Origin: Alkalidesulfovibrio alkalitolerans DSM 16529 | Lineage (GTDB): Bacteria > Desulfobacterota > Desulfovibrionia > Desulfovibrionales > Desulfovibrionaceae | DNA length: 64,000 bases | Assembly (NCBI RefSeq): GCF_000422245.1 | Contig: NZ_ATHI01000007.1 | Span: forward strand, 1 to 64,000 | Direction: 5' to 3' | Shown: positions 1-64,000 of the stretch, one piece after another | Layout: each line of letters opens with the position of its first letter | Numbering within the stretch: position 1 is the stretch's first letter | Translations under genes and position numbers: made by a program | The notes under the pieces: generated by a model | The model's input: only the letters and a program-made list of their open reading frames with translations | What the model was told of the DNA's origin: nothing | Database searches by the model: none

Positions 1-20
1 GAAACTTTTGCAAAAGTTTC
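1..20. repeat. Perfect 20-base palindrome at left edge
   Basis: GAAACTTTTGCAAAAGTTTC is perfectly self-complementary and is followed by a pyrimidine-rich run to base 62. It lies 42 bases past the gatA stop, so it could act as a transcript end or belong to a dispersed palindrome family. No second copy was noticed in this window. Confidence 0.5.
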
Positions 21-62
21 CCCCTCCCCTCGCCCGATTCATCCCCTCCATCCCCAACGCAT

Positions 63-1532
63 CTATCCCAGCCCTGCCGGTTCCGGCATGGCGGGCAGCA
101 ATGCCTCCAGGCCGTGGGCGGCGGCCAGGAGGCGGTCTTCCTTGAAGTACTGGCCGAACATCTGAAGTCCCACGGGCAGCCCCGTGTCCTTGCCTAGGCC
201 CACGGGCAGGCTCAGGCCGGGCAGCCCCGCGAGGTTCAGGGAGATGGTGAAGATGTCCATGAGGTACATGGTCAGCGGGTCGTCCACCACGCCGCCGATG
301 GGGAAGGCCGGCGTGGGGCAGGTGGGGCCGCAGATCAGATCGCATTTCTCGTAGGCCTGCTCGAAGTCGCGGCGGATGAGGCGACGAACCTGGGCGGCCT
401 TGCGGTAGTAGGCGTCGTAGTAGCCCGAGGAGAGCACGTAGGTGCCGATGATGATGCGGCGCTGCACTTCGTCGCCGAATCCCCTGGTGCGCGAGCGCTT
501 GTACATGTCGATCAGTTCGGAGGCGTCCTTGTCGCGCAGGCCGTAGCGCACGCCGTCGAAACGGGCGAGGTTGGACGAGGCCTCGGCCATGGCTATGATG
601 TAGTAGGTGGCGATGGCGTAGTCGGTGTGCGGCAGGGAGATATCCACCACTTCGGCCCCGGCGGAGACGGCCGCGTCCACGGCCGCGCGGCACGAGGCCA
701 GCACCTCGGGATTCACGCCCGCGCCCCAGAATTCGCGCGGCAGGCCGATGCGCACGCCCTTGAGCGCGTCGGGGCCCTTCAGGGCGGCCGCGTAGCCAGG
801 CACGGGCGCGTCCACGGAGGTGGAGTCGCGCGGATCGTGTCCGGCGATGACCGAGAGCACCTGCGCGGCGTCCTCGACGCTTCTGGTCAGCGGTCCGATC
901 TGGTCCAGGGACGAGCCGTAGGCCACCATGCCGAAGCGCGAGACGCGGCCGTAGGAGGGCTTGAGCCCCACGCAGCCGCAGAAGGCGGCGGGCAGGCGGA
1001 TGGAGCCGCCGGTATCGGTGCCGAGGGCCGCGAAGCATTGGCGCGCGGCCACGGTCGCGCCCGAGCCGCCGGACGAGCCGCCCGGCACGCGCGAGACGTC
1101 CCAGGGGTTCCTGGTGACCTTGAAGGCCGAGTTCTCCGTGGACGAGCCCATGGCGAATTCGTCCATGTTGGCCTTGCCGATGATTACGGCGCCCGCGTCC
1201 TTGAGCTTGGCCACGGCCGTGGCGTCGTAGGGCGGAACGAAGTTTTCCAGTATCTTCGAGCCGCAGGTCGTGGGCGTGTTCGTGGCGCAGAGGACGTCCT
1301 TGACCACTACGGGCACGCCCCACAGGGGTTTGCGAGCGTCCGGGCCCTCGGCGTCGAGCGCGCGGGCGCGGGCCAGGGACGCTTCGCCCTGCACCGAGAG
1401 CAGGGCGTCGATCTTGGGTTCGGTGGTCTCGATGCGCGCGAGGCAGGCGCGGGTGGCCTCCTCGGCGGAGATGTCGCGCGCGGCAAGGGCGGCGCGTATT
1501 TCGACGAGGGTCTTTGTTGTGAGGTCGCTCAT
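63..1532 (-). CDS. gatA: Asp-tRNA(Asn)/Glu-tRNA(Gln) amidotransferase subunit A
   Basis: GatA is the amidase subunit of GatCAB, which releases ammonia from glutamine and uses it to convert Glu-tRNA(Gln) or Asp-tRNA(Asn) to the amidated form. The 489-residue protein has the normal family length. The amidase signature GGSSGGS is present, with the expected Ser-cisSer-Lys triad at about K78, S154 and S177. I chose the ATG at 1532 (MSDLTTKTL); an ATG four codons upstream at 1544 (MRIF) is possible, and the open frame extends further to 1571 without support. It follows gatC by 72 bases. gatB is not in the window, so the subunit genes are split. Confidence 0.96.
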
Positions 1533-1604
1533 GAATATTCTCATTCCGCCTTGGATTTTCTTTCCGTGCACGATCCGCGCATCGCTGTAAAATGCCGCAA
1601 ATCC

Positions 1605-1889
1605 CTAGACAATTTTCGGGACGATGAAGAACTGCCCGTCGGTCTCGGGCGCGTTGGCCAGGATCTCGTCGCGGGAGAAGTCGCGCCGCGTCTCGTCGAC
1701 GCGAAGCGCCGTGGGAAGCTCGACCGGGCTGTACAGGGGCTCCACGGCCGAGGTGTCGACTTGGCCGAGCTTGTCCATGTAGGAGAGCACCTGATCGAGC
1801 TGCGGGGCGAAGTGCGCGGCCTTTTCCGGGGTCATTTCCAGGCGCGCCAGATGGGCGATCCGTGTCACGTCGTCAGCGGATATTTTCAT
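1605..1889 (-). CDS. gatC: Asp-tRNA(Asn)/Glu-tRNA(Gln) amidotransferase subunit C
   Basis: GatC is the small 94-residue belt subunit that wraps GatA and GatB and stabilises the GatCAB complex. The N-terminus (MKISADDVTRIAHLARLEM) and the LPTALRVDE segment near residues 58-66 are typical of GatC. AGGAG sits six bases before the ATG. The open frame continues upstream to 2468, but that part only shadows the lipoprotein gene read in another frame. The gene lies between the lipoprotein (23 bases upstream) and gatA, probably in one transcript. Confidence 0.95.
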   Translation of the reverse strand: MKISADDVTRIAHLARLEMTPEKAAHFAPQLDQVLSYMDKLGQVDTSAVEPLYSPVELPTALRVDETRRDFSRDEILANAPETDGQFFIVPKIV

Positions 1890-1912
1890 GTCTGCTCCTT
1901 GTCGGGCGTGGC

Positions 1913-3940
1913 TCAGCGGCTTTCCCTGATTTTTCTGCGCTCTTCCGCGAGTTTTTCGCGCAAGAATTCGACGCGCTCCTTCTGGCGCTCGCGGGTCTGT
2001 TCGAGGCGGGCACGGAAGGCGTCGGCATCGAGAATGGCGAGACCGTTGCTTGCCGGCGTGAAGATGAAGAGTTCCTGGCGGGCTTGGCCGTTCTCGTTCC
2101 AAGTGATGGGCGCCAGACTCCACTCGAAATCGTCGAGTGAGGCCAGACGGCGGTTGACCGTGGGCGGGCCGAAGCCGCGCTCGAAGCCGCCGAGCCGGAC
2201 CGCGAAACGGACGAAATCGAAGCCAAGGGCGGTCCAGAAGTCGGGTTCGCCAAGTCCCATGTCGGCCAGAGCCTGGCGCAGAGACCGCCTTCCGGCCGAG
2301 GCATCGGCGCTGCTCCAGGGCCCGGGAGAGGCGGCCAGCCTGAAGTAGCGCGTATCCACTTCGCGGCTGGCGGCCAGGGCTTGGCTCCACAACTCGGGGC
2401 CGAGCAGCACGAGTTGCTCCTGCTCGTAGAAGTGGAAGTGCGGGGCCAGAAGCTGCGCCTGAGCCCATCCGTCGGGCATGAAGACCGCCTGGAACGAGGG
2501 GTCTGGCGGCGGCATGCGATCGCTCAAGGCGGGGTCGCGGTCCGGGGCTTTAAGCATTTCGGCTACGGTGCGGCCCCAACGGGCCGGTTCGGCCGGATGA
2601 TAGGTGGTGTTGGCCGTGACGTGGCCGCCGTTGCGCGCGACCTGCTCCTGAAAGAGTGCGGCGGCGCGCAAGCCGAAGTTCTCCTGCGGGGCGACGACCG
2701 CGAAGCGGGTGATGCCCAAGTCGTTCATGGAGAAGCGCACCAGGGCGGATATCTGGTCGTCGAGGCTGCCGAAGAAGCGCCAGGCCTCGCGTCCTTCTGC
2801 GGCCTCGCCGAGCGACGGCAGGAAGCCGAAGAGCACGCGTCCGGCCAGGGCGTTCGAGGCGGCCAGTTCGCGGAAGCGGCCGATCTCCAAGGGCCCGCCG
2901 ACCACGACGGGGCCGGGCGGCAGCGCCGCGAACTCGGCGAGCCAGTCCGGCGACTCGGTGTTGATGACGTGCACGCTCACCGGCGCGCCCTGGGAGGCGA
3001 ACTGCCATCCGGCCGCGTCAGCGCCGCGCAGGATGGACCAGCCCACGTTCTCGAAACGGCCTGACAGTGGCAGGAGCAAGGCCAGACTGACGCTTGGCAC
3101 GCCGTGTTCGTCTTCGAGGCGGGCCAGGATGCGCGCCAGCGGGTCGGGTCGGGCAAAGGCGTGCGGGGTAAGGGCCCGGCGCATGGTCTGCCAGGCTGCG
3201 GGCCATGCTTCGGGGATGCGTTCGGCCAGCCTTGCGGCATGAAGGAAGGACGCCAGCGGCTCGGGGAACGGCCCCGAAGGTGACGATCCGGCAGCCATTG
3301 CGGCCAAACGGTCGTCGGGCAGGCGCATGAAGAATTCGCGGGCCGAGTCTTCGAGGCGCAGCCGGTCGTCCCTGTCCCTGGCCAATGGGGCGAGCCGGGA
3401 AAGAAGCGTCATGATGCGGTCGTCAAGACCCGGTGCGGCCGGTGCGGCGGCAAATCCCTCGAAGACCCGTTCTCCGAGTTCGAGCCGGGTGGCGGCAGGC
3501 AGCATGGAGTCGTCGAGAAAGGCGTCCAAGGTCAGTAGGGCGGCCGTTTCGTCGCCGCTGGCGTGCAGTGCTTCGATCCTGGCCGCCTGCCAAGCGGGAC
3601 GTGACGGTGCGGTGGGATCCATCTCGGCCCAGGCTTTGAGCCCGGAAAGCGCGTTTCGGGCGTGCCCGGCGCGCAGGGCGGAGACCACGTAGCGTTCGCT
3701 CCAGGTGGAGCGCTCGGCAGGCGTGCCTTGCCCAAGCTCCAGGAGTTGGCCGTGATACAGTTCGCTTTTGCTCCACTGACCGTCTTGATAGGCCTGTTCG
3801 GCCGTGTCCTGGAGTATCCGCTCGGGAGACGGGGGCGGCCGGACGCCGTCTGGGCGTGCGGGCTGCTTTTGGCAGCCCGCAAGCATCGTCAGCAGGAGCA
3901 GGGCGAGAAGGATGTGAAGGGTGCGTCGTAACGTCATCAA
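1913..3940 (-). CDS. Periplasmic ligand-binding lipoprotein, LpoA/LppC-like
   Basis: The 675-residue product begins with a lipoprotein signal (MMTLRR, a hydrophobic stretch, then the lipobox LAGC with Cys near residue 23). Residues about 50-250 are helical and TPR-like. The rest resembles a type I periplasmic binding fold (ALLLPLSGRFENVGWSILRGAD near residue 288 onward). That two-part layout is the one seen in penicillin-binding-protein activators and branched-chain amino-acid binding proteins. The C-terminus is a charged helix rich in Arg and Glu. It precedes gatC by 23 bases. Ligand and partner are unknown; an envelope-synthesis role is inference. Confidence 0.75.
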   Translation of the reverse strand: MMTLRRTLHILLALLLLTMLAGCQKQPARPDGVRPPPSPERILQDTAEQAYQDGQWSKSELYHGQLLELGQGTPAERSTWSERYVVSALRAGHARNALSGLKAWAEMDPTAPSRPAWQAARIEALHASGDETAALLTLDAFLDDSMLPAATRLELGERVFEGFAAAPAAPGLDDRIMTLLSRLAPLARDRDDRLRLEDSAREFFMRLPDDRLAAMAAGSSPSGPFPEPLASFLHAARLAERIPEAWPAAWQTMRRALTPHAFARPDPLARILARLEDEHGVPSVSLALLLPLSGRFENVGWSILRGADAAGWQFASQGAPVSVHVINTESPDWLAEFAALPPGPVVVGGPLEIGRFRELAASNALAGRVLFGFLPSLGEAAEGREAWRFFGSLDDQISALVRFSMNDLGITRFAVVAPQENFGLRAAALFQEQVARNGGHVTANTTYHPAEPARWGRTVAEMLKAPDRDPALSDRMPPPDPSFQAVFMPDGWAQAQLLAPHFHFYEQEQLVLLGPELWSQALAASREVDTRYFRLAASPGPWSSADASAGRRSLRQALADMGLGEPDFWTALGFDFVRFAVRLGGFERGFGPPTVNRRLASLDDFEWSLAPITWNENGQARQELFIFTPASNGLAILDADAFRARLEQTRERQKERVEFLREKLAEERRKIRESR

Positions 3941-3968
3941 TGAAATGTAGCCTGGAAGGGGGTGAATG

Positions 3969-4002
3969 AAAAGGCCCGGCGTCCTGTTTCCGGAGCCGGG
4001 CC
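3969..4002 (-). terminator. Rho-independent terminator after dnaK
   Basis: GGCCCGGC (3973-3980) pairs with GCCGGGCC (3995-4002). Read on the minus strand the stem is followed by TTTT, 28 bases past the dnaK stop, which separates the heat-shock genes from the lipoprotein-gat operon. Confidence 0.8.
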
Positions 4003-4029
4003 GTATCTCGCGCCGTGCGCGGCGAAAGG

Positions 4030-5937
<1,908 letters not shown>

Positions 5938-6045
5938 TATTATCCTCCAGCAGACGGAATTGTCGCGTGTAATGAAGCGGTTTCGTCGAGACAATCACGA
6001 GGTATAACCACATTATCGACGGAGTAAAGGGAGTTTGGCCGATTT

Positions 6046-6567
6046 TTATGAGCCTTTCGCGATCATGACCTTGGCCGGGCGGATGATTCTGCCCTTCAGC
6101 CGATAGCCTTTTTGAAGAATCTGGACCACGCGGTCCGGACCTTCGGCGTTGTGTTCGGCGATGCCCACGGCCTCGGCCCAGGCGGGGTCGAAATCGTCGC
6201 CCGTCTTTCCGACCTGCTCCAGGCCATGGCGGGCAAGGGTTTCGAGAAACATCTTCACTGTCATGTCCACGCCGGTGACGAGTCCGGAGCAGGCTTCGAT
6301 GTCGCGGCCGTGCGTCAGCGCCAGATCGAGGTTGTCGAGCACGGGCAAAAGGTCGGCGAGCACCGCTTCGATGGCGAATTTGCGGAAATCTTCCTTTTCG
6401 CGCTCCAGGCGGCGTTTGGCGTTTTCGAGTTCGGCCAAGGCGCGCAGGCGTTCCTCGTGGGCTTGGCGAAGCTGCTCCTCAAGCGAAGGCTCGGCGGGAG
6501 TTTCGGTCCCGGCTTGGTTTTCCGCAGTGTTTTCGTCGCCGGGAAGGGACGTTTCCTTTTCGGACAT
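6046..6567 (-). CDS. grpE: Nucleotide exchange factor GrpE
   Basis: GrpE drives ADP release from DnaK. The 173-residue product has an acidic disordered N-terminus, a long coiled coil (LEEQLRQAHEERLRALAELEN onward) and a C-terminal beta domain with the family pattern GYRLKGRIIRPAKVMIAK. I chose the ATG at 6567 with GGAGG about 12 bases upstream; the open frame reaches 6609 without good support. It is flanked by hrcA (60 bases upstream) and dnaK, the conserved heat-shock order. Confidence 0.97.
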   Translation of the reverse strand: MSEKETSLPGDENTAENQAGTETPAEPSLEEQLRQAHEERLRALAELENAKRRLEREKEDFRKFAIEAVLADLLPVLDNLDLALTHGRDIEACSGLVTGVDMTVKMFLETLARHGLEQVGKTGDDFDPAWAEAVGIAEHNAEGPDRVVQILQKGYRLKGRIIRPAKVMIAKGS

Positions 6568-6627
6568 GGCGTATCGTTCCTCCGTGAGGTTCTTTGTGAA
6601 TCGAGACAAGATCGGGGAGCGGCCCGG

Positions 6628-7665
6628 TCAAAAGCGTTTGCGAAGGATGTCGCTGATGGCGTCGGCGGTGCAGGTGACCACGGGCATGAGTCCCGCGTAG
6701 TTCATGCGTATGGGGCCGAGCAGGCCAATGGCCCCGATGCTCTGCTCCGCGGCCCGGTAAGGCCGGGCGATGACCGAGATGCCGGGGAATGCTCCTTCGC
6801 CCGCCTCGCGGTCCAGGGAGACGAGTACGCCGCCGGACTCCATGACCTTGTCCAGAATGTCCAGAAGCTGGGTGCGCTCTTCGAGCATGCCAAGGACGCG
6901 TCGGATGACCTCGGGACCCGAGAATTCCGGATGCGAGACGATGTTCAGCGCGCCTTCGATGAATATCTCTCGCTGTTCGCCGGTGTCCATCGTCTCCTTG
7001 GCCATGCGCAGGGCGCTGGAGAAATACTCGGAGAGCGCGTCGCGAGTGCGCCGCATCTCGGACAGGATGTGCGCCCGCACCTGAGCTACGGTCTTGTCCA
7101 TGAAGAGGTCGTTCAGATAGTTGGCGTAGCGTGTCAGATCGTCGGGCGTGACCGGCGTGTCGAGTTCCACGAGCTTTTTCTGTACCAGCCCGCCTTGCAG
7201 CACCAACACGACCATGACCAGCGAGGGCTTGATCTGGGCGAATTCGATACGCTTCCAGCAGACGTGTCCGGAGAGCGGGGTCATGACCATGCAGACCTGC
7301 TTGGATATGTCGGACAAGAGGCGGCATGCCTGGCGCAGCATGTCCGTGAGGTCGCCCGCCGAGCCGCCGAGACTTTGCGCGATGCTCTCGCGGTCGTCTT
7401 CGGAAAGGGGCGCGGGATGGATGCCCCGATCGAGATAGAAGGTGAAGGCTTCTGCGGTGGGCACGCGGCCTGCCGAGGTGTGCGGCTGCTCCAGATATCC
7501 CTTTTCCGTGAGGTCGGCCATGACGTTTCGGATGGAGGCCGGGGAGAGGTTGAGCCCCGACTTGCGCGAAACCGTGCGCGATCCCACCGGCTGGGCGGTC
7601 TCGATATACAGATCGATGATCGTCGTCAGAGTGTGGATTTCGCGTTCGTTCAATGCGCAGACCAT
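6628..7665 (-). CDS. hrcA: Heat-inducible transcription repressor HrcA
   Basis: HrcA is the repressor of class I heat-shock genes and normally binds the CIRCE inverted repeat. The 345-residue protein has the N-terminal winged helix (REIHTLTTIIDLYIETAQPVGSRTVSRKSG, read in two parts) followed by the IRNVMADLTEKGYLEQPHTSAGRVPT block, both family-specific, and a GAF-like C-terminal half. It heads the hrcA-grpE-dnaK operon. I could not find a CIRCE element (TTAGCACTC-N9-GAGTGCTAA) upstream, so its own control here is unclear. Confidence 0.97.
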   Translation of the reverse strand: MVCALNEREIHTLTTIIDLYIETAQPVGSRTVSRKSGLNLSPASIRNVMADLTEKGYLEQPHTSAGRVPTAEAFTFYLDRGIHPAPLSEDDRESIAQSLGGSAGDLTDMLRQACRLLSDISKQVCMVMTPLSGHVCWKRIEFAQIKPSLVMVVLVLQGGLVQKKLVELDTPVTPDDLTRYANYLNDLFMDKTVAQVRAHILSEMRRTRDALSEYFSSALRMAKETMDTGEQREIFIEGALNIVSHPEFSGPEVIRRVLGMLEERTQLLDILDKVMESGGVLVSLDREAGEGAFPGISVIARPYRAAEQSIGAIGLLGPIRMNYAGLMPVVTCTADAISDILRKRF

Positions 7666-7706
7666 GCCGCAATTCCTTTGCCGGGCTTCTTTTCAGGTGC
7701 CTCATG

Positions 7707-7735
7707 CGGGTAACAATGCCCACCGCACCTGTCAA
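7707..7735 (-). promoter_or_regulatory. Possible promoter of hrcA-grpE-dnaK
   Basis: On the minus strand a perfect TTGACA (7735-7730) lies about 65 bases before the hrcA start. At 17-base spacing the -10 would be the poor TACCCG; a better-looking TGTTAC falls at 14-base spacing. I therefore give only modest support, and cannot exclude a heat-shock sigma factor. Confidence 0.35.
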
Positions 7736-7764
7736 GGGAGCCAGGACGCTCAATGGGCGGACTG

Positions 7765-8652
7765 CTAGTCCTCTCCGAGCGCATCTCCCAGGGCCAGATC
7801 GGTGAAGATGTAGTCGCGCAGCCCCTGCTCCCACGGGCGAGGGACAATGCCCGTGGCCTCCGTGAAGGCGTCGAGGTCGAGCACCGAGAAGCGCGGCCGC
7901 TTGGCCTTGGCGGGCCAGGCGTCCGTGGCGATGGGCTCCACGCGGCAGGGATACCCGGCCAGATGCACGGCCTGCGCGGCCAGTTCGCACCAGGTGGCCT
8001 TGCCGCCGGAGGCCAGGTGGAAGAGACCTCGCGCCCCGGAGTCCAGAAGGACCACGGAGTTCTTGGCCAGATCGGGAGTATAGGTGGGCGAGCCTGTCTG
8101 GTCCGCGACCACGGTGAGCTTGTCCCTGGTGTGCGCCAGATCGAGGATTTTTGAAACGAAATTGGCTTTGCCCGGCCCGAAGAGCCAGGACGTGCGAATG
8201 ATCAAGAGATCAGGGGGGGCGATCTCCAAAAGCGCCTGCTCGCCCGCGAGCTTGCTTTGGCCGTAAACGGACTCGGGCGCGGGATTGTCCTTCGCGGTGT
8301 AGGGGGTATCCTTCTTGCCGTCGAAGACGAAATCCGTGGAGAAGTGGACTAGGGCGATGCCGAGTTCGCGGGCGCTCAAACCCAAAAGGCGCGGCAGGTT
8401 GCGGTTCAGGCGGAAGGCGGCGTCTCGGTCGTCCTCGGCCTGGTCCACGGCGGTGTAGGCCACGGTGTTGAAAATGGCCGTGGCCTGCTCCCGCTGGCAG
8501 GTTTCGCGTAGCGCGCCCTGGTCGAAGGGGTCGAAGTCCTCTCGGCCCAAGGCCACGGCACGCCAGCCCGCAAGCGGCAGCGCCTTGGTCAGGGCCTGCC
8601 CGAGCAGCCCATGGCGTCCGCCGAGTACGAGAGCGACACGTGCGGCGCTCAC
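7765..8652 (-). CDS. rfbD: dTDP-4-dehydrorhamnose reductase
   Basis: RfbD (RmlD) reduces dTDP-4-dehydro-L-rhamnose to dTDP-L-rhamnose with NAD(P)H, the last step of rhamnose donor synthesis. The 295-residue short-chain dehydrogenase has an N-terminal Rossmann motif (LGGRHGLLGQAL) and the catalytic YGQSK near residue 130. Its start overlaps the rfbB stop by four bases, so the two are translationally coupled. rfbA and rfbC are not in the window, so the pathway is encoded at more than one place. The product likely feeds surface polysaccharide. Confidence 0.92.
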   Translation of the reverse strand: MSAARVALVLGGRHGLLGQALTKALPLAGWRAVALGREDFDPFDQGALRETCQREQATAIFNTVAYTAVDQAEDDRDAAFRLNRNLPRLLGLSARELGIALVHFSTDFVFDGKKDTPYTAKDNPAPESVYGQSKLAGEQALLEIAPPDLLIIRTSWLFGPGKANFVSKILDLAHTRDKLTVVADQTGSPTYTPDLAKNSVVLLDSGARGLFHLASGGKATWCELAAQAVHLAGYPCRVEPIATDAWPAKAKRPRFSVLDLDAFTEATGIVPRPWEQGLRDYIFTDLALGDALGED

Positions 8653-9671
8653 TTGCGTTCTCCGTACCAGGAGTCCATGAATTCGCGGTAGGCTCCGGTC
8701 TGCACGGCCGAAAGCCAGGCGGCGTTGTCTTCGTACCAGCGCACGGTCTCGCGAAGGCCGTCGGCGAAGCCGATGAGGGGCGTGAAGCCGAGTCTGGCCT
8801 GGGCTTTTTCGTAGCCCATGGCGTAGCGACGGTCATGGCCGGGCCTGTCGGCCACGAAGCGGATCAGGTCCTCGGACTTGCCCAGAATGGCCAGAATAGT
8901 GCGCACCACTTCGAGGTTCGCCTTTTCGTTGTCGCTGCCGAAATTGTAGACTTCGCCCGGTTCGCCCTTCATGAGTGCCAGTTCCACGCCTCGGCAGTGG
9001 TCGAGCACGTGTATCCAGTCGCGTACGTGCAGGCCGTCGCCATAGACGGGCAGGGGTTCGCCCGCGCGTGCTTTGAGGATCATCAGCGGGATGAGTTTTT
9101 CGGGGAACTGGTAGGGGCCGTAGTTGTTGGAGCAGCGGGTGACGACGACGGGCATGCCGTGGGTCTTGAAGTAGGCGCGGCACAGCATGTCGGCCCCGGC
9201 CTTGGAGGCCGAGTAGGGCGAATTGGGAGCCAGCGGCGTGGTTTCGGTGAAGGTTCCGGTGGGGCCGAGCGCGCCGTAGACCTCGTCCGTGGAGATGTGC
9301 ACGAAGCGTTCGACCCTGGCCTTGCGCGCGGCTTCGAGCAGGGCGTGCGTGCCCATGACGTTGGTGGTCAGAAAAGGCGCGGAGTCCGCGATGGAGCGGT
9401 CCACGTGCGTCTCGGCCGCGAAATTTATCACCGCGTCCACGGCTTTGCCGTGCAGGATGTCGTCGAGGAGGCAGGCGTCGCAGATGTCGCCCTTGATGAA
9501 ATGATATCTGGCGCCGCCATGGCGCGCGGCCATGTCCGCGAGGTTCTGCGGATTGCCCGCGTAAGTCAGCTTGTCGAGATTGACGATGGACACGTCTTCG
9601 CGCGAGGCGAGCATGTGGCGGATGAAGTTGCTTCCGATGAAGCCTGATCCGCCGGTGACGAGCAGGCGCAT
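8649..9671 (-). CDS. rfbB: dTDP-glucose 4,6-dehydratase
   Basis: RfbB (RmlB) converts dTDP-glucose to dTDP-4-dehydro-6-deoxyglucose. The 340-residue protein has the glycine-rich NAD motif TGGSGFIGSN at its N-terminus, the THVDRSI segment near residue 81, the STDEVYG block and the catalytic YSASK near residue 157. A G-run (GGGGGGAT) lies just before the ATG. It is the first gene of the rfbB-rfbD pair. Confidence 0.96.
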   Translation of the reverse strand: MRLLVTGGSGFIGSNFIRHMLASREDVSIVNLDKLTYAGNPQNLADMAARHGGARYHFIKGDICDACLLDDILHGKAVDAVINFAAETHVDRSIADSAPFLTTNVMGTHALLEAARKARVERFVHISTDEVYGALGPTGTFTETTPLAPNSPYSASKAGADMLCRAYFKTHGMPVVVTRCSNNYGPYQFPEKLIPLMILKARAGEPLPVYGDGLHVRDWIHVLDHCRGVELALMKGEPGEVYNFGSDNEKANLEVVRTILAILGKSEDLIRFVADRPGHDRRYAMGYEKAQARLGFTPLIGFADGLRETVRWYEDNAAWLSAVQTGAYREFMDSWYGERK

Positions 9672-9787
9672 GGGTATCCCCCCAGAAGGTCTCGGACAAG
9701 GTCGGAGACGGCGTCCGGTCCACCGTCCTTATAGAAAAGGAATCCGCAAGGCAAATGGCCGGGGTGCAAAAAAGACGCAGAAAGGTC

Positions 9788-9816
9788 TTGCCAGACGACG
9801 GGAATTTCCGTATTTA
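9788..9816 (+). promoter_or_regulatory. Promoter of tRNA-Val
   Basis: TTGCCA (9788-9793), a 17-base spacer and TATTTA (9811-9816) stand 12 bases before the first base of the tRNA. The -35 matches the consensus at five of six positions and the -10 at three. Confidence 0.55.
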
Positions 9817-9828
9817 GTCCCTCCCTTC

Positions 9829-9904
<76 letters not shown>

Positions 9905-9911
9905 CGATCTC

Positions 9912-9939
9912 AAAAGCCCCGGCCCGCCGGGGCTTTTTC
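9912..9939 (+). terminator. Rho-independent terminator after tRNA-Val
   Basis: AAAAGCCCCGGC pairs with GCCGGGGCTTTTT, giving a GC stem and a T-run eight bases past the tRNA. Any trmL transcript from the tRNA promoter must read through it. Confidence 0.9.
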
Positions 9940-9961
9940 TTTCGCAAAAAAAGGTTACATC

Positions 9962-10420
9962 GTGCGCATCGTCCTCTTTGAGCCGGAGATTCCGCCCAAT
10001 ACCGGCAGCATCGCCCGCCTGTGCGCGGCCACTGACACCCCCCTGGATCTGGTGGGAAAGCTCGGTTTTTCCCTTGATGATCGCTACCTCAAGCGTGCGG
10101 GGCTCGACTACTGGCCCTCGGTCCGCCTCGCCACTTGGCCCGACTGGGGCTCCTTTCTCGAAGGCGTTGGCCCGGGGCGTATTGTCCTCTCCAGCGCCAG
10201 GCAGGGCACGCCGCACCATGAATTTTCCTATGAGCCTGGAGACCGAATTGTGCTCGGATGCGAGACCAAGGGGCTGCCCGGCTGGTTTTTCGAGCGCCAT
10301 CCCGAGCACCACGTACGCATCCCCATCTGGGGCAAGGTGCGCAGCATAAACATCGCCAATGCCGCGTCAGTCCTGCTCTATGAGGCCTACCGTCAAATCG
10401 GAGTTCTGGACGGGAAGTAA
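9962..10420 (+). CDS. trmL: tRNA (cytidine(34)-2'-O)-methyltransferase TrmL
   Basis: TrmL is a small SPOUT methyltransferase that 2'-O-methylates the wobble base of tRNA-Leu isoacceptors using S-adenosylmethionine. The 152-residue product carries the knot motifs NTGSIARLCAAT (about 13-24), LGCETKGLP (about 98-106) and INIANAASVLLYE near the C-terminus. The start is GTG, preceded by AAGG. It sits directly behind the tRNA-Val terminator. Confidence 0.94.
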   Translation: MRIVLFEPEIPPNTGSIARLCAATDTPLDLVGKLGFSLDDRYLKRAGLDYWPSVRLATWPDWGSFLEGVGPGRIVLSSARQGTPHHEFSYEPGDRIVLGCETKGLPGWFFERHPEHHVRIPIWGKVRSINIANAASVLLYEAYRQIGVLDGK

Positions 10421-10426
10421 CCCCAT

Positions 10427-10510
10427 GCTACTGAAAAAGCTCTGCCTGCCGCATTTTGAGCTGCCTGGATGATGAACTTGACAGCAAGCTCGTTCTCGGG
10501 TTTTCGGCAG
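10427..10510. repeat. Degenerate copy of intergenic repeat
   Basis: The segment contains GAGCTGCCTGGA, then a TTGACAGCAAGCTCGTTCT stretch and a GGGTTTTCGG tail. The edge and flank of the large palindrome at 38938-39100 have the same order (GAGCAGCCTGGA, TTGTCATCAAGCTCGTGCT, TTTTGCGGG). I read it as a decayed copy of one repeat family. Confidence 0.45.
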
Positions 10511-10538
10511 CGATTTCGAGCTTGTATCATCTGTCAAT

Positions 10539-10579
10539 AAAAAAGGCGGCCGGTCAGGGGATATCCCCATGACCGGCCG
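10539..10579 (-). terminator. Rho-independent terminator of the TRAP operon
   Basis: CGGCCGGTCA (10547-10556) pairs with TGACCGGCCG (10570-10579). On the minus strand the stem is followed by CCTTTTTTATT, 27 bases past the permease stop. Confidence 0.88.
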
Positions 10580-10606
10580 TCGTTGCTTATTCAGTGTTGC
10601 GGATTG

Positions 10607-12724
10607 CTACGCTTCTTGAACGGTTGCACCCTTCGGCACGGGATTACGCTTGTTCTGGGCCTTTTGCCAGAAGTACAAGCCGAGCATCATGCCCACTCCG
10701 ATGATGTTGGTGGAGTAGTGCATGTGGAAGCACAGCAGCGTGGCCACAGCCGCGACGATCCACTGCAGGACGCTCGTGCGGCGCACGAAGTAGCCCATGG
10801 AGACCACGGAGAAGGCCATGGTGCCGATCAAGGCGCTGACCCAGGCGTGCGTGATTTCGCTCACGGTGCCCGCGAGCATGAAGGCCGGGTCGTAGGCGAA
10901 AAGGAACGGCACCACATAGAGCAGCTTGGCGAACTTGAAGGCGGTCCAGCCGGTTTTCCAGGGGTCGGCTCCGGCGATGGAAGCGCCTGCGTAAGCGGCC
11001 ACGCAGACCGGCGGCGTCAGGTTCGATGCCTGGCTGAACCAGTACACGATCTGGTGCGCCGCCACGGCCGCGGTGACGATGCCCGCCGAGGTCGCCACGT
11101 CGCCATGCAGGCTCGGGTCGGAGAGCATGGCTTGCAGCGAGGGCACCGCGAGCACCGCGATGATCAGATAAGAGGCCGTGACCGGCACGCCCATGCCCAG
11201 GAAGAGCGAGGCGATGCCGATGAGGGCGATGGCGATGGGCAGCTTGGCGTCGGCCGGGCTGAAGTAGCCGCCGGAGATGGTCGAGATGCTGTCGCCCATG
11301 CTCTGGGCCAGAGAGATGACGATGTCGGAGAACTTGAGACCGATGCCGGTGAGGGCGATGGTGCCGACGATGATGCCGATCACGCCCACCGTGGCGCCGA
11401 TGACCAGCGTGGCGCGCGCGCCCTGAATCATGGCCTCCCAGATCTGCCTGGGGCCCATCCTGTATTCCTTGTCGAACTGGCTGATGAGGATGCAGGAAAT
11501 GGTCGCCCAGAAGGCCGCGTTGCCCGGGGAGTAGCCCACGAGCATCATGGTCACGATGATCAGCAGCGGCACGGATTTGTACCAGTGCTTTTTGAAGATG
11601 GAGGAGGCGGATTCGGAAAGCTCTTCTTCCTTGAGCCCGCGAATGTTCAGGCGGTGCGCTTCGAGATGGATCATGGAGAGCACCGAGAAGAAGTACAGAA
11701 AAGCCGGGAAGATCGAAATGAGCATGATGTGAACGTAAGGCGTGTTCGTCAGTTCGGCCATGAGGAAGCCGCCCGCGCCCATGATCGGGGGCATGAACAT
11801 GCCGCCGATTGAGGCGGCGGGCTCGATGGCTCCGGCAACGTGCGGCTTGAAACCCGCGCGTTTCATGAGCGGGATGGTGAAGGTGCCCGTGGACACGGTG
11901 TTGGCGATGGCAGAGCCGGAAATGGAGCCGAAGAAGGCCGAAGCGATGACCGAGACCTTGGCCGGGCCGCCGAGCGTGCGCCCGGCGAGCGCCAGCGGCC
12001 AGTCGATGAAGAACCTGCCCACGCCGGATTTCTGCAGGAACGCCCCGAAGAAGATGAAGGTCACGACGTAGGTCACGAGCACGTTGGCCATTACGCCGAA
12101 CACGCCGTCCTGTTCGAGGAACAGGGTCACGGCCATGCGCTGCACGGTGAAGCCGCGGTGCGCGAAGATGTCCGGGAAATAGGGGCCGAAATAGGCGTAG
12201 ACCAGAAAGAAGACGCCGCACAGCGTCATGGTCGGGCCGAGCACCCGGCGGCAGGCCTCGATGGAGACCAGCAGGCCGATGATGCCGACCCACATGTCGA
12301 GTTCGGTTTCGGCTCCCGAGCGGTAGTTGAGAGCCTCGAACTCGGCGATCCAGTAACCCACCGTGAAGACGCTCAGGCCCACCATGAGCAGGTCCGTCAG
12401 GGTGGGGCGTTTCATGTTCGAGCGCCTGCTCAGGGGGAAGGCTAGAAAGATCATGACGTAGGTCAGGGCGACGTAGATGCCTCTGTTCCACTCCACGCTC
12501 ACCGGTTTGACGCCGGCCGAATAAAGATAGAAGAGGACCATGAAGGCGCCGAGGAGGTTGAAGATCATCAGCCAGATGCCGGTGAGCGATCTTCCGGCCT
12601 TGGATTCCTTGGCGATGACTTTCTTCAGTCCTGCCTTTTGTTCGGCGCTCAGACCGGAGGCGCCGAGATCTTGCTCCAACTCGCGGTCGAGGGAGTCTTC
12701 TCGGGATGGTTTCGAGTGAGTCAT
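10607..12724 (-). CDS. TRAP transporter fused permease (DctQM type)
   Basis: The 705-residue membrane protein fuses the small four-helix subunit and the large transport subunit of a TRAP importer. This is the usual form paired with TAXI binding proteins. A 45-residue charged cytoplasmic N-terminus precedes many hydrophobic segments. The central region with SGSAIANTVSTGTFTIPLMK and SIGGMFMPPIMGAGGF is characteristic of the DctM half. Import is driven by an ion gradient; the substrate is unknown. It follows the binding-protein gene by 147 bases that contain a strong hairpin. Confidence 0.93.
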   Translation of the reverse strand: MTHSKPSREDSLDRELEQDLGASGLSAEQKAGLKKVIAKESKAGRSLTGIWLMIFNLLGAFMVLFYLYSAGVKPVSVEWNRGIYVALTYVMIFLAFPLSRRSNMKRPTLTDLLMVGLSVFTVGYWIAEFEALNYRSGAETELDMWVGIIGLLVSIEACRRVLGPTMTLCGVFFLVYAYFGPYFPDIFAHRGFTVQRMAVTLFLEQDGVFGVMANVLVTYVVTFIFFGAFLQKSGVGRFFIDWPLALAGRTLGGPAKVSVIASAFFGSISGSAIANTVSTGTFTIPLMKRAGFKPHVAGAIEPAASIGGMFMPPIMGAGGFLMAELTNTPYVHIMLISIFPAFLYFFSVLSMIHLEAHRLNIRGLKEEELSESASSIFKKHWYKSVPLLIIVTMMLVGYSPGNAAFWATISCILISQFDKEYRMGPRQIWEAMIQGARATLVIGATVGVIGIIVGTIALTGIGLKFSDIVISLAQSMGDSISTISGGYFSPADAKLPIAIALIGIASLFLGMGVPVTASYLIIAVLAVPSLQAMLSDPSLHGDVATSAGIVTAAVAAHQIVYWFSQASNLTPPVCVAAYAGASIAGADPWKTGWTAFKFAKLLYVVPFLFAYDPAFMLAGTVSEITHAWVSALIGTMAFSVVSMGYFVRRTSVLQWIVAAVATLLCFHMHYSTNIIGVGMMLGLYFWQKAQNKRNPVPKGATVQEA

Positions 12725-12823
12725 TTCCGCTCCAGGGGTAGGGACGGGTGATCCGCTGTTGTCGTTTGAATGATCCGGGCCATGGTCCTTCGCGTCAAAC
12801 GCGCGAGGGGAGTCGCGCGGCGG

Positions 12824-12855
12824 CGCCGGACCGCATCCCAGAGAGCGGTCCGGCG
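12824..12855 (-). other. Intercistronic stem-loop between TAXI protein and permease
   Basis: CGCCGGACCGC (12824-12834) pairs perfectly with GCGGTCCGGCG (12845-12855) around a ten-base loop. There is no T-run. It lies between the binding-protein stop and the permease start, where such hairpins commonly hold the distal gene at lower expression or protect the upstream message. Confidence 0.7.
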
Positions 12856-12871
12856 CTGGGGATCGCGAGCG

Positions 12872-13855
12872 CTAGGGCATGATCTCGGCCGGAATGTCCA
12901 GGCCCTGCTCCTTCCAGAACTTGACCGCTCCGGGGTGCAGGGGGATGGAGACGCCGAGGATGCCGTCCTTGACGGACATCTCGCGCGCGGTCTGGGTCGC
13001 GGCGACCATGTGCGCCAGCCCTTCGGGCGAGAAGATGGCCTTGAGCGACTGGTAGACGATCTCCTCGTCCACGTCTTTGTTGGCGCACCACAGGGTGGAG
13101 TCCTGGAAGGACTTCACGGGAGCGGCCTGACCCGAGTAGGTGCCGGCCGGGATATCCACGCCGGAGTAGAAGGGGTAGGCCTCGTAGAAGCCGGATTCCT
13201 CGGCCTCCACGGCGACATCGATGAGCTTGATGGAGTCGCGGGTGGCCGCTTCGATGATCGAGCTGTTGGGGTAGCCCACGAGCACCCAGAAGGCGTCGAT
13301 CTTGCCGTCGCTGAACGCGGCCGCGGCGGCGGAGTAGCCCAGGAACTGCTTGTCGATCTTGTCCCACAGGCCGAGGTGGGCGAAGAAACGCTCGCAGGCC
13401 ACGGCCGCGCCGGAGCCGGCGTTGCCCACGGCCACGCGCTTGCCGACCAAATCCTTGGCCGAGGTGATGCCGGAGTTGGCCTTGACCACGAGCTGCGCGG
13501 GCGCGCCGTAGAGGTAGGCCATGGCCCGGACGTTGGTGTACTTGTTGGCGTCCTGGGGCAATTCACCCTTGGCGCCGAGGAAAGCGTCGCCCGAGTAAAC
13601 GATGCCGAAATCGACGTCCTTGCTGTTCAGGCGCTTGAGGTTCGCGCCCGATCCGCCCGAACCTTCGGAGGAGACTTCGACGTCGGGAACGTTTCTGCTG
13701 ATGTAGATGGACATGGCGTTGGCGAAATAGTTGAATGTTCCGCCGACCGGGCCGCCGCCGTAGGCGAGGAACGTCTTTCGGGCTTCAGCCTGCGCGGGAG
13801 CGACGAGCATCAACGCGAGACAGGCGAGCAGGAAAAGTTTCCAGGTCTTGTTCAT
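12872..13855 (-). CDS. TAXI family TRAP transporter solute-binding protein
   Basis: This 327-residue periplasmic protein captures the substrate for the fused permease encoded just downstream. It has a Sec signal peptide (MNKTWKLFLLACLALMLVAP, cleavage near AQA-EA). TAXI features follow: GGPVGGTFNYFANAMS near residue 34, VSSEGSGGSGANLKRL near residue 61, and AVGNAGSGA about residue 142. The two genes form a complete importer. TAXI proteins often bind dicarboxylates or amino acids, but nothing here fixes the ligand. Confidence 0.93.
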   Translation of the reverse strand: MNKTWKLFLLACLALMLVAPAQAEARKTFLAYGGGPVGGTFNYFANAMSIYISRNVPDVEVSSEGSGGSGANLKRLNSKDVDFGIVYSGDAFLGAKGELPQDANKYTNVRAMAYLYGAPAQLVVKANSGITSAKDLVGKRVAVGNAGSGAAVACERFFAHLGLWDKIDKQFLGYSAAAAAFSDGKIDAFWVLVGYPNSSIIEAATRDSIKLIDVAVEAEESGFYEAYPFYSGVDIPAGTYSGQAAPVKSFQDSTLWCANKDVDEEIVYQSLKAIFSPEGLAHMVAATQTAREMSVKDGILGVSIPLHPGAVKFWKEQGLDIPAEIMP

Positions 13856-14174
13856 CCGATCCTCCTTGGCGAAAACGGTAAGGGTTCACTGCATCCATGC
13901 ATGGGAAAACGTGTTTTGAGAAGCCTTTTTCATGATTCGGCCAAGCGCCTTGGTGCCCGTGCCGCACACATTGCCCCTGTGCGGACCGCACGTCATTCAC
14001 TATGCTCTCGCGTGTTGTGGCCCTATGGAAATCGGGCGAACGGCAGCAGGAATTCGATGAACGGCGAAACGAGGCTCCGGCGACGTGCACCAGGGGGCTC
14101 TTGCCTGGAATTCACGACGTCGCTGGACAGACCGCAGCCCGAGTGGATAATCAGATACAAAAGGAGTGAAAAAC
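13856..14174. other. Divergent intergenic region, TAXI gene and cbiB
   Basis: These 319 bases separate two outward-reading genes and must carry both promoters. The interrupted palindrome GTGCGGACCGCAC (13979-13991) could be an operator. AAGGAG at 14161-14166 is the cbiB ribosome site. I looked for a cobalamin riboswitch before cbiB and saw no convincing B12 box. Confidence 0.4.
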
Positions 14175-15128
14175 ATGGACATATTCGGTTTTCCCGGCTT
14201 CTGGCTTCCTTTTCTGGCCCTGGCTCTCGATCTGGCTGTGGGCGACCCCGCCCGCCTGACGCACCCCGTGCAACTGATCGGCCGTCTACTCGACGCGCAA
14301 GAAACTTTCATCAGACGTTTGCCCGAAGGCTGGCTCAGGGCCGCGGGAATCGTCGCAACTGCCCTCAATGCCGCCGCCGTGTTCCTTGTGGTCAAACTGC
14401 TCTGTGCGATTCCCTACGTCGGATTCGCCGTCGGACTGTATCTCGCCTATGCGGGATTGGCCGCGGGCCAACTCTTCCGGGAGGGCAGGGACGTGCGTCT
14501 GGCATTGGACGAAGGGCGGCTGGCCGATGCCCGCGCGAAGCTGGCCGGGCTCGTGACCCGCAACACCTCGGCCATGACCGAGCAGGAGGTGCGCGCCGCG
14601 CTGGCGGAGACCACTTCGGAGAATCTCAACGACGGTTTGGTCGCGCCGTTTCTTTTTCTGATCCTTGGCGGTCCCGCGCTGCTTTGGGCCTACAAGACAG
14701 TCTCCACCATGGACTCCATGTGGGGTTATCGCACGGAGCGCTACGAAAAACTCGGCTTCGGCTGCGCCAAGGCGGACGATATTCTGGCCTTCATTCCGGC
14801 CCGACTGACAGCCCTTGCGATCCTGGGCGCGGGGTGGTGCTTGGGCAGGCGGCCCGAGGACGCTTTTTCGAAGGTCAGAGCCGACGCTGCCGAGACGTCG
14901 AGCCCCAACGCGGGATGGCCCATGGCCGCCGCCGCCTGGGTCATGGACGCGGCGGTCGGCGGACCGGCGGTGTATTTCGGCGAGGCCACGCAAAAACCCG
15001 TGCTTGGCCCGCATGAAGGCCGTTGGGATGTCGAGAAGTCGCGTGAACTGTTCAAGGTGCTCGGCTTCGCGGGGGTCGGGTTGTGCCTGCTTCTGCTTTT
15101 GTATTTCGGCTTGCTCATGAGCATGTGA
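14175..15128 (+). CDS. cbiB: Adenosylcobinamide-phosphate synthase CbiB
   Basis: CbiB (CobD) attaches aminopropanol phosphate to adenosylcobyric acid at the membrane during B12 assembly. The 317-residue protein has the signature ALALDLAVGDPARLTHPVQL near the N-terminus, TSENLNDGLVAPF near residue 155, KTVSTMDSMWGYR near residue 175, and several hydrophobic segments, the last at the C-terminus. AAGGAG is eight bases before the ATG at 14175; an upstream in-frame GTG at 14166 overlaps that site and is rejected. Other cobalamin genes (cbiK, cbiL) lie about 21 kb away. Confidence 0.94.
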   Translation: MDIFGFPGFWLPFLALALDLAVGDPARLTHPVQLIGRLLDAQETFIRRLPEGWLRAAGIVATALNAAAVFLVVKLLCAIPYVGFAVGLYLAYAGLAAGQLFREGRDVRLALDEGRLADARAKLAGLVTRNTSAMTEQEVRAALAETTSENLNDGLVAPFLFLILGGPALLWAYKTVSTMDSMWGYRTERYEKLGFGCAKADDILAFIPARLTALAILGAGWCLGRRPEDAFSKVRADAAETSSPNAGWPMAAAAWVMDAAVGGPAVYFGEATQKPVLGPHEGRWDVEKSRELFKVLGFAGVGLCLLLLLYFGLLMSM

Positions 15129-15603
15129 TGTCTGTGCGCAGTACCGAGGACGGCGTATAGCAGAACTGCCGGATCATCATCCCCAATTGTTCGGGACAAC
15201 GAACAGAGCGTCGTTTCTCACAGTCCGGAGGGGCGACCGGGTCGCCTTCCTGAACAACCGGTTCGTTGCCGTTTCGTTACCAGGGCGCATCGTTCTCGCA
15301 CCTTTGTCGGGGCCTTTCCCAGTGGGGGAGAGGCCCCGATTTCATGAGGGCGTTGAGCGAAGCAGAGGTGGCATTCGACATGCTTTCGAAGTGCGTCATG
15401 GATGCTGTCGACAGTTTTGCAATAATTTCCTCTGTTGTTCATCGTTGAGATATTGCCATTTCGATTCCATTGTAATAGAGCCTTGAAAATTGTTGCATCA
15501 GATCACGGCGACATGAGCGTTCGAGCCGTTTTGCGGTCATGCAAGACGGACATGAGGAAAGTTATTTTTCGTCGTCACACGCACCAGCAAGGAGAGAGGA
15601 AGA
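15129..15603. other. Long non-coding region before the MucR-type gene
   Basis: These 475 bases have no credible gene. A hairpin CGGGGCCT (15308-15315) with AGGCCCCG (15331-15338) may end the cbiB transcript, though its T-run is poor. From about 15415 to 15500 the DNA is clearly AT-richer, as expected for a promoter or for MucR-type autoregulation, since MucR relatives bind AT-rich DNA. Confidence 0.4.
15369..15384 (+). promoter_or_regulatory. Weak sigma-54-like promoter
   Basis: TGGCAT-N5-ATGCT keeps GG and GC at the twelve-base distance of -24/-12 promoters but has two mismatches. It lies 220 bases before the MucR-type gene. Low support. Confidence 0.2.
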
Positions 15604-16005
15604 ATGGACGATTATCTGAAAGAGGCGCTGGAGATTCTGAAGGCGCAGGCCAGTGTCCGCACCATGTCCGAGGAAGAGATGCTGTCCATGGTCAAGTCCC
15701 TGTCGCAGGGAATCCAGAACATCGCGGGCACGGGCGGCGTTGTCGAGGAGGAGGCCGAGGTCGTTCTCGATCCCAAGAAGGCCATCAAGGAAAAGTCCAT
15801 CCAGTGTCTGGAATGCGGCAAGGCGTTCAAGATCCTGACCAAGAAACATTTGGCCACGCACGGCCTGACTCCGGACGAATACCGCTCCAAGTGGGGCTAC
15901 CCCAAGCGCTCCGCCCTCGTCTGCAAGTCCTTGCAGCGCGAGCGCCGCAAGAAGATGAAGGACATGAAGCTGTGGGAGAAGCGTACCGGCCGCAAGAAGG
16001 CCTAG
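15604..16005 (+). CDS. MucR/Ros family transcriptional regulator
   Basis: The 133-residue protein belongs to the MucR/Ros zinc-finger DNA-binding family, which in alphaproteobacteria controls exopolysaccharide and motility genes and is also common in Desulfovibrio. The single Cys2His2 finger is CLECGKAFKILTKKHLATH (about residues 64-82), followed by the family block LTPDEYRSKWGYP and a Lys/Arg-rich tail (RKKMKDMKLWEKRTGRKKA). The N-terminal 60 residues are acidic and helical. AGGAGAGAGGA precedes the ATG. A strong terminator follows and a long leader precedes it, so it is monocistronic. Target genes cannot be told. Confidence 0.92.
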   Translation: MDDYLKEALEILKAQASVRTMSEEEMLSMVKSLSQGIQNIAGTGGVVEEEAEVVLDPKKAIKEKSIQCLECGKAFKILTKKHLATHGLTPDEYRSKWGYPKRSALVCKSLQRERRKKMKDMKLWEKRTGRKKA

Positions 16006-16030
16006 CGTTTTTCTCTTGAGTTTCTTGATC

Positions 16031-16055
16031 AAAGCCCTCGCTTGCGAGGGCTTTT
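16031..16055 (+). terminator. Rho-independent terminator of the MucR-type gene
   Basis: AAAGCCCTCG and CGAGGGCTTT form the stem, followed by TCTTTT, 25 bases past the stop. Confidence 0.9.
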
Positions 16056-16095
16056 CTTTTGCCTGCCTGATGTTTCATCTGTCGAAACGAAAAGG

Positions 16096-16139
16096 CCCGA
16101 GACCGACGCAGTTTGGGGTGCGTCGGTCTCGGGTTTTTT
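16096..16139. terminator. Bidirectional terminator between MucR-type gene and proC
   Basis: CCCGAGACCGACGCA pairs with TGCGTCGGTCTCGGG over 15 perfect base pairs. The plus strand has TTTTTT right after the stem; the minus strand has CCTTTT. It mainly serves as the end of ndk-proC and as a back-up stop for the MucR-type gene. Confidence 0.88.
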
Positions 16140-16204
16140 CGATGGATGAGCGAAGCGCTCCAGACTGTCAGGCCGGAGCGAGGGGGACAAAGAGGCGCGC
16201 GGTT

Positions 16205-17008
16205 CTAGCTCGGCTTGCCGAGTTCGCGGCTGCGCTCGCAGGAGGCTCGCACGGCGTCGACGATGTGGCCGCGTACACCCATGCGGTCCATGTGGATCAG
16301 GGCTGCGATGGTCGTGCCGCCGGGGCTGGTGACCATCTCGCGCAGGACGCTCAGGTGGCGGCCGTCCTGTTCGGCCAGGGCGCACGAGCCTGAGAAGAGG
16401 GCCTTGACCATGGCCGTTGCGCCGTCGCGCGTGAGCCCAAGCGACACCCCCGCCTCGATGACGGCCTCCATGAAGGCGAAGACGTAGGCCGGTCCCGAGC
16501 CCACAACGGCGGTGAAGGCGTCCAGATCCTTTTCGGGAAGCACGTGGACCTCGCCCACCGCCTTGAAGATGTCCAGGACGACCGCGCGTCCGTCCTCGTC
16601 CAGATCGGCCGCGCCATCGAAACAGACCGCCGAGACGCCCTTGCCCACGAGCGCGGGCGTGTTGGGCATGACCCGGACCACGGGGCAGATGCCGCCGCTC
16701 CACTCGCGCAGGCGCTCGGAGGAGAGCCCGGCCGCGATGGACACGAGCCGCTTGTTTGGGCCGAGCACCGGGACGAGGCCGCGCACGAGGGCCTCCATGT
16801 GCTGCGGCTTCACGGCCAGGACAACGTAGTCGGCGGCTGCCGCGACGGCCTCCGGGGTGTCGGCCGCGGAGAGCCCGCAATCGCGGGCCAATTCCATGAC
16901 TCGTTCGCGGTTCAGGTCCGTGCCCGTCAGGGAATGGCCCGCCCCGGCCAGTCCCTTGATGATCGCCGCGCCCATGTTGCCCGTGCCGATGAAGCCGATG
17001 CGCGCCAT
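16205..17008 (-). CDS. proC: Pyrroline-5-carboxylate reductase
   Basis: ProC makes the last step of proline synthesis, reducing pyrroline-5-carboxylate with NAD(P)H. The 267-residue protein opens with the Rossmann motif IGFIGTGNMGAAII and has the C-terminal signature in the region of residues 220-243 (MVTSPGGTTIAAL). The start at 17008 lies four bases after the ndk stop and probably depends on translational coupling, as the Shine-Dalgarno is weak. The open frame extends to 17137 but that part overlaps ndk. Confidence 0.95.
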   Translation of the reverse strand: MARIGFIGTGNMGAAIIKGLAGAGHSLTGTDLNRERVMELARDCGLSAADTPEAVAAAADYVVLAVKPQHMEALVRGLVPVLGPNKRLVSIAAGLSSERLREWSGGICPVVRVMPNTPALVGKGVSAVCFDGAADLDEDGRAVVLDIFKAVGEVHVLPEKDLDAFTAVVGSGPAYVFAFMEAVIEAGVSLGLTRDGATAMVKALFSGSCALAEQDGRHLSVLREMVTSPGGTTIAALIHMDRMGVRGHIVDAVRASCERSRELGKPS

Positions 17009-17012
17009 GTGG

Positions 17013-17432
17013 CTACCCCACGATTTCCAAGGCATTGAAGAAGTAGGCGATTTCGAAGGCGGCCGTCTCGGGCGCGTCGGAGCCGTGCACCGAGTTGGCC
17101 TCGATGTTCTGGGCGAAGCGCTTGCGGATGGTGCCATCTTCGGCCTTTTCGGGATTGGTCGCGCCCATCAGCGTGCGGTACTTGGCGATGGCGTCCTCGC
17201 CTTCGAGCACCGAAACCACGACCGGCCCGGACGACATGAAGGCGCACAGATCGTTGTAGAAGGGGCGTTCCTTGTGCACGGCATAAAAGCCGCCCGCCTG
17301 CTCGCACGACAGATGCAGGCGCTTCATGGCCACGACGCGCAGCCCCGCTTCCTGGATCATGGCCAGGATCGCGCCATCGAGATTGCGCGCGGTGGCGTCG
17401 GGCTTGATGATGGACAAGGTGCGCTGGATCAT
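17013..17432 (-). CDS. ndk: Nucleoside diphosphate kinase
   Basis: Ndk balances nucleoside triphosphate pools by phosphate transfer through a phospho-histidine. The 139-residue protein has the N-terminal TLSIIKPDA, the RPFYNDL stretch and the active-site NSVHGSD with the catalytic His near residue 117. Length is standard. It is upstream of proC in the same transcript, 41 bases after the ABC operon ends. Confidence 0.98.
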
Positions 17433-17473
17433 TTTCGGACCTCCGCTGGATAAGGGTGTAAGGGGTTGGAAAA

Positions 17474-18268
17474 CTAGACGAGCAGCATCTTGTCCGATGA
17501 GAATGCCTCGCCTTTGATGGTGTAGAATCTGGCCAGCAGATCCTCGACGCGCAGCGATTCCTTCTCCTTGCCCCGGATGTCGAGGATGATCTCGCCGCGA
17601 TGCAGCATGATCAGGCGGTTGCCGAGCTTTAAGGCCTGGTTCATGTTGTGGGTGACCATCATGGTCGTCAGCTGTTGCTCACGCACGATGCGCTCGGTGA
17701 GTTCGAGGATCTGGTTGGCCGTCTTGGGATCCAAGGCGGCGGTGTGCTCGTCGAGCAGGAGCAGGCGCGGCTCCACGAGGGTCGCCATGAGCATGGTCAG
17801 GGACTGCCGCTGCCCGCCGGAGAGCAGTCCCACCCGGTCGCCCAGGCGATCTTCGAGGCCAAGCCCGATCTGGGCGAGCTGGCTGCGGAAAAGTTCGCGA
17901 TCCTTGGCCTTTACACCGGGTAAAAGTCCCCTCGGCTTGCCGCGCTTGAGCGCCAGGGCCAGATTCTGCTCGATGGTCATGGAGGCGCAGGTGCCAAGGA
18001 GCGGATCCTGGAAGACGCGGCCGATGAAGCGAGCGCGTTTGTGCTCGGGCCACGCGGTCACGTCCTCGCCATCCATGAGCATGCGGCCCGAATCGGGCAG
18101 GAAACCGCCCGCGATGGCCGTGAGCATGGTGGACTTGCCTGCGCCGTTGGAGCCGATGATGGTGATGAAGTCGCCTTTCTCCACGGTCAACCGGATGGAG
18201 TTCAGGGCCAGGACTTCGTTCACGCTGCCCCGGTGGAAGTATTTGGTGATAGCGTCTAGGACGAGCAT
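17474..18268 (-). CDS. ABC transporter ATP-binding protein
   Basis: This 264-residue ATPase powers the importer formed with the permease and binding protein just upstream. It shows Walker [10 protein letters not shown] (about 38-46), the signature [10 protein letters not shown] (about 148-157), Walker [13 protein letters not shown] and the switch [11 protein letters not shown]. Its start overlaps the permease stop by 13 bases. The set matches the PF04392-type importers with a BPD_transp_2 permease, for which tryptophan or other aromatic substrates have been suggested; the substrate here is unknown. Confidence 0.93.
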
Positions 18269-19158
18269 CGCTTTCTCAGGGTCTGCTTGATTTGCGGCGC
18301 GATGAGGGCCAGGACGACCAGCACGGCGGTGATGAGCTTGAGGTCGCTCGGCTGGAACGAGAAGTCGCCGATCTTCAGCCCCAGGGCAACGGCGATGGCC
18401 AGTCGATAGAGCACCGAGCCGATGACAGCAGCGATCACGGCCCGAAGCACCGTGCGGCAGCCGAAGAGCGTCTCGCCGATGATCACCGAGGCCAAGCCGG
18501 CCACGATGGTGCCCACACCCATGTTCACGTCGGCCGAGCCTTGGTTTTGGGCTATGAGCCCGCCCGCCAGCGCCACAAGGGCGTTGGAAAGCCCCACGGT
18601 TCCGATGATGACGGTGTGGGTGTTGACGCCCTGGCTGCGGATCATTTGGGGGTTGTCGCCGGTGGCCAGCATGGTTTGGCCGATTTCGGTGCGCAGGAAC
18701 CAGATGAGGAAGGCCACTGCCAGCATCGCCACGGCGGCGAAGAACAGAGTAGATGCGTGGTGATAGGCTATGCCCATGCTTATCAGCGGATCGAACACCG
18801 TGGGCTTGCCAAGCAGCGTCATGTTGGGCCTGCCCATGATGCGGATGATGATCGAGTACAGGGCGATCATGGTCAGGATGCTGGCCAGCAGGTGCAGGAT
18901 CTTGAACTTGGTGTTCAGGACGCCCGTCGTCACCCCTGCCAAAAATCCCGCGCCCATGGCGAAGGAAAGGGAAAGATAGGGGTCGTGGCCATTGGTGATG
19001 GCCACGGAGGTTACGGCCGCGCCCAGCGGAAGGCTGCCGTCCACCGTGAGGTCGGGAAATTCGAGGACACGGAACGTCAGATAGACGCCCAGGGCCATCA
19101 GGCCATAGACAAAGCCCTGCTCCAGGGCGCCGAGAAACGCGTATTGGCTGAGGATCAT
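18256..19158 (-). CDS. ABC transporter permease (BPD_transp_2 family)
   Basis: The 300-residue membrane protein has about eight or nine hydrophobic segments and starts MILSQYAFLGALEQGFVYGL. Typical family features are LEFPDLTVDGSLPLGAA near residue 31 and the late GSVLYRLAIAVALGL segment. I chose the ATG at 19158; the open frame reaches 19197, but those codons fall in the intergenic part after the binding-protein gene. It forms the channel for the ABC importer at 17.5-20.2 kb. Confidence 0.9.
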   Translation of the reverse strand: MILSQYAFLGALEQGFVYGLMALGVYLTFRVLEFPDLTVDGSLPLGAAVTSVAITNGHDPYLSLSFAMGAGFLAGVTTGVLNTKFKILHLLASILTMIALYSIIIRIMGRPNMTLLGKPTVFDPLISMGIAYHHASTLFFAAVAMLAVAFLIWFLRTEIGQTMLATGDNPQMIRSQGVNTHTVIIGTVGLSNALVALAGGLIAQNQGSADVNMGVGTIVAGLASVIIGETLFGCRTVLRAVIAAVIGSVLYRLAIAVALGLKIGDFSFQPSDLKLITAVLVVLALIAPQIKQTLRKRCSS

Positions 19159-19216
19159 CGCTCGTGGGAAAAGGGGGCGCGCGGTTTTCCGGCGCACCCC
19201 CGGTCCGGGTTCAAGG

Positions 19217-20173
19217 TTACTCGATAACGGAGTCGGCCCGGGCGACGAGGGCCTCGGGCAGGGTGACGCCGAATTTCTTGGCGGCGGAAAGGTTCACGTA
19301 GAGCATGAGGTCGGTCAGGCTCTCGACGGGCATGTCGGCGGGCTTGGCCCCCTGGGTCAGGATGCGCCAAGCCATCTCGCCGGTCTGCTTGCCCATGCGG
19401 TAGTAGTCCAGGGCGATGGCCGCGACCACTCCGCGCTGCACGGAATCGGTGTCCGCGGCGAAGAGCGGGATCTTGCTTTCCTCGCAGACTTTGACCACGG
19501 ATTCGAGCGCCGAGATGACCGTATTGTCGGTGGGCACGGCGATGGCCTGCACGCGGCCTGCAAGGCTTTTGGCGGCCGCGTAGACGTCGGCCGAGGTCGA
19601 GACGGTGCGCGGCTCGACGACGATGCCGAGTTTGGCGCACTCTTCCTTGATCTGCTCGAAGGAGACCACGGAGTTGGCTTCGCCCGCGTTGTAGAGCACG
19701 CCGAGCGTTTTGATGTCCGGCACGATCTCCTTGATGAGCGCCATCTGACGGTCCACCGGACTCCTGTCGGTCATGCCGGAGATGTTCGCGCCAGGCTTGT
19801 TCATGTCCTTGACCAGGCCCGCGGCCACGGGATCGGTCACGGCGCTGAAGAGAATCGGTTTGTCGCGGATGCGCTGCGCCGCGGCCTGGGCGGTGGGGGT
19901 GGCGATGGCCAGGATCAGGTCGGGGTTGTCGCCGCGCATCTGGTTGGCGATCTGCACGGCCATGTCCATGGAGCCTTGGGCTACGTAGACGCGCAGGTCC
20001 ACATCCAGGCCTTTTTCGGCCAAGGTGTCGCGGAAGCCCTCGCGCACGGCGTCAAGCGCCGGATGCTCAACGATCTGCGTGGAGCTGACGACGTATTTGG
20101 CGGCCATGAGGCCGTCGGCCTGCACGGAAATGAACATCAGACAGGCAAAGGCCAGGGCGAGAAGCTTTTTCAT
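19217..20173 (-). CDS. ABC transporter substrate-binding protein (PF04392 type)
   Basis: The 318-residue periplasmic protein has a Sec signal peptide (MKKLLALAFACLMFISVQAD). The mature domain is of the ABC_sub_bind type, with IVEHPALDAVREGFRD near residue 35, the PILFSAVTDPVAAGLV segment near residue 98 and ALDYYRMGKQTGEMA near residue 258. GGAGG is seven bases before the ATG at 20173. It is the first gene of the importer operon. Confidence 0.92.
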   Translation of the reverse strand: MKKLLALAFACLMFISVQADGLMAAKYVVSSTQIVEHPALDAVREGFRDTLAEKGLDVDLRVYVAQGSMDMAVQIANQMRGDNPDLILAIATPTAQAAAQRIRDKPILFSAVTDPVAAGLVKDMNKPGANISGMTDRSPVDRQMALIKEIVPDIKTLGVLYNAGEANSVVSFEQIKEECAKLGIVVEPRTVSTSADVYAAAKSLAGRVQAIAVPTDNTVISALESVVKVCEESKIPLFAADTDSVQRGVVAAIALDYYRMGKQTGEMAWRILTQGAKPADMPVESLTDLMLYVNLSAAKKFGVTLPEALVARADSVIE

Positions 20174-20315
20174 GAAAATGCCTCCACGAAGGGCCAAGGT
20201 TATGGGACGCGAATGTCCACCCGCGGCGTGCGGTCCGGGAAAATGAACGCGCCGTCGGAAAAGATCAACTTTTTTCCTTTTTCCCGTGAACAGTCAAGCC
20301 CAAAGGAAGCCGTGA

Positions 20316-21608
20316 TCACGGGGTGCCCGCGCCCGTCGACGGCTTGGACGAGGCTGTTGCGCGGTCCTGGCGCAAGACCCGTCCCGCAAGCTGTGAGACA
20401 GGAACCATGGTCAGTCCTGGCGCGTGCTTAGTGGCGAAGCGTTCGAGCGCGGCGAGCGTGCCGGGATGGGGATGCCCAATGGCCACGGCCGCGCCGTTCT
20501 TGAGCGCTATGCGTTCGGCTTTGTGAAGCTGCATGAGCACAGCCTCTTCATCGGGAACGTTGTCCAGGAAGATGTGGCGGCCGAGGAAGACGACGTTGAA
20601 TTCGGCTGCCGTCGCGTTGGCCGCGGAGATATTGCTCGTGCGGCTGTCCAGGAAGAAGAGCCCCTTTTGCGCGAGTTCAGCCATGACGGCGCGCATGGCC
20701 TTCGCATCGGCGGTGAAGGCGGAGCCCATGTGGTTGTTCATGCCCACAGCCTGGGGCAACCGAGCGATGCTGTCCCGGATGGCGACCCGGATTTCGTCCT
20801 CGCTCATGTTCGTGAGCAAGGCGCCGGGACCGGGATTGATGCGCGGATATCCCTTGGGTTCCATGGGCTGGTGGATGATCACATCGAGCCCGGCGGCCGT
20901 TGCCGTGCGGGCCACGGCTGCGGTGTGAGAGGCGTGGGGCCAGATGGCGAAGGTCACGGGGAAGGGCAGTCTGGTCAGCGCCTTGGCGAATGACCGGTTC
21001 TCGCCCAGGTCGTCGATGACGATGGCCAGCACGCCCTGGCCGGAAAGGCGGAGCGGCAGCGTCGGCGGGGGCGTCTCTGGCGGGGCGAGGCGCAGTTCGT
21101 GCGTTGGCCTGCCCATGAGGGAAAGGCGCAATATGCCGTCGTCGCCCGCCGCGACCACGGAGTTGGGGGCGTGCTCGGTGAGGTGGGTCTTGAGAAGGGC
21201 GGTGAACTCATCGACGGAAGAGCGGGTGCGCACGAGAATCGTCTGGCGCAGATAGTCCAGGTCGTCTTCGTGGATGTGCGTCACTTCTTGCAGTGAGAAA
21301 CGCTCTGGATCCACGCCTGTGTCGCGCAATGTCAGGAGCAGGGAGTAGTCCACGCGCTTCAGCTCGTCCTCGAAGGCCACGCCGGAGTAGTCCTCGAAGA
21401 CCAGCCCAACGTGCCCGACGACGGAGGATTCGGGCGCGGGGGCAGCGACCGGGCTCGGCTTGTTCCCGAAGGACGCGAGCCATGCGGCCGCCATGCCAAA
21501 CACGAGGATAAAGACCGCGACCGCGAGCCAGGGCCAACGACGACGCGCGAAAGCGCGCAGACGCCTCCCAAAATCCGCTTCGCTCAAGGCCTGACGCCAG
21601 CGCTGCAT
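20316..21608 (-). CDS. Divergent polysaccharide deacetylase family protein
   Basis: The 430-residue product has a short basic cytoplasmic N-terminus, a signal anchor (WPWLAVAVFILVFGMAAAW, about 29-47) and a C-terminal periplasmic domain of the divergent deacetylase family (PF04748, YibQ-like). Family hallmarks are LAIVIDDLGENRSFAKAL near residue 195, VTFAIWPHASHT, IIHQPMEPKGYP and MNNHMGSAFT. It lies 20 bases after ctpA; envC, ctpA and this gene often sit together and are thought to act in peptidoglycan remodelling. Its exact substrate is unknown. Confidence 0.9.
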   Translation of the reverse strand: MQRWRQALSEADFGRRLRAFARRRWPWLAVAVFILVFGMAAAWLASFGNKPSPVAAPAPESSVVGHVGLVFEDYSGVAFEDELKRVDYSLLLTLRDTGVDPERFSLQEVTHIHEDDLDYLRQTILVRTRSSVDEFTALLKTHLTEHAPNSVVAAGDDGILRLSLMGRPTHELRLAPPETPPPTLPLRLSGQGVLAIVIDDLGENRSFAKALTRLPFPVTFAIWPHASHTAAVARTATAAGLDVIIHQPMEPKGYPRINPGPGALLTNMSEDEIRVAIRDSIARLPQAVGMNNHMGSAFTADAKAMRAVMAELAQKGLFFLDSRTSNISAANATAAEFNVVFLGRHIFLDNVPDEEAVLMQLHKAERIALKNGAAVAIGHPHPGTLAALERFATKHAPGLTMVPVSQLAGRVLRQDRATASSKPSTGAGTP

Positions 21609-21628
21609 GGGGCGTTCTGAAGCTCCCG

Positions 21629-22915
21629 CTACTTGAGCGCCCGAAGGCGCGGCAGCTGCCGCACCAGTTCGAGGGCCATGCGCAACTGGTTGTCGCGGGC
21701 CAGCATGGCCTTGGCCGAGCCGTTGCGCTCAATGGCCTCGGGGCTCGTGCCTTCGCTGTTGTTGTGAAGATGTCTTGAAAGGTCCTTTTCACGCAGCATG
21801 GTCCGGTCTTCCGTCTCGCGCGGGGCCTCGAAGGGCAGGACGATGTCGGGAGCGATGCCCTCGGCCTGGATGGAGCGCCCCGAGGGCGTGTAATACAGCG
21901 CCGTGGTCAGCTTGATGCCCGAACCGTCGGCCAGGGGGATCACGGTCTGCACCGAACCCTTGCCAAAGCTGCGGTCGCCGAGGATTACGGAACGCTTGTG
22001 GTCCTGCAACGCGCCTGCGACGATCTCCGAGGCCGAGGCCGAACCAGCGTTGATCAGGGTGACCATGGGCGCGCTTACTTCAAGGGGTTGCGCTGAGGCG
22101 GCGTAATCCTTGCGCGTGGCCTCGTCCTTGCCCTGGATGTAGACGATGAGCCCCTCGTCGAGGAAAGTATCGGTCACGGAGACGGCCTGATTCAGAAGAC
22201 CGCCTGGGTTGTTGCGCAGATCGAGGATCACGCCTTTGGGATCGCCCTTGGCGCGCGAGAATTCTTTGATTTTGTCGTGCAGTTCGCGGGTGGTGTTCTC
22301 GTTGAAGCGGGTCAGGCGCAGGTAGAGGATGCCCTCGTCGAGTTCTTCGCTCTTGACGCTGATGATGGGGATGGTGTCGCGGACGATAGAGATTCGTTCG
22401 GGTTTCTGCGAATCGCTGTGCAGGATCGTCAGCACCACGGCCTCTCCCTTGAGGCCGCGGATCTTGCCCACGGCTTCGGTCAGGGTCATGTCCTGCGTGG
22501 GCTGGCCGTCGATCTCCAGTATGATGTCGCCGGGCTTGAGGCCCGCCTTGTGCGCGGGAGTGTCCTCGATGGGCGAGACGACCACGAGGCGGCCGTTGTC
22601 CAGCGTGATCTCGATGCCGATGCCACCGAATTCGCCCGAGGTGCTGACCTGCATGTCGCGGAATTCCTCGGGCGTCATGTAGGCCGAGTGGGGGTCGAGC
22701 TGCTGCAGGAGACCCTTGATGGCGTCGTCCATGAGCTCCTTGGTGCCCACGTCGCGCACGTAGTATTCCTCGACTAGGCCGAGCACCTGGCTGAAACGCT
22801 TGAGGGCCTCGTACCTGTCTTCCCTGACCTTGGACGTGTCGGCGCACAGCGCCCCGGCAAAGGCGGTCAGCAGAACGATCAGGGAAAGGGCGAAGAGCCA
22901 ACGTTTGATACGCAT
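21629..22915 (-). CDS. ctpA: Carboxy-terminal processing protease (S41 family)
   Basis: This exported serine protease of 428 residues has a signal peptide (MRIKRWLFALSLIVLLTAFAG), a PDZ domain (about 90-170, with GIGIEITLDNGRLVVVSPI) and the S41 catalytic core. The catalytic Ser lies in NAGSASASEIVAGALQD and the Lys in DRSFGKGSVQTV. CtpA proteins trim periplasmic proteins, including peptidoglycan hydrolases. GGAGG stands six bases before the ATG at 22915. It follows envC by 29 bases. Confidence 0.95.
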   Translation of the reverse strand: MRIKRWLFALSLIVLLTAFAGALCADTSKVREDRYEALKRFSQVLGLVEEYYVRDVGTKELMDDAIKGLLQQLDPHSAYMTPEEFRDMQVSTSGEFGGIGIEITLDNGRLVVVSPIEDTPAHKAGLKPGDIILEIDGQPTQDMTLTEAVGKIRGLKGEAVVLTILHSDSQKPERISIVRDTIPIISVKSEELDEGILYLRLTRFNENTTRELHDKIKEFSRAKGDPKGVILDLRNNPGGLLNQAVSVTDTFLDEGLIVYIQGKDEATRKDYAASAQPLEVSAPMVTLINAGSASASEIVAGALQDHKRSVILGDRSFGKGSVQTVIPLADGSGIKLTTALYYTPSGRSIQAEGIAPDIVLPFEAPRETEDRTMLREKDLSRHLHNNSEGTSPEAIERNGSAKAMLARDNQLRMALELVRQLPRLRALK

Positions 22916-22944
22916 GTGTCCTCCAAAAACAAAAAACGGGACCG

Positions 22945-24060
22945 TTACTTTCGGGCGCTCAACCACTCGAACGGGTTAACGGCTTTCTCCTGGCGGCGCA
23001 ATTCAAAATAGAGACCATGCCCCTTGAGATCGGGGTAGGGACCGGCGACACCCAGGACTTCGTCCTTCTCGACGTCCTGTCCCATGCGCACGTTGCTGTG
23101 GGAAAGGTAGGCGTAGAGGCTGTAGAAGTTGTCGCCGTGGAAGAGGATAATCACCTTGCCGAAACCGCGCAAGACGTCGTCGTGGACCACCTTTCCCCAG
23201 GAGACGGCCTTGACTGGAGCGCCTTCGGCAAGCCTGATCCCGACGCCTCGGACAGGTGGGTTGGCGTTCAAGTTGTAGCGGATGGCCACGGCGCCGTCGG
23301 CGGGCCAGGGCAGGCGGCCCTTGTGGTCGGCTATCTTGCGGCTGGTCAACAGGCTCAGGCGGTACTTGAGGCTTTCCACGGTGGCCAGAATGCGCTTGAG
23401 TTCTTCTTCCTGGCTCAGCTTTTCCGCACGTATCTTTTGTATCTCGCGCGCAAGGGCGAGTTTTTCGTTCAGCAACTGGTCCTTTCTCGTGTTGACCAGC
23501 GCGAGCTTTTTTTCCGCCTCGGCCTTCACGCGGTCCTGCTCGGCCAGGTTCGTGGCCAGGGCGCTGGTTCGCTCGGCCAACTCGTCCATACGCTCGCTAC
23601 CCGCGGCATAGAGTGCCGCGAGCCAGGTGAAGCGACGGTCGGCGTCCTCCCAGGAATCCAGGCCCTTGAGACGGTTGGTGGTGTTCTCCAGGTGTAGGGG
23701 CCAGATGGTCTCCATGATTCCGGCAAGCTCCCTTTGGAGTTCGGCGCGCCGTTTTTCGATGCGACCGTGCTCGGCCAGGATGTCCTGTTGCCGCTTTTCC
23801 ACCGCCGTCAGTTCGCGCTCGGCCGCGGCCACTTCCGATTCCAACGAGTTGACGCGCTTCTCCGAGGCGGCCAACTGGCCATGCAGTTCGCGCTCCTGTT
23901 TCGTGAGCACGCCGATCTGGGATCGCTGGGCCTCGACCTTCTTGCTCTCCTGCTCGATGGAGCGTTTGAGGGACTCGGCGTCGTTCTTCTGGGCCAGGGC
24001 AGGAGCGGCAGCCATGAACGCCAGGACGAGAATCGCGAGGATGAGGGGCGTTCGACTCAT
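22945..24060 (-). CDS. envC: Murein hydrolase activator EnvC-like, M23 domain
   Basis: The 371-residue exported protein has a signal peptide (MSRTPLILAILVLAFMAAAPALAQ), a long coiled coil from about residue 25 to 240 and a C-terminal LytM/M23 domain. In that domain the metal-binding His and Asp positions are not fully kept (GVGIRLAEGAPVKAVSWGKVV; FHGDNFYSLYAYLS), as in non-catalytic EnvC activators of amidases. GGAGA precedes the ATG at 24060. Its start overlaps the preceding glycosylase stop by four bases. Confidence 0.9.
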   Translation of the reverse strand: MSRTPLILAILVLAFMAAAPALAQKNDAESLKRSIEQESKKVEAQRSQIGVLTKQERELHGQLAASEKRVNSLESEVAAAERELTAVEKRQQDILAEHGRIEKRRAELQRELAGIMETIWPLHLENTTNRLKGLDSWEDADRRFTWLAALYAAGSERMDELAERTSALATNLAEQDRVKAEAEKKLALVNTRKDQLLNEKLALAREIQKIRAEKLSQEEELKRILATVESLKYRLSLLTSRKIADHKGRLPWPADGAVAIRYNLNANPPVRGVGIRLAEGAPVKAVSWGKVVHDDVLRGFGKVIILFHGDNFYSLYAYLSHSNVRMGQDVEKDEVLGVAGPYPDLKGHGLYFELRRQEKAVNPFEWLSARK

Positions 24061-24737
24061 GGCCGGGTCTCCAGAAACGTTCCCAGGGGACAGGTGTCGC
24101 ACAGGGGCCGGGATTTCTTGCACAGGGCGTGCCCCACGCGGACGAGCAGGGCGTGGCATTCGTTGTATACGGCCGCATCTTCGGGCAGGGCGCGGCTGAA
24201 TATGTCCTGCAACTCGTCGTAGCCCGCGTCCTCGGACGCCAGCCCGTGGCGGACCGCCACGCGGGCAGTGTAGGCGTCCACGACGAAGACGGGGCGATCA
24301 AGGGCGTAGAGCAGGATGCAGTCGGCGGTCTCGGGCCCCACGCCGCGCACGGCCAGAAGCTTTTCGCGCAGTTCCTGCGTATCCTGCCCGGAAAGATAGG
24401 ACAGCGCCGGATCGTCCGCCAGGGACGGATCGCCCGCAGCCTCGCGGGCCAGGAAGTCGAGCAGGTTGCGCAATCGGGCGGCCTTGAGGCGGTAGTAGCC
24501 CGAAGGACGGATGAGTTCGGCCAGGTCCTCGATGGGCAGGGCGAGCATGGCCGACACGGAGAATGCGTCGGCGGCCTTGAGCGCGGCAAGGGCTTTTTCC
24601 ACGTTGCGCCAGGCGGTGTTTTGCGTGAGCACCGCGCCCACGGCGACTTCGAAAGCGCTTTGCGCGGGCCACCAGCCGCTTGGGCCCAGGGCGTCGAGCA
24701 AGGTCTGGTAATAAAGGCGAATCGGATTGAGATTCAT
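24057..24737 (-). CDS. Endonuclease III-like HhH-GPD DNA glycosylase
   Basis: The 226-residue protein is an HhH-GPD base-excision glycosylase. The helix-hairpin-helix is VRGVGPETADCILL (about 130-143) and the catalytic Asp is D154 in FVVDAYTARV. The Lys that makes endonuclease III a lyase is replaced by Glu136. Three C-terminal Cys (C206, C213, C216) match the iron-sulfur spacing C-x6-C-x2-C, but the fourth, expected at 222, is Leu. This suggests a monofunctional enzyme, perhaps a MagIII-like alkyladenine glycosylase. AGGA precedes the ATG at 24737. The stop overlaps envC. Confidence 0.88.
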   Translation of the reverse strand: MNLNPIRLYYQTLLDALGPSGWWPAQSAFEVAVGAVLTQNTAWRNVEKALAALKAADAFSVSAMLALPIEDLAELIRPSGYYRLKAARLRNLLDFLAREAAGDPSLADDPALSYLSGQDTQELREKLLAVRGVGPETADCILLYALDRPVFVVDAYTARVAVRHGLASEDAGYDELQDIFSRALPEDAAVYNECHALLVRVGHALCKKSRPLCDTCPLGTFLETRP

Positions 24738-24878
24738 GGTTTCCTGCGGTACATGTCGCACGGCTATGCGCGGTGCCGGAATTCGACGGTCGCCGCGAAG
24801 AGGGTACGATCGATCGGCCTTCGCTGCAAGCGCAGCCAGCCTGTACCCCAATCCCCGCCAATGGAGAAGCCCTTGCCC

Positions 24879-27029
24879 ATGCGCTCCGCTTCGCGCGCCT
24901 TCGCCCAGGCCGCATGCCTTTTCGCGGCCTTTGCCGCATGCGTGGGGCTTCGCCTGCTTGAGGCGCCGCGCTGGTTCGCCCCGGAACTTCTTCTCGACGG
25001 GCAGCCGCTGATGAGCACCCACGATGCATATGCCTGGCTCGCCGGAGCCATGGGCGTCAACTTGCGCGGACATGAGCCGCTGGCCGTCATCGTGGAACTC
25101 GTGAACGGTCTGACCGGCCTGAGTCCCGAAGCTATCGGCTTCTGGCTCCCGCCGCTGCTCGCTGCCTTGGCCGGACTCCCCTTCGTGCACCTGGCACACC
25201 GGCTGGGAATTCTCGCCTTTGGCTTTCCGGCCGCCGTGGTCGCGGGGTGCTCCCTTGGCTACGTCGTCCGCACGCGCGTCGGGAGCCTGGACACAGATCC
25301 CTTTGCGCTGTTTTTTCCGCTTTTCCTGGCAGTGGAATTGTTCATCACACTTTCCCCTTTGCTTCGTGAAGTTTGGCGCGGTCCGGCTGAAAAGCCAGAT
25401 GTACGTGGAGCGCCCGATCGTGTCTCTGTCGGTGCCTGCTTCGGTTCATTCGGCCTGGGGCTTTGGTGCATGGCGGGCGTGTGGCTGTATGCGGGCATGC
25501 GGCCCGTAATTACCATACTGCTTTGCTTCGCCGCGCTGCTCGGGGCGGCTTTGGGCCGTCCTCAGGTGCGTCCGTGGTCGGTGGTCCTGCCGCTTCTTCC
25601 GCTGGCCATGCTCGCGCTTGGTGGCGGGGCAGGGGTCGTAGTCGGCCTGGGCTTTGCGCTGGCGGTGTGGCGCAGGCCGGAACTGGGATTCTCGCGGCGG
25701 GCCGGATGGACGATAGCCGCCGCTCTCGCGCTGATGGTGGTGGTGTTCGGGTTTGAGATCGTGCGCGACATCGTCGTTCGTCTTGACTACTGGCTGTTCC
25801 CGGCGGCGGACGTTGTCGTGAGCGCAACCAACGGACCGAACCTGCCCTCGGTGCTACAGAGCATCCGCGAAGCGCAGTCCATGCCTCTTGTCGACGTCGC
25901 GCGATATCTTTCGGTCCATCCCGTCCTGACCATTGCCCTCGTGCTCGGGTACGCTTGGCTGGCGTTCAGGCGTCCGGCGGCGCTCGTGTTCGTACCGCTG
26001 CTTGCCCTTGGTCTGTGCGCCTCGATCCTTGGCGCGCGTTTCGTCATGTTTGGCGCGGCCGCGATGGGAGCGGGCGTCCTGGGGCTCGGGCTTTTGGCCC
26101 GCCGCTTCGTCCCGCGCGCCTGGGGCCGCTTTCCCCTGGCCGTCGCCCTCGCGGGGGCGATCCTTGTGCCCGCGACCCTTTTCATGGACAGGCTCAGGCC
26201 CGACCCCGTGCTCTCACCGCGCCATGCCGCCGCGCTCGCGGAAATCTCCAGCGTCACGCCGTCTTCCTCGTGGCTGTGGTTGTGGTGGGATTACGGCTAT
26301 GCGGCCGAATTCTACGCCGAGCGCTTTCCCATCGCCAACGGCGCGCGCCACGATGCAAAGTGGCTCTACCCCCTGGCCGCCGTGCACGCAGGCAAGCCTT
26401 TCGAGGCCGCGAACCTGATGCGCTTCTTCGCCTTCTCCATGCAGGCCCAGGAGCGCGCCCTTTCCGAGCGGCCCGAGATATCCGGCAATCCGTCCTTCAT
26501 TCACGAACGCACCCCGCCCATGACCGCTCTGGCAGGGCTGGACGGCCTCTCGGCCCAAGCCGAAGCGCAGGCCGTGGCGGACGGCAGGAGAAAGCCGGAA
26601 GGCGGCTACCCGGACCAGTATTTCGTGGTCTCCTGGGATACGCTTCGGCTCGCGGGCTGGATCATCCGTTTCGGCACGCGCAATCTGGCCGACGGCACCT
26701 TCGCTACGGGCGACGTGTCGCGGATTGAGGGCGACATGCGCGTGGACACCGAGCAGGGACTCCTGCATTCGCCCCTCGCCGGAACGTTGCCGCTGGCCAG
26801 CCTGGACGTGCTCGACGAGGCCGGGAACAGCGGCTTTTCCTGGCAGCGCGGTTCGGGCATGCACGTGGTCATGAACAGGCAGACCCGCGAGGCTTTCATG
26901 ATGGACGCAACGGCCTATGGAAGCGCTATGGTGCAACTGCTGGTCGGGGAGCCGAGCCGCTTCGCCCGGGACTTCGAACTGGTGATCGACGCCGCGCCCT
27001 GGGCCAGGGTTTACCGCCTGCTGCCTTAG
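24879..27029 (+). CDS. STT3/PglB-type oligosaccharyltransferase
   Basis: This 716-residue membrane enzyme belongs to the STT3 family, which moves a lipid-linked oligosaccharide to Asn of Asn-X-Ser/Thr sequons in the periplasm. Visible hallmarks are the first catalytic Asp in MSTHDAYAWLAGA (D49), the second acidic motif GSLDTDPFALFF (D138, D140), about a dozen hydrophobic helices and the sequon-binding WWDYG at 469-473. GGAGAAG nine bases before the ATG at 24879 decides the start; another ATG at 24861 has no ribosome site. It diverges from the glycosylase-envC operon. No glycan-assembly genes flank it. Confidence 0.93.
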   Translation: MRSASRAFAQAACLFAAFAACVGLRLLEAPRWFAPELLLDGQPLMSTHDAYAWLAGAMGVNLRGHEPLAVIVELVNGLTGLSPEAIGFWLPPLLAALAGLPFVHLAHRLGILAFGFPAAVVAGCSLGYVVRTRVGSLDTDPFALFFPLFLAVELFITLSPLLREVWRGPAEKPDVRGAPDRVSVGACFGSFGLGLWCMAGVWLYAGMRPVITILLCFAALLGAALGRPQVRPWSVVLPLLPLAMLALGGGAGVVVGLGFALAVWRRPELGFSRRAGWTIAAALALMVVVFGFEIVRDIVVRLDYWLFPAADVVVSATNGPNLPSVLQSIREAQSMPLVDVARYLSVHPVLTIALVLGYAWLAFRRPAALVFVPLLALGLCASILGARFVMFGAAAMGAGVLGLGLLARRFVPRAWGRFPLAVALAGAILVPATLFMDRLRPDPVLSPRHAAALAEISSVTPSSSWLWLWWDYGYAAEFYAERFPIANGARHDAKWLYPLAAVHAGKPFEAANLMRFFAFSMQAQERALSERPEISGNPSFIHERTPPMTALAGLDGLSAQAEAQAVADGRRKPEGGYPDQYFVVSWDTLRLAGWIIRFGTRNLADGTFATGDVSRIEGDMRVDTEQGLLHSPLAGTLPLASLDVLDEAGNSGFSWQRGSGMHVVMNRQTREAFMMDATAYGSAMVQLLVGEPSRFARDFELVIDAAPWARVYRLLP

Positions 27030-27586
27030 CAGATCGCCCCCAAAACGCCGCATGTCGCGTCGCCGCGACGAATTCGAGCCTCCGCGCAGACAACCTCCCG
27101 TCGTGCTTGATTTTTTTCGCGCGGCCTTGCATCTGGCGCTTGTAGAACGGCCTGAGAAGCGGAGTTTATCGACTTCTTCCTGGCAGGCCAGCGACATTTG
27201 CTCCACTCCAATTTCAATCAAAGCAACAAGGCGAAACGAAAGGTGCGACGAAAGCAATTTTGTCGTAACGGCTTGCAGCATTTCTCTATTTCCATCTATC
27301 CATGCGATGGAACAATTGGTGCTGGCTCGTCGAGCATCTCTGAAGGCATATCTTGGATTCATTGTACCATTTTGTGAATTCGATGGTGAATATTCGTCAT
27401 AATGTCGGTCGGATTGTCGGCAGCCTGCCGACTCTATCAATCAGTTGTCCAGTCCTTTGAATTTTTCGACTATCAGTAGATTCTATCCGAATTAATATTT
27501 GCCTCGAATTCTATCTATGCTACATGCCGCGTAAGAACCTGGGCCAGCCATGGGGGGCTGGCCCGTACGCACCAGGAGGTGTCCCG
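27030..27586. other. AT-richer intergenic region before the selenopeptide gene
   Basis: These 557 bases are visibly AT-richer than the surroundings from about 27130 to 27530. I find no credible gene; the open frame at 27052-27402 has no ribosome site or recognisable sequence. A hairpin GTCGGCA/TGCCGAC (27416-27432) and a second one at 27541-27564 are present. The promoter of the peptide-maturase cassette must lie here, but several AT-rich -10-like strings make the choice arbitrary. Confidence 0.5.
27541..27564 (+). promoter_or_regulatory. Leader hairpin just before the selenopeptide ribosome site
   Basis: GGGCCAGCC (27541-27549) pairs with GGCTGGCCC (27556-27564) around a six-base loop, ending ten bases before AGGAGGT. 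The same GGCCAGCC/GGCTGGCC words recur at 27907 and 27936 and just before the maturase ATG (27997), so alternative pairings between leader, spacer and maturase start are possible. Confidence 0.6.
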
Positions 27587-27883
27587 ATGAATCCCAAGAA
27601 TCTCAAGAAGTACCTTGCCTGCCTGACCCTGGCCGGCCTGGTTGCCACCAGCACCGGTGTGGCGCTCGGGACCAGCGGTTGAGGCGGCAGCCGTCCGGAC
27701 GCCGGGAGCGCCCAACCCGCCATATCGCCCGAGGAACAGACACTCATGGAGCAGTTGAAGGCCAAGGAAAAGGCTGGCAACATCACGGAGGAAGAAAAGC
27801 AGCAGCTCGAGGAGTTGAAGAAGCGCATAAAGTCGAAAGACAAGCCGGCCCCCAGCGGCTGAGGCGGCGCACCCAAGAACTAG
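27587..27883 (+). CDS. sbtA: Putative selenocysteine RiPP precursor peptide with two in-frame UGA codons
   Basis: If UGA at 27680-27682 (codon 32) and 27860-27862 (codon 92) are read as selenocysteine, the gene encodes 98 residues ending at TAG 27881-27883. AGGAGGT is six bases before the ATG. The N-terminus is leader- or signal-like (MNPKNLKKYLACLTLAGLV, then up to G28). The two UGAs sit in the same motif, Ser-Gly-Sec-Gly-Gly, with nearly identical DNA (AGCGGyTGAGGCGGC). Between them lies a Lys/Glu-rich helical region (residues 52-82). A radical SAM maturase follows. The layout matches what I remember of selenobiotic/SbtA-type precursors; this was not searched. The alternative is a 31-residue peptide ending at the first UGA. 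Confidence 0.8.
27683..27712 (+). other. Candidate SECIS element for the first UGA
   Basis: Right after UGA-1, GGC (27686-27688) pairs with GCC (27701-27703) and CC (27691-27692) with GG (27697-27698), leaving the apical loop GUCC (27693-27696), 11 bases past the UGA. An outer GGCG/CGCC pairing (27683-27686 with 27709-27712) is an alternative. Bacterial SECIS hairpins sit at this distance and present a G-U-containing loop to SelB. The fold was drawn by hand. Confidence 0.4.
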
Positions 27884-27898
27884 CGCGGTCCGCGCTAG
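27880..27898 (+). other. Candidate SECIS element for the second UGA
   Basis: CTAGCGCG (27880-27887) pairs perfectly with CGCGCTAG (27891-27898) around GUC, 26 bases beyond the second UGA. The TAG stop lies inside the 5' arm. The apical GUC(C) resembles the loop of the first candidate. It could instead be a simple stability hairpin. Confidence 0.45.
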
Positions 27899-27905
27899 GT
27901 CAATC

Positions 27906-27944
27906 AGGCCAGCCGTCCGGGTAGGGATACGGGACGGCTGGCCT
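27906..27944 (+). other. Strong stem-loop between peptide and maturase genes
   Basis: AGGCCAGCCGTCC (27906-27918) pairs with GGACGGCTGGCCT (27932-27944) over 13 perfect base pairs, without a T-run. Such hairpins after RiPP precursor genes are consistent with high precursor and low maturase output by attenuation or processing. A second small hairpin (27959-27978) follows. Confidence 0.75.
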
Positions 27945-28005
27945 CGGAAGCGCATCCCGCCGCCGTTCCGCCGGCGGCAGTCATCTTTCAAACCCGGCTG
28001 GCCAT

Positions 28006-29445
28006 ATGACCGTCATCCAAGCCCTGAACGCCCTGCGTGATGCCCTGGCCCGGACTGCGGCCCAGGGTGCCGATATGCCCGCCGATCCCGAAACGCCGCT
28101 CCTCAACCCGAGTCTGAGCCTGCACGAAGCCGCGTTCACGGGGCTGTCGGCACGGCTGGAGCACTCCCGCTCCCCGGAGCCCGAACCGGGACGCGAACTG
28201 CTGCTGGTCTGGTTCGATCCCGGCCAGGGGCGAAGCCTGGCCAAGGCTGCCACGGACGCCGACCTGCTGGCCCTGAAGATTGTGGCCGAGGGTACGGGCA
28301 TGCGCCAGGCGGCCCGCGCCGCGGGCGTCAATCCGGCAGTCGTTCGTCTTGCCCTGCGGCAGGCCGCTCAGGCCGGCCTGATCCGCTTGCCTGCCTCCCG
28401 GCTGGTGCGCGAGAACGGTTTCTGCGATCATCCCGTGCCCGAGGACTTGGCCAGGGCTCAGGCCTTCACCTTGCAGTGGCACATCACCCAGGCCTGCGAC
28501 CTGCATTGCCGACATTGCTACGACCGCTCCCCGCGCGCGGCCGTGAAACTCAAGCGCGGCCTGCGCGTGCTGGACCAGATGGCCGACTTCTGCGAGCAGC
28601 GCCACGTTCCGGGGCAGGTCAGTTTCAGCGGCGGAAACCCCTTCCTGCATCCCCACTTCGAGGATCTGTACGCTGCGGCCCTGGAGCGCGGACTGTCTCC
28701 GGCCATCCTGGGCAACCCGGTGTCCCGGGAGCGGCTTAGGGCCGTCTGTGACATGGCCCGGCCAGTGTTCTATCAGGTAAGCCTGGAAGGGCTCCAGGAG
28801 CATAACGACTACATCCGCGGCCCCGGACACTTCCGCCGGACCCTGGAATTCCTGGACCTGTTGAAGGAGGAAGGGGTCTCTTCCATGGTCATGTTGACCC
28901 TGACCCGGGCCAATCAGGAGCAGGTTCTGCCCCTGGCGGAAACCTTGCGCCTCCGGACGGACCTCTTCACCTTCAACCGCCTGTCGCTCTTCGGCGAGGG
29001 CGCGGCCCTGGCCTGCGCCGACACAGCCTCCTACGGCGGCTTTCTGGACGCCTGTGTCGCGGCTGCCCAGGACAACCCCGTCCTGGCCTTCAAGGACGGG
29101 CTGCTGAATCTGGCCCTGGAGCGCCGCGGGGAGCGGCTCTTTGCCGGTTGTGCGGGACACGGCTGCGGCGCGGCTTTCAGTTTCCTGGCCGTGTTGCCGG
29201 ATGGCGAGGTGCATGCCTGCCGGAAACTGCCCTCGGCCCTGGGCAGCCTGGCTGAACACAGTCTGGCGGAGATCTACGATTCCCCGGCTGCCAGGGAATT
29301 CCGTCGAGGCGCGAGCGCCTGCCGCTCCTGCGTCCACAAACCCCGCTGCGGCGGCTGCCTGGCCGTGACCGCAGGCCTGGGCCTGAACCCCCTACAGGAT
29401 CGCGACCCCTACTGCTTTCGCCAGAACCAGGGTCTATCGTCGTAA
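28006..29445 (+). CDS. sbtM: Radical SAM/SPASM peptide maturase
   Basis: The 479-residue enzyme has the radical SAM cluster motif C164-DLH-C168-RH-C171 and a glycine-rich SAM site (SFSGGNPFLHP). The C-terminal SPASM-like domain has auxiliary-cluster cysteines including C439, C442, C448, C451 and C470. The N-terminal 135 residues look like a winged-helix or leader-recognition domain. SPASM enzymes modify ribosomal peptides, and the gene directly follows the double-Sec peptide, so that peptide is the expected substrate. It resembles what I remember as SbtM (selenobiotic maturase). The ATG at 28006 lacks a clear Shine-Dalgarno, so translation may be low or structure-controlled. Confidence 0.88.
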   Translation: MTVIQALNALRDALARTAAQGADMPADPETPLLNPSLSLHEAAFTGLSARLEHSRSPEPEPGRELLLVWFDPGQGRSLAKAATDADLLALKIVAEGTGMRQAARAAGVNPAVVRLALRQAAQAGLIRLPASRLVRENGFCDHPVPEDLARAQAFTLQWHITQACDLHCRHCYDRSPRAAVKLKRGLRVLDQMADFCEQRHVPGQVSFSGGNPFLHPHFEDLYAAALERGLSPAILGNPVSRERLRAVCDMARPVFYQVSLEGLQEHNDYIRGPGHFRRTLEFLDLLKEEGVSSMVMLTLTRANQEQVLPLAETLRLRTDLFTFNRLSLFGEGAALACADTASYGGFLDACVAAAQDNPVLAFKDGLLNLALERRGERLFAGCAGHGCGAAFSFLAVLPDGEVHACRKLPSALGSLAEHSLAEIYDSPAAREFRRGASACRSCVHKPRCGGCLAVTAGLGLNPLQDRDPYCFRQNQGLSS

Positions 29446-29547
29446 TGGCAACAGTCTGCGGATCGTTGCACTTGACGACCGCCTGGAGAACACGGCGGGC
29501 GGCCGTTTCGCCATGGTTCGTTCCTTTCCGGTGATGACGGGAGCATT

Positions 29548-29585
29548 AAAAAAGCCCCGGAAGCGGTATCGCATCCGGGGCTTTT
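29548..29585. terminator. Bidirectional terminator after maturase and prmA
   Basis: AAAAGCCCCGGA pairs with TCCGGGGCTTTT across a 12-base loop. A-runs and T-runs on both sides let it stop the maturase transcript on the plus strand and prmA on the minus strand. Confidence 0.9.
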
Positions 29586-29618
29586 CGCAAAAAGCAAAAT
29601 GGATTTGGCGGGTGCGGG

Positions 29619-30479
29619 TCAACTCTTGGCAGCGGTGTCGAAGACCAGGGCCGCCCACTCCCCCGAATGGCGGAAGACAGGGGCGGGAAGTCCTCGCCGC
29701 CCGTAGGCCGCGGCTACTCCGGGGGCCTGCTCGGTCAGCACGCCCGAGAGCACGAGCACTCCGTTCGGCGCAAGACGCGCCGCGATATCCGGGGCCAGGG
29801 CGATGAGCGGTCCGGAGAGGATGTTGGCCACCACCAGCCCGTAGCCGGGCTTTGGCCGCACGCTCTCCACGCCGCCCACGGCCAGGGCCACGCGGTCCGA
29901 AACGTTGTTCGCGGCCAAGTTTTCCGTGGCGCAGGCCACGGCCTGGGGATCGATGTCCACGCCAACGCCGGAGAGTCCGAGCAGCGCCAAGCCGATGGCC
30001 AGGATGCCCGAGCCCGTGCCGATGTCGAGAAACCGTGTGTCCGGGCCGATCCGGCCGCCTTGCGACAACTCGCCGATGGCTTCCAGGCAAAGCGCCGTGG
30101 TGGGGTGGTGGCCGGTGCCGAAGGCCATCTTGGGCTCGATGACGATGCTCTTGCGGCCAGGGCCGCCCGAGGCCGCGAGCCACGGAGGCAGCACCTCGAA
30201 CGCCTCCCCGGCCATGACCGGGGTGAAGAATTCTCGCCAGGCAAGAGCCCAGTTCTGCTCGTCGATCTCGCTCACGCGCACGGCGCTGTCCGGGAACTCC
30301 CGGCTTAGCAAGGCCACAAGCTCGTCGGCCAGCGGGTGGTCGTCGATGTGGAAGGTGAACCAGGTGCGGCCGTCCACGGGCGAAAGGGACTCCTCCCAGC
30401 CCTGGGGTGCGCGGTTGGAGAGCAAGGTCACGGCGCGCTCGTAAGCGGATTCGGCCACGGAGAATTCTATGCGTTGCAC
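29619..30479 (-). CDS. prmA: Ribosomal protein L11 methyltransferase
   Basis: PrmA trimethylates ribosomal protein L11 with S-adenosylmethionine. The 286-residue protein has a small N-terminal substrate domain, the linker PKMAFGTGHHPTTALCLE (about 116-133) and the SAM-binding motif FLDIGTGSGILAIGLALLG. The conserved VVANILSGPL catalytic segment is near residue 217. It is the last gene of dut-aminotransferase-prmA, 15 bases after the aminotransferase. Confidence 0.95.
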   Translation of the reverse strand: MQRIEFSVAESAYERAVTLLSNRAPQGWEESLSPVDGRTWFTFHIDDHPLADELVALLSREFPDSAVRVSEIDEQNWALAWREFFTPVMAGEAFEVLPPWLAASGGPGRKSIVIEPKMAFGTGHHPTTALCLEAIGELSQGGRIGPDTRFLDIGTGSGILAIGLALLGLSGVGVDIDPQAVACATENLAANNVSDRVALAVGGVESVRPKPGYGLVVANILSGPLIALAPDIAARLAPNGVLVLSGVLTEQAPGVAAAYGRRGLPAPVFRHSGEWAALVFDTAAKS

Positions 30480-30494
30480 TGTGGCTCCCGGCTG

Positions 30495-31697
30495 CTAGGC
30501 CGTTTCTTTCAGGGTTTCGTCCAGGGCCTGGGCGAAGAGGTCGATGTCCGCGCGTTCGATGGTCAACGGCGGCAGGAGCCTGAGCACCTTGTCCTGGGTC
30601 AGGTTGAGGACGAAGCCCTTGTCCAGGAGCTTTTCCCAGACCGCCTTGCCGGGCGCGGACAACTCGATGCCCAGGATCATGCCCCGGCCGCGCACGTCGG
30701 CGATCCTGCCGGGGTTCAGGGCAGCCAGTTCGCGGAAGCGGTCCTTGGCGTAGGTTCCCATCTCGCGGGCGCGCTCGGCCAGGTTGTCGCGCTGCATGAT
30801 TTCGATGACCTTGTCGGCCACGCGCGAGAGGAGCGCGCCGCCGCCGAAGGTAGTGGCGTGCGAGCCGGGCGAGAAGGCGCGGGCTACCTCGTCCGTGGCC
30901 AGCATGGCGCCCATGGGCAGGCCGTTGGCCAGGGCCTTGGCCGAGGTGAAGATGTCGGGCGTCAGACCGAATTCCTGGAAGGCCCAGAAGCTGCCCGTGC
31001 GGCAAAGGCCGGTCTGAATCTCGTCGATCATGAAGAGGATGCCGCGCTCGCGGCACAGCTTTTGGACGCCGCGCAGGTATTCGGGCGGCAGGGGCCTTAC
31101 GCCGCCCTCGCCCTGGATGACTTCGAGCAGCACGGCGGCGGTCATTTCGCTCACGACCCCTTCCAGAGCGTGCATGTCGTTCCAAGGGACGGTGACGAAG
31201 CCCTCGGGTAGCGGGTCGAAGCCTTCTTTGACCTTGTCCTGGCCCGTGGCCGTGAGGGTTGCCAGGGTGCGGCCGTGGAACGACCCGGCGAGGGTCACGA
31301 CCTCGTAGGCTTTCGAGCCGCGCGTCAGACGGTGGTAGCGGCGGGCCAGCTTGATGGCCGCTTCGTTGGCCTCCGCGCCGGAGTTGCAGAAGAAGACCTT
31401 GTCGCAGTGGCAGGTCTCCAGGATGCGCTGGGCCAGGGCCACCTGCTCGCGTTGATAGAAGAGGTTCGAGACGTGGACGAGCTTGTCCGCCTGGTCGCGG
31501 ATGACCTCGGTGATCTCGGGATGGCAGTGACCGAGGCTGGTCACGGCGATGCCCGAGAGCAGGTCCACGTATTCGCGCCCCGCGAAGTCGTAGAGCCGCG
31601 CGCCTCTGGCACGGGCGATGCCCAGGGGGTAACGGCCGTAGGTGTGGCAGATGGCCGAAAGCTCGCAGGTCGTGATTTCTTCGAAGGATGTTTTCAT
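30495..31697 (-). CDS. argD: Acetylornithine aminotransferase (class III)
   Basis: This 400-residue PLP enzyme matches acetylornithine/succinyldiaminopimelate aminotransferases, transferring the amino group from glutamate during arginine (and possibly lysine) synthesis. It has CNSGAEANEAAIKLAR near residue 104, ESF-type loop GSFHGRTLATLTATGQ near residue 134, FMIDEIQTGLCRTG near residue 218 and the PLP Lys in FTSAKALANGLPMG near residue 250. I chose the ATG at 31697; a GTG three codons upstream (31706) is possible. It sits between dut and prmA. Confidence 0.93.
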   Translation of the reverse strand: MKTSFEEITTCELSAICHTYGRYPLGIARARGARLYDFAGREYVDLLSGIAVTSLGHCHPEITEVIRDQADKLVHVSNLFYQREQVALAQRILETCHCDKVFFCNSGAEANEAAIKLARRYHRLTRGSKAYEVVTLAGSFHGRTLATLTATGQDKVKEGFDPLPEGFVTVPWNDMHALEGVVSEMTAAVLLEVIQGEGGVRPLPPEYLRGVQKLCRERGILFMIDEIQTGLCRTGSFWAFQEFGLTPDIFTSAKALANGLPMGAMLATDEVARAFSPGSHATTFGGGALLSRVADKVIEIMQRDNLAERAREMGTYAKDRFRELAALNPGRIADVRGRGMILGIELSAPGKAVWEKLLDKGFVLNLTQDKVLRLLPPLTIERADIDLFAQALDETLKETA

Positions 31698-31715
31698 GGC
31701 CGTCACAGGAGCCTG

Positions 31716-32186
31716 TTAGAGGTTGCCGGTGTGCCCGAAGCCGCCCGCGCCCCGCGCGGTGTCGGAAAGCTCGGCCCGGATCGATATTTCTGGAGCCCGG
31801 AAGGGCATGAACACGAGTTGCGCGATGCGTTCGCCGCGCGTGACGGTCCTCGGCTCACACGAGGTGTTGAGCAGGCAGACCGTGATCTCGCCCCGGTAGT
31901 CGGGGTCGATGACGCCCACGCCCTGGGCCACGGTCAGGCCGTCTCGCGCGCCAAGCCCGCTGCGCGAGAAGACGAAGCCCGCGATGCCGGGTTCGCCGAT
32001 CTCGATGGCCAGGCCCGCGCCGACCATGGCCCGCCGTCCGGGGTCGATGGTCAGGGAATCCTGGTCGAGGCAGGCGCGCAGGTCGATCCCGGCGCTGTGC
32101 TCAGTGGCGCGGCGCAAGGGGTGCTCCTCCCAGACAGGATGGAGGATCTTGAACTTCACGGGCAGAAGATCGTGCGTGGACGGCAT
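31716..32186 (-). CDS. dut: Deoxyuridine 5'-triphosphate nucleotidohydrolase
   Basis: Dut hydrolyses dUTP to dUMP, keeping uracil out of DNA. The 156-residue trimeric type has all five motifs: AGIDLRAC, RSGLGARDGLTV, GVIDPDYRGEI, ERIAQLVF and GAGGFGHTG at the C-terminus. It heads the dut-argD-prmA operon and diverges from glgP, with 185 bases between them. Confidence 0.97.
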   Translation of the reverse strand: MPSTHDLLPVKFKILHPVWEEHPLRRATEHSAGIDLRACLDQDSLTIDPGRRAMVGAGLAIEIGEPGIAGFVFSRSGLGARDGLTVAQGVGVIDPDYRGEITVCLLNTSCEPRTVTRGERIAQLVFMPFRAPEISIRAELSDTARGAGGFGHTGNL

Positions 32187-32371
32187 GTGGGGCTCCGGAT
32201 GCGTTCGTTGCGGGCCGCGAAAGTAGTCCGAAGCCTCGCAAAAGGCAACACGCCACGGGTCTTTCCCGAAGCATTGCTTTTTGGCCCCGCTTTGGGCACT
32301 GATGGGAATGGATCATGCCGTGCGGATCATGCGTCCGTCCGGCGAGAACGCGTCAACGTCAAGGAGAGTGC

Positions 32372-34939
32372 ATGCGCCCAATCCGCAGCTTCAGCGTCAT
32401 CCCGAGGCTTCCCCCCAAGCTCGAAGTGCTTTGGGATTTGGCCTACAACTACTGGTTCTGCTGGAACGACGGCGTAAGCGATCTGTTCGCTCAGATCGAT
32501 CTGGACATCTGGCGCGAGTGCCACGGCAATCCCGTGGCTTTTCTGAACCAACTGCCGCAAAAAATCCTGGAGGAACTGGCCCGCGACGAATTCTTCGTCG
32601 AGCGCGTGCGCGACGCCAAGAAGAACCTGGACGACTATCTGGCTCGCACCGTTTCGCCCGTGCCTTTTCCCGGCCACGAGGGCCGTACACCGGCCGTGGC
32701 CTATTTCAGCGCTGAGTTCGGCATCGACGCCAGCCTGCCCGTCTATTCGGGTGGTCTGGGCATCCTCGCGGGCGACCATCTGAAGTCCGCCTCCGACCTG
32801 AACGTTCCGTTGGTGGCCATCGGCTTGGCTTATAAAAAGGGCTACTTCAGACAATACCTGACGCCCGACGGCTGGCAGCAGGAACGCTATCCGGACTCGG
32901 ACTTCGAACAACTGCCCATGAGTTTGGTCAAGAACGACGATGGCGACCCGCTGACCATCTCCGTGGACATGGCCGGGCGCGAATGCCGCGCCCAGGTCTG
33001 GAAAGTGGCTGTGGGCCGCATTTCGCTTCTGCTGCTCGACGCCAACATCGCCGATAACGATCCCGATCTGCGCGAAGTCACCGCCCAACTTTACGGCGGA
33101 GATTGGGAGATGCGCATCCGCCAGGAAATACTGCTCGGCATCGGCGGCATCAGGGCGCTTTGGGCCATGGGGCTTGCGCCCACGGTCATCCACATGAACG
33201 AGGGGCATTCCGCCTTCGCCGGGCTTGAGCGCATCCGCGTCTTCATGTCCGAAAGCAAGCTCGCCTTCGAGGCGGCCGTGGAGCTGACCGCGTCCACCTC
33301 GGTCTTCACCACCCACACTCCGGTTCCGGCAGGCAACGACCGCTTCGATCCGGGGTTGATGCAGAAATATTTCGAGGGCTACGCAAAGAGCCTTGGACTG
33401 GCCTTCAAGGTCTTTTTGGCCCTTGGCCGCGAAGACCCGCGCAACGACGCCGAAACCTTCTGTATGACCGTGCTCGCGCTTCGGCTCTCGCGTTTCAACA
33501 ACGGCGTCTCTGAGTTGCACGGCAAGGTTTCGCGCAACATGTGGAAGCGCGTCTGGCCGCAGTATCCCGTGGACGACGTTCCCATCAGCGCCATCACCAA
33601 CGGCGTGCACCAGCCATCCTTCGTGGCCCCGGACATGGCCGCCCTCTATGATCGCTATCTGGGCATTAACTGGAAGGAAGACCCCGACTGCGCGCGGGTC
33701 TGGCGTCAGGCGCAGAACATCCCCGATTCGGAGTTGTGGCGTACCCACGAGCGGCTGCGTGAGCGGCTGGTCGATTACGCTCGCCACCGCGTGGCCGACA
33801 CGCAACGCAAGCGCGGAGCGAGGCGGCGCGAAGTGGAGGAGTCACTCGAAATCCTCGACCCCCGCGCCCTGACCATCTGCTTCGCCCGTCGCTTCGCCAC
33901 TTACAAGCGGGCCAACCTGCTGTTCATGGACGTGGAGCGCCTGAAGCGGCTGGTGGGCAACCCCGACAAGCCCGTGCAGTTCATCTTCGCGGGCAAGGCG
34001 CACCCCCAGGACAACGAAGGCAAGAAGCTCATCCAGCAGATTATCCAATTGTCGCGTACGCCCGAACTCAAGAACAAGATAGTCTTCCTCGAAGACTACG
34101 ACATGAGCGTGGCTCGCTTCATGGTCCAGGGCGGCGACGTGTGGCTGAACAATCCGCGCGTGCCTCTCGAAGCCTGCGGCACCTCGGGCATGAAGGCCAT
34201 GTCCAACGGCGTGCTCAACGTCAGCACCCTGGACGGCTGGTGGGCCGAGGCGTATCAGCCCGACAATTCCGTAGGCTACGGCATCGGCCAGGGCGAGATA
34301 TACGACGATTGGGACTACCAGGATTTCGTGGAGAGTCAGACGCTGTACAACGTCTTGGAGAACGACGTCGTTCCCGACTTCTACGACCGGGGGCACGGCA
34401 ACATGCCGCGCGGTTGGGTGCGGCGCATGAAAAACGCCCTGGTCCACCTCGGCGCGGCCTTCAGCGCGCACCGCATGGTCGAGGACTACGTGCGCAACGC
34501 CTACATCCCGGCCTTCAAGAACTACCGAGAACTGGCCGCCAGGGATTTCGCCAAGGCCAAGCAGATGGCGTCCTGGCGCATGGACGTCATGACCAAGTGG
34601 GGTGATATCCACATCCGCAACGTGCGGACCGAATCCCCGACGCAAGTCTTCGTCGGCGAACCGTTCCTCATCGAGGCCGAGGTCTGGCTGGCGGGACTCC
34701 CCGTGGACGACGTGCGCGTGGAGCTTTATGCCGGGCCCATCAATCAGGACGGCGACGTGGATCGGAGGCGGACCATCGCCATGTCTCCAGACGGCGAGAC
34801 CGAGGACGGCTGGAAAATATTCAAGGGCGAGCTTTTGCCCCAGGAGGCGGGCCGTTTCGGCTTCACCATCCGCATCCTGCCGTTCCATCCGCTGCTGATC
34901 GACCCGCGTTCGCTTGGCCTGATACGCTGGGTGGGCTAG
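32372..34939 (+). CDS. glgP: Alpha-glucan (glycogen) phosphorylase
   Basis: GlgP releases glucose-1-phosphate from glycogen or maltodextrin ends. The 855-residue protein is of the TIGR02094-like type, with VYSGGLGILAGDHLKSASDL near residue 126, TTHTPVPAGNDRF near residue 313, FARRFATYKRANLL near residue 509 and the PLP-lysine region CGTSGMKAMSNGVLNVSTLD near residue 604. AAGGAGAG is a few bases before the ATG at 32372; the open frame starts at 32315 without support. It stands alone but belongs functionally with glgA and glgB at 40-44 kb. Confidence 0.96.
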   Translation: MRPIRSFSVIPRLPPKLEVLWDLAYNYWFCWNDGVSDLFAQIDLDIWRECHGNPVAFLNQLPQKILEELARDEFFVERVRDAKKNLDDYLARTVSPVPFPGHEGRTPAVAYFSAEFGIDASLPVYSGGLGILAGDHLKSASDLNVPLVAIGLAYKKGYFRQYLTPDGWQQERYPDSDFEQLPMSLVKNDDGDPLTISVDMAGRECRAQVWKVAVGRISLLLLDANIADNDPDLREVTAQLYGGDWEMRIRQEILLGIGGIRALWAMGLAPTVIHMNEGHSAFAGLERIRVFMSESKLAFEAAVELTASTSVFTTHTPVPAGNDRFDPGLMQKYFEGYAKSLGLAFKVFLALGREDPRNDAETFCMTVLALRLSRFNNGVSELHGKVSRNMWKRVWPQYPVDDVPISAITNGVHQPSFVAPDMAALYDRYLGINWKEDPDCARVWRQAQNIPDSELWRTHERLRERLVDYARHRVADTQRKRGARRREVEESLEILDPRALTICFARRFATYKRANLLFMDVERLKRLVGNPDKPVQFIFAGKAHPQDNEGKKLIQQIIQLSRTPELKNKIVFLEDYDMSVARFMVQGGDVWLNNPRVPLEACGTSGMKAMSNGVLNVSTLDGWWAEAYQPDNSVGYGIGQGEIYDDWDYQDFVESQTLYNVLENDVVPDFYDRGHGNMPRGWVRRMKNALVHLGAAFSAHRMVEDYVRNAYIPAFKNYRELAARDFAKAKQMASWRMDVMTKWGDIHIRNVRTESPTQVFVGEPFLIEAEVWLAGLPVDDVRVELYAGPINQDGDVDRRRTIAMSPDGETEDGWKIFKGELLPQEAGRFGFTIRILPFHPLLIDPRSLGLIRWVG

Positions 34940-34977
34940 GCGATCGTGGAATAAGCGTCATTCGTTGCTTTGGCGCG

Positions 34978-35028
34978 AAGAATCACGTCCCGCGCGCAGG
35001 CTAGGCCTCGCGGGGACGTGATTCTTTT
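34978..35028 (+). terminator. Rho-independent terminator after glgP
   Basis: AAGAATCACGTCCCGCG pairs with CGCGGGGACGTGATTCTT (one bulged base) and is followed by TT. It lies 38 bases past the glgP stop. Confidence 0.88.
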
Positions 35029-35214
35029 ATGCCTTTGCGTTCGGCGCCGTTGTGCGGCAGCCAGGGAAAGGGCTTGTCGGCAGCCCCTGACAGTGCAGTC
35101 CTCGACCCGGTTCGCAGCGGGGTTGCGCTCGGACCGTAAGCTGGCGTACAGGACGGGCCAGGGGGAAATCGCGCCGTTTCGGCGTGTCCGCGAAGCCCGG
35201 ATCATGGGTGTTCC

Positions 35215-35616
35215 ATGTCGTTCCTGAAAAAGCTCCTGAACGTCGCTTCCGGCAAGAAGGAAGGTTCTGAACGCAGAACCGCCTTCAGGGTCGAAATCCC
35301 GCAATTGCGCGCCAAGCTTTCGGGCAAGCCCGTCAGCGTCAGCGTGCGCGACATCAGCGCCACGGGCATCTCGCTCAATTCCGTGGCCAAGGAATTCACG
35401 CCCGGCGGCGAGATGGCCGTGAACCTTTTTCTGGGGGCCCGGATGCTCGTCTCCGGTCTGGTCGTACGCATCGTGCGCGTGGGCGACGGCCACGTGGGCG
35501 GGCAGTTCGTGAAGCTTTCGCCCCAGCAATCGGACTTTCTGCACTCCCTGACCTTGGAAGAGCAGAAGCGGCTGGCCGAAAAGAAGAAAGAGGCTGAAAG
35601 CCGGGCCGCGAAGTAG
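35215..35616 (+). CDS. PilZ domain protein
   Basis: The 133-residue cytoplasmic protein carries a PilZ domain, the cyclic-di-GMP receptor fold. The binding signature is present as RRTAFR (about 20-25) and DISATG (about 46-51). A basic N-terminus (MSFLKKLLNVASGKK) and a Lys/Glu-rich C-terminal helix flank it. It is monocistronic between the glgP terminator and the convergent cbiL. Such proteins link c-di-GMP to motility or polysaccharide output; its partner is unknown. Confidence 0.88.
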   Translation: MSFLKKLLNVASGKKEGSERRTAFRVEIPQLRAKLSGKPVSVSVRDISATGISLNSVAKEFTPGGEMAVNLFLGARMLVSGLVVRIVRVGDGHVGGQFVKLSPQQSDFLHSLTLEEQKRLAEKKKEAESRAAK

Positions 35617-35640
35617 TTCGGCTCTTGGCCTGCTCCCGGC

Positions 35641-36360
35641 TTATTTCGCGCGCGACTTGGGCAGGAGCATGAGCGAGAAGTAGGGCAGGGTCTCGGGGAT
35701 CTGCGCGAGCCCCTGGTAGCGGGCCTCGCCGTCCATGCCCAGGCGTGAGACGATCACGGCGCGTTCGCCCAGTCCGAGTCCCTCCACGGCCTTCCGGATG
35801 GCGGGCAGATTGCGGTAGGCCTTGAGCACGACCGCGTTGTCCGCGAGCCCGAGCACCTGTGAAAGCCGCTTTTGTTCTGCTATTCCCGAAACGATCATCA
35901 GGCTCTCCTCACCCTCCACGAGAGGCGTCAGGGCGGCGGCGGCCGCCGCCTGGTAAGAGGTCACGCCCGGCACGGCTTCGATCTTCGCCGCTGGCGACAA
36001 CTCCCGCACGATCCGCGAAAGATAGCCGAAGGTGCTGTAGGTCATGGGATCGCCCAGGGTGAGGAAGGCCGCGTCGTTCCCGGATTCGATCTCGGTCAGG
36101 ACGCGCATCGCGGCCGTGCGCCAGGCATTTTGCAAAACCGCCTCGTCTCGGGTCATGGGGAATTCCAAACGCTCGATGAGAGCGTCTGGCCGGAGGTGTT
36201 CCCTGGCTATGGTCAGAGCGTGCGACTGGTCGTTCTTGGGCGATGCGGCCGTGAACACGACGCGCACGCTGCCCAGTAGGCGCGCAGCCTTGAGGGTCAA
36301 AAGCTCGGGATCGCCGGGGCCAACGCCTATGGCGAACAGGGTGCCGGAAGGCTTGGTCAT
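35641..36360 (-). CDS. cbiL: Precorrin-2/cobalt-factor II C20-methyltransferase
   Basis: CbiL (CobI) methylates C20 of cobalt-factor II in the early, oxygen-independent cobalamin pathway. The 239-residue protein has the SAM-tetrapyrrole methylase N-terminus IGVGPGDPELLTLKAARLL, LGDPMTYSTFGYL near residue 93 and VPGVTSYQAAAAA near residue 123. AGGAGA precedes the ATG at 36360, so the open frame up to 36447 is not used. It is downstream of cbiK, which supplies cobalt-sirohydrochlorin. Confidence 0.94.
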   Translation of the reverse strand: MTKPSGTLFAIGVGPGDPELLTLKAARLLGSVRVVFTAASPKNDQSHALTIAREHLRPDALIERLEFPMTRDEAVLQNAWRTAAMRVLTEIESGNDAAFLTLGDPMTYSTFGYLSRIVRELSPAAKIEAVPGVTSYQAAAAAALTPLVEGEESLMIVSGIAEQKRLSQVLGLADNAVVLKAYRNLPAIRKAVEGLGLGERAVIVSRLGMDGEARYQGLAQIPETLPYFSLMLLPKSRAK

Positions 36361-36459
36361 GAAATCTCCTCGAAATACTGGGCGATGGAGTGGATAGCTG
36401 TCACGGAAAGGCGGCATTGAGGCGAGCCTTGGCGTATAGCCGCACACCGCCCCGCCCTG

Positions 36460-37266
36460 TCAAGGGGGCGCAAGTCGCGCTATGGCCGCTCGTAAGTGGT
36501 CGAGCCACAGGGCGCGCAGGGCCGGATGCTCCAGGGCCCCACGTGCCACGCAACGGGCGGGCAGGCCGTGGGCCGAAAGACCGCTCGTCCAAGAGCCGGG
36601 GGAATCGCCAGCGATGTCGCGGCGCACATGCATGCCCGGCGCGCTCAGAAGGGGGAGGAGCCATGCCCCGCGAGCTCCGCGCCGTCTGGCTTCGGCCGCT
36701 ATTTCGGCGGGGCCTGGCCCGCCGCTCAAAAGCCCCAGGAAGACGAGCGGGTCCGCCGCGCGGGCTTGGGCGACGAGCGTTTCGTAAAGCATTGCGCCTT
36801 TGTGTCCGCTGCCATGACCTACGAGCACCAGGGCTTCGTCGGCCGCGCGTTCGGGCGGTATGATCGAGGGCAGCGCTCGGGCCGCGGCCCATGCGGAGGC
36901 GTCGTCGGCCAGCAAGGGTTGCCCCATGGCCAGTTCGTCGATCACCCCTTCGTTGCACAGCACGTGACAAGCGGCGAATGCATCCTCGTAATCCTGGCCG
37001 ATGATGACGTGCAGCGATTGCACCGCGATGCGACGCGATCCCTGGCGGGCGAGTTCCCGGATGACCTGGGGGGGCGAGGGCATGTCCCGGCCAGAGCGCG
37101 AGAGCCGTTCGCGCACCATGCTTGAGGTGAAGGCCAGGGCCACGGGCAGGCCGGGGTACGCGACCCGCACGTCGTTTGCAAAGGCGGCGAAGCCTTCGTC
37201 CGAACCGGGCAGGACCGCGCCGTGCGCGGCGATGCAGATGGCGATGTCGTTCATGCGGGTGATCAT
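36460..37266 (-). CDS. cbiK: Sirohydrochlorin cobaltochelatase CbiK
   Basis: CbiK inserts cobalt into sirohydrochlorin, the entry to anaerobic B12 synthesis. The 268-residue protein has the chelatase pattern AICIAAHGAVLPGSDEGFAAF, VQSLHVIIGQDYED (metal-site His near residue 88) and LVGHGSGHKGAMLYE (His near 149-153). The start could be 37266 (AAGG ten bases upstream) or the ATG at 37254 (MNDIAICI). No signal peptide is seen, so it is a cytoplasmic form. It precedes cbiL by 99 bases. Confidence 0.9.
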   Translation of the reverse strand: MITRMNDIAICIAAHGAVLPGSDEGFAAFANDVRVAYPGLPVALAFTSSMVRERLSRSGRDMPSPPQVIRELARQGSRRIAVQSLHVIIGQDYEDAFAACHVLCNEGVIDELAMGQPLLADDASAWAAARALPSIIPPERAADEALVLVGHGSGHKGAMLYETLVAQARAADPLVFLGLLSGGPGPAEIAAEARRRGARGAWLLPLLSAPGMHVRRDIAGDSPGSWTSGLSAHGLPARCVARGALEHPALRALWLDHLRAAIARLAPP

Positions 37267-37429
37267 TCGTACGTGGCCTTGGAGCAGAGGCCGTACGTGG
37301 GCGCGTAGCGGCTGTCAAGCTGGAGCAGACCACACGGGCCAATGGAAATAGCTGTCCGCCAAAGCGCGTCGCGTCTGACGCGCATGGGTCCCTTGCCAGC
37401 GTCCGGGTGGTCGCGTAAGAGGCCCGGCC

Positions 37430-38020
37430 ATGCGTACTTGCATCTCCGACCGCCGCAAGGAGCGGATCAGGGAAGTTCTGGCCAAACGCCAAAAGGATCT
37501 GACCCTTGTCTTCGACAATGTATGGGACCCCCATAACGTCTCGGCCGTGCTACGCTCGTGCGATGCCTTCGGGGTGCCCGAAGTGCACCTGTACTATACC
37601 ACGTCCGCCTTTCCCGATATCGGGCGCAAGTCTTCGGCTTCGGCCAGGAAATGGGTGCGCCGCACCCGCCACTCCGACGCAAGGGCCATGACGGCGCTGT
37701 TGCGCGAGAGAGGCATGCGTATTCTGGCCACGGGATTTTCGAAAACGGCCAAGCCCCTGACGGAGTGGGATCTGGCCGAACCCACGGCGATCGTCCTCTC
37801 CAACGAACACGGCGGGACCAGTTCCGAACTGCTGCCATTGTGCGACGGCATGATCTACATTCCCATGTCCGGCATGGTGCAGAGCTTCAACGTGTCCGTG
37901 GCCGGGGCGATCATCCTCTACGAGGCGTGGCGGCAACGCTTCGCCCAGGGGGCATACAATCGCCCGACCTTCTCCGACGAAGAGTTGGGGGCCCTGAACA
38001 GCGAGTGGTGCGGCAAGTGA
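37430..38020 (+). CDS. TrmH/SpoU family tRNA/rRNA methyltransferase
   Basis: The 196-residue SPOUT enzyme has the three family motifs: NVWDPHNVSAVLRSCDAFGV (about 30-49), IVLSNEHGGTSSELL near residue 122 and IYIPMSGMVQSFNVSVAGAIILYE near residue 143. It likely 2'-O-methylates a ribose in tRNA, as TrmH does at G18; the target cannot be read from sequence. Its TGA stop overlaps a possible upstream GTG start of the following gene. Confidence 0.92.
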   Translation: MRTCISDRRKERIREVLAKRQKDLTLVFDNVWDPHNVSAVLRSCDAFGVPEVHLYYTTSAFPDIGRKSSASARKWVRRTRHSDARAMTALLRERGMRILATGFSKTAKPLTEWDLAEPTAIVLSNEHGGTSSELLPLCDGMIYIPMSGMVQSFNVSVAGAIILYEAWRQRFAQGAYNRPTFSDEELGALNSEWCGK

Positions 38021-38088
38021 GCGGCGAAAATAAGCACGACGAGGCGCGGCCGCGGACAGGTTCGGCCGCTTCGGGCGGGGGAGGGGGC

Positions 38089-38706
38089 ATGCAAAGAGCC
38101 ATCGAGGCAATCGCGGACGGCAAGTGCCTGATCTATCCCACGGAAACGCTCTACGCCATAGGTGGGGGGGCGTTTCACGCCGACGCCGCACAGGCTGTGG
38201 TGGACATCAAGGCCCGTCCCCAAACCAAACCTCTGCCCATCATCATCGGCAGCATGGAGCAACTCGGCATGATCACGGGCTGGTTCTCCAAGGCGTTCGT
38301 CAGGCTTGCGGACGTATTCTGGCCTGGGCCGCTGTCCGTGCTCGTGCCCACCGGTCGCAGACTGCCACGCCTCTTGCGAGACGAAAGCGGCTTCACTTCG
38401 GTACGCCTCAGCGCGCATCCGCTGGCTCGGGAATTGTGTCTGCGCTCGGGTATGCCGCTCATCGCCACTTCGGCCAACATCAGCGGCCAAAGCGCCCCGG
38501 CCACGCCGGATCAGATCGACCCGCGCCTGGCCCAAAAGGTGGCGGCCGTGGTCGCAGACAAACCCTGGCCAGCGGGCGGCCTGCCCTCCACGGTGGTCAA
38601 ATGTCTGGGAACGAGGGAAGTGGCCGTCATTCGCGAGGGCGCGGTCTCGATCGCCATGCTTCGCGACGCGGGTTTTGTGGTGGCGCCGCTTCCGGACGAC
38701 GGTTAA
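38089..38706 (+). CDS. Sua5/YciO/YrdC-type protein
   Basis: The 205-residue product is a YrdC-fold protein; TsaC/Sua5 members make threonylcarbamoyl-AMP for tRNA t6A synthesis. It has YPTETLYAIGGGAF (about 17-30), KARPQTKPLPIIIG, SVRLSAHPLARELC, ATSANISGQSAPA near residue 126 and the final STVVKC motif. GGAGGGGGC just before the ATG at 38089 decides the start; a GTG at 38017 overlapping the TrmH stop is possible. Confidence 0.9.
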   Translation: MQRAIEAIADGKCLIYPTETLYAIGGGAFHADAAQAVVDIKARPQTKPLPIIIGSMEQLGMITGWFSKAFVRLADVFWPGPLSVLVPTGRRLPRLLRDESGFTSVRLSAHPLARELCLRSGMPLIATSANISGQSAPATPDQIDPRLAQKVAAVVADKPWPAGGLPSTVVKCLGTREVAVIREGAVSIAMLRDAGFVVAPLPDDG

Positions 38707-38847
38707 AAAAATTGAACTCGAGAACCCCGAAAATGCCGTGTGCGCGGGGGGAGGGTTAAAATTTTCGTACCGCAGGCGCGTTCCCCGAATACGAGGTTCA
38801 TTGCCTAAGATCGTGAAAAAATGCGATATTTTTAATATGCGTGGGTT

Positions 38848-38863
38848 TGGCACGAAGCCTGCT
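38848..38863 (+). promoter_or_regulatory. Sigma-54 promoter, orphan
   Basis: TGGCACG-AAGC-CTGCT agrees closely with the -24/-12 consensus TGGCACG-N4-TTGCA, with GG (38849-38850) and GC (38861-38862) at the right distance. Transcription would start near 38874. No gene begins within 500 bases; only a hairpin follows at 38892-38930. Confidence 0.7.
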
Positions 38864-38891
38864 AGAGTCTGGTCACCTTCCTTCTTTTGCC

Positions 38892-38930
38892 GAAGCCGAC
38901 TTCTCGGGGTGGTCCCGACAAGTCGGCTTC
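38892..38930 (+). ncRNA. Possible short sigma-54 transcript ending in hairpin
   Basis: GAAGCCGACTT (38892-38902) pairs with AAGTCGGCTTC (38920-38930), 18-28 bases after the expected start. The trailing GTGCTTTC is a weak terminator tail. A transcript of roughly 60-70 bases is possible, or the hairpin is merely a leader structure. Confidence 0.3.
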
Positions 38931-38937
38931 GTGCTTT

Positions 38938-39062
38938 CAGGCTGCTGAAAACGTGCCATCTGCGGCGTTGCCGCGAACAATCCAGTCCCTCGCGTATTTT
39001 TTGATACGCGTCGGGCCTGGATTGTTCTTGCGCCTTGCATCTGACGCGTTTTGAGCAGCCTG
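38938..39062. repeat. 125-base imperfect palindromic repeat
   Basis: Ends CAGGCTGCT and AGCAGCCTG are inverted, followed inward by AAAACG/CGTTTT, GAACAATCCAG/CTGGATTGTTC and GCGTAT/ATACGC around TTTTTTG. The whole can fold into one long hairpin. It resembles intergenic REP-like elements I remember as common in Desulfovibrio genomes. Sequence just outside (39063-39100) is shared with 10427-10510. The open frame 39051-39332 runs out of it and is not a gene. Bases 39101-39467 hold nothing else I recognise. Confidence 0.75.
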
Positions 39063-39467
39063 GAAAAAGGGTTTGTCATCAAGCTCGTGCTTTTGCGGGT
39101 TCCTTGGTCGATCGTGGGCAAAAGCTCCGGAATCCTTATCTCCTGGGCGTTTTCGGGGCATGGGAACGAGCCGCTGTGGACGTATGGGGCTTGGCGCGGC
39201 TGCGACGCGCCGTTGATCGGGTCGCGTATGGACGGTGAAGGAATTTCTCGCGCCTGGGCGGACATGGGCTTTTTCGCCATCGGAGTGCAAAGATCGATGG
39301 AGGACCGTGAGTCCTGTCGTGCAAAATTTTGAACCCTGCTGATTTTTTCCCTTTCGGCGGCTGGCCTTCTTGTCACGCCATATGATTTATCCTACCTTGA
39401 ATTGTCGGAACTCACCCTGTCGCCCAAGTCCCTTGGTCGGCCGCTCGCAACGGGAGTCTCTCCGTCC

Positions 39468-39950
39468 ATGTTCAAGACGCTTTCCTGCCCCAGGTGCGGA
39501 CACGGTATTTCCCTGTTCGCCAATCCGACGCCCACGGTGGACGTGGTCGTCTATCTGCCGTGGCGGGGCGTTCTACTCGTGGAGCGCGGCAACGAGCCGT
39601 TCGGCTACGCGCTTCCCGGAGGGTTCGTGGACGAGGGGGAGACGGCCGAGAGCGCGGCAGTGCGCGAGGCGAGCGAGGAGACGGGGCTCGAAGTGGTCCT
39701 CACGGGAATTCTGGGCGTCTACTCGAGGCCCGATCGCGACCCGCGCCGCCACACCATGAGCGTGGTCTACACCGCGCTGCCCATGACCCAGGACGAGCCC
39801 AGGGCGGGCGACGATGCCGCGCGCGCGGCCTATCATCCCCTGGACCGGCTGCCTCGCCCCATTGTTTTCGATCACGAGGAAATCCTGCGCGACTTTGCGG
39901 ACTCGCTTGCGCGCGCCAACCGATACGTCAGCAAGGCCCTCAAAGGATAG
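39468..39950 (+). CDS. NUDIX hydrolase
   Basis: The 160-residue protein opens with a short zinc-ribbon-like segment (CPRCG) and has the full NUDIX box [23 protein letters not shown] (positions about 50-72; read in parts, G-x5-E-x7-RE-x2-EE-x-G). It hydrolyses a nucleoside diphosphate linked to some moiety; an ADP-ribose or ADP-sugar substrate is conceivable because glgA follows eight bases later, but this is inference. GGGAG is about 11 bases before the ATG at 39468; a TTG at 39402 is possible. Confidence 0.88.
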
Positions 39951-39957
39951 GAGCGTC

Positions 39958-41430
39958 ATGGCCACAGGCGCGCAAGAGCGATACGACGTCATCTTCGTCA
40001 CCTCGGAGATGTTCCCCTTCTCGAAGACGGGCGGCCTTGCGGACGTGCTCGGCGCGCTTCCTCCGGCGTTGGCCCGACAGGGGCTGAAGGTGGGGGTGGT
40101 CACGCCGCTGTACGGCCGCATGAAGGCCGAGGAGTTCGACCCGCGCCTCGTCTCCTCGGATTGCCATGTGGGCTATCCCTGGCCTCCCATCACGGCGGAA
40201 ATATACCAGGCCGAGTACCACGGCGTGACCGTGTGGTTCGTGGCCCGCGACGAATACTTCGACCGTCGCCAGTACTACAACACCTACAAGGGTGATTATT
40301 TCGACAACTGCGAGCGGTTTACCTTCTTCTCCCGTGCCGTGGTCGAATGGATCAAGCGTCTGGGCAAGGCCCCGGCCGTCATCCACGTCAACGACTGGCA
40401 GTCGGCGCTCGTTCCGGTCTGGATCCACTACCTCAAGCGCAGCGATCCCTTCTGGACGGATGCCAAGACCATCCTGACGATCCACAACCTCGCCTTCCAA
40501 GGCAGGTTTTCCTCGCGTCTATTTTTCGATTCGGGACTCCCTCACGAGGCTTGGCACATGGAGGGGTGCGAGTTCTGGGGGGACTTCAACCTCCTCAAGT
40601 CGGGCATCGCCCATGCGGACTGCATCTCCACGGTGAGCCCTTCCTACGCCGAGGAGATACTGACGCCCGAGTTCGGCTGCGGGCTCGAAGGGATTCTCGC
40701 CAAGCGCGCCCACTGTCTGCACGGGATCATCAACGGCGCGGACTACGACGTCTGGGATCCCGCCAAGGACAAGTTCCTGCCATCGTGCTATTCGCCGCAG
40801 CGCATGACCGGCAAGATGTGGTGCAAAAAGAAGCTGATTCGCGAGTACTATCTCTCGGACATGTTGGAACAGCGGCCAATCATGGGCTTCATCGGCCGGT
40901 TGCGCCGCCAGAAGGGCATCGATTTGCTCATCGACATCATGCCCCAGGTCATGGACCTTAACGTCGGCGTGATCGTCCTGGGCGAGGGCAATCTTGATTT
41001 CGAGGCCCGTTTGCTGGAAATGATGGAAGAGTATCAGGGGCAGTTGCACGTTATCGTCGGCTACACCGAGGAACTGGCCCATCGCATTCAGGCGGGCTGC
41101 GACATCTTTCTCATGCCTTCGCGCTACGAGCCGTGCGGACTTACCCAGATGTACGCCCTGCGCTATGGGACGCCGCCCGTGGCCACGGCAGTGGGCGGGC
41201 TCAAGGACACCATCGTGCCGTATCCCGACCCGGAGGCCACCGGCTTCACGTTCGACGAGCCCGACAGCGGCCTGTTCCTCGACGCCATCGCCACGGCCTG
41301 CGCCTTGTGGGAGGATCGGAAGGCCTGGGAGGAAATGGTCATGCGGGCCATGACCCAGGATTTCAGGTGGGATCGTTCGGCGGAACAGTATCTCGCACTG
41401 TATCGTTCGCTCGGCCTTGAGGCACCCTGA
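39958..41430 (+). CDS. glgA: Glycogen synthase
   Basis: GlgA extends alpha-1,4-glucan chains from ADP-glucose. The 490-residue GT5 enzyme has the N-terminal [15 protein letters not shown] (about 21-35), the [11 protein letters not shown] segment, TIHNLAFQG near residue 176, and the C-terminal [22 protein letters not shown] acceptor-donor motif near residue 387 (read in parts). GGAG is six bases before the ATG. It begins the glgA, CBM48 protein, glgB, pdxA set. Confidence 0.97.
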
Positions 41431-41548
41431 TCGGGAAGAGGGAAGTTCCGGTTTTCTCTTGCCGCCGACATGGGAAAGAGATACATAGCCGCGTAGATTC
41501 GGTAACAGGTTTACGATCCGCGACTCGAACGCTCCAGGAGGAATGCCC

Positions 41549-41857
41549 GTGGCTCTCTCCAAGAAATTTTTGAAGAACAAGCCGGTCTGCAAGGTCACGT
41601 TCACGTTGGCTCCCGATCTTGTCCAGGACGCCAAGAAGGTCTTCCTGGTGGGTGAGTTCAACGATTGGAAGGTGGACGCCACTCCCATGCGCAAACTCAA
41701 GGACGGGGCCTTCACCCGTACGTTGGACCTGGAGGCCGGCCGCGATTACCAGTTCCGCTATCTCATCGACGGCCGCGATTGGGTCAACGACTGGCAGGCA
41801 GACCGCTACGAGTTCAGCCCGTTCGGCAATTGCGAGAACTCCGTCGTCAGCCTGTAG
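41549..41857 (+). CDS. Stand-alone CBM48 (glycogen-binding) protein
   Basis: The 102-residue protein consists of little more than one CBM48/isoamylase-N module (VFLVGEFNDWKVDATPMRKL, then YQFRYLIDGRDWVNDWQAD), the fold that binds starch or glycogen in GlgB and AMPK. It has no catalytic part. GTG at 41549 is seven bases after AGGAGG; the in-frame ATG at 41543 is only one base after it, so I reject that start. Its place between glgA and glgB argues for a glycogen-targeting or scaffolding role, which is inference. Confidence 0.88.
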   Translation: MALSKKFLKNKPVCKVTFTLAPDLVQDAKKVFLVGEFNDWKVDATPMRKLKDGAFTRTLDLEAGRDYQFRYLIDGRDWVNDWQADRYEFSPFGNCENSVVSL

Positions 41858-41884
41858 GCCTCCCCGGATATCGCCGAGGAAGGG

Positions 41885-41936
41885 CACGGCCGTGCGGATG
41901 GGTTGCGCTTCTGTCCGCGTAGGGCCGTGTTTTTTG
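41885..41936 (+). terminator. Terminator or attenuator between CBM48 gene and glgB
   Basis: CACGGCC (41885-41891) pairs with GGCCGTG (41923-41929), an inner GCGGA pairs with TCCGC, and TTTTTTT follows directly. glgB starts 32 bases later without another obvious promoter, so partial read-through would lower glgB output. Confidence 0.7.
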
Positions 41937-41968
41937 ATTTCACCGCGCCGCCGCGCAAAGGATCGAGC

Positions 41969-43885
41969 ATGAACCACGGCACCACGCCAGCCTATATCCC
42001 ACCTTTCGACCTCTACCTTTTCGGTAAGGGGCAGCACTGGGACCTCTACCGGGTCCTGGGCTGCCATCCCGTTGAGGAGGAGGGCCGCCGGATGTGGCGC
42101 TTCGCGGTATGGGCTCCCAACGCCTCCGCCGTGAGTTTGGTCGGCGATTTCAACGGCTGGCTATCGGACTCGCACCCCCTGTACCCCGTCGGCGTCTCGG
42201 GCGTCTGGGCCGGACTGTGTGAGGACGTGGACCAGGGGACCATCTACAAGTACGCGGTCAGCGCGCAGAACGGAGCGACGACGCTCAAGACCGACCCTTT
42301 TGCCTTCTGCACCGAGCTTCGTCCCGGTAACGCGGCCGTGGTCTGGCCGCTGGACAACCACGCCTGGGGCGACGAGGCCTGGATGCGCGAACGCCGCGCA
42401 ACGGGGCTGCCCCTGGCCAAGCCCATCTCCATGTACGAGATCCACGCGGGCTCGTGGCAGTGGGCTGGGCATGAATACGGCCAGTTTTTGGGCTACCGTG
42501 AGATGGCCGACAAACTGATCCCCTACCTGAAGGATCTGGGCTTCACCCACATCGAGTTCATGCCTCTGGCCGAGCATTCCCTGGACCAGTCATGGGGGTA
42601 CCAGACGACGCATTATTTCGCGCCTACGTCGCGCCACGGACGTCCCGAAGACCTGAAATACTTCATCGACCGTTGTCATCAGGAGGGGATCGGCGTCATC
42701 CTCGACTGGGTGCCCGGCCATTTTCCCAAGGACAACTGGTGCCTGGGCCGGTTCGACGGCAGCGCCCTCTACGAACATGCCGACCCGCGCAAGGGCGAGC
42801 ACCCCGACTGGGGGACCTACATTTTCAACTACGGCCGCCATGAGGTGCGTAACTTCCTGTTGGCCAACGCGTTATACTGGCTCAAGGAATTTCATTTCGA
42901 TGGCCTGCGCATCGACGCCGTGGCCTCGATGCTCTACCTGGACTACTCGCGCAAGGAGGGGGAGTGGATTCCCAATGAACACGGAGGCCGCGAAAACATC
43001 GAGGCCGTGGAGTTCCTGCGCGAGTTGAACGTGGTAGTTCACGACCAGTTCCCAGGCGCTGCCATGATCGCCGAGGAGTCCACTGCCTGGCCGGGCGTCT
43101 CGCGGCCTACCTATTCGGGCGGGCTGGGCTTCACCTTCAAGTGGAACATGGGCTGGATGCACGACCAGCTCGCCTACTTCTCCAAGGAACCGGTGCACCG
43201 CTCCTGGCATCATAACAGTCTCACGTTCTCCATGCTCTACGCGTTCACGGAGAACTTCGTGCTGCCCATCTCCCACGACGAGGTCGTGCACGGCAAGGGT
43301 TCGCTTCTCTCCAAGATGCCGGGCGATTATTGGCAGAAATTCGCCAACATGCGCCTTTTCTTGTCCTACATGTGGGCGCATCCGGGCAAGAAGCTGATCT
43401 TCATGGGCTCCGAGTTCGGCCAGTGGCGCGAATGGGACTGCATGTCGCCGCTGGACTGGAACCTCATGGACTACCCCGCGCACCAGGGCATCATGTCCAC
43501 GCTGCGCGACCTGAACCGCCTGCTGCGGGAAGAGCCCGCCATGCACGCGGTGGACTTCGAGTGGCAGGGTTTCGAGTGGGTCGACCTGCACGACTGGCAG
43601 GCCTCGGTCATCAGTTTTCTGCGCAAGGATCGTGCGGGGAATCCCTTGCTGTGGGTTTTCAACTTCACGCCAGTGGTGCGCGAGAACTATCGCGTGGGAT
43701 GTCCGCATGGCGGCCATTGGCGGGAGATTTTCAACTCCGACGCGGAATTCTACGGCGGCTCCAACGTCGGCAACGTTCACGGAGCCATGGCACGCGAAAG
43801 CGAAATTCCCGGAGGCTGGGGCCATTACGTCGAACTGACCCTTCCGCCGCTGGCCGCTATGGCCTTCAAGCCCTCTTGGTTATGA
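41969..43885 (+). CDS. glgB: 1,4-alpha-glucan branching enzyme
   Basis: GlgB makes alpha-1,6 branches in glycogen. The 638-residue GH13 enzyme has an N-terminal CBM48 (about 25-120) and the catalytic barrel. The nucleophile is the Asp of GLRIDAVASMLYLDYSR, the acid Glu is in MIAEESTAWPGV, and the transition-state Asp is in ISHDEVVHGKGSLL. AAAGGA precedes the ATG at 41969. Its stop overlaps the pdxA start (ATGA). Confidence 0.97.
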   Translation: MNHGTTPAYIPPFDLYLFGKGQHWDLYRVLGCHPVEEEGRRMWRFAVWAPNASAVSLVGDFNGWLSDSHPLYPVGVSGVWAGLCEDVDQGTIYKYAVSAQNGATTLKTDPFAFCTELRPGNAAVVWPLDNHAWGDEAWMRERRATGLPLAKPISMYEIHAGSWQWAGHEYGQFLGYREMADKLIPYLKDLGFTHIEFMPLAEHSLDQSWGYQTTHYFAPTSRHGRPEDLKYFIDRCHQEGIGVILDWVPGHFPKDNWCLGRFDGSALYEHADPRKGEHPDWGTYIFNYGRHEVRNFLLANALYWLKEFHFDGLRIDAVASMLYLDYSRKEGEWIPNEHGGRENIEAVEFLRELNVVVHDQFPGAAMIAEESTAWPGVSRPTYSGGLGFTFKWNMGWMHDQLAYFSKEPVHRSWHHNSLTFSMLYAFTENFVLPISHDEVVHGKGSLLSKMPGDYWQKFANMRLFLSYMWAHPGKKLIFMGSEFGQWREWDCMSPLDWNLMDYPAHQGIMSTLRDLNRLLREEPAMHAVDFEWQGFEWVDLHDWQASVISFLRKDRAGNPLLWVFNFTPVVRENYRVGCPHGGHWREIFNSDAEFYGGSNVGNVHGAMARESEIPGGWGHYVELTLPPLAAMAFKPSWL

Positions 43886-44859
43886 AGCCGCTCCTCGTGA
43901 CCCTCGGCGATCCGGACGGCCTGGGGCCGGAACTCGCTTGCCGTGTGCTTGGGAAGGGTGCGCCCGAGGCGCCGGTTCTGATCGTCGGCCCCGAGGAGCC
44001 GCTCGCGCGCCACGCGGAGCGGCTGGGCCTGCCCGCTTTTTGGCGACGCGTGGCCTCGTCCGAGGAGGCGCGAGAGGGCGTTTCGCTGCTCGTTCCCGAG
44101 GAATTGGAGGAGTTCTGCTGCGATCCGGGCCGGGCCAGGCCCGAGGGCGGCCGCGCGGCAGGGATCGCGCTCGGCCGTGCGGCCCGTCTGATGCGCGCGG
44201 GAGCGGGACGCGCTCTTGTGACGTGCCCTTTACACAAGGCCATGCTCATGGAGGCCGGATTCGAGTTCCCTGGGCACACAGAATTCCTGGCCGAGGCGGC
44301 AGGGCTCATGCCGGACGACGTCACCATGTGTCTGGCCGGACCGCGCCTGCGCGTAGGGCTTGTGACCACGCACCCGCCTCTGCGCGGGGTGCCCGACCTG
44401 ATTACCGAGCAGCGTGTGCTGCGTTCCCTGACGCACCTTTGGGAGTTCACCCGACGTTTGGGGCTCGATGCCCCGCTGGCCGTGTGTGGTCTCAATCCGC
44501 ATGCGGGCGAGGGAGGCCGCATCGGCCGCGAGGAGATCGAGGTCATCGGTCCGGCCGTGCACACGGCGCGGGACAGGGGAATCGACGCCCTCGGGCCGCT
44601 TCCGGCGGACACGCTCTTTCATCGCGCCGCGCGCGGGGATTTTTCGGCCGTCCTGGCCATGTATCACGACCAGGGGCTTGGGCCGCTCAAGCTTTTGCAC
44701 TTTGGCGAGGCGGTCAACGTCACACTCGGGCTGCCGTATGTCCGCACCTCGCCGGATCATGGCACGGGCCACGACGTGACCGGCACGGGGCGGGCCGATG
44801 CCGGGGGTTTTAGGGCCGCGATGCGGCTTGCGCTCGATCTGACCCGCGAGGCCGGGTAG
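43882..44859 (+). CDS. pdxA: 4-hydroxythreonine-4-phosphate dehydrogenase
   Basis: PdxA oxidises 4-hydroxythreonine phosphate in the DXP-dependent vitamin B6 pathway. The 325-residue protein has LLVTLGDPDGLGPEL at the N-terminus, FPGHTEFLAE near residue 130, CGLNPHAGEGG near residue 203 with metal-binding His, and YHDQGLGPLKLLHF near residue 262, then RTSPDHGTGHD. It overlaps glgB by four bases, so it is translated from the same message. PLP is the GlgP cofactor, but linkage may be chance. Confidence 0.95.
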   Translation: MKPLLVTLGDPDGLGPELACRVLGKGAPEAPVLIVGPEEPLARHAERLGLPAFWRRVASSEEAREGVSLLVPEELEEFCCDPGRARPEGGRAAGIALGRAARLMRAGAGRALVTCPLHKAMLMEAGFEFPGHTEFLAEAAGLMPDDVTMCLAGPRLRVGLVTTHPPLRGVPDLITEQRVLRSLTHLWEFTRRLGLDAPLAVCGLNPHAGEGGRIGREEIEVIGPAVHTARDRGIDALGPLPADTLFHRAARGDFSAVLAMYHDQGLGPLKLLHFGEAVNVTLGLPYVRTSPDHGTGHDVTGTGRADAGGFRAAMRLALDLTREAG

Positions 44860-44867
44860 GCGACCGC

Positions 44868-44945
44868 CTCAAGGGCATCATCTGCTGCGTTACCACGAAA
44901 AATTGAAGGCCGACTTGCGGGGGAACGCGTGTCGGCCTTGAATTC
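44868..44945. repeat. Degenerate repeat copy with hairpin between pdxA and TPR gene
   Basis: CATCTGCTGCGTTACCACGA resembles the CATCTGCGGCGTTGCCGCGA arm of the 38938-39062 palindrome. Then AAGGCCGAC (44906-44914) pairs with GTCGGCCTT (44931-44939). The hairpin lacks a T-run but sits between convergent genes and may end both transcripts. Confidence 0.5.
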
Positions 44946-44982
44946 TGTGTACGGCTTGGGAAGGGGAGTTGTTTCAAGCCTC

Positions 44983-45792
44983 TCAAGCTTCCTGTTCCAG
45001 TTTCTTCTGTGCGAACTGCAACATCTTTTGAGCCTGCTGGAAAGAAGGGTTGATCTTTAGCGCCCGTTTGGCCATCTCGGCCATGGGCCGCCATTTTTGC
45101 CAGTCGTGATACAGTCTGCCGATGTTGAAGAACAGGAACTCATCGTGGTGGCAGGATTCCAGGGCCTTCCTGTAGTACTGCTCGGCCGTCTTGAAGTCCT
45201 TCATCTTGCGCAGGACGATGCCGATGCGGTTGTACAGATGCACGGCATCGGGATCGTTGCGCAGTGCGTCCTCAAGGTATCCGTAGGCTTCCTGGTATTG
45301 TTCGTGCTTGAGGAAGAGATCAGCGATGTTGGCCTTGAAATCCGTGTCCTGGCTGAACTCGCGCACCAGGGCGTCGGCCGTTTTCTTGGCTTCGGCGTGG
45401 TCTTTGGCAGTGAGCCTTGATTCGATATCCTTCAATCCCTGCTGCTTGCGTTTGGCGATCAGTGCAAGCAGGGCCTGGGCTTCCTCGGTCGTGGAGGTGT
45501 TCAGTTCCTTGAGCACCTCGTTCATCTGGGCGTAGAGGCTACGCTCCTCGCCGGGGGCATAATCGAGCTGCAGCGGATAGGCCTGGGTGAAGTTCCTGTC
45601 CGATCCCAAGGCGAAGACGGCTTGCGAGATGAGTTGGACGAACTCTTCCTTCTCCGCCTTCATGAGGGGGGTCTTGATGACGATGAGCAGCGCCTGCTGC
45701 AGACATTGCGCGGCGGGGAGAACTTTCTCCTGTTTAAGGAGCGAGCCGATCTTGTTGATCAGCTGCCTGGCTTTGATGAGTTCCGCCGACAT
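44983..45792 (-). CDS. TPR-repeat protein of unknown function
   Basis: The 269-residue cytoplasmic protein starts MSAELIKARQLINKIGSLLKQ and is almost all helical. At least two tetratricopeptide repeats are clear at about 165-235 (AYGYLEDALRNDPDAVHLYNRIG; TAEQYYRKALESCHHDEFLFFNIG, each read in parts). GGGGGTTGAAACG precedes the ATG at 45792, so the frame up to 45870, which would enter carA, is not used. Related proteins are common in Desulfovibrio; no function is known to me. Confidence 0.8.
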   Translation of the reverse strand: MSAELIKARQLINKIGSLLKQEKVLPAAQCLQQALLIVIKTPLMKAEKEEFVQLISQAVFALGSDRNFTQAYPLQLDYAPGEERSLYAQMNEVLKELNTSTTEEAQALLALIAKRKQQGLKDIESRLTAKDHAEAKKTADALVREFSQDTDFKANIADLFLKHEQYQEAYGYLEDALRNDPDAVHLYNRIGIVLRKMKDFKTAEQYYRKALESCHHDEFLFFNIGRLYHDWQKWRPMAEMAKRALKINPSFQQAQKMLQFAQKKLEQEA

Positions 45793-45850
45793 CGTTTCAA
45801 CCCCCTTTGGTGACAAGACTTTTCCGGGTGCAGAATAGCCCTCTTTCCGT

Positions 45851-46978
45851 TCACTTTCCAGTCGTTTCACGCACCAGGGTGCGGAAGCGGGTGAAGAAGA
45901 ACTGCGCGTCGTGCGGCCCGGGACCGGCCTCGGGATGGTATTGCAGGGTGATGATGGGCTTCTTCTTGTGACGAAAGCCTTCCAACGTCTGGTCGTTCAG
46001 ATTGACATGCGTCATCTCCACGTCGTCGAGCCGGGAAATGTCCACGCAGAAGCCGTGGTTTTGCGAGGATATCTCGATGCGGCCGGTCAGGAGATCCTTG
46101 ACCGGATGGTTGATGCCGTGATGTCCAAACTTGAGCTTGTAGGTGGAGCCGCCCAGCGCCGTGCCGAGCAGTTGGTGGCCGAGGCAGATGCCGCCCAGGG
46201 GATAGCTGCCGGTCATCCGTGCGATCTGGGCGATGGGGCCTTGCAGGGTGGCCGGGTCGCCGGGGCCGGGCGAGAAGAAGACCGCGTCGGGCGAGAGCTT
46301 GGCGACCTGTTCGGCTGTGAAGGAGGAGGGCACCATGAGCATGTCGAAGCCCTGATCGGCCAGGAGGCGCAGGATGTTCCACTTGATGCCGAAGTCGAAG
46401 ACCACGAGACGCGGACCGGGGCCGGGCCAGGCGTAGGCCCCGTCGTTCAAAACGGCCTCTTTCGGGCCGTTTGCGGACCAGGTGTAGGGCTTTGCGGGCG
46501 TGACCGTCTCGGCCAGGTTCGAACCTTCCATGGTCGGCAGTTCGCGGCAGCGGGCAACGAGCCGGGCCGGATCCTTCTCCCGCGTGGAGATCAGGCCGCG
46601 CATGGCTCCGTGCAGGCGCAGATGGCGGGTCAGGGCGCGGGTATCGATGCCCTCGATGCCCATCACGCCGTACTCGCGCAAATAGTCGGGAAGGCTCTTC
46701 TTGGCGCGCCAGTTGGAGGGCGTCTTGCAACATTCCTTGACGATGAACGCCTCCACCCGGATGCGGCTCGACTCCACGTCGTCGAGGTTGACGCCGTAGT
46801 TGCCGATGTGGGGATAGGTCATGCAGACCATCTGCCCCACGTAGGAGGGGTCGGTGAGGATCTCCTGATATCCGGTCATGCCGGTGTTGAAGATGACCTC
46901 GCCGCCGGTTTCGCCGTCGCCCGTGAAGGAGGCCCCGGAAAACCAAGTGCCGTCCTCAAGCGCCAAAATCGCTTCCAT
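45851..46978 (-). CDS. carA: Carbamoyl-phosphate synthase small subunit
   Basis: CarA is the glutaminase subunit feeding ammonia to CarB for arginine and pyrimidine synthesis. The 375-residue protein has the N-terminal CarA domain ([30 protein letters not shown]) and a class I amidotransferase with the nucleophile Cys in [11 protein letters not shown] near residue 263 and the His-Glu pair in [15 protein letters not shown] is nine bases before the ATG at 46978. carB is not in the window. Confidence 0.97.
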
Positions 46979-46983
46979 TTCGC

Positions 46984-47727
46984 TCACTCCGCAAGCATCG
47001 CGGCCACGGCCGCGACATCCTCGGGGCGGTCCACGCCCCGTGTTCCCTTGTCCACGCAAACTACGCGGATGGGAATGCCGTTTTCCAAAAGCCTCAGTTG
47101 TTCAAGGCACTCCAGCCGTTCGAGCCGCCCCGGGGGCAGGCTCGTGAAGCGCGCAAGCGCCTTCATGCGAAATGCGTACAGGCCAATGTGCCCGAAAAAG
47201 CCTCGCGCTTCCTCCCCCCGATGGAAGGGCACGGCCGCGCGCGAAAAGTACAGGGCGTCGCCGTTGGCCGCGCAGACCACCTTGACCTGATCGGGGCTTC
47301 TGGCCCGCTCGTCGCCGATGGCGTGCGCCAAGGTGGCGACCTGCACGCCGGGATCGGCGAACGGGGCCACCAGGGCCGAGATCATGGCCGGGTCCAGGGC
47401 AGGCTCGTCACCCTGAACGTTGACCACCACGGCCTCCTCGGGAATCCCGAGCAGGCTCGCGGCCTCGTGGACGCGGTCCGTGCCGCTGGCATGGTGCGCG
47501 CCGGTCATGACCACCGGAACATTCATCTCGCGCGCCTTGCCGGCGATGCGCTGGTCGTCCGTGGCCAGAGTCACGCTCGCAAGCTCCGGACAGCGCGATG
47601 CCCTGGCGTGCACATGCCAGAACATGGGCTTGCCCAGAATATCGATCAGCGGCTTGCCCGGAAACCTGGTGGAGGCGAAGCGCGCCGGTATGATCCCGTG
47701 ACAGGGAGGGAGTGCGTTTGCGGCCAA
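46984..47727 (-). CDS. kdsB: 3-deoxy-manno-octulosonate cytidylyltransferase
   Basis: KdsB activates Kdo to CMP-Kdo for lipopolysaccharide inner core. The protein of 247 residues has [16 protein letters not shown] near the N-terminus, [14 protein letters not shown] near residue 94 and [12 protein letters not shown] near residue 179. I favour a TTG start at 47727, eight bases after AAGGAG; the GTG at 47736 falls right at that site and would leave no spacing. Its partner WaaA is encoded just upstream. Confidence 0.93.
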
Positions 47728-47739
47728 AGCGACCACTCC

Positions 47740-49023
47740 TTACGCGAAAGCGCCGCGCTCCGCAAGGAGTGTCGCCAGACGCGCGGCGGTCGCCTGGGCA
47801 CCTCCTTGGCGCGGTCTGACATATTCGGCCAGGGCCGAGCGCACGTCTTTGCGCTCCTGCGGCGCGGCGCAAATGTCGGCAAGAGCGGGTGCGAGCTCCG
47901 AGGCATCGCGCACCTCGCGTACGAGCCCCGCGTCCACGATTTCGCGGCCGACCCAGGCGAAGTTCTTCCAGTGCGGCCCGATGACGGCGGGCGTTCCCGC
48001 GGCCAGCGGTTCGAGAAAGTTTTGTCCGCCGAGCGGGGCGAGGCTGCCGCCAAGAAAGGCCGCCCGCGCCAGGGAGTAGGCGTCGCGAAGCTCGCCGAAG
48101 GCGTCCCAGAGGATGATCGAGCCGGGCGTGGCCGGGCCGTCGAGCGCGGTCTTGGCGTAAAATCGGAGTCCGGCCGCCTGAAGCCGCTCCTGCCAGGCGC
48201 GCAGGCGCTCCATGTGGCGCGGGAAAAGGCCGATCACGGCGTCGGGACGTGCGCGAATAAGGGCGGCCATGGCCATCGTCACGGCCGTTTCCTCGGGCTC
48301 GCGCACCGAACCGAAGACCACGAACTCGGCATCCCCGGGCAGAAGCGCCGACAGGGCTTGCGGAGGATTGGGCGGCGTATCGAGGCGCAACTGATCGAAC
48401 TTGATGTTGGGGGTGACGGTAACGGTCGCGTTAGGAAAGAGCGCGGCGTAGCGGTTCGCGTCGCGCTTCGAGATGGCCAGCACCTCGTGTGGGCCGAAGG
48501 GGCGCAAAAGGCCTGCCAGGGGCAGGCTTCGGGCCAGGGTGCGCGGCGACATGCGGGCGTTGGCCACCACAAGCGTTGCGCCGTGTTCCCTGGCCGAGGC
48601 CATGAGGCCGGGCCAAAGCTCGGTCTCCAGAAGCGCCACCACGGCAGGATTCACGCCCGTCATGGCCGCACGCATGAGCGAAGGCCGGTCGAAGGGGCAG
48701 TAGGCCGCGAAAAGCGCGACCGGCGCGTTTGATCCGGCCAGCCGTTCCCCGGCGCGGCTCAGAATGTCGTGGCCCTGGCGGGTGTTGGTGGTCGTGAGGA
48801 TGCGCAAGCGCGCGCCTTGTGGAACGACGGGGATGAGGGCCTGGGCGATACTCTCGGCGAGGTAGGATTCGCCCGCTGAAGCCGCGTGCAGCCACAACTC
48901 GGCGCGCGGCAGGGGCGTTTGCAGCATGCGTTGGTCAAAGCCCTCGCGCAGCCGTGGGTTGCGCTTCAAAAGCGGCGGCAGGAGCCGCCACAGGGCGTCG
49001 TATGCGCGAAGGGCGATTTTCAC
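47740..49023 (-). CDS. waaA: 3-deoxy-D-manno-octulosonic-acid transferase
   Basis: WaaA (KdtA) transfers Kdo from CMP-Kdo to lipid A precursor at the inner membrane. The 427-residue GT30 enzyme has an N-terminal membrane-associated segment, [17 protein letters not shown] near residue 45, the ETELWPGL motif near residue 122, [10 protein letters not shown] near residue 230 and the donor site [20 protein letters not shown] near residue 339. The start is GTG, overlapping the ddl stop as GTGA. The open frame continues to 49638 through ddl in another frame and is not used. Confidence 0.94.
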
Positions 49024-49973
49024 GCCTCGTCCCAGGCGAGCGGTTCCGGCGCGCAGGCTCGGCGACGCGCACAGCGCGCAAGTCCAAGGTCGATGAGCCG
49101 CGCCGCGAGGTCCTGAAAGCTTATTCCTGCGGCGGCCGCCGACCGGGGCACAAGGCTCGTGGGGGTCATGCCGGGCAGGGTGTTGACTTCGAGCAGCACT
49201 GGGCCGTCGTCCGTGACAATGAAGTCGCTGCGCGAGTAGCCTTCGCATCCCAAGGCGACGTGCGCGCGCAGCGCAAGTTCGCGCACCCGCGCGGAGAGAG
49301 CGTCGTCCACAGGCGCGGGGCAGATTTCCTCCGCGCCATCCTGCTCGTACTTGCTGCGGTAGTCGAAGAAGTCGCAGCACAGCTTGGGACGGATGAGGAT
49401 CGTGGGCAGGGCTTCGTCCCCGAGCACGGCGCAGGTCATCTCGAAGCCTGGCGCGGCCTCTTCCACCAGGGGCTGCTTGCCCGAGGCGAAGATGGGTGAG
49501 AGGGCTTCGCGTAGTTCCTCGTGCGTGGCCGCGCGGCGCATGTCCAGGCTCGACCCGCCGTCGTTGGGCTTGACGAAGAGCGGGAAACGCAGGTCGCATT
49601 CCCAGTCGGGGCCGGGCGGCACGGGCAGAAAGGTCCACTCGGGCGTGGGGATGCCGCGAAGTCGGAATATCTGCTTGGCCGCCGCCTTGTGAAGGGCCAG
49701 GAACGATGCTTCGGGACCCGAACCCTGGTAAGGAACGTCGGCCGCGTCGAGCATGGCCTGAATCAGGCCGTCCTCGCCTGGCGCGCCGTGCAGGTTCAAG
49801 AACGCGAAGTCGTGGTCGCGCGCGGCCGTGATCAGGCCGTCGAATCCGGGCAGGGGGTCGAACGGCGTGACCGTGTGGCCAAGCCCCGTCAGGGCCCGCT
49901 CGATCTGGGCCGCTCCCGAGAGGGAGACAGCGCGTTCACCCGACCAGCCGCCCGCTATCAAAAGGATACGCAT
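49020..49973 (-). CDS. ddl: D-alanine--D-alanine ligase
   Basis: Ddl joins two D-Ala for peptidoglycan precursor synthesis, using ATP. The 317-residue ATP-grasp protein has [14 protein letters not shown] near the N-terminus, [17 protein letters not shown] near residue 60, [16 protein letters not shown] near residue 129, and [21 protein letters not shown] near residue 252 (read in parts). It sits in HD protein-ddl-waaA-kdsB, with overlaps at both ends. Confidence 0.96.
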
Positions 49974-50580
49974 CGAGGTCCTCGCCGAGGAGAGTGGACA
50001 TGCGCTCTTCGATGAGCAGCGCCTGTTCCACGGTCCAGCGGATTTTTTCTTGGATTTCGGGGGTGTGTCCGTAGCGCACGAGCAGGTCCTCGAACCGCTC
50101 GCGTAGCGAGACGAGGTTTTCGTGCTTGGCCCGCTTGTCGCCGTAGAGCACCGCCAGGGGCATGAAATATCGGCTCACGTTGATCTCGAAGGGCCAGTAG
50201 ACATGATGGGTGACGCCCATGGCCAGGACCGGATTGCCGGTCAATTCCATGGCCCAGGCCCCGCCGATCAGGGAATGCGAACCGCCGTGAAGGATGCAGT
50301 AGTGCTTGGCCAAGTCGTGCAGCAGGGCCGAGGCGCGCACGCTCTGCACACAGACGTCGAGTCCGGCGGCATGGGCGAGCTCTGCCAACTGCCCGGCCAC
50401 GCGGGCCACTACGAGGCTGTGCGCCCGGATGTGTTCGGGCATGTCGTAGCGGTCCCACCAAGCCAGACATTGCTCGTCCGTGGGCACGAGCCATTCGGGC
50501 CGGAGGCTGCTTTGGAACAGGCCGGGGCGGTGGAAGAGGGGCGAGTCGTCGCTTTCGTATCGGGTCATGGTTTCACTCAT
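49936..50580 (-). CDS. HD domain phosphohydrolase
   Basis: The 214-residue soluble protein has an HD domain: H in [14 protein letters not shown] (about 51-64), the HD pair in [11 protein letters not shown] near residue 88, and later His in GGSHSLIGG and VTHHVYWPF. This set suggests a metal-dependent phosphohydrolase. The end overlaps the ddl start by 38 bases, so expression is coupled. Substrate unknown. Start could be 50580 or the ATG at 50568. Confidence 0.85.
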
Positions 50581-50624
50581 CCGTCGACAGCCAACGTATA
50601 GTCATTTCGGGAAAATTTCCACGA

Positions 50625-50654
50625 TTGACAGAGGATTGATCCTGCATGTAGCAA
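50625..50654 (+). promoter_or_regulatory. Possible hypDE promoter
   Basis: A perfect TTGACA (50625-50630) is followed at 17-18 bases by GTAGCA/TAGCAA. It lies 58 bases before the hypD start. The -10 is weak. Confidence 0.4.
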
Positions 50655-50711
50655 CATCTCGTAAACGCTCGCAATCCCCCGTCACGGCGGGGCCTGAACC
50701 GGAGACACGTC

Positions 50712-51800
50712 GTGGATCTATTCGCCGGATTCCGCGACCCCGCCATCGCACGCGCACTGCTCGAAAAGATCAGGGGCGAAACGCGCGGGGTCCGTTTCAT
50801 GGAGGTGTGCGGCACGCACACCGTGGCCATTTTCCAAAGCGGCCTGCATTCGCTGCTCCCGGAAAACATCGTTCACCTCACTGGCCCGGGCTGCCCTGTG
50901 TGCGTCACGCACGACGCCGAAGTGGCCGCATACCTCGAAGCGGCCGCCAAGGACAAGGTCATCATCGCCACCTTCGGCGACCTGATGAAGGTGCCCGGCC
51001 CCGGCGGAGCGAGCCTCAAGTCCGCCCAGGCCGACGGCGCGCGCGTGAAGGTCGTCTATTCGCCGTCCGACGCCCTGGCGTTGGCGCGCGACAATCCGGA
51101 CGACACGGTGGTCTTCATCGGCGTGGGCTTCGAGACCACGGCCCCAGGCATGGCCGCCACGGTGAAGATGGCCAGGGCCGAGGGGCTCTCGAACTTCAAG
51201 GTGCTCTCCTTTCACAAGCTCGTGCCCCCTGCGCTGGAAGCGCTGCTCTCCGACCCCGGCATGGAAATCGAGGCCTTCATCCTGCCCGGCCACGTCTCGG
51301 CGGTCATCGGCGCGGGCGCTTACCGTCCCTTGGCCGAGAAATTCAAGGTTCCCGCCGTGGTGGCGGGCTTCGAACCCCTGGATATCCTGCAGGGGCTCAT
51401 AATCCTTATCGAGATGCTGCGCGAGGGACGCCACGGCGTGGTCAACCAATACACCCGCGTAGTCACGGAAGATGGCAACGCCAAGGCTCGCGCCCTGGTG
51501 GCCGAGGTCTTCGAGACCTCGGACGCGCTGTGGCGGGGCATAGGGACGATTCCCGGCAGCGGGCTGACCTTTGCCAAAGAATATGCCGACTTCGATGCCC
51601 TTGCCGCCCTGGGCATCGAATTGAAGGAAACCCCGCCCATCAAGGGCTGCATGTGCGGCGATGTGCTCAAGGGCAAGTTGGCCCCGAACAAGTGTCCGCT
51701 GTTTAAAAAGGCCTGCACCCCGGCCAGACCCGTGGGGCCGTGCATGGTCTCCAGCGAGGGCTCCTGCGCCGCCTACTTCAAGTACAATCTGGAGTCCTGA
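50712..51800 (+). CDS. hypD: Hydrogenase maturation protein HypD
   Basis: HypD works with HypC to build the Fe(CN)2CO group of [NiFe] hydrogenases. The 362-residue protein carries the conserved Cys motif in MEVCGTHT (about 30-37), GPGCPVC near residue 58, and the C-terminal [4Fe-4S] region with CMCGDVLKGKLAPNKCPLF and GPCMVSSEGSCAAYFKY. Start codon is GTG, preceded by GGAGA. hypE follows two bases after the stop region. Confidence 0.97.
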   Translation: MDLFAGFRDPAIARALLEKIRGETRGVRFMEVCGTHTVAIFQSGLHSLLPENIVHLTGPGCPVCVTHDAEVAAYLEAAAKDKVIIATFGDLMKVPGPGGASLKSAQADGARVKVVYSPSDALALARDNPDDTVVFIGVGFETTAPGMAATVKMARAEGLSNFKVLSFHKLVPPALEALLSDPGMEIEAFILPGHVSAVIGAGAYRPLAEKFKVPAVVAGFEPLDILQGLIILIEMLREGRHGVVNQYTRVVTEDGNAKARALVAEVFETSDALWRGIGTIPGSGLTFAKEYADFDALAALGIELKETPPIKGCMCGDVLKGKLAPNKCPLFKKACTPARPVGPCMVSSEGSCAAYFKYNLES

Positions 51801-51802
51801 AA

Positions 51803-52807
51803 ATGTCCGACAAGGTGCTTCTCGATTACGGCAGCGGAGGCCGGGCTTCGCAGCGTCTGGTCTCCGAGCTTTTTCTCGCGGCCTTCGACAACGAGGAGTT
51901 GTCACGTCTGAACGACGCGGCGGTGCTCGATCTCTCCGGCCCCGTGGCCGTCTCCACGGACAGCTTCACTGTAGATCCGATCTTCTTTCCCGGCGGTGAC
52001 ATCGGTTCACTGGCCGTGCACGGCACGGTCAACGACGTGGCCATGCTCGGGGCCACGCCGCGTTACCTGACCTGCGGCTTCATCATCGAGGAAGGGCTGC
52101 CCATGGAGGATCTGCGGCGCATCGTGGCCTCCATGGCCAAGGCCGCGCGCGAGGCCGGGGTGCTCGTGGTCACCGGCGACACCAAGGTCGTGCCCAAGGG
52201 GGCCTGCGACAGGATCTTCATCAACACCACGGGCATCGGCGAGATCATCGTCCAGCCCACGCCCAGCGCCGAGCGCGCTGCGCCCGGAGATGCCGTGCTG
52301 GTCTCGGGCAACATGGGCGACCATGGCTTGGCCATCCTTTCCAAGCGCCAGGGGCTGTCCTTCGAGGCTCCGGTGGAGAGCGACTCCGCGGCGCTCAACC
52401 ACCTCATCGTCTCGCTGGTGCAGAGCCTGCCGCAGGTGCACGTGCTGCGCGATCCAACGCGCGGGGGCCTTGCAACCACGCTGAACGAGATCGCGGCTTC
52501 CTCGGGCACGGGCATTCTGGTGCGCGAGAGTGTTTTGCCCATCACCGACGCGGTGCGCTCGGGCTGTTCCTTCTTGGGGCTCGACCCGCTTTATCTGGCC
52601 AACGAAGGCAAGTTCATCTGCATCCTGCCACAGGAGTTGGCCGAGAAGGCGCTTCGGATCATGCGCGCCGATCCCCTTGGCCGCGACGCCTGCCAGATCG
52701 GCGTGGTCACAGAGGAGAATCCGAAAAAGGTCATCCTCGAAACACCCATCGGCGGCAAGCGCCTCTTGGGCATGCTCGAAGGCGAGCAATTGCCGCGCAT
52801 TTGCTGA
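51803..52807 (+). CDS. hypE: Hydrogenase maturation protein HypE
   Basis: HypE dehydrates a carbamoylated C-terminal Cys to thiocyanate, the cyanide donor for the hydrogenase iron. The 334-residue protein starts LLDYGSGGRASQRLV, has the AIR-synthase-like ATP fold, DPTRGGLATTLNEIA near residue 218, and ends with the required LPRIC, the last Cys being the carrier. GGAG precedes the ATG at 51803. hypA, B, C and F are not here. Confidence 0.97.
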   Translation: MSDKVLLDYGSGGRASQRLVSELFLAAFDNEELSRLNDAAVLDLSGPVAVSTDSFTVDPIFFPGGDIGSLAVHGTVNDVAMLGATPRYLTCGFIIEEGLPMEDLRRIVASMAKAAREAGVLVVTGDTKVVPKGACDRIFINTTGIGEIIVQPTPSAERAAPGDAVLVSGNMGDHGLAILSKRQGLSFEAPVESDSAALNHLIVSLVQSLPQVHVLRDPTRGGLATTLNEIAASSGTGILVRESVLPITDAVRSGCSFLGLDPLYLANEGKFICILPQELAEKALRIMRADPLGRDACQIGVVTEENPKKVILETPIGGKRLLGMLEGEQLPRIC

Positions 52808-52816
52808 AGGCGGGTG

Positions 52817-53788
52817 TTACGAAGCGGCTTTCGAGCCGAGGCGTTCCTGGATCAGGCGCTGGGCGCGCAAGGCGAGCTGGCTGATCTCGGGTTTGGATAT
52901 CTGGTCGTCCGCGCCCACGGCCTCGCCCTTGTGACGCAGCTTGTCGGTGATCAAGGACGAGAAGAGGACTACCGGCAGCCTACGCAGGACGGAGTCTTCC
53001 TTGATGCGTTTGGTGAGGTGGTGGCCGTCCATGGAAGGCATCTCGATGTCCGAGATGACAACCTGCAAATAGTCCTCGATGGGACGCGACTCGGCCTCGG
53101 CCTTGGCCTTTATGGCCTGTAGCCGATCAAAGCACTCCTGGCCGTTATCGGTGACTTCCACGTCGAAATTCGCCTTTTCCAGCAGGTCGCGCAGCATCTC
53201 GCGGACCAGCGCCGAATCGTCGGCCACGAGCGCGCGCCATCTGCGTCCGGAGCCGTAGTCCACGGTCTCGTCGAGCTTCATGCCGAGTTTTGGATTCAGT
53301 TCGGTGACGATCTTTTCGAGGTCGAGCATGAAAATGATCCGATCCTCGATCTTGACCACACCTGTGATGGAGTTGGAAGAGAAGGCAGCGACGTAACCGC
53401 TGGGCGGCTCCACTTTCTCCCAGGACATGCGGTGAATGCGGTTTACGCCCGAGACCAGGAAAGCCGTGGTCACGCGATTGAACTCGGTGACGATGACCTT
53501 GGGCGACTCGCGCTCGACTCGCCGCTTGCCCAGCCACATGGAGAGATCGACCAGCGGGATGACGTGGGAGCGAAGATTGAAGGTGCCCAGGATCGAGGGG
53601 TGCGTGACGTTGGGCAGGACAGTGATCTTTGGCAGCCGGATGATTTCCAGCACCTTGGCCACGTTCACGCCGTAGTAGCCCTCATAGTAGCCCCTGGCGC
53701 TCTTGATCTCGTCGGGTTCGTCGATGGAGAACTCGACGATTTCGAGTTCGTTGGTGCCCGACTCGAGCAGGATGTTGGTCTGACTCAT
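52817..53788 (-). CDS. cheV: Chemotaxis protein CheV
   Basis: CheV couples receptors to CheA through an N-terminal CheW-like domain (about 25-165; YYGVNVAKVLEIIRLP, LGTFNLRSHVIPLVDLSMWLG) and a C-terminal receiver domain (about 195-320). The receiver has acidic VADD and the phospho-Asp in VVISDIEMPSMDG, with the switch Lys in QISKPE. GGGGAG is seven bases before the ATG at 53788. It is convergent with hypE, nine bases apart, and not part of the flagellar operon at the right end. Confidence 0.94.
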   Translation of the reverse strand: MSQTNILLESGTNELEIVEFSIDEPDEIKSARGYYEGYYGVNVAKVLEIIRLPKITVLPNVTHPSILGTFNLRSHVIPLVDLSMWLGKRRVERESPKVIVTEFNRVTTAFLVSGVNRIHRMSWEKVEPPSGYVAAFSSNSITGVVKIEDRIIFMLDLEKIVTELNPKLGMKLDETVDYGSGRRWRALVADDSALVREMLRDLLEKANFDVEVTDNGQECFDRLQAIKAKAEAESRPIEDYLQVVISDIEMPSMDGHHLTKRIKEDSVLRRLPVVLFSSLITDKLRHKGEAVGADDQISKPEISQLALRAQRLIQERLGSKAAS

Positions 53789-53840
53789 CGATTCTCCCCC
53801 CAAAAGCGAGTTGTCGCCTTGTCTGGACAAGATCTCAATT

Positions 53841-54689
53841 TTATAGGTTTTCCAAAACCTTCTGGACTTCGTCGATGAGCTTTTTGGGCGTGGACGCCCC
53901 GGCCGTGAGCCCTACGCTCGAAAGGCCTCGCAGGCGTTCGAGAGGCAACTCCGAGGCCGTTTCCACATGCACGCAGGGCACGCCCTCGTCGGCCACCACC
54001 TTGGCCAGGCGGCGTGTGTTGCCCGAATCGCGGCCACCCACGACGATCATGAATTCGACCTCCCGGGCCATGGCCAGAGCTTCTTTCTGGCGGTCGCGCG
54101 TGGCGTCGCAGATAGTTTCAAGAATGACCGCGTCGATGTCGGTCTTCGAAAGGAGTTTTTGAGCCATGTCCTGAAACATGACCTTGTCCTGCGTGGTCTG
54201 GGCCGCCAGACAGTATTTCTCGCCGGGCTTGAAGGGAAATTCCGCCAATTCCTCGGGAGAGTCGAAGACGAATGCCCCGGCCGAGGCATAGCTCACGAGC
54301 CCCTTGACCTCGGGGTGCTCGGCCTCGCCGTAGAGGAGCACGATGCGGTCTTCCGAGGCCATGCGCTTGATGAGGATCTGGGCCTTCTTGACCCTCGGGC
54401 ATGTGGCGTCGTGAATTTCGGCCTGGCGAGCGTCGAGCTCCATTTCCAGGTCGCGGGGAATGCCATGGGCGCGGATGACCACGCGCGAGCCCTGCGGGAT
54501 GTCGCGGGGCAGATCGGCCACGCGCACGCCCAAGAGGTCGTACTCCGCCAGAACCTGCGGATTGTGGATGATGGGACCAAAGGTGAGCACCGGGGCTCCC
54601 GTGTTTTCCTCGATCAAGGTGTCGAGCTTTCGCAGTGCGAGATCGACGCCCATGCAAAAGCCGGCCGTCTCGGCCCTGAGAACGTTCAT
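53841..54689 (-). CDS. ispH: 4-hydroxy-3-methylbut-2-enyl diphosphate reductase
   Basis: IspH is the last enzyme of the non-mevalonate isoprenoid pathway. The 282-residue protein has the three cluster Cys in AGFCMGVDLAL, DATCPRVKKA and TICDATRDRQ, the AAQTTQDKV segment, and GGRDSGNTRRLAKV plus TAGASTP near the end. A GGGAGGGAGGG run is directly before the ATG at 54689. It follows the dus gene by 42 bases. Confidence 0.96.
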   Translation of the reverse strand: MNVLRAETAGFCMGVDLALRKLDTLIEENTGAPVLTFGPIIHNPQVLAEYDLLGVRVADLPRDIPQGSRVVIRAHGIPRDLEMELDARQAEIHDATCPRVKKAQILIKRMASEDRIVLLYGEAEHPEVKGLVSYASAGAFVFDSPEELAEFPFKPGEKYCLAAQTTQDKVMFQDMAQKLLSKTDIDAVILETICDATRDRQKEALAMAREVEFMIVVGGRDSGNTRRLAKVVADEGVPCVHVETASELPLERLRGLSSVGLTAGASTPKKLIDEVQKVLENL

Positions 54690-54731
54690 GCCCTCCCTCC
54701 CTTGGATTGTCGCGCCACGTAACAAATTATT

Positions 54732-55754
54732 TTACGATGCCTCGCCCATGGGCGCAACGAGGTCGTTGTCGCCGGGCTCGACGCAGGCGTCGTCGATGGT
54801 TTCCAGCATGTCGGCGAGTTCGTGGACCATGGCCCAGTCGTGGCACAAGATCATGCGCTTGCGTATCTCCTTGGACCCCGGCAGGCCATGGACGAAACGC
54901 GGAATGACAGTGCGCAGTTTGAGCAGGTCCTTGCGCGGTTGACCGTATTCGGCGATGAGCGCGGCGTGCTCGCGCACAAACCCTGCGATGCGCCGCCCGG
55001 TGAGCGGTTCGGGGGAGCGGCCTGACAGAATCTCGCGCAGATCCTCGAAGATGCCTGGGTGGCGTAGCGCGCCGCGCGCGAACATGACCGCATCCACGCC
55101 GGTCTCGCGCAGACAACGGGCCGCATCCTGGGCCGAGAAGAGGTCGCCGCTGGCGATCACCGGCAGGCTCGTCGCGGACTTGAGCTCGGCCAGGGCCTTC
55201 CAGTGGGCCGAGCCGGAATACCCCTGGGCCGCGCTGCGCGGGTGCAGCGTAAGCCAGGCAACGCCCGTGTCGGCGAGGCGCTTGGCGGCCTCGATGAAGG
55301 TCTGTTCATCGTGCGTCCAGCCCAGGCGCAGCTTGACCCCCACCCGGCCTTCTCCGGCCCGAGAGACAAGGGCTAGGGCGAGTTCTGCCAGACGCGCGGG
55401 TTCGCGCATCAAGGCCGCGCCGCTGCCTGCTTTCACGACCTTGGGCACTGGGCAACCAGCGTTCAAGTCGAGGAATTGGAACCCTCGCGCGAGAACCATT
55501 TCCGCGGCTTTTGCCATGACCTCGGGGTCTGCCCCGAAAAGCTGGACCACGAGCGGCTGGTCGGCCGGGCAGGTGTCCAGCAGGCGGCCCGTGCCATGGG
55601 ACGAAAAGAGCATGCCCTTGCCGCTGACCATTTCCGTCTCGCAGCAGGCCGCGCCGTGGGCGCGACACAGCAAACGGAAGGGCAGGTCGGAATAGCCGGC
55701 CAGCGGGGCCAGCCAGGGACGGTCCGGGGAGAGGGGGAGCGGCGCGTGGGTCAT
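54732..55754 (-). CDS. tRNA-dihydrouridine synthase
   Basis: This 340-residue FMN enzyme reduces uridines in the tRNA D-loop. It has APLAGYSDLPFRLLCR at the N-terminus, DLNAGCPVPKVVKAGSGAAL with the catalytic Cys near residue 100, VKLRLGWTHDE near residue 139 and the IASGDLFSAQDAA/DAVMFARGALRHPGIF pattern of DUS family. It is most like DusB-type proteins, but the sub-type is uncertain. It leads the dus-ispH pair. Confidence 0.92.
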   Translation of the reverse strand: MTHAPLPLSPDRPWLAPLAGYSDLPFRLLCRAHGAACCETEMVSGKGMLFSSHGTGRLLDTCPADQPLVVQLFGADPEVMAKAAEMVLARGFQFLDLNAGCPVPKVVKAGSGAALMREPARLAELALALVSRAGEGRVGVKLRLGWTHDEQTFIEAAKRLADTGVAWLTLHPRSAAQGYSGSAHWKALAELKSATSLPVIASGDLFSAQDAARCLRETGVDAVMFARGALRHPGIFEDLREILSGRSPEPLTGRRIAGFVREHAALIAEYGQPRKDLLKLRTVIPRFVHGLPGSKEIRKRMILCHDWAMVHELADMLETIDDACVEPGDNDLVAPMGEAS

Positions 55755-55837
55755 GGAGGTGAAAACGTGCGACCTTGGGGCGGGTTTGTCAAGAGCGGGT
55801 CGCGTTGCGGATATTCATGCACGCCGGGAAGAAGGAG

Positions 55838-55869
55838 GGGGAGCGCCGGTGTGGCAGGCGGCGCTCCCC
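55838..55869 (-). terminator. Terminator-like hairpin after the DUF2325-TPR pair
   Basis: GGGGAGCGCC pairs with GGCGCTCCCC over ten base pairs; the minus strand continues CTCCTTCTTCC, a weak T-rich tail, 55 bases past the TPR stop. Confidence 0.55.
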
Positions 55870-55923
55870 GTGAGGCGTGTGTGGCGTGTGAAGGCAGGGG
55901 CTGGTCGTGGATGGGCACGCGGC

Positions 55924-56232
55924 TCAGGCGGCCGCGAGGAGGGAGTCGAGGTTGTGCCGGATGCGTTGGTAGAGCGGATTGTCCGCGCCGAGGCGCATCG
56001 CGACGTTTTCAAGGGCCAATTCGTAGTTGCGCCGCGCACTGCGCACATCGCCTTGCATCCGCTGCACCAGGGCCATATTGCTGCGGATCTTGGCCTGATG
56101 GATGGGCGAGCCGACGCGCGCGGCTTCGGCCAAAGCCTCGTTCAAGCGTTCCAGGGCTTCCGTGTGGTTGCCGTCGTTGAAGGCGTCCATGCCGCTTTTC
56201 ACGATTTCGCCGATGGCCTTGCAAGCGCACAT
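55924..56232 (-). CDS. Small TPR-like protein
   Basis: The 102-residue product begins MCACKAIGEIVKSGMDAFNDG and contains two tetratricopeptide-like helix pairs (HTEALERLNEALAEAARVG; SARRNYELALENVAMRLG). It has two Cys at positions 2 and 4. It follows the DUF2325 gene by 27 bases and must share its iron-responsive promoter. No function known; the repeat suggests protein binding. Confidence 0.8.
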   Translation of the reverse strand: MCACKAIGEIVKSGMDAFNDGNHTEALERLNEALAEAARVGSPIHQAKIRSNMALVQRMQGDVRSARRNYELALENVAMRLGADNPLYQRIRHNLDSLLAAA

Positions 56233-56259
56233 ATCTTGCTCCTTTGGGAATTCAGGGTT

Positions 56260-56541
56260 TCAGGACTGGAGGCGGTTCAGGCAATCCCTGAGGGCGGCCG
56301 TTCCGCAGGCGTGCATCAGGATGCAGGGGATGTTGCGCGAGCGGGCCGTCTTTTCGGCCTGACGTTTAGCCGTGTGCGAGACCTTGTTGGTACACACGAT
56401 GATCGCGCACGGGCACCCGATCTTGTCGCAGATGTCGCGCTCCGAACCCTCGAACCATTTGAGCTTCAGCCCCCTCTCCGAGGCCAGCCTCTCATAGTCC
56501 TTTCTGAGTCGAGTCATTCCGCCGATCATGGCTGCGCACAT
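56260..56541 (-). CDS. DUF2325 family protein, Cys-rich
   Basis: The 93-residue protein is of the DUF2325 family. It starts MCAAMIGGMTRLRKDYERLASERG, read in parts, and has eight Cys (2, 38, 43, 45, 50, 73, 79, 87), including CPCAIIVCTNKVSH, which suggests metal or cluster binding. GGAGG lies six bases before the ATG. A Fur-like box overlaps the promoter 50 bases upstream. Family members are found near iron and redox genes in anaerobes; the function is not known. Confidence 0.87.
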   Translation of the reverse strand: MCAAMIGGMTRLRKDYERLASERGLKLKWFEGSERDICDKIGCPCAIIVCTNKVSHTAKRQAEKTARSRNIPCILMHACGTAALRDCLNRLQS

Positions 56542-56578
56542 GGTGACCTCCGTTTGCTCCCTTGCTTACGTGAGGCCA

Positions 56579-56607
56579 TCTTTAATGAAGATGAAAATCA
56601 TTGTCAA
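56579..56607 (-). promoter_or_regulatory. Promoter of the DUF2325-TPR pair
   Basis: On the minus strand TTGACA (56607-56602), a 17-base spacer and TAAAGA (56584-56579) form a promoter about 37 bases before the DUF2325 start. Confidence 0.65.
56592..56606. promoter_or_regulatory. Fur box
   Basis: TGAAAAT-C-ATTGTCA is a 7-1-7 inverted repeat matching the Fur core TGATAAT-n-ATTATCA at 12 of 14 positions. It covers the -35 element and spacer of the DUF2325 promoter, the position expected for iron-dependent repression. Confidence 0.75.
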
Positions 56608-56784
56608 TTAAAACCGGGGTCCAAATGAAAAAAGTTTTCAATCCGCCTCTCGCTTTCATCCCGAAGGTGCCTAACCATGCCACGTTGCGACGCGATGACG
56701 ATCGTGCGCCAAAGGCGATGAAAGGAGGGCGGGAAAGCTCGGTTGCCGGAGTGGGGGGAAGAGAGAGGCGAGGCTCGGGGCGGT

Positions 56785-57594
56785 TCAGACGGTCAGGCCG
56801 CGAAGGCTCGGACGCGGGCCCCGGCCCAGATAGGGGGCCAGCAGCGGCGAGGGCGGCGAAGCTTCGTGGTGCATGCCGAGGCAGGTCAGGGCAGGGCGGC
56901 CGGAGCGATCCACACGCAGGGCGTGCTCCAGGAACGGGAGCAACCCCGGCAGGGCACCTGGTTTCGTGGCCGCGACCCGGTAGCTGCCGCGCGTGTCGTC
57001 CAGCGTGGCCGCGAGGCGGATGCTGCCCGCCTCGGGATGGCGGCCGTCGAGCGTCAGCCGCGAGAGGCCCCCGCCGTCCTCCGCGAGTCTTTCAAGAGCC
57101 GGGCTGTCGGGCAGATGGAAAGGCAGATAGGCGAGCGAGGCTTTATGGGATGCGAGGAATGCGCCCAAAGGGGCAAGGGCGCATTCCACGGCGCGGTGAG
57201 CGGCGCGAATTGCCGGGGTGGCGCGAACTTCCGCGGTGAGCCGCACGATGCGGTCGGCCGGAGATTCAGCGCCTGCCGGACAGATATCCAGGCGAGCGAA
57301 AATATCTTCGAAAGCATAGCGGGCCGCGAGATAGTCGGCCGCCAGATCGGCAGGGGTAGCCGCGCCATCGGACTGCACGAGGCGCAGCACGATTTCGGGC
57401 CACAGTGCGGCGATGCTGAAGGTGAGCAGGGTTCCGGGTCTGGGGTCGCCGCCGAGCGGGGCCAGGAGGCGGCAGCCCTGGGCATCGATCCAATAAAGGC
57501 CGGCGCTCTCCTGTTCGAGTACGCGGCCGCGAATGGTTTCGCCAGGGGAATGTCGGGCGCGAAAGGCGGTCACTCTGTCGGGGTGCTGGCGCAT
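56785..57594 (-). CDS. Hypothetical protein at end of flagellar operon
   Basis: I do not recognise this 269-residue protein. The start MRQHPDRVTAFRARHSPGE is followed by a small beta-rich stretch (residues 18-60: GRVLEQESAGLYWIDAQGCRLLAPL, read in parts), then helical sequence and a C-terminal beta region about 170-245 (SIRLAATLDDTRGSYRVAAT). No signal peptide or membrane segment is seen. It is 35 bases after the coiled-coil protein gene and reads with the flagellar operon, so a flagellar hook-length-like or assembly role is possible but unproved. Confidence 0.7.
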   Translation of the reverse strand: MRQHPDRVTAFRARHSPGETIRGRVLEQESAGLYWIDAQGCRLLAPLGGDPRPGTLLTFSIAALWPEIVLRLVQSDGAATPADLAADYLAARYAFEDIFARLDICPAGAESPADRIVRLTAEVRATPAIRAAHRAVECALAPLGAFLASHKASLAYLPFHLPDSPALERLAEDGGGLSRLTLDGRHPEAGSIRLAATLDDTRGSYRVAATKPGALPGLLPFLEHALRVDRSGRPALTCLGMHHEASPPSPLLAPYLGRGPRPSLRGLTV

Positions 57595-57629
57595 TGGGAA
57601 CCGTCTCCCGGTTCATGGGAGGTGCCGTG

Positions 57630-58046
57630 TTAGGACGCGGCCTGTTCGATGATGAATTCGACCTCGTCCACGGACATGCCCGTGGAGCGCGCGAGTTCTT
57701 GAGCGGACTTGCCGCGCTTGTGCCCTGTGAGTACGATCTCGCGCAGGAATTCCGGCGAACGCGACATTTCCTGGGCCTGTTTGAGCAGTTTGGAAAGCTC
57801 CTTGGCTCGGGCTGCGAGGGCTTGGTCCAGGGCCGCGAGCTCTGCCTGGCGCTCCTCGAAGGAGGCCACGAGTTCACGCTCCATCTGGGTGTTGAAACGC
57901 AGCTTGTTGAGCAATTCCTCCTGCTTGTCGCGTAGCTTGGAGAGGACTTCCTCGCTTTTTCGCAGGCGCAGGAAAAATACGATCACCAATCCGAGGAGCA
58001 GAACCTCGAACACGGTGAGGAGGACCAGGAGCAATTCCATCGACAT
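57630..58046 (-). CDS. Membrane-anchored coiled-coil protein (DUF6115-like)
   Basis: The 138-residue protein has an N-terminal membrane anchor (ELLLVLLTVFEVLLLGLVIVF, about 4-24; read with care as one helix), a long coiled coil about 28-95 (EEVLSKLRDKQEELLNKL) and a C-terminal helix-turn-helix-like segment (KSAQELARSTGMSVDEVEFII). Such proteins are regularly found beside fliL in Desulfovibrio-type flagellar operons. The function is unknown. Confidence 0.75.
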   Translation of the reverse strand: MSMELLLVLLTVFEVLLLGLVIVFFLRLRKSEEVLSKLRDKQEELLNKLRFNTQMERELVASFEERQAELAALDQALAARAKELSKLLKQAQEMSRSPEFLREIVLTGHKRGKSAQELARSTGMSVDEVEFIIEQAAS

Positions 58047-58057
58047 GAACGCCGCCG

Positions 58058-58390
58058 TCAGATCTTGATGTTGATGAGATTGCCGGTCCAGGGCGAGGCG
58101 TTGGACGCGGTATTCATTTCCTCGGAGGAATCGCCCTTGGAATGCTGGCGGGTACCTGCGTCGCCCTGCTGGCCTCCTCCCGCGCCTTCCCGGTCCACGA
58201 GCTTGGACTTTTCGGTACGCTCTATTTCCTGGACCTGTTCCTTGGACAGTTCGTGCTGCTGGACCGCCTTTTCGAAAAGCGCGGCACGTTGCTGGTCGGG
58301 ATGCGTGCGCAAGGCCGTGGCCACCTTGGAGAGGTGGGGAAGCTGCTGGATGAGCAGATTCAGGTCGACCATGTTCGGCGGCGGCATCAT
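58058..58390 (-). CDS. Hypothetical flagellar-operon protein
   Basis: The 110-residue protein (MMPPPNMVDLNLLIQQLPHL) has a short helical N-terminus to about residue 65 and a Gly/Ser/Gln-rich disordered C-terminus. Its ATG overlaps the fliL stop (ATGA), which supports that it is real and translated with fliL. I do not recognise a family. Confidence 0.7.
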   Translation of the reverse strand: MMPPPNMVDLNLLIQQLPHLSKVATALRTHPDQQRAALFEKAVQQHELSKEQVQEIERTEKSKLVDREGAGGGQQGDAGTRQHSKGDSSEEMNTASNASPWTGNLINIKI

Positions 58391-59109
58391 TGCACCAGAT
58401 ATTTGTCTATAAGGATCGTTTCGATGTTGTCGTGCGCGACGAACTTGTTGAGTACCGAAAGAATGTCGCTCTTCAGTGTCTCCAGGTTCTCCGTGTCTGC
58501 GAGGAACGCGAACTCCTTGTTCTTCACGTAGTAGTAAACTGCATCGCGCAACTGGAACGTCTTTGCCGAGATCTCGCCTTCGGCCAGCTTGTTGGTGGCG
58601 ACGATCGTAAATTGTAAATGCAAAAAACGTACCTTGCCGTCTTTGTCGATCAGTTCGATCCAGAACGGGTCAAAGGTGACGTTGAGGTCCACCGCCTCGG
58701 GAGCTGGTTTTTCAGCTTCTTTGATGGGCTGTTCAGCCGGTTCGTCCGGCTCGGGAGTCTTTTCAGGCCAGAGTACGATGGCGAGGATTGCGGCGAGCAG
58801 CAGCGCAAGGCCGCCTGCGGCGAAAAACAGGAATTTCTTGGTCAGCCATGCCGGGACGGCGATGACGCGTTTCTTTTCGGCCGGAGCCGCCTGGGCCAGC
58901 GCCTCTTCGGCCGAGATGTCCTCTTCGGGTTCATCTTCCTCTTCTTCGAGGAAGGGGGCGTCGTCGAGGTCGAGTTCGACCTTCTGCAACGCCCTGGGAA
59001 CCTCGTCGCTTTCATCGAGGTTCCGTTCGTCGAGTCTGGCCTTCTCCTCTTGGGAACCGCCTCCCAGGGGATTGGCGGCGCCGAGCGGATCGTCGCCGTC
59101 GGGAACCAT
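58387..59109 (-). CDS. fliL: Flagellar basal body-associated protein FliL
   Basis: FliL surrounds the stator and supports motor torque. The 240-residue protein has an unusually long acidic cytoplasmic N-terminus (about 1-85, with an EEEEDEPEEDISAEEAL run), one transmembrane helix (FLFFAAGGLALLLAAILAIVLW) and the periplasmic FliL domain ending LIDKYLVQ. I chose the ATG at 59109, nine bases after GAGG; the ATG at 59118 overlaps that site. It follows cheY by 44 bases. Confidence 0.88.
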   Translation of the reverse strand: MVPDGDDPLGAANPLGGGSQEEKARLDERNLDESDEVPRALQKVELDLDDAPFLEEEEDEPEEDISAEEALAQAAPAEKKRVIAVPAWLTKKFLFFAAGGLALLLAAILAIVLWPEKTPEPDEPAEQPIKEAEKPAPEAVDLNVTFDPFWIELIDKDGKVRFLHLQFTIVATNKLAEGEISAKTFQLRDAVYYYVKNKEFAFLADTENLETLKSDILSVLNKFVAHDNIETILIDKYLVQ

Positions 59110-59153
59110 GAAAACCATCCTCGCCCCTTGAGAGAAGGCCTACCGAGGCCCGT

Positions 59154-59537
59154 CTATTTTCCGAAGATCTTTTCGATCTTCTGCCCCAGCGTGTCGGCCG
59201 TGAAAGGCTTGACGATGTAATTGGAGACTTTGGCCTGCACGGCCTCGATGATGTTCTCCTGCTGCGCCTCGGCCGTGACCATGAGGAACGGCAGGTCCGC
59301 GAACTCCTCGCTGGCCCGCACCTTGCGCAGGAGTTCGATGCCGGTCATCTGCGGCATGTTCCAGTCAGAGACGATGAAATCGATCTTGTCCTTGTTCAGG
59401 ATCTCCCACGCGGTGGAGCCGTCGTCCGCCTCGACAACGTTGTTGAAGCCGAGTTGCTTGAGAATGTTGCGCACGATGCGGCGCATCGTCGAGAAGTCGT
59501 CCACCACGAGGATGCGCATATTCGGATTGGCGGCCAT
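59154..59537 (-). CDS. cheY: Chemotaxis response regulator CheY
   Basis: CheY in its phosphorylated form binds the flagellar switch. The 127-residue single receiver domain has the acidic pair in [18 protein letters not shown], phospho-Asp in [12 protein letters not shown] (about D59), the switch Thr in MVTAEA and the Lys in NYIVKPF. The sequence is close to enteric CheY throughout. It lies 16 bases after fliA in the flagellar operon. Confidence 0.97.
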
Positions 59538-59553
59538 GACTGCTCCGGTCTCG

Positions 59554-60348
59554 TTAAGTGAGGTCGCCCTCGTAGTGCTCCTTGAAGAGGATACGGAGCT
59601 TTCCGAGGGCTTGTGAGTGAAGTTGCGAAACGCGGCCTTCTGTTATGTCCATGACCTCGGCCGTCTCCCGCATATTCAGTTCTTCGCCGTAATAAAGAGA
59701 TAATACGAGTTTTTCGCGTGGCGTCAATTCATCAATAAGGGAGGCGATTTTGTCAACGATTTCCTGAAAAGCCGTCAGATGGAACGGGTCGTTTTCATGG
59801 CTGGCTTTCTTCATGGAGGCCAGGTTCTCGGACAGGGTCTCCAGGCTCACGCAGACCTGATTTTGCATCATTTCCAGACCGTAATCCACGTCCTTCTCGC
59901 TGAGACCCGTTTCGCGCACAAGATCGTCGAGACTTGCCGGGCTGCCTGTCTCGCCTTCGATGCGGCGTGAGGTCTCTTCGATGAGCCTAATTTTTTGACG
60001 CAGATTGCGCGAGAACCAGTCCAGGCGGCGCAACTCGTCGAGCATTGCCCCCTTGATGCGGTTTTCGGCGTAGGTCTCGAACTTGATGTTGTGCGAGGCG
60101 TCAAATTTCTTGAGCGCTTCGAGAAGGCCGAGCGAGCCCGCGCTGATGAGCTCGTTCAGCTCGATGTTGCGGGGCAGCTTCGCCTTCAGACGCAGCCCGA
60201 TGATCTTGATCTTGGGCGCGTAGTGGCGGACGATCTCTTCCTTGTCCCGGTGCGGCAGGTCGTCGAACGTGGTTTCGCCACGTTCGAGCCTACGCCACGG
60301 ACTGTTCCTGGAAGAGGATCTTTTTCCAGAAGAATTTGATGTTTCCAT
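59554..60348 (-). CDS. fliA: Flagellar RNA polymerase sigma factor FliA
   Basis: FliA (sigma-28) transcribes late flagellar and chemotaxis genes. The 264-residue protein has region 2 ([39 protein letters not shown]), region 3 and region 4 ([39 protein letters not shown]). Region 1.1 is missing, as is usual. The start at 60348 overlaps the end of flhG by 59 bases and has no clear ribosome site, but no in-frame Met lies before region 2. Confidence 0.93.
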
Positions 60349-61114
60349 CGAGTCTCGTGGCTGGCTGCCAGCAGTTGACCGCGTCCGCGATCCCGGCCAC
60401 GGCGCGCGCGGCCGGGCTTTCGGGTGAGCGGATGCAGAAGGGTACCTGGGCGATCACCGCCCGGCGCACGGCCTCGTCCGGCGGCACATGACCCACCATG
60501 TCGAGCGAGACGCCGTCCAGAAAATGGTCGCAAGCTTTGTACAGCGTGGTGAACACGTTCTTCGCGGTCTTGACGTCGGGAGCCATGTTGATCACGACCC
60601 GGAATCTGTCGATGCCGTGGGAATTCTTGAGCACTTTGATCACGGCATAGGCATCGGTCAGGGACGTGGGTTCGGGCGTGACAACGAGCAGGCGCTCCTG
60701 CACGGCCAGATTGAAGTAAAGTACATTGTCGCTCAAGCCCGCGCCCGTGTCCACGATCAGGAAATCCACCTCGTTTTCGAGGCTGTCCATGGATTCGAGG
60801 AGTTCGAGCTTTTGGCCCGTGGAGAGAGAGAGCATACCCTCCACGCCCGAGGCGGCGGGCAGGATGCTGAAGCCGTATTCCGTGGGCAGGAGGATGTCCT
60901 CGACGGAAACCCCCTCGTGGAAGAGATGAAAAAGCGTACGCTCGGGAGCCAGGCCCAGCAGGACGTCCACATTGGCCAGCCCCAGGTCGGCGTCCATGAG
61001 CACCACCCGGCGGCCGAGAGCGGCCAGACGGCAGGCGAGGTTCACCGAAAGGTTGGTCTTGCCCACGCCTCCCTTGCCGGAGGTCACGGAGAGCACCAAG
61101 GGGTAGTTGGCCAT
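60290..61114 (-). CDS. flhG: Flagellum site-determining protein FlhG
   Basis: FlhG (FleN/YlxH) is a MinD-like ATPase that controls the number and site of flagella, opposing FlhF. The 274-residue protein has the deviant Walker A SVTSGKGGVGKTNLSVNLA, the LMDADLGLANVDVLLG motif and FLIVDTGAGLSDNV. I chose the ATG at 61114. It follows flhF by 22 bases and overlaps fliA. Confidence 0.93.
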   Translation of the reverse strand: MANYPLVLSVTSGKGGVGKTNLSVNLACRLAALGRRVVLMDADLGLANVDVLLGLAPERTLFHLFHEGVSVEDILLPTEYGFSILPAASGVEGMLSLSTGQKLELLESMDSLENEVDFLIVDTGAGLSDNVLYFNLAVQERLLVVTPEPTSLTDAYAVIKVLKNSHGIDRFRVVINMAPDVKTAKNVFTTLYKACDHFLDGVSLDMVGHVPPDEAVRRAVIAQVPFCIRSPESPAARAVAGIADAVNCWQPATRLDGNIKFFWKKILFQEQSVA

Positions 61115-61136
61115 CTGCGTCACGTTCCTTTGCGCC

Positions 61137-62255
61137 TTAGGCCGCCTGCCCTGTCGCGTGGCCCTGACGGGGGGCGTCTTGCGCGGCCTTGGGCAGTTCA
61201 TGCTTGAAGAGCAGCTTCCACAGGGTCATGGCCTCGGTCAACGGGGCCGCGTCGCGGAGTCCGGGACCGCCGACCAGGGCGCTCGTGGGCAGTCCGCAGG
61301 ATTCGGCCGCGTTGACGATCGACCCGAACGTACAGGCTTCGTCGAGCTTCGTCCAGATCAGGGAAACCGTTTTGGCGGTGCGGTAGGTGTCCAGGAAGCT
61401 GTCGATCTGGGCTGGCGCGTAATGCGGCGAAAGGAGCAGGTGCACGTCCATGGAGGGAATCTCGGCCATTCCGAGTTCGCGCAGCACGTTCCCCAGGCGT
61501 TTGCCGCGCGCCACTGCGGGCAGATCGACGAAGACGCGATCGAAGCCGTGCAGGGCGGCCATGACGTCGGCCGCGTCGTCGGGACCGTGGATTTCGCGAA
61601 AGGTCATCTTCGAGAGCTGGGCGTAGTGCTTGAGCAGAAGGCGTCCCTTGCCGCGCTCGCAGTCAGCGCTGACGAGGCAGATGCGGGCCTTGGGCGAGGC
61701 TTTCTGCACGGCAAGGGCCATGCGGATGAGCTGCGTCGTCTTGCCCACGCCGCTCGGCCCTGAAAATGCCTGCACTTTGTGGGGGAAGGCGGCGGGCGTC
61801 AGCGCCCTGACAGGCACGACCTCGGAGAGCGCCTTGAGCAGCGAGCAGTCGCGATCGCGACTCAGACGCGCGAAAAGTCGGATCACCACCTGACGATGGA
61901 CTCCGTCTTCTTCGAGAAAGCGCAGGCCCTGCTGCTGCAGCGGGGTGAGGCTTTCGAGGTCGATGCGGTCTCCGGCCAGGCCGAGCAGCACCTCTTTGAT
62001 CTGTCCCCATTCGCGCTTGAGGCTCATGACGTCCTCCCGTGTGTCCGAGTCGGGTGAGGCTCCGCCGCCGGGGCCGGATTGTCCTGCACCGTCGCCGGGC
62101 GTTTCATGCTCCACGGCGGCCATGACTTCGCAAAAGCAGATGCCGTTTTCCCGCTTGGACTGCGTGGAGAGGATCACGGCGCCCGCTCCGAGCTCCCGCT
62201 TCACCTGGTCCAGCACGGCCTTCGTGTTCTTGCCGCGAAACGTCTTAACCCGCAT
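61137..62255 (-). CDS. flhF: Flagellar biosynthesis GTPase FlhF
   Basis: FlhF is the SRP-like GTPase that places the flagellum at the pole. The 372-residue protein has a B-domain at the N-terminus (MRVKTFRGKNTKAVLDQVKRELG, read in parts), a variable charged stretch, then the NG GTPase with FSGPSGVGKTTQLIRMA near residue 167, and TKLDEACTFGSIVNAAESCGLP near residue 310. It overlaps the end of flhA by 11 bases. Confidence 0.94.
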   Translation of the reverse strand: MRVKTFRGKNTKAVLDQVKRELGAGAVILSTQSKRENGICFCEVMAAVEHETPGDGAGQSGPGGGASPDSDTREDVMSLKREWGQIKEVLLGLAGDRIDLESLTPLQQQGLRFLEEDGVHRQVVIRLFARLSRDRDCSLLKALSEVVPVRALTPAAFPHKVQAFSGPSGVGKTTQLIRMALAVQKASPKARICLVSADCERGKGRLLLKHYAQLSKMTFREIHGPDDAADVMAALHGFDRVFVDLPAVARGKRLGNVLRELGMAEIPSMDVHLLLSPHYAPAQIDSFLDTYRTAKTVSLIWTKLDEACTFGSIVNAAESCGLPTSALVGGPGLRDAAPLTEAMTLWKLLFKHELPKAAQDAPRQGHATGQAA

Positions 62256-64000
62256 TGTTCAGTTCCACCACGGCTAGGGTTTGCAGCCTGATCTCCGCCG
62301 GAATCTCCGCTTGCGAGACAACAGGCAATGTCGGGATGAACCTAAGCACGATCTGGGCCAAATGCGCCCTGATGACCGGAGAAGTCAGGAGCACCGGCTG
62401 CCCGTCCGTAACCAGGGCGGCCTCGGTGACGTTGTTGATGGCCTGGATGATCTGTTGGGCTTTCATGGGGTCGAGCGCCATGTAGGCCCCCTGATCAGTC
62501 TGGCGCAGGGATTCCTGCAGATGCCGCTCGATGGAGTGGTCCAGGGTGATGATCGGCAGGGTACCGTCTTTGGCCAAGTATTGTTTGACGATGGTCCGGC
62601 CCATGCGCGAGCGCACGTATTCGGTGAGCTGATCCGGGTCCTTGATGCCCTGGCCGTAGTCCGCCAAGGCCTCGACGATGGTCAGGAGGTCGCGGATGGA
62701 GACGTTCTCGCGCACCAGGTTCTGCAGCACCTTCTGGACCGTGCCGATCTGCATCACGCCGGGTACGAGATCATCTACGGCCTTGGGCGCGCGTTTGTGC
62801 AGATTGTCGAGCAGGGCCTGGACTTCCTGCCGTCCAAGGAACTCGTGCAGGTTGCGCTTGAAGACTTCGGTAAGGTGCGTGGCGATGACCGTCGAGGGAT
62901 CGACCACGGTGTAGCCCGCGAGCATGGCCTCTTCTTTCTGGGCCTCCGGCACCCACAAGGCCGGAAGATTGAAGGCGGGCTCGCGCGTCTCCACACCCTT
63001 GATGCGGTGCTTCACGTCGCCGGGGTCCATGGCCAGCAGGTGGTCCACCAGGATTTCGGCCGAGGCCAGTTCGTTGCCCTTGACCAGCACGGAATACTGC
63101 CCCGGATTGAGTTGCAGGTTGTCGCGAAGGTGCAGCGACGGAATGATGACGCCCATGTCCAGGGCGAACTGTCGCCGGATGGAGCGGATGCGGGCCAGAA
63201 GGTTGCCGTTTTGTTCCTCGTCCACGAGCGGGATGAGCCCGTAGCCGACCTCCAGTTCCAGAGTGTCCAGGGGCAGGAGCGCCTGCACCTCCTCGGGAGT
63301 GTCCAGGGCGCGTGAGGCGTCCGGCCGCTTGTCGGACGAGGCTTCCTCCATCTCGGCAACGTTTTTGGCCGCGACGCGCGAGACCAGGAAGACGATGCCC
63401 GAAAGGGCGAGGAAGGGCAGCGTGGGCATGCCCGGCACGATGCCGAAGATCAGCAGAATGACGGAAACCAGGCGCAGGGCGCGCGGGTGCATGGTGAACT
63501 GGCCGATGAATTCCTCGCCCATCTTCGCCTCGGCCGCGGCGCGCGAGACGATGATGCCCGCCGAGGTGGCGATGATGATGCTCGGGATGGTCGAGACCAA
63601 GCCGTCACCGATGGTCAGCAGGGTGTATACCTCGGCAGCCTCGCGCCAACTCATACCCTTCATGGCGATGCCGATGAACAGGCCGCCGATGATGTTCACG
63701 GCCGTGATCATCATGCCCGCTTTCACGTCGCCCTGCACGAACTTGGACGCACCGTCCATGGCGCCGTAGAAGTCGGCCTCCTTGCGGACCGTCTCGCGCC
63801 GCCGCGTGGCCTCTTTCTCCTCGATGAGTCCGGCATTGAGATCGGCCTCGATTGCCATCTGTTTGCCGGGCATGGCGTCCAAGGTAAAACGGGCAGCCAC
63901 TTCCGCGATGCGCGTGGTGCCTGCGGTGATGACGACCTTGTTGAGGATGAAGAGGATGAGGAAGATGACCACGCCGATCAGGTAGTTGCCGCCGACCACG
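62245..64000 (-). CDS. flhA: Flagellar export protein FlhA (C-terminal part, cut by window edge)
   Basis: FlhA is the main export-gate protein of the flagellar type III apparatus. At least 584 C-terminal residues are present; the N-terminal membrane part lies beyond the window. Visible are VVITAGTTRIAEVAARFTLDAMPGKQMAIEADLNAG (the conserved cytoplasmic loop, read in parts), several membrane helices up to about residue 230 of the fragment, and the cytoplasmic domain binding chaperone-substrate complexes. The gene continues past the right edge, so no start is given. Confidence 0.96.
   Translation of the reverse strand, partial: VVGGNYLIGVVIFLILFILNKVVITAGTTRIAEVAARFTLDAMPGKQMAIEADLNAGLIEEKEATRRRETVRKEADFYGAMDGASKFVQGDVKAGMMITAVNIIGGLFIGIAMKGMSWREAAEVYTLLTIGDGLVSTIPSIIIATSAGIIVSRAAAEAKMGEEFIGQFTMHPRALRLVSVILLIFGIVPGMPTLPFLALSGIVFLVSRVAAKNVAEMEEASSDKRPDASRALDTPEEVQALLPLDTLELEVGYGLIPLVDEEQNGNLLARIRSIRRQFALDMGVIIPSLHLRDNLQLNPGQYSVLVKGNELASAEILVDHLLAMDPGDVKHRIKGVETREPAFNLPALWVPEAQKEEAMLAGYTVVDPSTVIATHLTEVFKRNLHEFLGRQEVQALLDNLHKRAPKAVDDLVPGVMQIGTVQKVLQNLVRENVSIRDLLTIVEALADYGQGIKDPDQLTEYVRSRMGRTIVKQYLAKDGTLPIITLDHSIERHLQESLRQTDQGAYMALDPMKAQQIIQAINNVTEAALVTDGQPVLLTSPVIRAHLAQIVLRFIPTLPVVSQAEIPAEIRLQTLAVVELNNAG

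Follow-up and report, generated by a model that had tools for sequence, protein, structure and literature searches.

Results

Throughout, the window means the whole stretch of 64,000 nucleotides of Alkalidesulfovibrio alkalitolerans DSM 16529 analyzed here, and the mapped features of sbtA and sbtM lie on its forward strand. At 27587-27883 the window harbors a precursor gene of 98 codons, sbtA, that starts with ATG 27587 and ends with the stop TAG at 27881-27883. A Shine-Dalgarno sequence, AGGAGGT, is located at 27574-27580, six bases 5' of the start codon. Two TGA codons interrupt the frame, codon 32 (27680-27682) and codon 92 (27860-27862), and both are predicted from the sequence and its translation to encode selenocysteine (Sec). 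They read AGCGGTTGAGGCGGC and AGCGGCTGAGGCGGC, respectively, and both fall in the same Ser-Gly-UGA-Gly-Gly motif. An original prediction had proposed this frame, the strong ribosome binding site and the repeated motif, and all of these were confirmed. It also held that coding character continues past codon 32. This is supported by the GC content at codon positions 1/2/3, which is 0.61/0.42/0.81 in the 59 codons between the UGAs and hence close to the 0.72/0.49/0.82 of the downstream gene sbtM. The claim that the genetic code is not changed is supported as well: TGA is the terminator of 17 of the 44 long open reading frames (ORFs) of the window, a mechanical and largely non-overlapping set not all of which are genes, and therefore UGA works as a stop here too, which argues against a changed code. 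The ORF at 32315-34939 looks more like a glucan phosphorylase gene than like glgB, a gene named in the original prediction. The GC content falls to 47-48% at 27150-27600, 5' of sbtA, and is about 63-71% in most of 25500-30449.

The SbtA leader (residues 1-26, 27587-27664) has a hydrophobic core after KK and resembles a signal peptide. In NCBIfam, TIGR04081 represents the SbtA family of thio(seleno)oxazole RiPP precursors and TIGR04082 the SbtM maturase. The leader scores 38.6 bits against TIGR04081 (cut-off 30.5); in a search of the genome with this model sbtA scores 40.4 bits, and no second SbtA above the cut-off was found in the A. alkalitolerans genome. The adjacent gene, sbtM (28006-29445), encodes a radical SAM/SPASM maturase of 479 amino acids that matches Pfam Radical_SAM and SPASM, scores 617.7 bits against TIGR04082 (cut-off 350) and is without about the first 45 positions of that model. 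Its radical SAM domain comprises residues 160-312 (28483-28941), with the CxxxCxxC motif at 164/168/171, and its SPASM domain residues 387-442 (29164-29331). C164, C168, C171, C382, C387, C405, C439, C442, C448, C451 and C470 are invariant in 54 SbtM sequences. As judged from these profile matches, sbtA and sbtM belong to the known SbtA/SbtM peptide family, and the original prediction of an SbtA-type precursor followed by a radical SAM enzyme was right in kind. A search of the translation against SbtA-type families had been suggested, and the leader matches TIGR04081. The whole peptide, with Cys in place of Sec, gave no homologue at E 0.001 in a protein search. Leader, SG-U-G motifs, two predicted Sec, an adjacent SbtM and scores above both cut-offs are shared with the known system. 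The window peptide, with its SG-[C/U]-G sites repeated at codons 32 and 92, differs from it by a charged spacer of 59 codons between the two sites. The SPASM radical SAM RiPP maturases SkfB, CteB and SuiB also differ, with 17 to 20% sequence identity to SbtM, and they make thioether or carbon crosslinks. A 2026 review (PMC13188914) lists the family as 'Selenobacteriocin', with the motif SGUG and two Sec.

The machinery for Sec insertion, which the original prediction had named as a check, is present in full in the genome that carries sbtA. Profile searches identified selA (613.8 bits) and selB (389.7 bits), selD scores 346.4 bits, and selC is found as a tRNA-Sec of 88.8 bits with the anticodon TCA. 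The selD gene (L106:1522, C6 of the own genome) carries an in-frame TGA at AAG-U-AAK, and therefore SelD itself is probably a second selenoprotein. We also considered the co-occurrence of selB with SbtM as support. A selB gene is present in 52 of 53 SbtM genomes, taken from 58 other SbtM genomes with omission of G027, G033, G044, G457 and G541, among which G541 has selB and G457 does not. Since selB is over the cut-off in 353/395 genomes of the phylum and hence nearly general, this co-occurrence says little and was dropped.

Within the order, 21 of the 348 genomes carry an SbtM over the cut-off, as do 39 of 395 genomes drawn from the phylum; both counts include the window's own genome. In a protein search, 3210 out of 7995 candidates reached an E value of 1e-60 or lower. 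The search for an SbtA beside SbtM covered 63 loci, namely the window, L002-L005 (four named loci from Desulfobulbus, Desulfobulbaceae and deltaproteobacterial MAGs), 20 others from the order and 38 from the phylum. The resulting catalogue holds 65 leader-bearing SbtA-like peptides from 57 loci; L055, where the contig begins inside sbtM, and the truncated L100 were left out, and at L084, L085, L089 and L101 no leader-bearing SbtA was found beside SbtM. The number of UGAs per peptide is 0 in 5, 1 in 4, 2 in 30, 3 in 19 and 4 in 7, with L060b, L088a and L088b cut for this count at the TGA assumed to be their stop. Thus, at least one UGA occurs in 60 and at least two in 56 of the 65 peptides, and a UGA-bearing SbtA is present at 56 of the 57 loci, L082 being the sole exception. 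The view that two Sec sites in one small peptide are unusual has to be reversed, in line with the two Sec of the review (PMC13188914): as counted from UGA codons, two or more Sec sites are the usual state among the SbtA relatives examined. The prediction would also have been contradicted by homologs that all end at the first UGA; instead, relatives continue with further Ser-Gly-UGA/Cys-Gly motifs. These were translated with every TGA read through, so that their TAA or TAG ends are there by construction, while the recurring motifs are not.

Homologs with Cys at the Sec position, likewise proposed as a check, do exist. L047 has Cys where its congeners L050 and L051 have UGA, L082 holds an all-Cys SbtA, and at L060 and L077 a second copy (L060b, L077b) has only Cys. 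At L060 (G275) the Sec-bearing and the all-Cys copy adjoin in one genome. The all-Cys copy L060b ends with SSCG-TGA and has no hairpin behind that TGA. L094 and L096 are rich in Cys motifs and contain just one UGA, located in the last of these motifs. The predicted Sec is the last residue (SU-stop) in ten SbtA peptides (L044, L045, L048, L049, L052-L054, L063-L065), and therefore the SECIS must lie beyond the stop in these cases. In seven of these ten, GAUAA forms the loop of the best hairpin with a five-base loop for the penultimate UGA, and this loop takes in the stop UAA and a part of the final UGA. Apart from sbtM no conserved neighbor was found, with no cluster spanning more than 5 loci (ORFs of at least 90 amino acids, 25 loci), and therefore gene context gave no role.

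Behind most of the UGAs we find SECIS-like hairpins that can be described by a simple rule: a five-base loop whose second base is G, a stem of no fewer than 5 pairs, and the loop 17-31 bases from the U of the UGA. The rule was set on a first set of sequences after its hairpins had been viewed; a second set was not used for the rule. In the first set 47 of 59 UGAs satisfy it, against a rate of 5.4% among 5900 dinucleotide shuffles and 10% among 1379 other codons. In the second set the corresponding numbers are 70 of 81 for UGAs, 2 of 40 for Cys codons beyond residue 31 and 180 of 2234 for other codons. L088a, L088b and L092b, whose frames probably end at a TGA, were omitted from these UGA and other-codon counts; with L088a and L088b cut at the TGA and L092b taken whole, 75 of 90 UGAs fit. 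The sites of these three are mixed, and in L092b the TGA at codon 63, presumably a stop, is also followed by a strong hairpin. Only 2 of 15 later Cys codons of the first set fit, namely the exchanged site of L047, which still keeps its hairpin, and one in L059 that sits two codons 5' of a UGA. Leader Cys codons fit in 14/53 (8/29 in the first set, 6/24 in the second). A looser energy score did not separate UGA from Cys codons, leader Cys included (means -12.2 and -11.9 kcal/mol). Because the two sets share ancestry, their hairpin counts are not independent events. The 90 distinct hairpins, which were picked because they pair, have widely differing stems in which both strands change, and the most frequent distance from the UGA to the start of the loop is 23 bases (49/117). 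The hairpin rule offers a simple test for UGAs of the SbtA family.

Both UGAs of the window have a hairpin that fits the rule. Hairpin 1 (27696-27714, loop CGGGA), behind codon 32, is weak, with 5 pairs and one mismatch; another fold is more stable by 3.9 kcal/mol, which puts hairpin 1 at place 44 of 47 on this measure. Hairpin 2 (27880-27898, loop GGUCC) has 9 pairs, is present in the fold, and holds the stop TAG 27881-27883 within its 5' arm. L059 likewise has TAG in a hairpin arm, and in L058 and L062 TAG lies across arm end and loop. The fold energy of the two window UGA regions is no better than that of shuffles (z 0.59 and -0.58, the latter for the whole stretch that holds hairpin 2), and an Rfam scan of 27400-28100 gave no SECIS or other family above the gathering score.

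Other RNA structures surround sbtA. Its 5' untranslated part contains a GGCCAGCC/GGCTGGCC hairpin (27542-27563, -21.9 kcal/mol, z -2.3), a pattern that occurs twice in the window versus 0.00 expected and at 5 places in the genome. A very stable hairpin (27907-27943, -31.4 kcal/mol, z -5.9) lies between sbtA and sbtM. The GGCCAGCC/GGCTGGCC hairpins at 27542-27563 and 27907-27943 flank sbtA, and their arms could pair around the gene. Structure with z of -2 or lower was detected 3' of 40 of 63 sbtA genes and 5' of only 7 of 63, and the upstream palindrome was rejected as a family trait. Terminator-like matches numbered 4 versus 2.4 in shuffles, and both of the two promoter-like sites lie on the opposite strand.

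The N-terminal module of SbtM (residues 1-145, 28006-28440) was identified by profile comparison and by model and fold matches. Most of it corresponds to one half of an HvfC/BufC-type module (DUF2063 plus RRE), the RRE-like one, and its start is shorter than in the family model. The profile probability of the match to HvfC/BufC is 98.1%, with controls at most at 2.1%; among PDB sequences the N-terminal profile had no significant match (best E 0.19). By the profile comparison, HvfC/BufC and the N-terminus of SbtM are homologous. In the A. alkalitolerans genome neither an MNIO (PF05114, E 0.001) nor a DUF2063 protein (E 1e-8) was matched.

The hydrophobic core of the window leader reaches 2.12 over 12 residues, and such a core is present in all 65 SbtA leaders (12-residue Kyte-Doolittle mean of at least 1.85). 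A strict lipobox occurs in 11 of the 65; 2000 shuffles gave 3.0 on average and 10 at most. In appearance SbtA leaders resemble signal peptides, in some cases with a lipobox, and may direct export, although a hydrophobic leader does not necessarily imply export.

Discussion

Here, we identify sbtA as an SbtA-family precursor in which both UGAs likely encode Sec, and we predict that the downstream SbtM oxidizes both to selenooxazoles; to this reading as a whole we give a probability of roughly 0.87. New elements are the survey of hairpins, the location of a stop codon within a SECIS stem and the HvfC/BufC-like module of SbtM, and among the relatives examined multi-selenocysteine peptides are the rule in the SbtA family. 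In the mechanism that we propose, SelB and Sec-tRNA would read each sbtA UGA, aided by the hairpin behind it. The RRE-like N-terminal module of SbtM would bind the SbtA leader, and SbtM would then take four hydrogens from each Ser-Gly-Sec-Gly, as reported for another SbtM. A review (PMC11002830) reports that both Cys and Sec substrates of an SbtM lost four hydrogens and that the Cys product was identified as a thiooxazole by NMR. Acting as a signal peptide, the SbtA leader might then bring about export of the peptide with its rings.

Different outcomes can be envisaged at two steps of this scheme. Sec might be inserted and SbtM might nevertheless make selenoether crosslinks in this branch, similar to ranthipeptides or sactipeptides, rather than selenooxazoles. 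This seems improbable, as an SbtM of the same family gave the thiooxazole (PMC11002830) and the window SbtM is far above the TIGR04082 cut-off. Still less probable is that UGA codon 32 is a true stop, leaving only a peptide of 31 residues with the rest non-coding or decayed. The weakness of hairpin 1, disfavored in the free fold, would fit such a stop, but the codon-position GC pattern persists to the second UGA, the motif recurs at codon 92 with a nine-pair hairpin, and relatives share the layout with their own UGAs. Reading of UGA by another tRNA (Trp or Cys) or chance read-through, without selenium, finds some favor in the Cys at the motif of L047, L068 and L082 and is the least likely of all, given that TGA terminates so many window ORFs, that the Sec genes and a tRNA-Sec with UCA anticodon are present, and that hairpins are far commoner behind UGA than behind later Cys codons.

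A comparison with the bufferins suggests itself. According to PMC12452194, HvfC/BufC is the partner of the iron enzymes that install thiooxazoles on bufferins, which are exported and sequester copper in the periplasm by these thiooxazoles; bufferin precursors have Sec-dependent signal peptides, about 16% of those of Buf2 being of the lipoprotein type. That paper mentions neither 'SbtM' nor 'seleno', and a literature search pairing DUF2063 with SPASM found nothing. Both systems share reported thiooxazole chemistry, signal-peptide-like leaders and a homologous HvfC/BufC-type module. However, the ring enzyme of bufferins is an MNIO, while SbtM is a radical SAM protein with the module fused to it, and SbtA has predicted selenocysteine in place of Cys. 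The window system itself was not classed as a bufferin, as its adjacent enzyme is of the radical SAM/SPASM type and the genome has no PF05114 match. In view of the HvfC/BufC homology and the signal-peptide-like leaders, bufferins may have a selenium counterpart in SbtA/SbtM. Taking chemistry, leader and shared module together, we suggest that the products of SbtA are selenooxazole peptides that are exported. They might bind soft metals or serve a protective function in redox reactions; this proposal, export included, is the least certain part of our reading. At somewhat less than even odds, SbtA/SbtM would be the selenium branch of a class of exported, partly lipid-anchored thiooxazole/selenooxazole peptides that bind soft metals at the envelope, made by two unrelated ring enzymes attached to one shared precursor chaperone, which in SbtM is the fused leader-handling module also used by the iron enzymes of bufferins. 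If the HvfC/BufC link holds, two thiooxazole pathways with unrelated enzymes share a precursor-handling part, and selenopeptides gain a testable role, namely metal binding outside the cytoplasm. Two further loci, L111 (203-499) and L112 (238-498), carry small Cys-rich ORFs with a signal peptide 5' of genes called MNIO-like by eye and a DUF2063 gene, a layout as in oxazolin-type clusters.
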